Assembly (NCBI GenBank): GCA_031179165.1
Contig: JAPSIC010000013.1
Span: 1-37,639, forward strand
DNA length: 37,639 nt
Reading direction: 5' to 3'
Source: Brevibacterium sp.
Lineage (GTDB): Bacteria > Actinomycetota > Actinomycetes > Actinomycetales > Brevibacteriaceae
Below the pieces are notes generated by a model. That model was not told the DNA's origin and searched no databases. It was given only the letters and a program-made list of their open reading frames with translations. Numbering within the stretch: the first letter of the stretch is position 1; the number at the start of each line of letters is the position of its first letter. A program made the translations under genes and the position numbers. Of this stretch, positions 1 to 37,639 are shown in pieces.

Positions 1-1006
1 CGCCCGATCCCGTCTGCTGAGGCACCGGGCTCTGCTGCGGGCCTCCGTACTGCGGTCCCTGCGCAGCGCCGTACTGGGCGTTCTGCGGGCCGCCGTAGGG
101 AGCATAGGGCGACGCATCGGACTGGGGTCCGCCATGCTGGGGTCCGCCGTACGCGGGACCACCGGGCGGTGGGCCCTGTGCGTCGTGGGGCCCTCCCTGC
201 GAAGGACCGGCGCTGGGGTAGGGAGGCAGACCGCCTTGATCGGGAGCGCCGTACTGGTCGGATCTCGGTTGGTCGGACCCGTACCGGTCGGATCTCGGTT
301 GGTCGGATCCGGGCGGCTGCGGCTGGAACCGATTCTGTCCCTCGTCCGACGGCGACGCGAACGGCGGTGCCTGATCGTCGGGGTAGGACGCGGCCTGGGG
401 TGTGGGTGCGGTGGGCGGATACGACGGAGCCTGCGGGGCGTCGTAGGACGGAGCCTGCGGGAGCGCCTCCGTCGACGGTGCCGAATCGTCCTTCTGCTGA
501 GCCGAGTCAGACGACTCCTGCGGGGCCGAGTCAGATTCGTGCGGGTCCGGATCCGATGATTCCTGCCGGCCCTGAGCGGATGAGTCCTGCGCGAGAGTCT
601 CCGGTTCGGCCTGCCGATCGGAGAGTCGCATCTCCTCCGGTTCCGGACCGGCTGCCTCCTGCCGGTCCGAGAGGCTCATCGACACCGTGTCCGACTGGTC
701 GTCGGCACCGGACTCCGCGCCGCCATCGGGCGTCGACTCGGCCCAGCGACCGCTGTCGCCCTGTTGGGACTCGGCCTGCTGGGAGTCGCTCTGCTGGGAC
801 TCGCCCGGACCGGGCTCGCCCGCCTCGCCGTCGTTCGGCTGGCTGTCGTTCGGCGCGGAAGGGGGAGTGCTCTCGGGAGTGCTTGTCTCCACCGAATCCT
901 TCTCGGTCTCGCCCGCCGAAGTCTTCGCACCGGACTCGGAGTTCTCGTCCTCCGGTCGGCTGCTGGAAGGTCGCGGGACGTTCGGCTCGTCGTTCCCGTT
1001 GCTCAT
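1..1006 (-). CDS. Disordered P/Q/S/D-rich protein (C-terminus beyond the window)
   Basis: An open frame runs from ATG at 1006 leftward to the edge without a stop, giving about 335 residues of an incomplete protein. It starts MSNGNDEPNVPRP, with GAAGGA about 10 nt upstream. All of the visible part is low complexity. Residues ~1-80 are acidic and Ser/Glu-rich, followed by a run of ESQQ/DSQQ units, then Ser/Asp/Gln-rich sequence, then a Pro/Gln/Tyr/Gly-rich stretch with PQAPSY, SDQPRSD, GGPQ and QYG units. No folded domain, signal peptide or membrane segment is visible. Long tails of this kind commonly precede a small membrane domain in actinobacterial proteins, so a membrane domain may lie beyond the edge; that is inference. 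It is divergent from the DUF6350 gene. I do not recognise the family. Confidence 0.75.
   Translation of the reverse strand, partial: MSNGNDEPNVPRPSSSRPEDENSESGAKTSAGETEKDSVETSTPESTPPSAPNDSQPNDGEAGEPGPGESQQSDSQQAESQQGDSGRWAESTPDGGAESGADDQSDTVSMSLSDRQEAAGPEPEEMRLSDRQAEPETLAQDSSAQGRQESSDPDPHESDSAPQESSDSAQQKDDSAPSTEALPQAPSYDAPQAPSYPPTAPTPQAASYPDDQAPPFASPSDEGQNRFQPQPPGSDQPRSDRYGSDQPRSDQYGAPDQGGLPPYPSAGPSQGGPHDAQGPPPGGPAYGGPQHGGPQSDASPYAPYGGPQNAQYGAAQGPQYGGPQQSPVPQQTGSG
256..307 (-). repeat. 30-bp in-frame repeat in the disordered protein
   Basis: A 22-bp block at 256-277 recurs exactly at 286-307, a 30-nt period. On the minus strand it encodes two consecutive ten-residue units with the core SDQPRSD and a following Tyr-Gly. 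It lies within the coding frame of the leftward gene and keeps that frame. Confidence 0.8.
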
Positions 1007-1113
1007 CGCTGGATTCATCCTTCGTGTCTACAAGCGTGTCCTGGCGCAATTGTACGTCGCAGAAGTGGGAACGGCGTGGTCAATACCAGGATCGGTGCAC
1101 CCGGTCAGCGAAA

Positions 1114-2394
1114 ATGGAACGGATGCACACTTCTCCGCTTCCTCGCACCAACCGCCATCCAGTCCTGCTGGGGCTGCTGGAGGCGCTTCGGCTCGACCTC
1201 ATCATCGTCCCGATCGCCTTCGTCCTCGCCGTCGCCTTCTGGCTCATCGGGCTGAGCTCTCAGCTGCCCTACTCGATCATCCCCGAGTGGGCTCTCGCTC
1301 TGTGGGCCGTCGTCCACGGCCTGAGCGTGTCGACGGTCGGATTCGACTTCTCCCTCGCACCCAGCCTCATCACCGTCGGGGTGTGGCTCCTCCTGGCATC
1401 GTCCGCGCGGCGCCTGGTCGAGACCAGCGGCGACGGGGACGACGCCGAAGCCGATGCCGAAGATGAAGCCGTCGAAGCCGGGGACGGATGGGTGCACCCG
1501 ATCATCGCACTGGCGACGTTCGCACTCGCCTACGCGGGACCGCTCCTGACCGGTGCGCTGCTGGTCGGGGAGGCCACGGTGACGCCCTTCGGATTCCTCC
1601 GGCTTCTCCTGCTTCTGGTGTCGGCCTCCGCCGTCGGCTGGCTGTGGGCACGGGGAGTCGGCGACGTGCCCGTGCTGCGCGACCTCGACCCGGACACGCT
1701 CGACTGCGCACGCGCAGTGGCGAAGCGGACCCTGTGGGGGCTGGCGGCCGTCTCCGTTCTCGCCCTCGGCATCGGTGCGGTGCTGCGATGGGACGAGATG
1801 GCCGAATCGATGGAGGTCTACAGCTCCCCGCTCTCCGCCGGCATCGGACTGCTCATCGTGCAGATCCTGTTCGCCCCGGGAATCCTCCTCGCCGCCCTGT
1901 CCTGGATCGCGGGCAGCGGCGTCAGCCTCGGCGCGGGCGGACGCAGCTCCGTGTTCCACTCGGCCGTCGGACCCGTTCCGGATGTGCCGGTGCTGGAGCT
2001 CCTGCCCGGCGACTACCCGAGCTGGTCGATGGCCGCACCCGCACTGCTCGTCCTCGTCGGGCTGCTCTCCGTGATCCTCAGACGCGCCCACGCCCAGGCG
2101 GTGCTCCTCGCCTCGTGGGCAGGAATCGGGCTGTCGGCGCTCCTCGTGTTCGTCGTCCTCCAGCTCCTCGCGCTGATCTCCCGCGGAGCGATGGGACCGC
2201 TGGGACTGGCGGACTTCGGACCCTCGGCGCTGATCTCGGCGGCAGCCATCACCGCCTGGGTGGGGCTGGGCCTGAGCGCGGGGCTGCTGCTGGTCAAGCT
2301 GTCCCAGCTGCAGTACCCGGGGGACGAGGACGCCGCTGACGAAGTCCACGACGAATCCATCGAATCCGCCGACGAGTCCATCGAATCCGACTGA
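1114..2394 (+). CDS. DUF6350-type polytopic membrane protein
   Basis: The protein has 426 residues and is almost wholly hydrophobic, with roughly ten transmembrane helices. The first is around DLIIVPIAFVLAVAFWLIGL. An acidic cytoplasmic-type loop (DGDDAEADAEDEAVEAGD) lies near residue 110, and the tail is acidic with repeated ESADESIES. The family assignment rests on overall character and position: DUF6350 membrane proteins lie just upstream of purN-purH in many actinobacteria. Function is unknown. The open frame extends far upstream, but that part is the shadow of the opposite gene. ATG 1114 is chosen; ATG 1123, directly after GGAACGG, is an equally possible start. It ends 20 bp from a convergent gene. 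Confidence 0.75.
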   Translation: MERMHTSPLPRTNRHPVLLGLLEALRLDLIIVPIAFVLAVAFWLIGLSSQLPYSIIPEWALALWAVVHGLSVSTVGFDFSLAPSLITVGVWLLLASSARRLVETSGDGDDAEADAEDEAVEAGDGWVHPIIALATFALAYAGPLLTGALLVGEATVTPFGFLRLLLLLVSASAVGWLWARGVGDVPVLRDLDPDTLDCARAVAKRTLWGLAAVSVLALGIGAVLRWDEMAESMEVYSSPLSAGIGLLIVQILFAPGILLAALSWIAGSGVSLGAGGRSSVFHSAVGPVPDVPVLELLPGDYPSWSMAAPALLVLVGLLSVILRRAHAQAVLLASWAGIGLSALLVFVVLQLLALISRGAMGPLGLADFGPSALISAAAITAWVGLGLSAGLLLVKLSQLQYPGDEDAADEVHDESIESADESIESD

Positions 2395-2414
2395 GCCGAC
2401 GCGGTCGTTCTCGC

Positions 2415-2867
2415 TCAGCTGCTGCCGGGAAGCTCCAGGTCCTGACCGGTGATCTGCTTGAACCAGCCGCTCAGTCCGGATTGGTACTCGCTCGAGCACG
2501 ACAGCTGCGCCTGCTGGGTGATGGCCTCCCGCAGGCACTGCTCATACGTCGACTGGACGGGCCACAGCACCGCGGAGGACAGGGCGGAGAAGATGAGATA
2601 GACGCTGAGGAGCCCACCGAGGATGCCCAAGGACAGGTTGCGCTTCTGCTTCGCCCTGATCACGGCGCGGATGTAGCGCACCGACCAGACGACGGCGGCG
2701 ACGGCGAAGCCGATCGCGGCGAGCTTGAACGGCAGCGGGTACGTGAACGTCAGGACCGAGGCGAGGACCAGCAGAACCAGGATCAGACCATGCCTGGCCG
2801 GTGCGGCCTGGAGCTCCTCTTCCGGAGTCGGTGCGTTCTTGTCGTCAGTGCTGTTTGGTGGCGTCAC
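2415..2867 (-). CDS. Small membrane protein of unknown function
   Basis: The protein has 150 residues. A charged N-terminal tail (about 25 residues) is followed by hydrophobic helices at about 28-45, 48-65 and 80-103, with a basic loop (RAVIRAKQKR) between the second and third. The C-terminal part is probably extracytoplasmic and holds two cysteines (EQCLREA and LSCSSEY) that could pair. It lies alone on the minus strand between the DUF6350 gene and purN. I recognise no catalytic motif and no named family. Confidence 0.65.
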   Translation of the reverse strand: MTPPNSTDDKNAPTPEEELQAAPARHGLILVLLVLASVLTFTYPLPFKLAAIGFAVAAVVWSVRYIRAVIRAKQKRNLSLGILGGLLSVYLIFSALSSAVLWPVQSTYEQCLREAITQQAQLSCSSEYQSGLSGWFKQITGQDLELPGSS

Positions 2868-2956
2868 CCAGCCAGTTTCTCATAACCGTCCGGCAAAAGC
2901 CCCGCCGCCGGTCAGCGGGGGAGCCGCCCGCGCTCACCGGCGGCAGACGATCCTTG

Positions 2957-2962
2957 TAGAAT
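2957..2962 (+). promoter_or_regulatory. Candidate -10 box for purN (leaderless)
   Basis: TAGAAT lies 7 nt before GTG 2970. No Shine-Dalgarno sequence is visible and no convincing -35 is present. The box overlaps the alternative ATG at 2961, which argues for the GTG as start. Confidence 0.45.
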
Positions 2963-2969
2963 GGGCCGC

Positions 2970-3602
2970 GTGCGCATCGTTCTTCTGGCCTCGGGCTCCG
3001 GTACCCTCACTCAAGCCGTGATCGATGCCTTCGCCGGATCCTCCGCACCGCCGGCGGCCGTCGAGATCGCCGCGATCGGATCCGACAGTCCCACGGCAGG
3101 CGTTCTCGACCGGGCCCGGGCCGCCTCGATCCCCGAGTTCGTGGTCAGCCCCGAGGACTGCCCCGATCGGGCGGAATGGAACCTGATGCTGCGCCACACG
3201 GTCGCCTCCTTCGACCCCGACTGGGTCGTGTCCGCCGGTTTCATGCGCATCCTCGGACCCGGATTCATCGCCGCCTTCTCCAACCGGATCATCAACACCC
3301 ACCCCGCACTCCTGCCCTCCTTTCCGGGTGCTCACGGGGTGCGCGACGCGCTCGCCCACGGGGTGCGGATCACCGGCGGCACCATCCACCTCGTCGACTC
3401 CGGCGTCGACACGGGACCTATCATCACGCAGTTCGCCGTCCCGATCGCCGACGACGACACGGAGGAGACGGTGCACGAGAGGATCAAGGCCCGGGAGCGG
3501 GAAGAGCTCGTGAGACTGCTGACTCACCTGGCCGAGCACGACCTCGCTGTGGCCGGTCGCCACGTCAGGGGATACATCGCCTCGGCGAACGACCTGCCCT
3601 GA
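2970..3602 (+). CDS. purN: Phosphoribosylglycinamide formyltransferase
   Basis: PurN transfers a formyl group from 10-formyl-THF to glycinamide ribonucleotide, the third step of purine synthesis, in the cytosol. From GTG 2970 the protein has 210 residues and starts [11 protein letters not shown], typical of the family. The phosphate-binding SGSGTL takes the place of the usual SGxGSN. The catalytic Asn-His pair is in [14 protein letters not shown] and the catalytic Asp in [12 protein letters not shown]. The length is normal. An in-frame ATG at 2961 would add three residues, but it overlaps a likely -10 box. purH follows after 37 bp, so the two probably form an operon. Confidence 0.93.
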
Positions 3603-3639
3603 GACACCCCAACCACAACCGAGCCTTCAAGGAGGACCC

Positions 3640-5199
3640 GTGACAGGAACCCGCGCGATCAAGAGAGCGCTCATCAGCGTCTACGACAAGACCGGCCTCG
3701 CGGACCTGGCGCGGGGACTGCAGGCGGCAGGAGTGGAGATCGTCTCGACGGGCTCGACCGCCGCGACGATCGCCGAGGCGGGAGCGCAGGTGATGAAGGT
3801 CGAGGAGCTGACCGGGTTCCCCGAATGCCTGGAGGGCCGGGTCAAGACCCTGCATCCGCGCGTGCACGCGGGAATCCTCGCCGACACCCGCAAGCCGGAG
3901 CACCTCGAACAGCTCGAGCAGCTCGAGATCGCTCCCTTCGACCTCGTCGTGGTCAACCTCTACCCGTTCTCCGAGACAGTGGCCAGCGGCGCCGGCTTCG
4001 ACGACTGCGTCGAGCAGGTCGACATCGGCGGGCCGTCCATGGTCCGCGCCGCGGCGAAGAACCATCCCAGCGTCGCGGTCATCACCGACCCGGCCGACTA
4101 CCGCTCCGTCATCGAGGCGGCCACGGGCGAGGGCTTCGACCTCGACGCCCGACGTCGCTTCGCGGCCCGGGCCTTCGCCCACACCGCGGCGTATGACACC
4201 GCGGTGGCATCCTGGTTCGCCGCGGAGCTCGCCGTCGACGCCGGGACCGAGACATCCCGACCCGAGTTCGCCGGCCTCACCGGGGAGAAGATCACCGACC
4301 TGCGCTACGGGGAGAACCCGCACCAGGGCGCCGCCGTGTACGCCGACGGCACCCGCGGGATCGCCGGGGCGAAGCTGCTCGGCGGAAAGGCGATGTCCTA
4401 CAACAACTACACGGACACCGACGCCGCGATCCGCGCAGCCTACGACTTCGACCGGCCGGCCGCGGCCATCATCAAGCATGCCAACCCCTGCGGGATCGCC
4501 GTGGCCGATACCCCCGCCGCCGCGCATCGGGCCGCCCACGCGTGCGATCCGCTCTCCGCCTACGGCGGCGTCATCGCCGTCAACCGCGAGGTCGACGCCG
4601 AACTCGCCGAGTCCATCAAGTCGATCTTCACCGAGTGCCTGGCCGCTCCCTCCTTCTCCGCCGAGGCCCTGGAGATCCTGTCGGCGAAGAAGAACCTGCG
4701 CCTGCTCGAACTCGGCGACATCGACGTCGCCGCCGCGGAGATCACCCCGATCACCGGCGGGTTCCTCGTCCAGGACCGCGACGTCTTCCAGGCGGACGGC
4801 GACGCCCCCGAGAACTGGACGCTGGCAGCCGGTGAAGCGGCCACCGCCGAGGTGCTCGCCGACCTCGAGTTCGCCTGGAGGGCCTGTCGGGCGGTGAAGT
4901 CCAACGCCATCCTCGTGGCCAAGGACGGGGCCTCCGTGGGTGTGGGGATGGGCCAGGTCAACCGCGTCGACTCGGCGAAGCTCGCCGTCGACCGTGCCGG
5001 CGCCGAGCGGGCGGCGGGCGCGGTGGCCGCCTCGGACGCGTTCTTCCCCTTCGCCGACGGTCTGCAGATCCTCCTCGATGCGGGAATCACCGCCGTCGTG
5101 CAGCCGGGCGGATCGATCCGCGACGACGAGGTCATCGCCGCCGCCGAGAAGGCCGGGGTCACCATGTACCTGACCGGGAGTCGCCATTTCTTCCACTGA
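3640..5199 (+). CDS. purH: Bifunctional AICAR transformylase / IMP cyclohydrolase
   Basis: PurH carries out the last two steps of IMP synthesis: formylation of AICAR, then ring closure. The 519-residue protein has an MGS-like cyclohydrolase domain at ~1-145 (SVYDKTGL near the start, [13 protein letters not shown] at its end). The AICAR transformylase domain follows, with [11 protein letters not shown] and the catalytic KHANPCG. It ends in the usual GSRHFFH. GTG 3640 is preceded by AAGGAGG at 3629-3635. It lies downstream of purN and upstream of a DUF3017 gene, a normal actinobacterial order. Confidence 0.96.
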
Positions 5200-5242
5200 G
5201 CAGCCGCGGACCTCCCCGCGCCATGCGCGGCGCGGGCGGGGC

Positions 5243-5542
5243 ATGCTGGCCAAGCGCTGGATCTACTGGAAACGGCGCTATTCGAATCCGCTGCCCAGGG
5301 ACTGGGTGCTGCTGTTCTGCCTCCTGGGCGTCATCATCGCGGCCGGACTCACCTTCATCGAGTTCCGCCTCGGCGCCTTCGTGCTCGCCCTCGTCCCCGC
5401 GGGGCTGGCCTTCATGCGCGCCATGCCCGCGCCGTGGAGCGAGTACTGGGTCAATCGGTCCCGTCCGGTCGACATCGCGACGATGCTGATCTTCTCCGGT
5501 CTGCTGGTCGCGGTGTCGCTGGTGGTGCCCGAAACCCACTGA
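5243..5542 (+). CDS. DUF3017-type small membrane protein
   Basis: The protein has 99 residues. A basic N-terminus (MLAKRWIYWKRRY) is followed by three hydrophobic helices: about 22-40 (WVLLFCLLGVIIAAGL), 44-60 and 77-94. DUF3017 proteins are short three-helix membrane proteins encoded just after purH in actinobacteria, and both size and position fit. Function is unknown. ATG 5243 is chosen, preceded by a GGGCGGGG stretch; an in-frame upstream alternative is not evident. The gene is 43 bp after purH and ends facing the convergent thiamine-diphosphate enzyme gene. Confidence 0.75.
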   Translation: MLAKRWIYWKRRYSNPLPRDWVLLFCLLGVIIAAGLTFIEFRLGAFVLALVPAGLAFMRAMPAPWSEYWVNRSRPVDIATMLIFSGLLVAVSLVVPETH

Positions 5543-5564
5543 CCGGCCGGCGCTCGACCGGTCA
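5540..5564. terminator. Hairpin containing both convergent stop codons
   Basis: TGACCGG (5540-5546) pairs with CCGGTCA (5558-5564) around an 11-nt loop. The left arm holds the stop codon of the DUF3017 gene. The right arm holds the stop codon of the opposite gene. It may serve as a short bidirectional terminator, but no U-tract is present. Confidence 0.4.
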
Positions 5565-7355
5565 CTGATGCTCTTCCTCGATCCGGGCGTACGCCGACAG
5601 CAGCTCAAGGGCATGCGCCCCGCCGTCGCCCTCGGCCTCCAACCCCGCGCGCATGGGATCGAGCTTCTCCCGACCGTGCGGGAACGGCGGCAGGAGCGGG
5701 ACGTCGCGGTCACAGGTCGCCTCGATGAGCACCGGCTTCTGGGCCGCGAACGCCTCGTCGAGGACCGCCTCGATCGCGTCGGGGTCCGACACCTGCACAC
5801 CGTGGAGCCCGAGCAGGCGGGCATAGCCGGCGAAGTCGAAGCCGGGAACGTCCTGGGAGGCGGCGAACCGGGGCTGGGACTCCATCTCCCGCTGCTCCCA
5901 GCTGACCTCCGCGAGGTCCCGGTTGTGGAGGACGAGGACGACGAACCGAGGGTCCTGCCAGTGCGGCCAGCGCTCGGCGACCGTGAGCAGCTCACCGTTG
6001 CCGAGCATCTGCATCGCGCCGTCGCCGGCGACGACGGCGACCGGCCGCCCGGACTCCGACTCCTTGGCCGCGAGTCCGAATGGGACCCCGCAGCCCATGC
6101 TGGCCAGGGTGCTCGACAGATGGGCCGGCACCGCGGTGGGCAGCCGCATCTGCCGGACGTAGTGGTAGACGCAGCTGCCGACGTCGACGGCGAGCTGCCA
6201 GTCGGCGCCGATCCTCTCGCCGAAGCGGCGGACGATGAGCTCGGGGTTGAGGGGATCGGCCGGGAGCTCGGCTCGCCGCCGCGAGATCTCGTGCCAGTTG
6301 CGCACCTGGCGTTCGACCTCTGCCCTCCACGGTGAGTCGGGGCGGGCCGAGACCCGCTCGAGGAGGGCGGCGAGGGTGGGGCCGCTGTCCCCGGCGAGTC
6401 CGACCTCGACGGGGTAGCGGTTGGCGAGCATCGCCGGATCGATGTCGATCTGTACCGCCCGTGCCGTCCCCGGCGCCGGATAGAACTCCGTCCACGGGTC
6501 GTTGGAGCCGACGATGAGCAGGGTGTCGCATTCCTGGAGCACATGCGCCGAGGCGGTCGTGCCCAGGTGGCCCATGGTCCCGGCCGCCAGTGGGTGGGCC
6601 TCGTCGATGCAGGGCTTGCCGAGCAGGCTCGTGGTGATCCCGGCACCGAGGCGCTCGGCCAAGGCGATCACCTCGGCGCTCGCGTGACGGGCACCGCGGC
6701 CGACGAGCAGTGCGATCTTCTCACCCGCCTCGATGACGTCGACGGCGGCGTCGAGGTCCTCGCCGCGGGGGAGGACCCGGCCGGTGGACCACCGTGGGGC
6801 GGTGACCACCTCACCATGGGCCTGGCCGAGTTCAGGGGCCGGGGCCTGCTGGACGTCGTGGGGCAGGATGAGCACGGTCGGCTGCGCCGTCGCCAGCGCG
6901 GAGCGGAAGGCCCGGTCGAGCACCATCGGCAGCTGCTCGGGCGCGGAGACGAGCTGGACGAAGGGTGAGGCGACGTCGTGGAACAGGGTCTGGAGGTCGA
7001 TCTCCTGCTGATAGTCCGAGCCGAGCACGCTTGTGTGCTGTTGGGCGACGAGGGCGACGACGGGTGCACTGTCGAGTTTGGCGTCGTAGAGCGGATTGAG
7101 CAGATGGACGGCGCCGGGTCCCTGGGTCGAGGTGACGACTCCCACCTGCCCGGTGTACTTGGCCTCCCCGACGGCCATGAAGGCCGCGCTCTCCTCGTGC
7201 CGGGCGGGGATGAACCGAGGGGAGTTCCCCGCCCGGCGCAGGGCCGACAGGAGCGGATTGTTCCCGTCGCCCGCGTATCCGTACAGGCGCTCGACGCCCC
7301 AGGCTCGGAGCCTGTCGACGATGAGATCGGCGGTCTGCCTGGATGTGTCGGTCAT
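5562..7355 (-). CDS. Thiamine-diphosphate-requiring enzyme, PoxB/pyruvate oxidase-like
   Basis: The 597-residue protein has the three-domain fold of acetolactate synthase/pyruvate oxidase enzymes. The N-terminal pyrimidine-binding domain carries the activating Glu in ARHEESAAFMAVGEA. A central FAD/NAD-type domain lies at about 200-340. The C-terminal domain holds the diphosphate motif GDGAMQMLGNGELL, ending at LVLHNRDL. It resembles pyruvate dehydrogenase (quinone)/pyruvate oxidase rather than acetolactate synthase; substrate cannot be fixed from sequence. AAGGAG stands just before ATG 7355. It is the last gene of a minus-strand run with an FAD/Rieske oxidoreductase and a zinc alcohol dehydrogenase. 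A role in fermentation or stress redox metabolism is inference. Confidence 0.85.
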   Translation of the reverse strand: MTDTSRQTADLIVDRLRAWGVERLYGYAGDGNNPLLSALRRAGNSPRFIPARHEESAAFMAVGEAKYTGQVGVVTSTQGPGAVHLLNPLYDAKLDSAPVVALVAQQHTSVLGSDYQQEIDLQTLFHDVASPFVQLVSAPEQLPMVLDRAFRSALATAQPTVLILPHDVQQAPAPELGQAHGEVVTAPRWSTGRVLPRGEDLDAAVDVIEAGEKIALLVGRGARHASAEVIALAERLGAGITTSLLGKPCIDEAHPLAAGTMGHLGTTASAHVLQECDTLLIVGSNDPWTEFYPAPGTARAVQIDIDPAMLANRYPVEVGLAGDSGPTLAALLERVSARPDSPWRAEVERQVRNWHEISRRRAELPADPLNPELIVRRFGERIGADWQLAVDVGSCVYHYVRQMRLPTAVPAHLSSTLASMGCGVPFGLAAKESESGRPVAVVAGDGAMQMLGNGELLTVAERWPHWQDPRFVVLVLHNRDLAEVSWEQREMESQPRFAASQDVPGFDFAGYARLLGLHGVQVSDPDAIEAVLDEAFAAQKPVLIEATCDRDVPLLPPFPHGREKLDPMRAGLEAEGDGGAHALELLSAYARIEEEHQ

Positions 7356-7393
7356 GGCTGCTCCTTGTCATGGTGCGAGCGTTCTCACGTTCC

Positions 7394-8812
7394 TCAGAGG
7401 CGTTTGAGGTCCGAGGTGGCCGGTCCCTCGAGGACGGTCCCCGAGGCGCTGAATCGGGACCCGTGGAGGGGGCAGTCCCAGGTGCTCTCGGCGTCGTTCC
7501 ACGTGCAGATCCCGCCCGCGTGGGGACAGACGAGACAGACCTCGACCTCCTGCCCGTCGACGATCGCCTCACCCTTGGGTCTGAGGCCCTCGCGGACGAG
7601 GTTGCCGACCATCATGGCGGGAGTCTTCGCGTGGGACTTCATCGCGTTCTTCGCCTCGCCCAGCTTCGTCGGAGTGCCGAACGAGATGGTCTCCGCTCGT
7701 CCGAGGATGCGGTCGCTGAGGCTGCGGGCTGCCGCGGGAGCACCGGTGATTCCCCACTTGCTGTATCCGCCGGCGAAGTGGACGCGTCCCTGGTCCGAAC
7801 CGAACGTCGTGACGAGGGGAACCATGCCGATCGGATGGTGGTCCTGCGCCGACCAGGCGTGGGTCATCCGGGCGCCCGGGAAATGCTTGGCCGTCCATGA
7901 TTCGAGGTCGTCGACCAGCTCCTGCGTCCCGATCGCCTCTCCCGTCCGGTGCCCGTTGCCGCCGACGAGGAGGACTCGCCGCCCGTTGACGATCGCGCTG
8001 CGCAGGGTCCGGGAGGGGGAGTCGACCGACACGAACATGCCCTCGGGCAGGGGCCCGTCAAGGTCGAACGCGCACAGATACGACCGGTGGGGGACGAGCT
8101 CGGTGGTCGTGGGCACATGATCGAGGATCGGGCTGGCGGTCGCGAGGACCACATGATCGGCGCTCAGCCGCCCCGCCGTGGTCTCCACGAAGACGCGGTC
8201 GCCCGCCTCGTCGAGACCCGTCACCCGGCAGCCTTCGACGATCAGTCCTCCGGCGTCGACCACCGCGGAGACGAGACCGGCGAGGAGGCTGACGGGATCG
8301 AGCTGGACCTGGTCGGGCAGCTCGACGGCCGCATGCACGGGGAAGTCGGTGTGGAGGGTGTCATGGGTGGACACCGGCAGGCCGAGCTCCCGGCAGACCT
8401 CGAACTCTCTCCTGACCTTCTTCACTCCCTGTTCCGTCCCGGCGAAGGTGAAGGCGCCGGCCCGCTCGAATGGGATCCGGCGGGCGGAGCACAGGCCGAG
8501 GATCTCCTCGAACCCGTACCGGTGGGCGCGCAGATAATCGCGGGCGACGTCGATGGAGAAGGCCTCGGCCAGGAGCGAGAGCCGGTTGCCCTGCAGGACG
8601 GTCGCCTTGCCCGTCGAGGCCCCGCTCGCGCAGGCGCCCACCGATCGCGCCTCGGCGACGATCACCTTCCGACCCGTCTCGGCCAGGCGCAGCGCCGTGA
8701 ACAGGCCGGTCAGTCCCGCGCCGACGACGAGCGCATTGACATGGTCGGCAACGGGCAGCTGAGCCGAAGGGACCGCTGCGCGGGTGTCATCGTTCCACAC
8801 CGGCGCGCTCAT
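7394..8812 (-). CDS. FAD-dependent oxidoreductase with C-terminal Rieske domain
   Basis: The 472-residue protein begins with a DAO/GlpD-type FAD domain: the dinucleotide motif VVGAGLTGLFTALRLAE lies near residue 28, then EARSVGACASGASTGK. The last ~60 residues form a Rieske [2Fe-2S] domain with ligand pairs in CPHAGGICTW and CPLHGSRF. The architecture matches the family of FAD oxidoreductase/Rieske proteins such as B. subtilis YhfW, whose substrate is unknown. ATG 8812 overlaps the TGA of the upstream zinc dehydrogenase (ATGA), showing translational coupling; a longer frame to 8842 is less likely. A thiamine-diphosphate enzyme gene follows after 38 bp. The Rieske cluster may pass electrons from a neighbouring dehydrogenase (inference). 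Confidence 0.88.
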   Translation of the reverse strand: MSAPVWNDDTRAAVPSAQLPVADHVNALVVGAGLTGLFTALRLAETGRKVIVAEARSVGACASGASTGKATVLQGNRLSLLAEAFSIDVARDYLRAHRYGFEEILGLCSARRIPFERAGAFTFAGTEQGVKKVRREFEVCRELGLPVSTHDTLHTDFPVHAAVELPDQVQLDPVSLLAGLVSAVVDAGGLIVEGCRVTGLDEAGDRVFVETTAGRLSADHVVLATASPILDHVPTTTELVPHRSYLCAFDLDGPLPEGMFVSVDSPSRTLRSAIVNGRRVLLVGGNGHRTGEAIGTQELVDDLESWTAKHFPGARMTHAWSAQDHHPIGMVPLVTTFGSDQGRVHFAGGYSKWGITGAPAAARSLSDRILGRAETISFGTPTKLGEAKNAMKSHAKTPAMMVGNLVREGLRPKGEAIVDGQEVEVCLVCPHAGGICTWNDAESTWDCPLHGSRFSASGTVLEGPATSDLKRL

Positions 8813-9987
8813 GACGTCGGATCCAGGACGACTTTGATGCACCCGTCGGACTTCTTCTGGAATGCCTCATAGGCCTCGGGTGCGGCGCTGAGCGGCAGCC
8901 GGTGCGTGACGAGGTCCTCGGTGCCGAGCGGATCGGCCGGGTCCTCGACCAGCGGCAGCAGCCGCTGCGTCCACCGGTGGACGTTGCACTGTCCCATCCG
9001 CAGCTGGATCTGCTTGTCGAAGAGCGTGAGCAGCGGCATCGGACTGGCCTGACCGCCGTAGACGCCGGCCAGGGAGACCGTTCCGCCCCGGCGGACGAGG
9101 TCGATGGAGGAATGCAGGGCCGAGAGGCGGTCGAGGCCGCCGGTCTCCATCATCTTCCGGCCGATCGCGTCCGGCAGCAGACTCACGGCCTGGTGGGCCG
9201 CCTTGCCCAGCGGGGAGCCGTGGGCTTCCATGCCGACGGCGTCGACGACCGCGTCGGGTCCGCGTCCGGCGGTGGCCTCCCTGATCCGGTCGTGGGTGTC
9301 ATCGTCGAAGTCGAATACGCGGATGCCGTGCCGGGCCGCCATCGCCCGTCGTTCGACCACCGGATCGATCCCGAACACCTCGGCGCCGAGGTGGACTCCG
9401 ATGCGCGCAGCCATCTGCCCGATGGGGCCGAGGCCGTACACCGCGAGGGTGTCTCCCTCACCGACGTCGGCGTACTCCACCGCCTGCCAGGCCGTGGGGA
9501 TGACATCACTGAGGAAGAGGTAGCGGTGGTCGGGCAGCTCGGCGCCCACCTTCACGGCCCCGAAGTCCGCGTGGGGCACCCGCAGGTACTCGGCCTGCCC
9601 GCCGGGCACGGAGCCGTAGAGGCGGGAATAGCCGAGCAGGGCGGCACCGCTGCCGTAGTCGCGGACCTGCGTGGTCTCGCACTGGGAGGTCAGGCCCCGC
9701 TCGCACATCCAGCACCTCCCGCAAGCGATCCCGAACGGGATGACGACCCGGTCCCCGACCCGGCAGCCCGACTCCGCCCCGGCCTCGACGACGACGCCCA
9801 TCGGCTCGTGTCCGAGGATGTCGCCCTTGTCCATGAACGGACCCAGCACCTCGTAGAGGTGGAGGTCGGACCCGCAGATCGCCGTCGAGGTGACCTCGAT
9901 GACGATGTCCGTGGGCTCGCGGAGCACCGGGTCGAGCACAGTCTCCACGCTGACTTCACGTTTGCCTTGCCAGGTCAGAGCCCTCAT
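8809..9987 (-). CDS. Zinc-dependent alcohol dehydrogenase (formaldehyde dehydrogenase-like)
   Basis: The protein has 392 residues in the medium-chain dehydrogenase family. Catalytic zinc ligands are Cys in AICGSDLHLYE and the His-Glu pair in LGHEPMGVV. The four structural-zinc cysteines are in ACGRCWMCERGLTSQC. A Rossmann motif VYGLGPIGQMAAR follows near residue 190. The length and the long insert before the C-terminus are like glutathione-independent formaldehyde dehydrogenase-type ADHs; the true substrate is not known. ATG 9987 has a strong AGGAGGAGA Shine-Dalgarno; an upstream in-frame start at 10062 is less likely. It is first of a three-gene run with coupled downstream translation, and 95 bp beyond the SDR-fusion gene. 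Confidence 0.9.
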   Translation of the reverse strand: MRALTWQGKREVSVETVLDPVLREPTDIVIEVTSTAICGSDLHLYEVLGPFMDKGDILGHEPMGVVVEAGAESGCRVGDRVVIPFGIACGRCWMCERGLTSQCETTQVRDYGSGAALLGYSRLYGSVPGGQAEYLRVPHADFGAVKVGAELPDHRYLFLSDVIPTAWQAVEYADVGEGDTLAVYGLGPIGQMAARIGVHLGAEVFGIDPVVERRAMAARHGIRVFDFDDDTHDRIREATAGRGPDAVVDAVGMEAHGSPLGKAAHQAVSLLPDAIGRKMMETGGLDRLSALHSSIDLVRRGGTVSLAGVYGGQASPMPLLTLFDKQIQLRMGQCNVHRWTQRLLPLVEDPADPLGTEDLVTHRLPLSAAPEAYEAFQKKSDGCIKVVLDPTS

Positions 9988-10082
9988 GTCTTCTCCTCCT
10001 GATGGGGACGCAGTGGTCTCATCTTCCAACGGCGCCCGATGGTGCACAAGGGGGCTTGACAAACGGAGGAGCGGCAGCCAGA

Positions 10083-11957
10083 TCAGTAGTGGCCCGGAGG
10101 GTCACTGCCGGGGAACGACTCCTCTCCCCATTCGTCGGCCAACGCGTCATCATGGGCGTGGCGATCGGCGGTCGTGCCCGGCCGCTCCGCCTCCTTCTCC
10201 GGTGCTGCGTCGGGAACGCTCTCGACCTCGTCCGACCCGCCGGGATCCGGTCCGGTCCCGTCCGGCTGCTGCGTCATCATCTCTGCCTCCTCGGTGTGTT
10301 CTTCCCTTTCCTGTCCACGGTGGTGGTCAGGGAACTGTGGGTGGAAGGTCTCACGGTCGTCACGGAATGCCCGCGCCCGCGCATACGCGTGGACCTCGCC
10401 CAGGGCCTCGGCCTGGGCCACCGCCTGGTCGGCCAGGTCCCGGAAGACCTGCGGCTCCAGTCCGAGCAGATCGGCGTTCGCCTCCAGCGTCTGCCAGCCT
10501 CCGAGCTTGCCGATCACGGCGCTGCGCATCAGCTCGGCCTCGAGGACAAGGGTCAGGGGTGAGCGCTGGGTGATCCTCCCGTTGCTCTTCAGCCGGCCCA
10601 GGCGCTCGCCCACCCAGGACACGGCCTGTCGGTAGGGCAGCTGCTTCATCCCGAGGTCGTGGATGAGGTTCTGCAGGAAGGAGCGCTCGAGCCTGATCTC
10701 CTCGGCGACCTCCGACAGCTTCGCGTAGACCGGTGTGTCGATGTAGGCCGCCGACATCCGCTCGATGCGTTCGACCCCGGCGGTCGCGCCGGTGAGATGA
10801 TCGGACAGATAGAGGTTGAGGAGGTCGACGGTGACCGCATCCGAGACACCGCCGCCAGGCCCACCGGGTTCGACGCCCTCCTTGACCCAGCCGTGCGCCG
10901 CGGCCAGATGCCCGGCATCGGGATCCCGGGGGCGCAATGGGACCGACGCGGTTCCCGAGCCCTCGATCATGCCCGAGATGAGGATTCGCAGCGCATCGGC
11001 GGCCGAGGTCCGCGGGGTCCAGCCGAGCTCGCGCTTGGCGGCGGAATTGTCCATCCGCGGCACCGACAGCGCCATGTCGAGCCATCCTTCGTCGGCGGCC
11101 AGGAGCCGGGCCTTGTGGGCGCCGAAGACGAAGGCGCGCACCAGCCGCGGGGGAAGCCGGACGAAGCGGCCGTGATCGACGATGTCCGCCAGCTCCTGCG
11201 GGCCGAGGATGTCGTCGGCGCAGATGTTGAACGCCCCGGGGACCCGCTTGACGACGGCCGCGGCATAGGCGGCGGCCAGGTCCTCGGCGGTGACCGCCTG
11301 GACCCCGCGCAATCCCTTGGGCACGGGCAGGACGGGCGGTCTGACGACGCCGAGGGCCTGCATCGGGATCCAGCTGCCGAGGAAGTACCGCTGGATCTGG
11401 TGGGCGGCGCCGGCCTGGAACACGAGCGCCGGACGCAGCCGAGTGACGAGGATTTCGGGGTGGGCGGAGGCGAACTCGTCGAGCACGCGCTCCTGGGCGG
11501 CCTTGTCCACGCTGTAGTGGGAGGTGCCGATTCCTTCGACCGGCCACGACTCGTCGCGTCTGTCCTCGGCGGTGTCGGGGGAGTAGGCGGCCCAGGAGGA
11601 GGCGACGACCAGATGCGAGACGCCTGCCTCCGCCGCGGCCCTGGCCACCCGGATCGTGCCCTCGACATTCACCCTCCGCAGCAGGTCGCGATTCGAATTC
11701 GGCTGGATCAGCCAGGCCAGATGGACGACCGCGTCGACGCCGCGGAAGGCATCGCGGAGCTCGGCGAGGGCCTGGTCGGCAGAGCTGGCCGCCGCGATGT
11801 CGATGGAGGCCCATTCGCACTCGGAATACGGGGCCACGGCAAGGTCGGGCATGCGGCGGGCGATGCCGAGGACCGAGGTCACCTCGGGGCGATCGAGCAG
11901 GGCGGTGAGCACTGCGGTGCCCGTGTTTCCTGTGGCGCCGACGACGGCAACGCGCAT
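10083..11957 (-). CDS. SDR epimerase fused to a helical domain and an ESFPxSDPP tail
   Basis: One 624-residue frame holds three parts. Residues 1 to about 345 are an NAD(P)-binding extended SDR: GATGNTGTA at the start, then SHYSVDKAAQE with the YxxxK pair. Residues ~365-540 are an all-helical region with LNLYLSDHLTGATAGVER, EEIRLERSFLQ and WVGERLGRLK. It resembles a stand-alone actinobacterial family of unknown function with a ferritin-like look. The last ~80 residues are charged and disordered and end in DEWGEESFPGSDPPGHY, a motif usually seen at the end of short separate proteins. No stop or frame change separates them. GAGGAG precedes ATG 11957. It lies upstream of the redox gene run on the same strand; a stress-related role is inference. 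Confidence 0.8.
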   Translation of the reverse strand: MRVAVVGATGNTGTAVLTALLDRPEVTSVLGIARRMPDLAVAPYSECEWASIDIAAASSADQALAELRDAFRGVDAVVHLAWLIQPNSNRDLLRRVNVEGTIRVARAAAEAGVSHLVVASSWAAYSPDTAEDRRDESWPVEGIGTSHYSVDKAAQERVLDEFASAHPEILVTRLRPALVFQAGAAHQIQRYFLGSWIPMQALGVVRPPVLPVPKGLRGVQAVTAEDLAAAYAAAVVKRVPGAFNICADDILGPQELADIVDHGRFVRLPPRLVRAFVFGAHKARLLAADEGWLDMALSVPRMDNSAAKRELGWTPRTSAADALRILISGMIEGSGTASVPLRPRDPDAGHLAAAHGWVKEGVEPGGPGGGVSDAVTVDLLNLYLSDHLTGATAGVERIERMSAAYIDTPVYAKLSEVAEEIRLERSFLQNLIHDLGMKQLPYRQAVSWVGERLGRLKSNGRITQRSPLTLVLEAELMRSAVIGKLGGWQTLEANADLLGLEPQVFRDLADQAVAQAEALGEVHAYARARAFRDDRETFHPQFPDHHRGQEREEHTEEAEMMTQQPDGTGPDPGGSDEVESVPDAAPEKEAERPGTTADRHAHDDALADEWGEESFPGSDPPGHY

Positions 11958-12010
11958 GAGCTCTCCTCGATTCGGGACGGAGGGCCGAGTGCCCGTCCGC
12001 TCATACGCTC

Positions 12011-12039
12011 ACGGTACCCAGCTGCGGGCGGCTTGTCGA
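12011..12039 (-). promoter_or_regulatory. Candidate promoter for the SDR-fusion gene
   Basis: On the minus strand TCGACA (12039-12034) is 17 bp from TACCGT (12016-12011), about 54 bp before ATG 11957. The spacing is standard, and each hexamer has fair but not perfect agreement with the housekeeping consensus. Confidence 0.4.
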
Positions 12040-12167
12040 TGGACTTCTGCTGGGAACTCACGCCCCTGGTTCCGCAACAGTGCGCCTTGCGATTACAGTG
12101 AGCACCGGAAGCCGGCGCACGGCGGGTTCGCCGGTGAACTCACGGACATTCATCGGGAGGATGCGAA

Positions 12168-13274
12168 TTGTTCATTGGTGCGGCCGGTGAGAAGTTCTCC
12201 TCGATCGAGCGGATCGCTGTCCTGCGCGGGGGAGGTCTCGGCGACCTCATGTTCGCGCTGCCGGCCCTCGACGCTCTGGCCGCCGCCTACCCGGATGCGA
12301 CGATCACGCTCCTGGGCAATGCCTCCCACCGGGCTGTGCTGGCCGACCGGCCCGGCCCCGTCGACGAGGTCGTCCTGCTTCCCCACGCGCAGGGAGTGCG
12401 CCCGGGACCCGAGGATCCCGCCGCGCTCGAGTCGTTCTTCGCCGAGATGCGCCGGAGGAGGTTCGACCTGGCCGTGCAGGTGCATGGGGGAGGTCGCCAC
12501 TCCAATCCCTTCCTGCTCCGCCTCGGTGCCCGCCACACGGTGGGCACCCGCACCGAGGACGCCGAGTCCCTGGAGCGCAGCCTCACCTACAGGTACTACC
12601 AGCACGAGATGCTGCGTGCCCTCGAGGTCGTCGGTCTCGCCGGAGCTCCCGCTCAGCGCCTCGACCCCCGGCTCGAGGTCACCGTCGAGGAGCGCCGCGC
12701 TGCGCTCGCCCTCCGCGACGAGAGCGCCCGCGCCCTGCTGACCATCCACCCCGGGGCCACCGATCCCCGGCGGCGGTGGCCGGCCGACCGGTTCGCCGAG
12801 GTGGCCGCGCGGGCCGTGGCGGAGGGGTGGCAGGTGCTGGTCGTCGGCGACGACGAGGATGTCGACGCGGCCGGACGCATCGTCGGCCTCGTCGAGCCGC
12901 AGGCGGGGAAGAGCCGGCCCGGGACGCGGATCTCCTCCCTCGCGGGGCGGCTGAGCCTGCCCGAGCTCCTCGGTGTGCTCGCCGTCAGCGATGTGATGCT
13001 GGGCAACGACAGCGGTCCCCGGCATCTGGCCACTGCTGTCGGCACCCCCACCGTCGGCCTGTTCTGGGTGGGCAACCACATCAACGCCGGCCCCTTCGGA
13101 CGGGGGCGGCACCGCAGCCACCTGTCCTGGGTGACCCGCTGTCCCGAATGCGGTGTCGACGTCACACAGGTGGGATGGACGGCCGAGCGCTGCGAGCACG
13201 ACCCGTCCTTCATCACCGGCATCGACCCGGCCGCGGTGTACGCCGACGTCGAGTCCCTGGTCGCGACGCCATGA
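12168..13274 (+). CDS. Glycosyltransferase family 9 protein, first of a pair
   Basis: GT9 enzymes are GT-B heptosyltransferase-like transferases. The protein has 368 residues. The N-terminal acceptor motif is AVLRGGGLGDLMFALPAL. The nucleotide-sugar half has TIHPGATDPRRRWPADRF and LGNDSGPRHLATAVGTPTV. A Cys-bearing segment near the end (CPECGVDV...CEHDPSF) could bind a metal or form a disulfide. The start is TTG 12168, with GGGAGG about 8 nt upstream; no better in-frame start exists. Its stop overlaps the ATG of a second GT9. No export signal is visible, so it is presumably cytosolic. Gram-positive bacteria lack LPS, so a role in wall glycan or secondary glycoside assembly is inference. Confidence 0.87.
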   Translation: MFIGAAGEKFSSIERIAVLRGGGLGDLMFALPALDALAAAYPDATITLLGNASHRAVLADRPGPVDEVVLLPHAQGVRPGPEDPAALESFFAEMRRRRFDLAVQVHGGGRHSNPFLLRLGARHTVGTRTEDAESLERSLTYRYYQHEMLRALEVVGLAGAPAQRLDPRLEVTVEERRAALALRDESARALLTIHPGATDPRRRWPADRFAEVAARAVAEGWQVLVVGDDEDVDAAGRIVGLVEPQAGKSRPGTRISSLAGRLSLPELLGVLAVSDVMLGNDSGPRHLATAVGTPTVGLFWVGNHINAGPFGRGRHRSHLSWVTRCPECGVDVTQVGWTAERCEHDPSFITGIDPAAVYADVESLVATP

Positions 13275-14227
13275 CCGCCCGTCCCACGGTCCTGGCGCTG
13301 CGCGCCCTCAAGCTCGGGGACCTGCTCGTGGCCGTTCCGGCTCTGCGGGGCGTGCGCCGGGGCTTCCCGGAGCACCGTCTCCTCCTCGCCTGCGCCGAAT
13401 GGCTGCGCCCCGTCGCCGATCTGATCGGCGGGATCGATGGCCTCGTGCCCACTCCCACCGGACTCGACGACCCGCTCGACGTGCCCCGAGGCAGCATCGA
13501 CGTGGTCGTCAACCTGCACAGCAACGGCCCCGACAGTCGGGGCCGGCTGGAGGAGCTGGGCGCACCCTGTCGAATCGGGCATTCCGCGCCCGGGTGGGAC
13601 GGACCCGAATGGTGCGACGACATCCATGAGCGCCAGCGGTGGGTGAGGATGGTCAGGGCCCACGGGATTCCGGCCGACGTGTCCGACTACCGGCTCGACC
13701 CACCGCCCCTCGACGTGTCCGGGTTCGGGGCCGGCCCCGGGTCCGCGGTCGTCCACGTCGGCGCGTTCTACGCCAGCCGCCATTGGCCCGTGGAGAGATT
13801 CGCCGAGGTGGTCGAGGATCTTCTCGCCCGCGGCCGGCGCGTGCTGCTGACCGGCAGCGACCGGGAACGTGAACGCGCCGAGCAGGTCGCACAACTGCTG
13901 CCCGCCCGCCACCTCGACTCCGGCCGTGTCCGGGTGGTGGCGGGAGCGATGTCCCTGCCGGCCTTCATCGCGGTGATCGCCGGCGCCGACCTCGTCGTCT
14001 CCGCCGACACCGGAGCCGCCCACCTGGCCAGCGCCTGCGCCCGGCCGTCGGTGGTCCTGTTCGGTCCCGCGGCACCGGAGCACTGGGGTCCGCCGCCGGG
14101 TCCGCACCGCGTGCTCACCGACGCCGGCCGACGTCGCGGGGACACCTTCGCCGACACCCCCGATCCCGCGCTGCTCGCGGTCGGCGTCGACGACGTGCGT
14201 CGCGAGATCGACGCGCTTCTGAGCTGA
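13271..14227 (+). CDS. Glycosyltransferase family 9 protein, second of a pair
   Basis: The 318-residue protein begins LALRALKLGDLLVAVPALRG, the GT9 acceptor-side motif. Later come VVHVGAFYASRHWPVERFAE and VSADTGAAHLASACARPSVV. The ATG at 13271 overlaps the TGA of the first GT9 (ATGA), so the two are translationally coupled and probably act in the same pathway. The upstream in-frame extension back to 12776 lies inside the first GT9 and is rejected. The protein is shorter than its partner and lacks the partner's Cys-bearing C-terminal segment, so the two are paralogues rather than a recent duplication. Confidence 0.87.
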   Translation: MTARPTVLALRALKLGDLLVAVPALRGVRRGFPEHRLLLACAEWLRPVADLIGGIDGLVPTPTGLDDPLDVPRGSIDVVVNLHSNGPDSRGRLEELGAPCRIGHSAPGWDGPEWCDDIHERQRWVRMVRAHGIPADVSDYRLDPPPLDVSGFGAGPGSAVVHVGAFYASRHWPVERFAEVVEDLLARGRRVLLTGSDRERERAEQVAQLLPARHLDSGRVRVVAGAMSLPAFIAVIAGADLVVSADTGAAHLASACARPSVVLFGPAAPEHWGPPPGPHRVLTDAGRRRGDTFADTPDPALLAVGVDDVRREIDALLS

Positions 14228-14264
14228 AGCGGGAGACCCCGCACAGACATTGTGGGTTTCCTGG

Positions 14265-14284
14265 GAATGCGCTCGTGCGCATTC
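14265..14284 (+). terminator. Hairpin after the glycosyltransferase pair
   Basis: GAATGCGC (14265-14272) and GCGCATTC (14277-14284) form a perfect 8-bp stem with a TCGT loop, 37 bp after the second GT9. No U-tract follows, so termination is likely but not certain. Confidence 0.4.
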
Positions 14285-14362
14285 TGCTCGCCGGTCAAAG
14301 ATGGCAGGGTGTTCACCGTCCGAGGGTTCGCAAGAGCCCTTAGTCCGTCGAAGGGAGACAGT

Positions 14363-14545
14363 ATGGGATTCGAAGACCTCACCAATCAGGCCAAGGACGC
14401 CTTGAATAGCGAAAAGGGTGAAGAGATCAGCGATCAGGGTCTCAATCAGGCTTCCGAATACGCCGACGGTCTCTCCGGCGGCAAGTTCGGCGACCAGATC
14501 GACCAGGGTCGCGAAGCTGCCGACGGACATGTCGGCACCGACTGA
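14363..14545 (+). CDS. MT0933-type antitoxin-like small protein
   Basis: The protein is 60 residues, highly charged and without cysteine. It starts MGFEDLTNQAKDAL and has the typical GGKFGDQIDQG stretch near residue 39. This matches the MT0933-like 'antitoxin' family (PF14013), short acidic/amphipathic actinobacterial proteins. The antitoxin label rests on weak family evidence, and no toxin gene is next to it here. ATG 14363 has AAGGGAG five bases upstream; a longer frame from 14252 starts with an unrelated sequence and is rejected. It is a single-gene unit between a GT9 operon and the convergent pcrA, closed by a strong hairpin. Confidence 0.75.
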   Translation: MGFEDLTNQAKDALNSEKGEEISDQGLNQASEYADGLSGGKFGDQIDQGREAADGHVGTD

Positions 14546-14576
14546 CCTCTGATCCATCGCCGCGTCCGGCATGGAT

Positions 14577-14612
14577 GAGCGCCGAGGTGAATGAACGTTC
14601 ACCTCGGCGCTC
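14577..14612 (+). terminator. Strong hairpin terminator after the MT0933-type gene
   Basis: A perfect 15-bp stem: GAGCGCCGAGGTGAA (14577-14591) pairs with TTCACCTCGGCGCTC (14598-14612) around a 6-nt loop. CTTGTATCT follows. It could also stop leftward pcrA transcripts. Confidence 0.8.
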
Positions 14613-14641
14613 CTTGTATCTGGAGCCCGGGTTCTCGCTCA

Positions 14642-14763
14642 GCTGCTCCACGGGAGCGCAGCTCTCGGCTCGGCTGCTCCACGCGTGCGGCTCTCAGCTC
14701 GGCTGCTCCAGGGGAGTGCGGCTCTCAGCTCAGCTTCTCCACGGGAGCGTAGCGCAGCAGCAG
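14642..14763. repeat. Four degenerate 29-31 bp tandem units at the 3' end of pcrA
   Basis: Units begin at 14642, 14673, 14702 and 14733 with GCTGCTCCA or GCTTCTCCA, followed by a CGGGAGYGC-like block and CTCTCRGCTC. The fourth unit (from 14733) is the coding end of pcrA including its last codons. The other three lie just beyond the stop codon. Copies 1 and 3 agree at about 26 of 31 positions. Confidence 0.75.
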
Positions 14764-17316
14764 GCGTTTGGTGCCCAGGGATCCGAAGTCGACGACGGCC
14801 ACGGTCTTGTCGCCGGCCCCGTTGACCTCGGTGACCGTACCCAGCCCGAAGGACTCGTGCGAGACCTTCTCACCGACTTCCACGGAGATGACCTCGCGGT
14901 TGGGCCGAATCCGATTCGGGAAGCCGCCGCCCGGCGCCGAGGAATTCGCGCCGGAGCTCCGAGACCGCCCCGTGCCGGCGGCCGACCGTGAGGATCCCCC
15001 TCGCCCGTACCCGCCGCCCGAGCCGAACCCGCCGCCGCTGCCGCCGTAACCGCCGCCGTAGCCGCCACCGGAGCCGATCGAGGATCCGCCGGGACCGAAT
15101 CCGCCGGAGAAGCTGCCGGTGTTCTCCCACTTGATGAGGTTCTCCGGGATCTCGGACAGGAATCGGCTGGGCGGGTTGTACTGCGGCTGCCCCCACATGC
15201 TGCGGGTCTCGGCGCGGGAGAGGAGCAGACGCTGCCGAGCGCGAGTCAGTCCGACATAGGCCAGCCGCCGCTCCTCCGACAGTTCGGTGGGGGACTCGAA
15301 GGCCCGAGCATGCGGGAAGCTGCCGTCCTCGAGACCGGTGAGGAAGACGACCGGGAACTCCAGCCCCTTGGCGGTGTGCAGGGTCATCAGGGTGACCTGG
15401 CCGAGATCGGCGTCGGGGATCTGATCGGTGTCCGAAGCCAGGGCAACCTGCTCGAGGAACCGATCGATCGCCGTCGTGCCCGTGCCGGCCGAGCCCTCCG
15501 CCGTAGCCTCAGCGCCCTCCGCCGCAGCCTCAGGGCCCTCTGCCGCGGCCTCGGCATCTGCGCCCTCGGCGGCTCCGGCTGCGCCGTCCCCGCCGCTCGA
15601 CGTCCCACCCGGGCCCGGATCAGTCTGTTGGGGCTCGGCCTCGGACTCCGCGTCGTCCTCCACGGCCGCCATCGCCTGCGTGGAGGCGAAGTCCTCGGCC
15701 ACGGCGACGAGCTCGGCGAGATTGTCGACCCGCGACTCGTCCTGCGGGTCGGTGCTCTTCTGCAACGACTCCAGATACCCGCTCTGCTCGAGGATCGCCT
15801 CGATGACGCGGGAGACCGGGGCCGCCTCGGCGGTCGCGCGGAGATCGCGCATGAGCTCGTAGAACTTGTGCACCGAGGTCTTGGCCCGGGGGCTGAGCAG
15901 GTCGATCTCGTCGAGGCGCCCGAGAGCCGCATAGAAGCTGATTCCCTCACGGTCGGCGAAATCGGCGATGATGCCCTCCGTCCGATCCCCGATCGAGCGT
16001 TTGGGCACGTTGAGGATGCGGCGGAGGTTGACGTCGTCATCCGGGTTGGCGAGGACCCGCAGGTACGCCAGGGCGTCCTTGATCTCCTTGCGCTCGTAGA
16101 ACCGGGTTCCCCCCACGACCTTGTACGGGATGCCCGAACGGACGAGGGCGTCCTCGATCGCCCGGGACTGGGCATTCGTCCGGTAGAACACGGCGAAGTC
16201 CCCGTAGGAGTAGTGCTCGTCGTCGATGAGCTCGTCGATGCGGTCGACGATGAAGCGGGCCTCGGCCTGCTCGTTCTCGGCCACCCAGCCGACGATCGGC
16301 TCCCCGGTGCCCGCGGAGGTCCACAGCTTCTTCTCCTTGCGGTCCTGGTTGTTGGCGATGACGGCGTTCGCCGCGTCGAGGATGTTCTGGGTCGACCGGT
16401 AGTTCTGCTCGAGCAGGACCACCTCGGCGGTGGGGAAGTCCTTCTCGAACTCCACGATGTTGCGCACGGTCGCGCCGCGGAAGGCGTAGATGGACTGGTC
16501 GGCATCGCCGACGACCGTGAGCTCGGCCCCTCCGGCCCCGCCCGCGCCGTCACCGGCGAGAGCTCGGATCAGCGCGTACTGCGCCGGGTTGGTGTCCTGG
16601 TACTCATCGACGAGGATGTGACGGAAGCGGCGCCGATAGGACTCCGCGATCTCCGGGAACGCTCCGAAGAGATGGACCGTCTCGGAGATGAGGTCGTCGA
16701 AGTCGAAGGCGTTGGCCAGTCGCAGCCGGGCGGTGTAGCGGCGGAACACGTCGGCCAGCACCTCGTCGGCAGGGTTGTTCGGCCGCGGCATGAAGTCGTC
16801 GGGAGTCTGCAGCTCGTTCTTGAGGTTCGAGATCCGGTGGAGGATCGCCCGCGGGGTGTACTTCTTCGAGTCGAGGCCGAGCTCTTTGAGGATCTGCGCC
16901 ACCAGTCGCTGAGCGTCCTGGGCGTCGTAGATCGTGAAGTTCGACTTCATCCCCAGCACCTTGGCCTCGCGCCGCAGGATTCGCACGCAGGAGGAGTGGA
17001 ACGTCGACACCCACATCGCCCGCGAGGCGGGACCGATGAGGGTGCCGATGCGTTCGGCCATCTCCTTGGCCGCCTTGTTCGTGAACGTGATCGCCAGGAC
17101 CTCGCCGGGATGGGCCCGACCGGTCGCCAGGGCATAGGCGATGCGCCTGGTCAGAACCGTCGTCTTGCCCGAGCCGGCTCCCGCGACGATGAGCAGGGCG
17201 GAACCGGTGTGGGTCACGGCCTCCCGCTGGCGGGGGTTGAGGCCGGAGAGGAGGTCGGCCAGGACCGAGTCGGCTCCCGGCCCTGCTTCTGCGGAGTCAT
17301 CAGCTGCATACATCAT
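14725..17316 (-). CDS. pcrA: ATP-dependent DNA helicase PcrA/UvrD
   Basis: PcrA is an SF1A 3'-5' helicase of DNA repair and replication restart. From ATG 17316 it has 863 residues. Motifs in order: LNPRQREAV (Q motif), VAGAGSGKT (Walker A), LVDEYQDTN (Walker B), GDADQSIYAFRGA, LEQNYRS, TLHTAKGLEFPVVFL and AYVGLTRARQ. The last ~55 residues form the Tudor-like C-terminal module (GEKVSHESFGLGTV). Two low-complexity parts are odd: an Ala/Glu/Gly insert at about 554-615, and a Gly/Tyr/Ser-rich linker before the C-terminal module. The family is usually nearer 730-830 residues. ATG 17313 and an upstream frame from 17376 are alternative starts. Confidence 0.93.
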   Translation of the reverse strand: MMYAADDSAEAGPGADSVLADLLSGLNPRQREAVTHTGSALLIVAGAGSGKTTVLTRRIAYALATGRAHPGEVLAITFTNKAAKEMAERIGTLIGPASRAMWVSTFHSSCVRILRREAKVLGMKSNFTIYDAQDAQRLVAQILKELGLDSKKYTPRAILHRISNLKNELQTPDDFMPRPNNPADEVLADVFRRYTARLRLANAFDFDDLISETVHLFGAFPEIAESYRRRFRHILVDEYQDTNPAQYALIRALAGDGAGGAGGAELTVVGDADQSIYAFRGATVRNIVEFEKDFPTAEVVLLEQNYRSTQNILDAANAVIANNQDRKEKKLWTSAGTGEPIVGWVAENEQAEARFIVDRIDELIDDEHYSYGDFAVFYRTNAQSRAIEDALVRSGIPYKVVGGTRFYERKEIKDALAYLRVLANPDDDVNLRRILNVPKRSIGDRTEGIIADFADREGISFYAALGRLDEIDLLSPRAKTSVHKFYELMRDLRATAEAAPVSRVIEAILEQSGYLESLQKSTDPQDESRVDNLAELVAVAEDFASTQAMAAVEDDAESEAEPQQTDPGPGGTSSGGDGAAGAAEGADAEAAAEGPEAAAEGAEATAEGSAGTGTTAIDRFLEQVALASDTDQIPDADLGQVTLMTLHTAKGLEFPVVFLTGLEDGSFPHARAFESPTELSEERRLAYVGLTRARQRLLLSRAETRSMWGQPQYNPPSRFLSEIPENLIKWENTGSFSGGFGPGGSSIGSGGGYGGGYGGSGGGFGSGGGYGRGGSSRSAAGTGRSRSSGANSSAPGGGFPNRIRPNREVISVEVGEKVSHESFGLGTVTEVNGAGDKTVAVVDFGSLGTKRLLLRYAPVEKLS
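15491..15553 (-). repeat. 21-bp in-frame tandem repeat inside pcrA
   Basis: Three 21-bp units (15491-15511, 15512-15532, 15533-15553) encode seven-residue units of the type AAAEGxE in the low-complexity insert of PcrA. Units differ at a few bases but keep frame. Confidence 0.8.
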
Positions 17317-17389
17317 GTCCGGACCAACGATACCGTCCGGGTCGGACACGAGCGCACAGGAGCACCGCCTCCCCAACCGCGGCCCTCAC

Positions 17390-17441
17390 ACGTGGCGACG
17401 GCCCCGGCATCTCAAGGGAGATGCCGGGGCCGTCGCCACGT
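17390..17441. terminator. Perfect 24-bp hairpin between pcrA and the next gene
   Basis: The left arm is 17390-17413, the AAGG loop 17414-17417 and the right arm 17418-17441, perfectly complementary over 24 bp. It lies 20 bp after the stop of the minus-strand membrane protein gene and 74 bp before pcrA. It is probably that gene's terminator, shielding pcrA; no U-tract is present. Confidence 0.7.
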
Positions 17442-17461
17442 CCGAGGCGGGAGATGAGGGG

Positions 17462-17869
17462 TCAGACGAACACGGCCACCAGGAGGTTGATGAGCGCGAA
17501 GGCGAAGGTCAGGTGGGCCATCGTCGCCGACGGGTTCTTCGTGACCACGGCGCTGCCCGCGGTTCCGGAGGCGGCGGGAGCCTCGGCGGCGAACGCCTTC
17601 TGCTTCCGGTTGCCGATGAATGCGAACACGGTGACCAGGATCGCAACGACGAGCTTGATCCCGATCTTGACGTGATTGACCTCGTCATCGCCCATCTCGG
17701 CGACGGCGACCAGGAGCAGGCCGGTGACCAGCTGCAGGTACGATGCGTGGAGCATTCCCGGCAGCACTCGAGGGGAGCGGATGACCGTGAAATAGCCGCC
17801 CACGATGATCGCCATTCCGATCAGATGGAGGGACAGAAGAATCTCGCGCAGAATTTCCATACCGTTCAT
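17462..17869 (-). CDS. Small four-helix membrane protein of unknown function
   Basis: From ATG 17869 the protein has 135 residues and four likely transmembrane helices: at about 7-24 (with LHLIGMAIIVGGYF), 42-58, 70-88 and 116-134. The segment between the third and fourth helices is Ala-rich and hydrophilic. The HLIGMAIIVGGYF helix resembles small membrane proteins of the CopD/DUF2269 type, but I cannot assign a family firmly. ATG 17860 is an alternative start. The frame stays open to 17947, but that would overlap the tRNA on the other strand, so the shorter start is used. It is monocistronic and ends before a strong hairpin. Confidence 0.7.
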   Translation of the reverse strand: MNGMEILREILLSLHLIGMAIIVGGYFTVIRSPRVLPGMLHASYLQLVTGLLLVAVAEMGDDEVNHVKIGIKLVVAILVTVFAFIGNRKQKAFAAEAPAASGTAGSAVVTKNPSATMAHLTFAFALINLLVAVFV

Positions 17870-17923
17870 CGTAATGGCATGATGGACTCTCGTGAGCGCG
17901 GGCCCGTCCACGGTGCACGCTGT

Positions 17924-17995
17924 TCCGCCCTGGTGTAATGGCAGCACGCCGGCCTTTGGAGCCGTGCAGTATAGGTTCGAATCCTATGGGCGGAG
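17924..17995 (+). tRNA. tRNA-Gln (anticodon TTG)
   Basis: 72 nt fold as a tRNA. The acceptor TCCGCCC (17924-17930) pairs with GGGCGGA (17988-17994), with discriminator G. The D-arm GTGTAATGGCAGCAC is typical of actinobacterial tRNA-Gln. Anticodon TTG is at 17956-17958. The T-arm is ATAGG-TTCGAAT-CCTAT. The outermost anticodon-stem pair is C-U. CCA is not encoded. A tRNA-Gln just before glmU is a known actinobacterial arrangement. Confidence 0.93.
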
Positions 17996-18026
17996 CTTGC
18001 CCAATCCGACTTGCGGGGGATCAAGA

Positions 18027-19476
<1,450 letters not shown>

Positions 19477-19484
<8 letters not shown>

Positions 19485-20448
19485 AATTACGACGGCGGGC
19501 GAGAAGAAGCTCGTTCTGGTCAGTGGGCGCGCAGATCCGGAGCTCGCTGAGCAAGTCGCAGAGAACCTGGGGACGGAACTCCTCCCCACCGACATTTACA
19601 ACTTTGCCAATGGGGAGATCTACGTCCGATTCTCGGAGTCGGTGCGCGGTTGCGACGTCTTCGTGCTGCAGTCCCACTGCTCACCCATCAACGAATGGCT
19701 GATGGAGCAGCTGATCATGGTCGACGCCCTCAAGCGGGCCTCGGCCAAGCGCATCACCGTCATCGCCCCGTTCTTCCCCTATGCGCGGCAGGACAAGAAG
19801 CACCGCGGACGCGAGCCCATCTCCGCCCGACTCGTCGCCGACCTGTACAAGACGGCCGGCGCCGACCGCATCATCACCGTCGACCTGCACACCGCGCAGA
19901 TCCAGGGATACTTCGACGGTCCCGTCGACCACCTCATCGCGATGCCGATCCTCGCCGGCTACGTCAAGGACAAGTACCCGGGCGACCTCGCCGTCGTGTC
20001 CCCGGACGCCGGACGGATCAAGGTCGCCGAGAACTGGTCGGCCTCGCTCGGCGGAGTGCCGCTGGCCTTCATCCACAAGACGCGCGACATCACCCGCGCC
20101 AACCAGTCCAAGGCCAACCGCGTCGTCGGTGAGGTCGAGGGCCGCACCTGCATCCTCGTCGACGACATGATCGACACCGGGGGCACGATCGTCCAGGCCG
20201 CCGACGCCTGCATGTCCGCCGGCGCCAAGAGCGTCGTCATCGTCTCCACCCACGCGGTGTTCTCCGGGCCCGCCGTCGAGCGCCTGACGAACTCGGTGGC
20301 CGAAGAGGTCATCGTCACCAACACGCTGCCGCTGTCCGAGGACAAGACGTTCGACAAGCTCACCGTGCTCTCGATCGCCCCGCTCATCGCCCGCGCCGTA
20401 CACGAGGTCTTCGAGGACGGATCGGTGACCAGCCTCTTCGACGTCTGA
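19477..20448 (+). CDS. prs: Ribose-phosphate pyrophosphokinase (PRPP synthetase)
   Basis: Prs makes PRPP from ribose-5-phosphate and ATP, feeding nucleotide, histidine, tryptophan and arabinan-precursor synthesis. It has 323 residues. Signatures include RQDKKHRGREPISARLVADL, DLHTAQIQGYFDGPVDHL and the PRPP loop LVDDMIDTGGTI. GTG 19477 lies within the end of glmU (8-bp overlap) with AAGGGG upstream, so translation is coupled. A strong terminator follows at 20495. The glmU-prs pairing is usual in actinobacteria. Confidence 0.96.
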
Positions 20449-20494
20449 ACTTCACCAGCCTCGCCGATGCCCGAGCGAACAACCACCGCTGACA

Positions 20495-20522
20495 CGAACC
20501 CCGAGCCTCGGCTCGGGGTTCG
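20495..20522 (+). terminator. Terminator of the glmU-prs operon
   Basis: A perfect 12-bp stem: CGAACCCCGAGC (20495-20506) and GCTCGGGGTTCG (20511-20522), with a CTCG loop, followed by TTCT. Confidence 0.8.
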
Positions 20523-20555
20523 TTCTACACTGGAGTCAAGCGAGCGAAGGGAACC

Positions 20556-21557
20556 GTGACGATGTCGTCCCACGATTACAACCGGTACAAGGTCGCCGTC
20601 TCCGGCGGTGACATGAGCGTCGGGGTGTGGGAGCCGGGTGCGATCGAACCGGGCCGGGTTCCGACCGTGTGCGTGATCCACGGCATCACCTCCAACCACC
20701 TCTTCTTCGCCGGGCTCGTCTCCGCGCTGCCCGGAGTGCGGGTGATCGGACCCGACCTGCGCGGCCGCGCCGATTCCCATCTGCTGTCGGGTCCGTACGG
20801 AATGCGGGCCCACGCCGAGGATGTCCGCCGCGCCCTCGAGGAGTTCGCCGACCCCGGCCCCGTCACCCTGGTCGGCCATTCGATGGGCGGCTTCGTCGCG
20901 ATGACCCTGACCGCGATGTCGATGGACGGATCCGACCACCGGTGCCAGGGGCCGATCCTCATCGACGGCGGCCTGCCGCTGCCGATCCCCGCGTCCGACG
21001 ACGACACCGGTCGCATCGTCCGCGCCCACCCGCTCGATGACCTCAACGACGAGGACCTCGACACCGACGATCTCATCGCGGCGGTGCTCGGACCGTCCGC
21101 CGATCGTCTGAGCATGGAGTTCGACACCGTCGAGGAATACCTCGCGTTCTTCGCGGCGCACCCGGCGTTCGTCGAGGGCATCGACCCGGTGGCCGCCGAG
21201 AGCTTCGTCTACGACCTCGCGGCCAAGGACGAGCACCGCTTCCGGCCCTCGACCTCGGTCGAGGCGATGCAGGCGGATTCGGCCGACATGTACACCGGTG
21301 CCGACTTCCGCAACGCCCTCGAGAGGGTCATGACCGAGAGGCAGAAGGACGTGACCTTCCTCTATGCCGAACGGGACCTGCTGGCGTCCGAGCCGGGCCT
21401 CTACCCGCCCGAGCTCATCGCATCGTATCGGGAGATCTGGCCGGACATGACCGTCGTCGAGGTCGCCGGCACCAATCACTACGACATCCTGCTCACTCCC
21501 AGCGGCATCGAGGCCTGCGCCGAGGCGATCCAGGCCACACTTCCGCCTTCGGACTGA
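20556..21557 (+). CDS. Alpha/beta hydrolase
   Basis: The 333-residue protein has the alpha/beta-hydrolase core. The oxyanion-hole HG is in CVIHGITSNHLFF, the strand GPDLRGRADS follows, and the nucleophile elbow is VGHSMGG (Ser about 109). A late catalytic His is in AGTNHYDIL, and an acid candidate is in YAERDLL. A lid-like insert of about 100 residues lies between core strands. No signal peptide is visible, so it is probably cytosolic; the substrate is unknown. GTG 20556 and ATG 20562 share one Shine-Dalgarno (GAAGGG), so the exact start is open. A TACACT box at 20526-20531 could be its -10. It sits between prs and rplY, which is an accessory position within the conserved block. Confidence 0.85.
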   Translation: MTMSSHDYNRYKVAVSGGDMSVGVWEPGAIEPGRVPTVCVIHGITSNHLFFAGLVSALPGVRVIGPDLRGRADSHLLSGPYGMRAHAEDVRRALEEFADPGPVTLVGHSMGGFVAMTLTAMSMDGSDHRCQGPILIDGGLPLPIPASDDDTGRIVRAHPLDDLNDEDLDTDDLIAAVLGPSADRLSMEFDTVEEYLAFFAAHPAFVEGIDPVAAESFVYDLAAKDEHRFRPSTSVEAMQADSADMYTGADFRNALERVMTERQKDVTFLYAERDLLASEPGLYPPELIASYREIWPDMTVVEVAGTNHYDILLTPSGIEACAEAIQATLPPSD

Positions 21558-21565
21558 CAGGGGAA

Positions 21566-21594
21566 TTGGTCAGGCCTGCGCGGTGGCTTAGACT
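21566..21594 (+). promoter_or_regulatory. Promoter of rplY
   Basis: TTGGTC (21566-21571), a 17-bp spacer and TAGACT (21589-21594) form a good housekeeping-type promoter. The start point should be near 21601, giving a leader of about 147 nt before rplY. Confidence 0.7.
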
Positions 21595-21600
21595 GGTGGG

Positions 21601-21747
21601 GTTGCCTCGGCGAGGGAGACTTCGGTCTCCGTTATCGACGCGGTCCAGACCCACATCTGCGAATGTGCACCCAGTGCGGTTCCGGAGTGAGGATTGAGGC
21701 TGTTTCGCCGTGGTGCTTGCAGATAAGTTCACCACGAAGGAGAGAAA
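21601..21747 (+). promoter_or_regulatory. Structured leader of the rplY mRNA
   Basis: The predicted 147-nt leader begins with GGAGAC-TTCG-GTCTCC (21615-21630), a UUCG-capped stem. It ends with CGTGGTG (21709-21715) pairing with CACCACG (21730-21736). The right arm of that hairpin ends at the base before the Shine-Dalgarno AAGGAG (21737-21742). No known riboswitch class is recognised. The layout suits autoregulation by L25, which is a proposal only. Confidence 0.45.
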
Positions 21748-22338
21748 ATGGCTGACTTCAAACTCATTGCTGAAGCCCGGAGCGAATTCGGCAAGGGTGC
21801 AGCGCGCAAGATCCGCCGCGCCGGTCGCATCCCCGCGGTCGTCTACGGCCACGGCGGCGATCCCGTCCACATCTCGCTCGAGGGCCACGCCACCATGCTG
21901 GCCCTCAAGCACGCCAACGCCCTGCTCGAGATCGAGAGCACCGACGGCTCCAAGAACGTCCTGGCCATCGCCCGCGACGTGCAGATCGAACCGGTTCGTC
22001 GCGAGATCGAGCACCTCGACCTCATCGTCGTCGAGCGCGGCGAGATGATCGAGGTGGACGTGCCGATCCACATCGTCGGAGAGCCTGCTCCCGGCACCAT
22101 GATCTCGCAGGAGGAATCGACCATCGTCGTCAAGGCCGATGCCACCAAGCTTCCTGAGGTGATCGAGGCCTCGATCGCCGGTCGCACCGTCGGCGAGCAC
22201 GTCCTCGCCAAGGAGATCGAGCTTCCGGCGGGCGTCAAGCTCGTCTCCGACCCCGAGCTCCTCGTCGTCAATGTCGCCGAGCCGACACGCGAAGAGCCGG
22301 AAGACGAGACCGAGACCGACGAGTCCGAGTCCGAGTGA
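21748..22338 (+). CDS. rplY: Large-subunit ribosomal protein L25/Ctc
   Basis: L25 binds 5S rRNA in the 50S subunit; long forms are also called Ctc, a general-stress protein. The 196-residue protein has the N-terminal L25 domain (GKGAARKIRRAGRIPAVVYG near residue 14) and the C-terminal TL5/Ctc beta domain (from about 95). It ends in a very acidic Glu/Asp/Ser tail. ATG 21748 follows AAGGAG by five bases. It is monocistronic, with its own promoter, a long leader and a strong terminator at 22381. rplY followed by pth is the usual actinobacterial order. Confidence 0.95.
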   Translation: MADFKLIAEARSEFGKGAARKIRRAGRIPAVVYGHGGDPVHISLEGHATMLALKHANALLEIESTDGSKNVLAIARDVQIEPVRREIEHLDLIVVERGEMIEVDVPIHIVGEPAPGTMISQEESTIVVKADATKLPEVIEASIAGRTVGEHVLAKEIELPAGVKLVSDPELLVVNVAEPTREEPEDETETDESESE

Positions 22339-22380
22339 TCCGATGATCTCCGCGGAGGAGACTCTGCGCTGACTCAGGGC

Positions 22381-22414
22381 AACGGCGGGCCATGTGCGAA
22401 CATGGCCCGCCGTT
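22381..22414 (+). terminator. Terminator after rplY
   Basis: A perfect 15-bp stem: AACGGCGGGCCATGT (22381-22395) and ACATGGCCCGCCGTT (22400-22414), with a GCGA loop, followed by CTC. Confidence 0.85.
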
Positions 22415-22428
22415 CTCGAGTCGCGACG

Positions 22429-22505
22429 GTGTGGGCCGTGACGACGTGGGTCGCTGCGGCAGTGGTCGCGACGATGTGGGCCGTGACCGTGTGGGCGGTG
22501 ACGAC
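22429..22505. repeat. Degenerate GTGTGGGCCGTGAC repeats between rplY and pth
   Basis: GTGTGGGCCGTGACGAC at 22429-22445 is repeated as GATGTGGGCCGTGACC (22473-22488) and GTGTGGGCGGTGACGAC (22489-22505). More diverged GTGGTCGC-like copies lie between them. The block lies just after the rplY terminator and 32 bp before pth. Confidence 0.7.
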
Positions 22506-22537
22506 CCGGGCCCCAGGAACGAAACGAGCGGGAGCAG

Positions 22538-23137
22538 ATGGCGAACGAACCCTGGCTGATCTTCGGTCTCGGCAATCCGGGACCGAAATACGAATCCACC
22601 CGGCACAACATCGGGCAGATGGTCGTCGCCGAACTCGCCCAGAGGACCGGAGTCAGGCTGGGCCGCAGCAAGCTGCGCGCCCATGTCGGCACCGGCCGGC
22701 TGCCGGTGGGACACCGGCCCGGTGTGCCCGGCCCGCGAGTCGTGCTCGCCACCTCGACGGGCTACATGAACGAATCAGGCGGGCCCGTCCGCCAGCTGCT
22801 CGACTTCTACTCGATCCCGGTGGAGAGGATCGTCGCGGTCCATGACGATGTCGACCTGCCCTTCGACACGATCAAGGCGAAGATCGGCGGGGGAGAGGGC
22901 GGCCACAATGGGCTGCGATCGATGACCTCGGTGCTGGGCACCAGGGACTACGCTCGGATCCGGGCCGGAGTCGGCCGTCCCCCTGGCCGGCAGGACACGG
23001 CCGACTACGTGCTCAAGCCCTTCTCCAAGGACGAGCGCACGGTCCTGCCGATCTTCGTCTCGGACCTGGCAGATGCGGTCGAGCTCTATGTCAGCGAGGG
23101 CCTGCTGGCCGTCCAGCAGAAGTACCACTCACGCTGA
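22538..23137 (+). CDS. pth: Peptidyl-tRNA hydrolase
   Basis: Pth releases tRNA from peptidyl-tRNAs dropped by ribosomes. The 199-residue protein has GLGNPGPKYESTRHNIGQM with the catalytic His, TGYMNESG with the substrate Asn, DDVDLPF with the acid that activates His, and GEGGHNGLRSM. ATG 22538 is preceded by a GGGAG stretch. Its 3' end overlaps the convergent rhomboid gene by nine bases. The family length is normal. Confidence 0.96.
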   Translation: MANEPWLIFGLGNPGPKYESTRHNIGQMVVAELAQRTGVRLGRSKLRAHVGTGRLPVGHRPGVPGPRVVLATSTGYMNESGGPVRQLLDFYSIPVERIVAVHDDVDLPFDTIKAKIGGGEGGHNGLRSMTSVLGTRDYARIRAGVGRPPGRQDTADYVLKPFSKDERTVLPIFVSDLADAVELYVSEGLLAVQQKYHSR

Positions 23138-23857
23138 CTGCGTCTGCACCCGCCGACGGTGGATGATGCGGGCCGCGATCACGCCGCCGACGAACCCGAA
23201 CAGGTGTCCCTGCCAGGAGATGCCGTTGGCCTGGGGCAGCATCCCGAACACCATCGCCGCGCCGTAGGTGATGAAGACGAAGAGGCCGATCGTGAAGTAG
23301 ATGATCTTGCGGAGCATGTCGTCGGCGAACCAGGTGCGCACGGCCAGGTAGCCGAAGAAGCCGAAGACGATGCCGGAGGCGCCGACGATGTGGTGTCCCG
23401 GCAGAGTCGTCAGCCAGGCCCCGAGGCCGGACACCAGGCCGGTGATGGCCGTGACCAGCCAGAACCGGCGTGCTCCTTCGGCCGCGATGAAGAGGCCGAG
23501 GACCACGAACGGGAAGGTGTTCGCCGTCAGATGGTTGAACCCCGAATGCAGGAGCGGGGAGGTGACGAGGCCGTAGAGCGAGAGCAGGTTCCACGACTCC
23601 AGTCCGAAGAGATCGAGATTGACCGGCAGGATCGTGTCGACGATCTCGAGCACCCACATGATCGCGAGCAGCACGAGGACGGGAACGAATCGGGACAACT
23701 TGTGGTCTCCATTGAGCACGGCGTGCAGGCCGGAATTCAGCCGTCCACCCGCGGGCGGAAGCCCGCCCACCGGCGACGATGCGTGGGGGGTGGAATCAGT
23801 GCCGAACAAATACCGTGATTCAGAGGCGGAGAAGTGCGGGGACTGATTTGATCTCAT
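23129..23857 (-). CDS. Rhomboid-family intramembrane serine protease
   Basis: From ATG 23857 the protein has 242 residues. A polar N-terminus of ~55 residues is followed by six to seven transmembrane helices. The nucleophile Ser is in VGASGIVFG (about 161), the partner His in SWQGHLFGF (about 218), and the helix-2 HxxxxHLxxN motif in HSGFNHLTAN. This shows an active rhomboid; its substrates are unknown. AAGGA lies about 10 bp before ATG 23857; a TTG at 23878 would add seven residues. The gene is divergent from mfd and ends by overlapping pth by nine bases. It is not a usual member of this block in Mycobacterium. Confidence 0.9.
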   Translation of the reverse strand: MRSNQSPHFSASESRYLFGTDSTPHASSPVGGLPPAGGRLNSGLHAVLNGDHKLSRFVPVLVLLAIMWVLEIVDTILPVNLDLFGLESWNLLSLYGLVTSPLLHSGFNHLTANTFPFVVLGLFIAAEGARRFWLVTAITGLVSGLGAWLTTLPGHHIVGASGIVFGFFGYLAVRTWFADDMLRKIIYFTIGLFVFITYGAAMVFGMLPQANGISWQGHLFGFVGGVIAARIIHRRRVQTQSA

Positions 23858-24000
23858 GCTTCGATTGTCCTTGATCAAGATTGGAGAACACCGAATAACA
23901 GGGTGATGCGGGCAATCGTTTCCGATCCGTTAGGGTGTTATCCGTTCGAGATCATCTCGGGTGTGTCTGCGTTCATCTCCACCGTGTCGGCCCGGTGTTC

Positions 24001-24006
24001 TAGACT
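24001..24006 (+). promoter_or_regulatory. Candidate -10 box for mfd (leaderless)
   Basis: TAGACT lies exactly 6 nt before GTG 24013, so transcription should start at the start codon. No Shine-Dalgarno is present. No good -35 is seen. Confidence 0.5.
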
Positions 24007-24012
24007 TGACTG

Positions 24013-27000
24013 GTGCTCAACGGACTCGATCTCACACGCCAGAACCCGACCATCAACGACCTCGTCGAAGCGTTCTCCGATCCGAGTACGACCGGCGGCA
24101 CGATCGACGCCATCAAGGGTCTGTGGCCCTCGATCCTGCGGCGCACCGTCGAGACGGCGCGCAGAGAGGCCGGGACCCCGGCGCCGCAGCTGATCGTCAC
24201 CGCCACGACCAGGGAGGCCGAGGACCTGGCCCGGTCGATGGCGGACTGGATCCCCGCCGAGTCCATCGCCGTCTTCCCCAGCTGGGAGACCCTGCCGCAC
24301 GAGAAGCTCTCACCCCGCTCCGACACGGTCGGCCAGCGGCTGTCGATCCTGCGCCGCCTGGCTCACCCGAAGCCGGGCCAGGAGCTCTCGCTCATCATCG
24401 CGCCCGTGCGCGCCTTCCTCCAGCCCCTGGTCAAGGGTCTGGGGGAGATCGAACCGATCGAACTGGACCAGGGCGACGAATACGACATCGACGCACTCGC
24501 GCAGCGGCTGACCGAACTCGCCTATTCCCGCGTCGACATGGTCTCCCGCCGAGGCGAATACGCCGTTCGCGGCGGCATCGTCGACGTGTTCCCGCCGACG
24601 GCCGACCACGCGCTGCGCATCGAGTTCTTCGGGGACGAGATCGATGAGATCCGCGAGTTCTCCGTCGCCGATCAGCGCTCGATTCCCGCCGATCCCGGCG
24701 CCGCACCGCTGAGGCTGGCCGCCCCGCCCTGCCGAGAGCTCCTGCTCACCGATTCGATCCGGCAGCGGGCGGCCGCATTGGCCCCGACGCTTCCCGCCGC
24801 GGCCGACATGCTCGAGAAGATCGCCGGAGGCGTCGCCGTCGAGGGGATGGAATCGCTCTCGGCCGTGCTCGCCGACGGCATGGAGCCCATCATCGCGCTC
24901 CTGCCCGCCGGGACGAAGATCATCATCACCGAACCCGAACGGGTCCAGTCCAGGGCCGCCGACCTCGTCGTGACGACCAACGAATTCCTCGAAGCAGCCT
25001 GGTCGGGCGCTGCGGCCGGCGGCGAGTCGCCCATCGACCTCTCCGCCGCGACCTTCCGCACGGTGGACGAGATGAAGGAAGGCGCTCGGCTCATCGGCCT
25101 GGCCTGGTGGGAGATCGGCGGGTTCTCCACCGACGAGGAGCTGGCGGCGCCGACGGACAATGTGTTCGCGATTCCCGCCCGCACCCCGCGCGGTTACGCC
25201 GGTGACGTCGAGGCGATCCTCGCCGACGTCAGGGGACTCATCCACGACAGGTGGCGCATCCTCGTCCTCACCGAAGGCCAGGGACCGGGCATGCGCATGG
25301 TCGAGGTGTTCTCGGAGGCGGGTGTGCCGGCGACCTTCATCGACGACCCCTCCGATCTCGCCGAGGCCGTGGTCACCGTGACCACGGCGGCGCCGTTCGG
25401 CGGCTTCGTCTTCGACGACCTCAGGCTCGCGGTGCTCACCGAGGCCGATGTGCTCGGTCATGCCGCGGCCACCTCGACGCGGGACATGCGGCGGCTGCCG
25501 ACCCGCCGCCGGCGCAATCAGGTCGACCCGCTCAATCTCAAACCCGGCGACTTCGTCGTCCACGAACAGCATGGCGTGGGCCGGTTCGTCGAGATGACGC
25601 AGCGCACGAGCGGCAAGGGCGCGAACAAGCACACCCGCGAGTACCTCATCATCGAGTACGCCCCGACCAAGCGGGGTCAGCCCGGGGACCGGCTCTACGT
25701 GCCCAGCGACGCCCTCGACCAGGTCAGCCGGTACGTCGGCGGTGAGAACCCCAGCCTCAACAAGATGGGCGGGGCCGACTGGCAGTCGACCAAGGCGAAG
25801 GCGAGGAAGGCGGTCAAGGAGATCGCGGGCGAACTCGTCCGCCTCTACTCCGCGCGGCAGGCGACCCAGGGCTATGCCTTCGGACCCGACACCCCCTGGC
25901 AGCGCGAACTCGAGGACGCCTTCCACTACGTCGAGACCAACGATCAGCTGACGACGATCGACGAGGTCAAGGCCGACATGGAGAAGCCGATCCCGATGGA
26001 CCGCCTGATCTGCGGCGACGTCGGCTACGGCAAGACAGAGATCGCCGTGCGTGCCGCCTTCAAGGCGATCCAGGACGGCAAGCAGGTCGCCGTCCTCGTG
26101 CCCACGACGCTGCTCGTCCAGCAGCACTACGAGACCTTCGTCGAACGGTACTCGGGATTCCCCGTCACCGTCGGCGCGCTGTCGCGGTTCCAGACGAAGC
26201 AGGAATCGGACAAGGTCGTCGAGGACCTCGCGGCGGGCAAGCTCGATCTCGTCATCGGCACCCACCGGCTGCTCAGCGGCGAGATCCGGTTCAAGAACCT
26301 CGGGCTCGTCATCATCGACGAGGAGCAGCGCTTCGGCGTCGAGCACAAGGAGACGCTCAAGGCGATGCGCACGAACGTCGACGTCCTCGCGATGTCGGCG
26401 ACACCGATCCCGCGCACCCTGGAGATGGCGGTGACCGGCATCCGGGAGATGTCGACGCTGGCCACCCCGCCCGAGGAGCGGCATCCGGTGCTCACCTACG
26501 TCGGCAGGTACGACGACAAGCAGATCAAGGCCGCGATCCGCCGTGAGCTCATGCGCGAGGGGCAGGTCTTCTACATCCACAACAAGGTCAAGGACATCGA
26601 GTCCATCGCCGCGCACATCGCCGAACTCGTCCCCGAGGCGCGGATCGCGATCGCGCACGGGAAGATGAACGAGCAGCGCCTCGAGCAGGTCATCGTCGAC
26701 TTCTGGGAGAAGAAGTTCGACGTGCTGGTGTGCACGACGATCGTCGAGACCGGGATCGACATCTCCAACGCCAACACCCTGATCATCGACCAGGCCGACC
26801 GGTTCGGCCTCTCGCAGCTCCACCAGCTGCGCGGACGGGTGGGCCGGGGACGCGAACGCGCCTACGCCTATTTCCTCTACCCGCGGGAGACGCAGCTGAC
26901 CGAGACCGCCCACGACCGGCTGACGACCCTGGCCGCCCACACGGAGCTCGGCGCCGGGATGCAGGTGGCGATGAAGGACCTCGAGATCCGCGGCGCCGGC

Positions 27001-27603
27001 AACCTCCTCGGCGGTCAGCAGTCCGGTCACATCGAAGGGGTCGGCTTCGACCTCTACGTCCGGCTCGTCGGCGAAGCGGTCGCGAACTTCCGCGGTGAGG
27101 CCACGGAGCCCGAAGCCGAGATGCGCATCGAGCTGCCCGTCGACGCGCACCTGCCGGCCGAGTACGTCGAACACGAACGCCTCCGGCTCGAGGCCTACCG
27201 GAAACTCGCGGCGGCGACCAACGAGGAGGAGCTGCGCGAGGTCCTCGCCGAACTCGTCGACCGCTACGGTCCCTCTCCCGAACCCGTGGGAGTGCTCGCC
27301 GACGTCGCGCGCCTGCGGATCCGGGCGAAGGCCTCGGGCGTCAGCGACATCGTCATGCAGGGCAACTTCATCCGGTTCGGACCCCTGGAGCTGGCCGATT
27401 CGCAGGTCGTGCGGCTCAAACGCCTGTACCCGAGGTCGCTGCTCAAACCCACGATCCGGTCGGTGCTCGTGCCCAAGCCGATGTCCGGAGACGGATTCGG
27501 GGCCAAGGAGATGACCGACTCCGACATCCTCCGCTGGGCCCACCAGTTCCTCGACGCGATCGTCCCGGTGATCGAGTCCGAACCCGCCGAGGTGAGCGGA
27601 TGA
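24013..27603 (+). CDS. mfd: Transcription-repair coupling factor Mfd
   Basis: Mfd removes RNA polymerase stalled at lesions and recruits UvrA. It has 1196 residues. Order of parts: UvrB-like N-terminal domains (SRRGEYAVRGGIVDVFPP at ~176-194), the RNA-polymerase-interacting domain (LKPGDFVVHEQHGVGRFVEM), the helicase core with CGDVGYGKTE (Walker A), IIDEEQRFGV (Walker B) and SATPIPRTLEMA, then QLRGRVGRG and the C-terminal TRCF domain. GTG 24013 sits 6 nt after a -10 box. mazG begins within its stop codon. mfd-mazG-eno order is conserved in actinobacteria. Confidence 0.96.
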   Translation: MLNGLDLTRQNPTINDLVEAFSDPSTTGGTIDAIKGLWPSILRRTVETARREAGTPAPQLIVTATTREAEDLARSMADWIPAESIAVFPSWETLPHEKLSPRSDTVGQRLSILRRLAHPKPGQELSLIIAPVRAFLQPLVKGLGEIEPIELDQGDEYDIDALAQRLTELAYSRVDMVSRRGEYAVRGGIVDVFPPTADHALRIEFFGDEIDEIREFSVADQRSIPADPGAAPLRLAAPPCRELLLTDSIRQRAAALAPTLPAAADMLEKIAGGVAVEGMESLSAVLADGMEPIIALLPAGTKIIITEPERVQSRAADLVVTTNEFLEAAWSGAAAGGESPIDLSAATFRTVDEMKEGARLIGLAWWEIGGFSTDEELAAPTDNVFAIPARTPRGYAGDVEAILADVRGLIHDRWRILVLTEGQGPGMRMVEVFSEAGVPATFIDDPSDLAEAVVTVTTAAPFGGFVFDDLRLAVLTEADVLGHAAATSTRDMRRLPTRRRRNQVDPLNLKPGDFVVHEQHGVGRFVEMTQRTSGKGANKHTREYLIIEYAPTKRGQPGDRLYVPSDALDQVSRYVGGENPSLNKMGGADWQSTKAKARKAVKEIAGELVRLYSARQATQGYAFGPDTPWQRELEDAFHYVETNDQLTTIDEVKADMEKPIPMDRLICGDVGYGKTEIAVRAAFKAIQDGKQVAVLVPTTLLVQQHYETFVERYSGFPVTVGALSRFQTKQESDKVVEDLAAGKLDLVIGTHRLLSGEIRFKNLGLVIIDEEQRFGVEHKETLKAMRTNVDVLAMSATPIPRTLEMAVTGIREMSTLATPPEERHPVLTYVGRYDDKQIKAAIRRELMREGQVFYIHNKVKDIESIAAHIAELVPEARIAIAHGKMNEQRLEQVIVDFWEKKFDVLVCTTIVETGIDISNANTLIIDQADRFGLSQLHQLRGRVGRGRERAYAYFLYPRETQLTETAHDRLTTLAAHTELGAGMQVAMKDLEIRGAGNLLGGQQSGHIEGVGFDLYVRLVGEAVANFRGEATEPEAEMRIELPVDAHLPAEYVEHERLRLEAYRKLAAATNEEELREVLAELVDRYGPSPEPVGVLADVARLRIRAKASGVSDIVMQGNFIRFGPLELADSQVVRLKRLYPRSLLKPTIRSVLVPKPMSGDGFGAKEMTDSDILRWAHQFLDAIVPVIESEPAEVSG

Positions 27604-28048
27604 CGGGCGGGACCGCCGGGATCGTCGCGGCGATGGCGACCCTGCGGCGACGCTGCCCATGGTCGAGCGCCCAGGACCACGCGAGCCTCGAGAAGTTCGC
27701 CCGGGAGGAGACCGAGGAGCTCATCGAGGCCCTCGAGGAGTACCGGGAGAACCCGAGCGCGGGGCATCGTGAGGCGCTGATCGAAGAGCTCGGGGACGTC
27801 CTCTACCAGGTGCTGTTCCATTCGGCGCTGCTCGACGAGAGCGGCGCCGCAGCCGCGAACCGCGCGGACGTCCGGTACGGTGAGACGCTGCAGCTGATCA
27901 TCGACGGACTCGAGGAGAAGCTCATCCGCAGGCATCCCCTCGCGTTCGGCGACGACGCCGAGGACGGACGGATGGCTCCGCTGGCCGACGTCGAGGCCGA
28001 ATACACTCGCATCAAGTCCGAGGAGAGGCAACGGAAGGACGCACGGCA

Positions 28049-28052
<4 letters not shown>
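27600..28052 (+). CDS. mazG: MazG-type nucleotide pyrophosphohydrolase (single domain)
   Basis: MazG hydrolyses non-canonical NTPs to NMP and PPi, clearing damaged precursors. The 150-residue protein has one MazG domain, shorter than two-domain E. coli MazG. It starts with a CPW motif (RRRCPWSSAQDH). The metal-binding EExxE is in REETEELIEAL and the ExxD in EELGDVLYQV. The DGLEEKLIRRHPLAFG segment is typical. ATG 27600 overlaps the TGA of mfd (ATGA), and its own stop overlaps the GTG of the next gene, so three genes are translationally coupled. Confidence 0.92.
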
Positions 28053-30305
<2,253 letters not shown>

Positions 30306-30407
30306 GCCGCATCGGCTGCGGCGTGGAGGTGTGATCGCGGCTGCGGTCGCATCGAAGTTCACCTGAGGTAGCAGCCCGCTCGCGGTCGCGGTCGCACCGC
30401 AGCCTCA

Positions 30408-30456
30408 CCGAGGCGGGGGCGAATTGAGTTCGACGCTCACTTCGCCCCCGCCTCGG
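30408..30456 (+). terminator. Terminator after eno
   Basis: CCGAGGCGGGGGCGAA (30408-30423) pairs with TTCGCCCCCGCCTCGG (30441-30456), 16 bp with a 17-nt loop, about 100 bp after eno. The gene-free stretch 30306-30689 holds only this hairpin and the repeat array at 30521-30640. Confidence 0.7.
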
Positions 30457-30520
30457 CGTCAGTCGACTGCGCCGGATTCACAGGTCGACCGCAGCTCCTC
30501 CCGTCGGCCGCGTCTCCTCT

Positions 30521-30640
30521 GCTTGGCGTCAATTCACACCGGTGGGCCCAATTCGCACCATTGGCTTCGCCAGCCGCACCATGAGCCCCAACTCGCACCG
30601 TTGGCTTCGCCGGCCGCACCATGAGCCCCAACTCGCACCC
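30521..30640 (-). repeat. Array of six ~20-bp repeat units on the 3' side of the nuclease gene
   Basis: Read on the minus strand, six 20-bp steps each carry GGTGYG at or one base after the step start: 30640-30621, 30620-30601, 30600-30581, 30580-30561, 30560-30541 and 30540-30521. Two unit types alternate in the first four: GGTGCGAGTTGGGGCTCAT and GGTGCGGCYGGCGAAGCCAA. The 40-bp pairs at 30561-30600 and 30601-30640 differ at only two bases. The last two units are more diverged (GGTGCGAATTGGGCCC, GGTGTGAATTGACGCC). Spacing is constant with no unique spacers, so it is not CRISPR. Confidence 0.85.
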
Positions 30641-30689
30641 GTGCAAGGGGGTGAAATGCAGCCACCGGTTCCCAGACTGGCGAGAGACC

Positions 30690-31772
30690 TCATGCGACTC
30701 GCATCAATGCCCTCTTGATCTCGATGAATCTCCGTTCATGGAAGAGCTCCTTCCAGCTGATGCGGATCACCAGGTAGCCACGGTCGCGCAGCCACTGTTC
30801 GCGTCGGCGCTCCTTCTCGAGCTCCTCGCGCGGAACTCCGGAGTTCAGGTACAGCTTTCCGAGGCCGTCGATCTCAACGATGAGCCGAGCGCTCCGATGA
30901 CAGAAGTCGACCCGGATGTCTTTTGACAGTGATTCGTGTCTGAAGACCACCTGCGGTTCCATACCCGTGATTCCGTACTGGTAGAAGCGCACGGCCGCGA
31001 TCGACTCCGCCGGGGACTCGCGTCGCGCATCGGCCAGGTCAAGGGCCAAACGCACCTTCTTCGTGTTCCTCTTCTCCGCACACTGATCGAGCGTCGCGAG
31101 GATAGTGTCCGTGGTGGTCAGCTGTCGGTGCAGGGCGCTGTCGAGCATCGCCACCGCGATGTCGAGATTGTAGTGACGTGCCACGTCGATGAGCGTCCGT
31201 TCGAGCGTGGTGACCAGGATTCCGCCTGTGCGGACTCGGTGTTGTGGAGGCACGTTGCTGCCCCGCACCAGGAGGCTCTTGAACTGGCGGTTGACTCCTG
31301 GGCGGAACACCTCGACCTGGTGCGTGACCGGGTAGGCAACGGGGAGTCCGTGAATGAGCGCCGCTGAGATGTGGGAGAAGGTCTCGGGTGCCTCCGTCGA
31401 ATCGGTGCGCTCCGGTGCTTCGTCAACATGATTCGGTTCAGCCTCGGGCAGCCTCTGCTGGCGTTCCTGACGTCTCAATCGCTCCTGGCGTTCCTGGAAT
31501 TTGAGTTCGCACCGCGCCATCACGGCAGCATTGAGCTCTTCGATCCGATCTCGGTTGTCGCCGAACCGTTTGAACTCATCGTGCGCGTTCTCTTCGATGC
31601 TCGCCCACAGCGGGCGATGGCTGTGCACCGCGCAGATATGCCGTGCGACATAGACGCCGCGGGACAGACGGAGAAGGCAACAGTTGCGTGCCCGCCGAAT
31701 CTCTTCCGAGGTGAAGCCGAGCCGTTGGAGCTCCTGGGTCGTGAGAATCTTGTACATAACACTAAACTTCAT
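30690..31772 (-). CDS. AbiEi-like winged-helix / DUF559-type (Vsr-like) endonuclease protein
   Basis: From ATG 31772 the protein has 360 residues. The N-terminus (YKILTTQELQRLGFTSEEIRRAR, then RGVYVA) resembles the DNA-binding domain of AbiEi antitoxins. A charged Glu/Arg linker of ~60 residues and a central domain (SAALIHGLPVAYP; TLERTLIDVARH) follow. The C-terminal ~90 residues look like the DUF559/Vsr-type PD-(D/E)xK nuclease: DIRVDFCHRSARLIVEIDG, an E/R helix, and RGYLVIRISWKEL. Actual activity is unproven. ATG 31757 is an alternative start. The gene is visibly A/T-richer than its neighbours near the start, stands alone on the minus strand between eno and ftsB, and is flanked by repeat arrays, suggesting acquisition. 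Confidence 0.8.
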   Translation of the reverse strand: MKFSVMYKILTTQELQRLGFTSEEIRRARNCCLLRLSRGVYVARHICAVHSHRPLWASIEENAHDEFKRFGDNRDRIEELNAAVMARCELKFQERQERLRRQERQQRLPEAEPNHVDEAPERTDSTEAPETFSHISAALIHGLPVAYPVTHQVEVFRPGVNRQFKSLLVRGSNVPPQHRVRTGGILVTTLERTLIDVARHYNLDIAVAMLDSALHRQLTTTDTILATLDQCAEKRNTKKVRLALDLADARRESPAESIAAVRFYQYGITGMEPQVVFRHESLSKDIRVDFCHRSARLIVEIDGLGKLYLNSGVPREELEKERRREQWLRDRGYLVIRISWKELFHERRFIEIKRALMRVA

Positions 31773-31778
31773 CAAACG

Positions 31779-31784
31779 ACTATA
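31779..31784 (-). promoter_or_regulatory. Candidate -10 box for the nuclease gene (leaderless)
   Basis: On the minus strand TATAGT lies 6 nt before ATG 31772, in an A/T-rich stretch (about 31750-31800). No Shine-Dalgarno sequence is seen. Confidence 0.5.
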
Positions 31785-31914
31785 AATAGCAATAGAAGCC
31801 GCAGATCTGTGGAAAACGGTGGAGCGGGAGGTTGACCGGTCATCGTCATTCAGATGCAGAGTGGTCACCGGTGGCAGTAGTTCCTACACCTGCACGGGGG
31901 TGTTCTGGCACCAG

Positions 31915-32034
31915 CGATGGAAGTTGCAAAGCTGCCGGTGCGGGTTGAGGTTAACGGTGGATGTTGCGGTCCTGCCGGTGCGGGTTGAGGCCAACGATGG
32001 AAGTTGCAAAGCTGCCGGCGTGGTTGCCGACGCC
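31915..32034 (+). repeat. Array of ~40-bp (19+21) repeat units on the 5' side of the nuclease gene
   Basis: Three 40-bp units at 31915-31954, 31955-31994 and 31995-32034. Each pairs a GATGGAAGTTGCAAAGCTGCC-type half (given here at 21 bases less one end base: ATGGAAGTTGCAAAGCTGCC) with a GGTGCGGGTTGAGGYYAAC half; the third unit degenerates at its end. The GGTGCGGGTTGAGG core matches GGTGCGAGTTGGGG of the array at 30521-30640 at 12 of 14 bases, but in the opposite orientation. The gene-free stretch 31773-32181 otherwise shows only the nuclease promoter. Confidence 0.8.
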
Positions 32035-32181
32035 GGCTTCCGCACGGTTCTGGACAGGTCGTATCGGATGCCGGAACCGAACACGCCATGACTCGGAAAT
32101 CCTCGCTCGCCCGAAGCGGACACGGCACACTTGGAAGTGCTGCGACCGCCTTCCCAGTCCTCGGTGGCAGCGGAAAGAGTC

Positions 32182-32670
32182 ATGGTCCCGAGCAAGCCCA
32201 AGAACAGCGCCCCCCGATCGGCCCCGGGCAGAGCCGCACCTCGGCGTCGCCCCGCCCCGGTGGTGGAAGCTCATGCGTCCAACGACCGCCGGCGGCTGTC
32301 CTGGCGGACGGGAATCTTCCTCGTCGTCATCGCTCTCGTCCTCGTCATGTTCCTGCCCTCGATCAACTCCGCGCTCAAGCAGGCCCAGCAGATCGCTGCG
32401 CTCAACAATGAGATCGCGACGACCAGGGCCGAGGTCGAGGCGCTGGAGGAGAAGAACGAGAAGCTCAACGACCCCACCTACATCGCACGCCGGGCCCGGG
32501 AAGAGCAGTACTACGTCAAGGAGGGCGAGAACGCCGTCATCGTCATCAATCGCGACGCCCTGCCCGGCGCCGAATCCGAATCCGACCGCTCGGCGGGCAA
32601 GCAGGCCTGGTACCTTGAGTTGCTGGAGTCGATTCAACAGGTCGGCAATACCGTGGAGAAGGGCAGATGA
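32182..32670 (+). CDS. ftsB: FtsB/DivIC-type septum formation protein
   Basis: FtsB (DivIC) is a bitopic divisome protein that works with FtsL and FtsQ to activate septal wall synthesis. It has 162 residues: a basic, Pro/Ser-rich cytoplasmic tail (~1-38), one transmembrane helix at about 43-60 (TGIFLVVIALVLVMFLP), then a coiled coil (LNNEIATTRAEVEALEEKNE) and the family motif YIARRAREEQYYVKEGE. ATG 32182 follows GGAAAGAG. Its stop overlaps the start of the DUF501 gene (ATGA). In related bacteria it follows eno directly. Confidence 0.9.
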   Translation: MVPSKPKNSAPRSAPGRAAPRRRPAPVVEAHASNDRRRLSWRTGIFLVVIALVLVMFLPSINSALKQAQQIAALNNEIATTRAEVEALEEKNEKLNDPTYIARRAREEQYYVKEGENAVIVINRDALPGAESESDRSAGKQAWYLELLESIQQVGNTVEKGR

Positions 32671-33230
32671 TCACAGAGTGCACCGAGGCGGATTTCGCCA
32701 CCCTCAGAGAGCAGCTGGGACGCCTCCCGCGCGGGGTCGTCGGGATCGCCGCGCGCAGCACCTCGGGGGAGCCTCTGGTGGTCGCGACAGCACCGCGGCT
32801 GGAGGACAACACTCCCTTCCCGACCACGTTCTACCTCACCCACCCCGCGTTCGTGGCTGAATGCTCCCGCCTCGAGGCGGCAGGGATCATGGCCGAATGG
32901 ACGGCCGAGCTGGCGACCGACGACGAGCTGGCCGCCGCCTACCGACGCGCTCACGAGGACTACCTGGCCACCCGCTCGGCCATCGGCGAGCGGGCCGGGA
33001 TCGCCGAGGTGGAGGAGATCAGGGACTTCTCCGCCGGCGGCATGCCCACCCGGGTCAAGTGCCTCCACGCCCTCGTCGGCCACGCCCTCGCCGCCGGTCC
33101 GGGGGTCAATCCGATCGGGGATCGGGCGATCGGGCTGATGAGCGACGTGCCGACTCCTGCGGTCACCCCGGCCGAAGCCGACGACGCTCCGGACCCGACG
33201 GGCACCTCGGCGAGCGAGGCGACCGAGTAG
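32667..33230 (+). CDS. DUF501 family protein
   Basis: The 187-residue protein has the DUF501 pattern: LGRLPRGVVGIAARS, FPTTFYLTHPAFVAECSRLEA, and the Cys-bearing GMPTRVKCLHALVGHALAAGPGVNPIGD. Function is unknown, but the gene nearly always lies between ftsB and ppx in actinobacteria. ATG 32667 overlaps the ftsB stop, so the two are coupled. The C-terminal 25 residues are acidic and disordered. Confidence 0.92.
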   Translation: MITECTEADFATLREQLGRLPRGVVGIAARSTSGEPLVVATAPRLEDNTPFPTTFYLTHPAFVAECSRLEAAGIMAEWTAELATDDELAAAYRRAHEDYLATRSAIGERAGIAEVEEIRDFSAGGMPTRVKCLHALVGHALAAGPGVNPIGDRAIGLMSDVPTPAVTPAEADDAPDPTGTSASEATE

Positions 33231-33284
33231 TCTGGAACGACGACGCTCGATGAAGTAGGACCGACCCAGAAACAGGATCAATCC

Positions 33285-34232
33285 ATGCGTGTAGCTGCAT
33301 TCGACTGCGGGACCAATTCCCTGCGCCTGCTCATCGCCGACGTCGATGACGACGGCACCATGAAGGAGCTGCGTCGCGAGACCCGCATCGTGCGACTTGG
33401 CCAGGGGGTCGACGCGACTGGTGAGTTCGCTCCCGAGGCGCTGGAGCGCACGTTCACCGTCGCGCAGGAGTTCGCCGAGGTGGCCGCCGAGTACGAACCG
33501 GAGAAGCTGCGGTTCGTCGCCACCTCCGCAAGCCGCGACGTGAAGAACCGGGATGAGTTCTTCGCCGGGATCTTCAGGATCCTCGGTGTCGTGCCCGACG
33601 TCATCACCGGCGACGAGGAGGCGCAGCTGTCGTTCCTCGGCGCCACGGTCGGACGCCGCGCCGATGCGGGCCCGTTCATGGTGATGGACCTGGGCGGGGG
33701 TTCCACCGAACTCGTCCTCGGCACGAGCGGTGTCGAGGCGGCGGTGAGCATGGACATCGGCTCGGTCCGCCTGACCGAGAGGCACATGCCCTCCGAGCGC
33801 CCGGACTCCGAGCAGATCTCGGCCGCGGTAGCCGACATCGAAACCCATCTCGACCAGGCCGCCGAGATCCTCGACTTCTCCGCCCCGCGCACCTTCATCG
33901 GGGTGGCCGGAACCGTGACCACCCTGACGGCAGGCATCCTCGACCTCGACAGCTATCAGCGGGAGAAGATCCACGGTGCTCGACTCTCCGTCGGCGACAT
34001 CGAACGCCAGGCCGACCAGCTGCTGAGCATGGACCGGGAGGAGCGAGCCGCGCTGCCCTACATGCACCCCGGTCGCGTCGACGTCATCGGCGCCGGCGGG
34101 CTCCTGTTCTCCCGGGTCGTGCGACGCATCGACGCCGCGGTCGTGTCCGTCGGGGCGGAGCTCGACATCACGGTGTCCGAGACCGACATCCTCGACGGCA
34201 TCGCCCTCGATCTCACGCGACCGCCGCAGTGA
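33285..34232 (+). CDS. ppx: Ppx/GppA-family exopolyphosphatase
   Basis: The 315-residue protein is a short, single-core Ppx/GppA enzyme of the ASKHA fold. It hydrolyses terminal phosphate of polyphosphate or pppGpp; which of the two is not decided by sequence. Motifs: FDCGTNSLRLLIADV (phosphate 1), FVATSASRDVKNRDEF, ITGDEEAQLSFLGA with the catalytic Glu, and MVMDLGGGSTELVLG (phosphate 2). AGGATC precedes ATG 33285. The short length matches the actinobacterial Ppx1 type. It is followed after 10 bp by a subtilisin-like protease gene. Confidence 0.92.
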   Translation: MRVAAFDCGTNSLRLLIADVDDDGTMKELRRETRIVRLGQGVDATGEFAPEALERTFTVAQEFAEVAAEYEPEKLRFVATSASRDVKNRDEFFAGIFRILGVVPDVITGDEEAQLSFLGATVGRRADAGPFMVMDLGGGSTELVLGTSGVEAAVSMDIGSVRLTERHMPSERPDSEQISAAVADIETHLDQAAEILDFSAPRTFIGVAGTVTTLTAGILDLDSYQREKIHGARLSVGDIERQADQLLSMDREERAALPYMHPGRVDVIGAGGLLFSRVVRRIDAAVVSVGAELDITVSETDILDGIALDLTRPPQ

Positions 34233-34242
34233 CCCGGACCCG

Positions 34243-35625
34243 ATGATGGACTCGCACCCGTCCCAGCTCCCGCCCGCGTCGGACGCCCCCGGCGCAGCGC
34301 CGTCGGACGCCCCCGGCGCGGGATTGCCAGCGCCCGGAGCGAGGCGGGCAGTGCCCGGAACGAGGCGGACGGCATCCGTGCTGAAAGCGATGGCGAGGCT
34401 CGGTCTCGCCGGGACGCTCGCGCTGGGCCTGGTCATGAGCCCGGTCGCGGTGGCCCAGGCCGCCCCCAAGGCCGGGCCGGGACAGTGGTTCATCAAGGAC
34501 TACGGCATCGACAAGGTGTGGGAGAAGTCCACCGGCAAGGGCGTCACGGTCGCCGTCATCGACTCCGGCGTCAACGCCGACCATGAGAACCTCCGCGGCG
34601 TCGTCGGCAAGGCCAAGGACTTCAGCGGGCTGGACAAGGACGGCAAGACGCCGATCGGGGGCAAGGACACCATCCACCACGGAACCGCCGTCGCCGGTGT
34701 CATCGCCGGTCAGGGCGGAGGCGCGGGGCCGGCGGGAGTGGCTCCCGAGGCCGAGATCCTGTCCGCGTCCATGTGGCTGGGTCCCGGTCGTCCGGAGGGG
34801 TCGGGCTCGACCAGGGACCAGGCCGCCGAGGCGCTGACGTGGGCCGTCGACTCCGGAGCCGAGGTCGTCAACATGTCGCTGGGTTGGGATGACCCCGCCT
34901 GGCCCGAGAGCTGGGATGAGGCGTTCGCCTACGCCTACGAGAAGGACGTCATGGTCATCGCCTGCGTCGGCAACGCCTCGCAGGGGGCGACTCAGGCCTG
35001 GTCTCCGTCGACCGTTCCCGGCGTCATCGGCGTCGGCGGGCTCGGCAAGGACGGAAAGGTGCTGCCCGAGTCCACCGCGCCCGGCACCGCCGTGGACCTG
35101 ATGGGCCCGGCCGCGGACATCCCGATCCCCTTCCATTCCGGCGGCTACGCCGAAGGCCAAGGCTGCTCCTTCGCCTCTCCCGTCGTGTCCGGGGTGGCAG
35201 CGCTGATGCGGGCGGAGAATCCGGATCTCACCGCCGACGAGGTGACGGCGAAGCTGCTCTCCACCGCCAAGCCGGTGCAGGGCCACAGAGGTCAGAGCCG
35301 GCCCGACGACCCCGATCCGATCGTCGGCTGGGGGCGGATCGACCCGGTCGCGGCGATGAACGCGGATGTGCCGAAGACCGTTCCCAGTGCCGCCGACGCC
35401 CTGGCCGACTGGGTCGCGATGCACAGGCGCGCCCCGGCCGAGACCACGGAGACGGAGACGGCGGCGCCCGATGAGACGGACAGCCCTCAGGCGGTCGCCC
35501 CCACCGATGTCGTCTCCTCGCAGTCGACGCCGACGCTGGGCTATTCGATCCTCGTCGTCGGCGGCGCCGCGGCCCTGATCCTGCTGGTCCTGTCGGCCCT
35601 CGCATTCTTCCGCCGGCGACGGTGA
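34243..35625 (+). CDS. Membrane-anchored S8 (subtilisin-like) serine protease
   Basis: Counting from ATG 34243 the protein has 460 residues. The catalytic triad is Asp about 107 (VAVIDSG), His about 146 (HHGTAVAG) and Ser about 309 (GCSFASPVVSG); the oxyanion Asn is in CVGNAS. The serine motif has Cys where Thr is usual. A signal peptide-like helix runs ~54-73 and ends in AQAAP. A C-terminal helix at ~434-455 followed by RRRR anchors it, giving a mycosin-like layout, but no ESX genes are nearby. The first ~48 residues are a Pro/Ala repeat tail, so the true start may be GTG 34378 or ATG 34390. It lies 10 bp after ppx. Confidence 0.88.
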   Translation: MMDSHPSQLPPASDAPGAAPSDAPGAGLPAPGARRAVPGTRRTASVLKAMARLGLAGTLALGLVMSPVAVAQAAPKAGPGQWFIKDYGIDKVWEKSTGKGVTVAVIDSGVNADHENLRGVVGKAKDFSGLDKDGKTPIGGKDTIHHGTAVAGVIAGQGGGAGPAGVAPEAEILSASMWLGPGRPEGSGSTRDQAAEALTWAVDSGAEVVNMSLGWDDPAWPESWDEAFAYAYEKDVMVIACVGNASQGATQAWSPSTVPGVIGVGGLGKDGKVLPESTAPGTAVDLMGPAADIPIPFHSGGYAEGQGCSFASPVVSGVAALMRAENPDLTADEVTAKLLSTAKPVQGHRGQSRPDDPDPIVGWGRIDPVAAMNADVPKTVPSAADALADWVAMHRRAPAETTETETAAPDETDSPQAVAPTDVVSSQSTPTLGYSILVVGGAAALILLVLSALAFFRRRR

Positions 35626-35693
35626 GAAAAAGGGCGTATTACGGTCCTGATCTGCGCTTCGACCTCGAATTCGTGAATGTTTTCACAAGGCTC

Positions 35694-35699
35694 TAGGAT
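35694..35699 (+). promoter_or_regulatory. Candidate -10 box for ndh (leaderless)
   Basis: TAGGAT lies 6 nt before ATG 35706. An AGGATG could also act as a weak Shine-Dalgarno, so the leaderless reading is uncertain. Confidence 0.4.
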
Positions 35700-35705
35700 G
35701 GGTTC

Positions 35706-37085
35706 ATGGCACTCATCAGAAATTCAAAACTGCGTCCTCGTATCCTTATCGTTGGTGGTGGCTACCTCGGTCTGGTCACCGCACAGAACCTGTTGAAGAA
35801 CCTCGGTCGCGGTGAAGCCACCGTGACGGTCATCGACCCCAACCCGTACATGACCTACCAGCCCTTCCTCCCCGAGGTGGCTGCCGGATCGATCGAGCCC
35901 CGTCACGCCGTCGTGCCGCTGCGCCGCAATCTGCCCGGCGCGGAGGTCATCACCGCCAAGGTCACGTCGATCAACCACGCCGATAAGTACGTCGTCGTCG
36001 AACCCGAGAATGACGAGGCCTTCGAACTCGACTACGACCACATCGTTCTGGCCGCCGGCTCCGTCGCCCGTGTCCTGCCGATCCCCGGCCTCAAGGAGAA
36101 CGCGATCGGCCTCAAGCGCATCGAGGAAGCCGTCGCCCTGCGCGACCACCTCCTCACCCGCGTCGCCGATGCATCCCTGATGGAGGATGACGAGGAGCGC
36201 CGCAAGGCGCTGACCTTCGTGTTCGTCGGCGGTGGGTTCGCCGGCATCGAAGCGCTGACCGAACTCGAAGACGTCGTCCGGTCCGCGATCGCCCAGTACG
36301 AGACTCTCACCGACGCCGACGTGCGCTTCGTCCTCGTCGAGGCGATGGACCGGGTCATGCCCGAGGTCGGCGAAGCCCAGGCCCGTTGGGTCGTCGAGCA
36401 CATGCGCGAGCGCGGCATCGACGTCTACCTCGAGACCTTCCTCGAGGACTGCACCGACAAGCACGTCAAGCTCTCCAGCGGCGAGGAGTTCGACGCCGAC
36501 ACCATCGTGTGGTCGGCCGGCGTCAAGGCCAACCCGCTCCTCATCGATTCGGACCTGCCCATCGACGAACGCGGCCGCATCACCGTGCGCGCCGACCTTC
36601 GCGTCGAAGGCGAGGACGGTGTCGTCGAAGGCGCCTGGGCCGCCGGTGACAACGCCGCCGTCCCCGACCTCTCCGGAGGCGGCGTGGGCGGATACTGCGT
36701 GCCCAACGCTCAGCACGCCGTCCGTCAGGCACCCGTCCTGGCCTCCAACGTTCTCGCCGCCCTGCGCGGAGAGACCGAGTTCAAGCAGTACTTCCACAAG
36801 ACCATCGGCTCGGTGGCCGGACTGGGTCTGTACAAGGGTGTGTCGCAGATGGGCGACTTCGAGGCCCGCGGCTTCCTCGCCTGGTTCATGCACCGCGCCT
36901 ACCACGGCTACGCGATCCCCAGCCTCGACCGCAAGGTCAAGGTGTTCGGCAACTGGATCCTCAACGCCGTGCTCGGCCGTGACAACATGCCTCTCGTCGA
37001 CCTCGACGTTCCGCGTAAGAACTTCGTCGAGGCGGCCACCTCGAAGCCGGCTCCGCAGAAGAAGAAGGAACCTGCCAACGCCTGA
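35706..37085 (+). CDS. ndh: Type II NADH dehydrogenase (NDH-2)
   Basis: NDH-2 passes electrons from NADH to menaquinone without proton pumping, bound to the inner membrane surface. The 459-residue protein has the FAD motif IVGGGYLGLVTAQNL near residue 15, the quinone-side signature YMTYQPFLPEVAAGSI, the NADH motif FVGGGFAGIEALTEL, and WAAGDNAAVPD, the C-terminal FAD signature. The C-terminal ~100 residues hold the amphipathic membrane-binding part (GFLAWFMHRAYHGYAIP), then a Lys/Pro tail. It is a single-gene unit between a protease gene and a strong terminator. Confidence 0.93.
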   Translation: MALIRNSKLRPRILIVGGGYLGLVTAQNLLKNLGRGEATVTVIDPNPYMTYQPFLPEVAAGSIEPRHAVVPLRRNLPGAEVITAKVTSINHADKYVVVEPENDEAFELDYDHIVLAAGSVARVLPIPGLKENAIGLKRIEEAVALRDHLLTRVADASLMEDDEERRKALTFVFVGGGFAGIEALTELEDVVRSAIAQYETLTDADVRFVLVEAMDRVMPEVGEAQARWVVEHMRERGIDVYLETFLEDCTDKHVKLSSGEEFDADTIVWSAGVKANPLLIDSDLPIDERGRITVRADLRVEGEDGVVEGAWAAGDNAAVPDLSGGGVGGYCVPNAQHAVRQAPVLASNVLAALRGETEFKQYFHKTIGSVAGLGLYKGVSQMGDFEARGFLAWFMHRAYHGYAIPSLDRKVKVFGNWILNAVLGRDNMPLVDLDVPRKNFVEAATSKPAPQKKKEPANA

Positions 37086-37137
37086 TTCACAGGGGACGGT
37101 CCTCGCGCGAGGTCGCGAGGCATGACTGATGATTGAC

Positions 37138-37182
37138 AGCGCCGAGGCGGTGCCACCCCAACGGTGGCACCGCCTCGGCGCT
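37138..37182 (+). terminator. Terminator after ndh
   Basis: A perfect 20-bp stem: the left arm 37138-37157 (AGCGCCGAGGCGGTGCCACC) and right arm 37163-37182, with a 5-nt loop, followed by CTCC. Confidence 0.85.
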
Positions 37183-37198
37183 CTCCGTGCTCGGGCAA

Positions 37199-37267
37199 GG
37201 CAGCCGGACGGCATCCGCCACGGCAGCCTGACGGTGTCCGTCAGGGCGACCTGACGGCAGGGTGGCG
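37199..37267. repeat. Degenerate ~23-bp repeats after the ndh terminator
   Basis: GGCAGCCGGACGGCATCCG (from 37199) and GGCAGCCTGACGGTGTCCG (from 37222) are two copies, about 18 of 23 bases alike. A weaker third copy starts at 37245 with GGCGACCTGACGG. Confidence 0.5.
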
Positions 37268-37323
37268 GCCGGCAGTGTCGAAGTCGTGACCGTTCTGCCG
37301 GTCCACGCCCGCCTAACTCGGGC

Positions 37324-37329
37324 TACCCT
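37324..37329 (+). promoter_or_regulatory. Candidate -10 box for the lipoprotein gene
   Basis: TACCCT lies 6 nt before ATG 37336, with no clear -35 and no clear Shine-Dalgarno. This is the same spacing as at mfd, ndh and the nuclease gene. Confidence 0.35.
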
Positions 37330-37335
37330 GAGTGG

Positions 37336-37639
37336 ATGAGGACCACGGCAGTGCTGGCTCTGGCGGGATTGTGCCTCGTCATGGGCGCATGCGGACCTCC
37401 ACTGCCCACGGCGCCGGGACCGGAGCCTGCAACCAGCGATGCTCCGGTGAGCACCGGCAGGAGCGGCTCGGACGCGCCCGAGAAGCCTGTCGAGGCCCAA
37501 CCGCTGCCCCTCGGCCATTGCGGTCAGGCTCCCGGGTCGTTCAAGGCGAAGGTCTACCAGGGAACGCCCGAGACCGACTGCCACGCGGCGCGTGCGGCGC
37601 TCATCGGCCTGGCCAAAGGGCAGGGCGATGACTCCGGAC
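37336..37639 (+). CDS. Putative lipoprotein (C-terminus beyond the window)
   Basis: The frame runs to the edge, giving 101 residues. It starts MRTTAVLALAGLCLVMGAC: a short basic start, a hydrophobic stretch and a Cys at residue 19 in a plausible lipobox (MGAC). A Pro/Ser/Ala-rich linker follows to about residue 55, then a domain beginning PLPLGHCGQAPGSFKAKVYQG with Cys at about 62 and about 82. The protein is probably exported and lipid-anchored. The globular domain is cut off, so the family cannot be named. It begins after a strong terminator and is its own unit. Confidence 0.75.
   Translation, partial: MRTTAVLALAGLCLVMGACGPPLPTAPGPEPATSDAPVSTGRSGSDAPEKPVEAQPLPLGHCGQAPGSFKAKVYQGTPETDCHAARAALIGLAKGQGDDSG

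Follow-up and report, generated by a model that had tools for sequence, protein, structure and literature searches.

Iteron systems, such as that of F RepE, use one half-site in two arrangements, in direct repeats phased at about two helical turns and in an inverted repeat. REPs are described in one study as intergenic palindromes found mainly between convergent or same-direction genes, with complementary changes in the stem and G-T pairs; a unit as defined there is 20-40 bp long and tagged at one end by GTAG or CGTC, the stems of most GTAG members are 6-9 bp long, and the main text of the study makes no mention of Actinobacteria or Brevibacterium (PMC3733652). A role for REPs in ending transcription or protecting mRNA ends has been proposed. 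Inverted repeats are also reported to be bound by the AbiEi of Streptococcus agalactiae, where binding serves autoregulation (PMC7319586). Literature searches for DUF559 and for actinobacterial REPs returned nothing relevant, and the open-access literature, surveyed by titles and the beginnings of abstracts together with few subscription papers, contained no description of an element of the kind presented here in Brevibacterium.

The window analyzed here is a whole stretch of 37,639 nucleotides from Brevibacterium sp., in which a first-pass annotation had placed two inverted repeat arrays, A (30521-30640, minus strand) and B (31915-32034, plus strand), around a single nuclease gene. Both arrays are present at these positions. 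Each is one arm of a larger element rooted at a dyad centre that the annotation had overlooked. This element is interspersed between genes in one Brevibacterium clade, and A and B belong to two of its copies. The element resembles REP/BIME sequences in being interspersed, intergenic, palindromic and present in many copies per genome, in preferring convergent and same-direction regions while avoiding divergent ones (34, 28 and 1 of 63 sites, respectively), in its location 3' of coding regions, and in the complementary changes of its stem. It differs from them in being a symmetric dyad of ~54 bp with 25 stem pairs and no one-sided tag in an alignment of 43 sites, in its outward half-sites at a phase of 19/21 bp, in its retention at several orthologous positions, and in the lack of Y1_Tnp (RAYT) matches in the ten genomes searched. 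As in iteron systems, its half-site occurs in phased direct repeats and as an inverted repeat, where the phase is seen and the binder putative. Unlike iterons, the element is found at ~2-35 places per genome, these places lie downstream of genes, each array starts from a dyad, and a Pfam scan revealed no initiator among the flanking proteins scanned.

Inspection of the locus from left to right begins with eno (enolase, 28719-30305, plus strand), which converges on the nuclease gene. A GC-rich hairpin read by eye at 30406-30460 lies 3' of eno and is distinct from element A; a similar hairpin, again by eye, is found 3' of eno in congeners. Array A runs from dyad centre A (30619-30668; axis 30643/30644, TGCA at 30642-30645) toward eno. 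The AbiEi-like/DUF559 gene (30690-31757, minus strand) occupies the space between the two elements, and is followed by dyad centre B (31868-31917; axis 31892/31893, TGCA at 31891-31894), from which array B extends toward the right neighbour, a ftsB/divIC-type gene (32131-32670, plus strand). The arms were delimited with Tandem Repeats Finder and a half-site scan, the centres by profile match and symmetry, and the gene was assigned with Pfam and PADLOC. Its 355-aa product carries a Pfam DUF559 domain at residues 272-341 and matches PADLOC AbiEi profiles over residues ~104-245, with no match in NCBIfam. The gene resembles AbiE, a type IV toxin-antitoxin system, in having AbiEi-like regions and, between A and B, in having the element B dyad upstream of it, in the divergent promoter-side region. 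It differs in that no AbiEii, the nucleotidyltransferase toxin that an AbiEi antitoxin accompanies in AbiE, lies directly beside it, the direct neighbours being eno and the DivIC-domain gene, and in that the element is absent at 16 other DUF559 loci.

The periodicity of the two arrays is 40 bp. Tandem Repeats Finder assigned this period to array A at 30547-30639 (94% matches) and to array B at 31911-32018 (75% matches). Array A has two copies of the core GGTGCGAGTTGGGG on the minus strand (30586-30599 and 30626-30639), and array B has two of the core GGTGCGGGTTGAGG on the plus strand (31937-31950 and 31977-31990); 12 of 14 bases are identical between the two cores, as had been noted. The 40-bp period (19+21) proposed for B holds. 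The strict 20-bp period proposed for A was wrong, given that self-matching at lag 20 (28/100) equals the shuffled mean; matching is 45/101 at lag 19, 41/99 at lag 21 and 58/80 at lag 40, such that A likewise repeats every 40 bp with sub-spacings near 19 and 21. Measured from the central half-site, half-sites fall at 0, 40, 80, 99 and 137 bp in A and at 0, 21, 40, 61, 80 and 101 bp in B. The arrays also align with each other better than shuffled sequence: A(-) against B(+) gives a local score of 42, compared with 21.5 +/- 3.7 when both arrays are shuffled with doublets preserved (1/2000 reached 42) and 12 for A(+) against B(+).

The common dyad centre with its TGCA axis was recognised from the same locus in congeners and from two other arrays in the window's genome. 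Half-sites are usually repeated outward from the dyad on one or both sides. An ungapped alignment of 43 strong sites, all of them high-scoring matches and several mutually orthologous, gives CACCGTnAGCGCCAnAACACCCCGGTGCAACGGGGnGTTnTGGCGCTGACGGTG with TGCA at the axis in 43/43; these are 43 of 45 loci, two (L132 and L150) having been dropped as near copies of orthologs. Within this alignment, 79.8% of stem cells are paired, versus 69.7 +/- 0.9% in shuffles and ~40% when the two sides are slid, and the covariation score is 0.315 versus 0.160 shuffled (0/500 shuffles). A single orthologous convergent site followed through 10 genomes is 89.6% paired versus 77.5% shuffled (0/500), and in 12 pairs both partners have changed. 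These compensatory changes exceed the needs of a plain protein site and suggest a role for base pairing as well. A set of 39 centres, most of them eno-ftsB copies, has a symmetric consensus and little covariation (59.4% versus 57.6% paired, 33/500; score 0.236 versus 0.207 shuffled, 13/500). Symmetric positions number 13/24 at centre A and 11/24 at centre B, neither of which folds better than its shuffles (z -0.02 and +0.44); eight copies chosen as strongly symmetric fold at z -7.1 to -10.7. Stems therefore range from strong to weak between sites, while A and B retain their phased arms.

Phasing of the arms was analyzed beyond the window. Across 128 arms there are 115 extra outward half-sites, 78 of them at exactly 19, 38, 40, 59 or 78 bp, and extra half-sites in the reverse orientation total 29. 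With in-phase offsets defined as 19/21, 38/40, 59/61, 78/80 and 97/99 bp, for which ~9.5% is expected if positions are uniform, a profile built from genome G053 and applied to three other genomes placed 25/47 extra outward half-sites in phase, and exchanging training and test sets placed 45/60, where some sites are orthologous between the two sets. Among 64 sites, in-phase extra half-sites occur on one side in 42, on both sides in 12 and on neither in 10. The arms at eno-ftsB are directed away from the central gene, as the first-pass annotation had described for A and B, and the same holds at this locus in other species: 30 hand-gathered sites hold 62 in-phase outward half-sites versus 3 inward, with more outward half-sites at 26 sites and more inward at 0. 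These copies are of common ancestry, and the count is closer to two observations than to thirty. The combination of protein-array phasing with covarying palindromic arms in one conserved intergenic element is unusual.

To follow the family across genomes, a sequence-only profile, R1, was built from 39 hand-gathered centres, ~30 of which come from eno-ftsB, so that matches at that locus are partly by construction. The profile is nearly symmetric and yields ~2 strand-hits per site. Under strict filters, R1 matched 47 of 57 genus genomes at E <= 0.5. The 38 genomes with close ftsB sequences carry 4-62 strand-hits each, and the other 19 congeners 0-3. The window's genome has 30; its centre A scores E 1.9e-7 in the genome search and centre B E 1.7e-5 in the search of the order described below, both being members of the R1 training set. 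In G053, 66 strand-hits at E <= 1 merge to 35 sites, including one weak match inside a called gene. A search of 297 genomes of the order at E <= 0.01 matched 19. Fourteen of these belong to the genus; the other 5, from ~273 genomes outside it, have 1-2 weak strand-hits each (E 4e-4 or worse), where chance alone would give ~2.7. Named genomes scanned with a pattern yielded three stretches, all Brevibacterium, and viral contigs scanned with a centre pattern gave no match. Simpler searches of the window's genome were less informative: the exact cores with one mismatch gave 59/45 matches versus 72/65 for a reversed control, and a plain lag scan returned mostly other repeats. Further copies in this genome include two between the PEP carboxykinase and phosphate transporter genes (C94:27818-28310) and others at C83 ~1916-1965, C80 ~11918-11967 and C210:5687-5733. 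Contig C94 also holds several copies of a 17-bp tandem repeat (L103:11051-11212) that by eye is unlike the element. In G053, three tandem elements ~170 bp apart share one convergent gap (C1:3036504, 3036674 and 3036843).

The copies are intergenic, and almost all lie 3' of one gene or more. A first set of 43 loci comprises 27 convergent, 15 tandem, 0 divergent and 1 unclassified, with 0 inside a gene. A larger collection of 71 sites from four complete genomes (35/35 from G053, 19/19 from G028, 11 of 16 listed from G056 and 6 of 16 listed from G021) leaves 63 classified sites outside eno-ftsB after removal of 7 eno-locus rows and the weak match inside a called gene; these are the 34 convergent, 28 tandem and 1 divergent sites noted above. 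Gene calls for both collections come from a home-made codon-usage caller. The background, 75 intergenic regions of at least 150 bp sampled from the window's genome, comprises 13 convergent, 28 tandem and 34 divergent regions, and the two distributions differ at p = 2e-9 with sites treated as independent, although some share a gap or are orthologous. Site B at eno-ftsB is the main exception, lying on the divergent promoter side in 4/4 genomes classified. Several sites are retained at orthologous positions in 2-10 genomes, one convergent gene pair in 10. The flanking genes vary and include, besides PEP carboxykinase and phosphate transporter, homocysteine S-methyltransferase, amino-acid permease/GcvT-like and D-lactate dehydrogenase genes, among others.

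Several simple rules for this placement were rejected. The proposal that each half serves one gene, in which case symmetry would be better at convergent sites, found no support in G053 (16.4 versus 15.7 of 24 symmetric positions, p = 0.57) or in the four genomes together (p = 0.74). Neither transcription (tandem sites: 15 arms up, 8 down, 4 ties) nor free space (convergent sites: 11 toward the longer side, 13 toward the shorter, 8 ties) sets arm direction by a clear rule. Site pairs ~1.1-1.35 kb apart do not appear to be the ends of a common cassette, since by eye the intervening genes differ in two such pairs of G053; similarly spaced pairs are also found in G028, G056 and G021.

The reading we favour, to which we give an even chance of being correct, is a protein-binding array at gene 3' ends that serves a putative oligomerising protein and comes nearest to REP/BIME sequences without RAYT; the binding itself we infer from sequence. 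A putative sequence-specific protein would bind the dyad as a dimer and from there spread outward over the phased half-sites, keeping to one face of the helix and combining the logic of an iteron array with that of an inverted-repeat operator. Behind genes, this would set up a nucleoprotein block or a topological boundary, and the complementary arms would also allow the centre to form a hairpin. Protein binding on DNA is favoured because the phase lies in sequence beyond the stem and because phased arms survive where the stem is weak, as at the low-pairing centres A and B. Evidence against a protein array includes the out-of-phase extra half-sites (22/47 and 15/60 in the two out-of-sample tests), the 10/64 sites that lack an in-phase extra, the divergent position of B, and the lack of a clear preferred direction of the arms relative to transcription. 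The earlier suggestion that the arrays are binding sites is best read as holding for some protein; for the nuclease between them, it is not supported.

A base-paired form, RNA or cruciform, is in turn favoured by the covariation and by an excess of G-U mismatches at sites in tandem contexts. One possible, if less than probable, alternative is a 3'-UTR stem-loop RNA, common to both transcripts at convergent sites, that ends transcription or protects mRNA ends, with the phased arms being decayed copies of half a stem. The location behind genes fits this alternative, as do the strong covariation in the 43 sites and at the orthologous site in 10 genomes and the folding of the eight strongly symmetric copies. 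Counting only sites with at least 13/24 symmetric positions, G-U mismatches in the transcribed direction outnumber A-C mismatches by 44 to 23 in tandem contexts (p = 0.014), and at convergent sites, where no bias is expected, the counts are 40 and 51. This excess favours RNA, with strand-specific mutation bias an alternative source. Against an RNA, A and B fold no better than shuffles and the 39-centre set covaries little, and an RNA leaves the 19/21 phasing beyond the stem without explanation. In addition, of 36 segments separating a gene end from its element, 8 contain a perfect stem of their own of at least 9 bp (0.3% in base shuffles), so that some genes have another terminator candidate. 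Rfam had no match to the element at gathering score in window positions 28000-34000, nor at 13 loci, where a tRNA was the sole match, and a known structured RNA family was rejected on this basis. Protein array and base-paired form may both be true.

Two comparisons of sister genomes each show an entire element in one genome that the other lacks. G056 has a 258-bp gap with an element where G052 has a ~26-bp gap between the same convergent genes, and G035 has an element between tandem genes where G043 lacks ~150 bp containing it. We infer loss rather than gain at the compared sites. The contrast is greatest for G043, which has 4 strand-hits versus 45 in its close sister G035, the branches being short at ~0.008 each in a two-protein tree. 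In 513 kb of G035 sequence, R1 found 2 sites, one previously known, and 1 of these 2 has G043 counterpart sequence for comparison. A structured profile, R2, added one weak match (E 0.03) to each of two collinear G035/G043 stretches (L246 and L251), and therefore not every match-like site is gone from G043. General intergenic shrinkage as the source of the loss in G043 was rejected, with 102.6 versus 104.6 intergenic bases per kb over 400 kb each, a comparison that is not orthologous gene by gene. The elements mark gene ends across the clade, other congeners go without them, and one sister pair differs ~tenfold in strand-hits; this contrast makes the reader of the elements, DNA versus RNA action and genomic loss directly testable.

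A bolder extension of the protein array, which we regard as unlikely, is a clade-specific landing system in which a putative oligomerising protein would nucleate on the ~54-bp palindromes, spread along the phased half-sites and insulate convergent transcription, and in which the site set would be purged fast once the system is lost, as in G043 versus G035. In its boldest form, the AbiEi-DUF559 protein would be, or would have been, the guardian of the sites.

The same presence/absence differences, in both sister pairs, and the low count of G043 would also be compatible with a REP/MITE-like mobile repeat or its relic, gained by insertion, lost by excision or slippage and without host function. 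We consider this decidedly unlikely: several orthologous positions are kept, one in 10 genomes, no clear target duplication is visible by eye, and the compensatory changes suggest selection after spread. Transposition by RAYT was rejected, as Y1_Tnp (PF01797) at E <= 0.001 is absent from 10/10 genomes searched, with a positive control matching 5/14 known genomes.

The remaining alternative concerns the nuclease itself, which the first-pass annotation had suggested might recognise or maintain the repeats, or form a cassette with them. What stands of this suggestion is joint presence or absence at eno-ftsB, where the element matches in 30/32 genomes with the gene versus 0/6 without it. Of those 30 genomes, 21 are in the R1 training set; of the gene-bearing genomes outside it, 9/11 match, with G032 and G012 as the misses, and a contig end cuts G012 short. 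The promoter-side position of B in all four classified genomes and the reported binding of inverted repeats by the S. agalactiae AbiEi (PMC7319586) point the same way. The six gene-less genomes also carry fewer elements (32, 33, 19, 4, 5 and 12 strand-hits versus a mean of 35; p = 0.006, uncorrected for kinship). Five of the six have a close gene-bearing relative, G048 being the one without, and all five have the lower count, G003 by one (32 versus 33). A general loss of elements may, however, simply have removed the pair and the gene between, and G003 and G009 keep 32 and 33 strand-hits without the gene. In G051, G002, G019 and G026, the gene is truncated, frameshifted or stop-bearing relative to the window's protein, and element numbers are normal at 34, 23, 28 and 32 strand-hits, respectively. 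Counts for these comparisons and for the correlation below were transcribed by hand.

A more general link between arrays and DUF559 genes is contradicted by the scatter of the repeat through the genome, largely the outcome that the first-pass annotation had named as refuting its idea, and by the paralogs. At 16 DUF559 paralog loci from G053, G028, G056, G021, G016 and G003, among the stronger listed of ~68 matches, 0/16 carry an element at E <= 0.3, and the eno-ftsB copy matched in the same search; across the 38 clade genomes, DUF559 match count and element count are uncorrelated (Spearman 0.06, p = 0.72). We regard it as very improbable that the AbiEi-DUF559 protein recognises or maintains the elements or that A, gene and B form a cassette. 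Our conclusion is that two element copies flank a passenger gene, with a small remaining chance that it is more. Repeats adjoining a nuclease gene need not be nuclease targets.

Other observations concern the genes and repeats around the element. DUF559/AbiEi-like genes have multiplied strongly in the genus, with up to 21 matches per genome among the 57 genomes. In the eno-ftsB gap of G043 (L089), where the gene is absent, short remnants resembling the end of the DUF559 gene and its upstream sequence can be seen by eye. In the window, Tandem Repeats Finder also reported a second tandem array at 14633-14749 (period 31, 3.9 copies, 82% matches) and a 23-bp repeat of 2.7 copies at 37199-37259.
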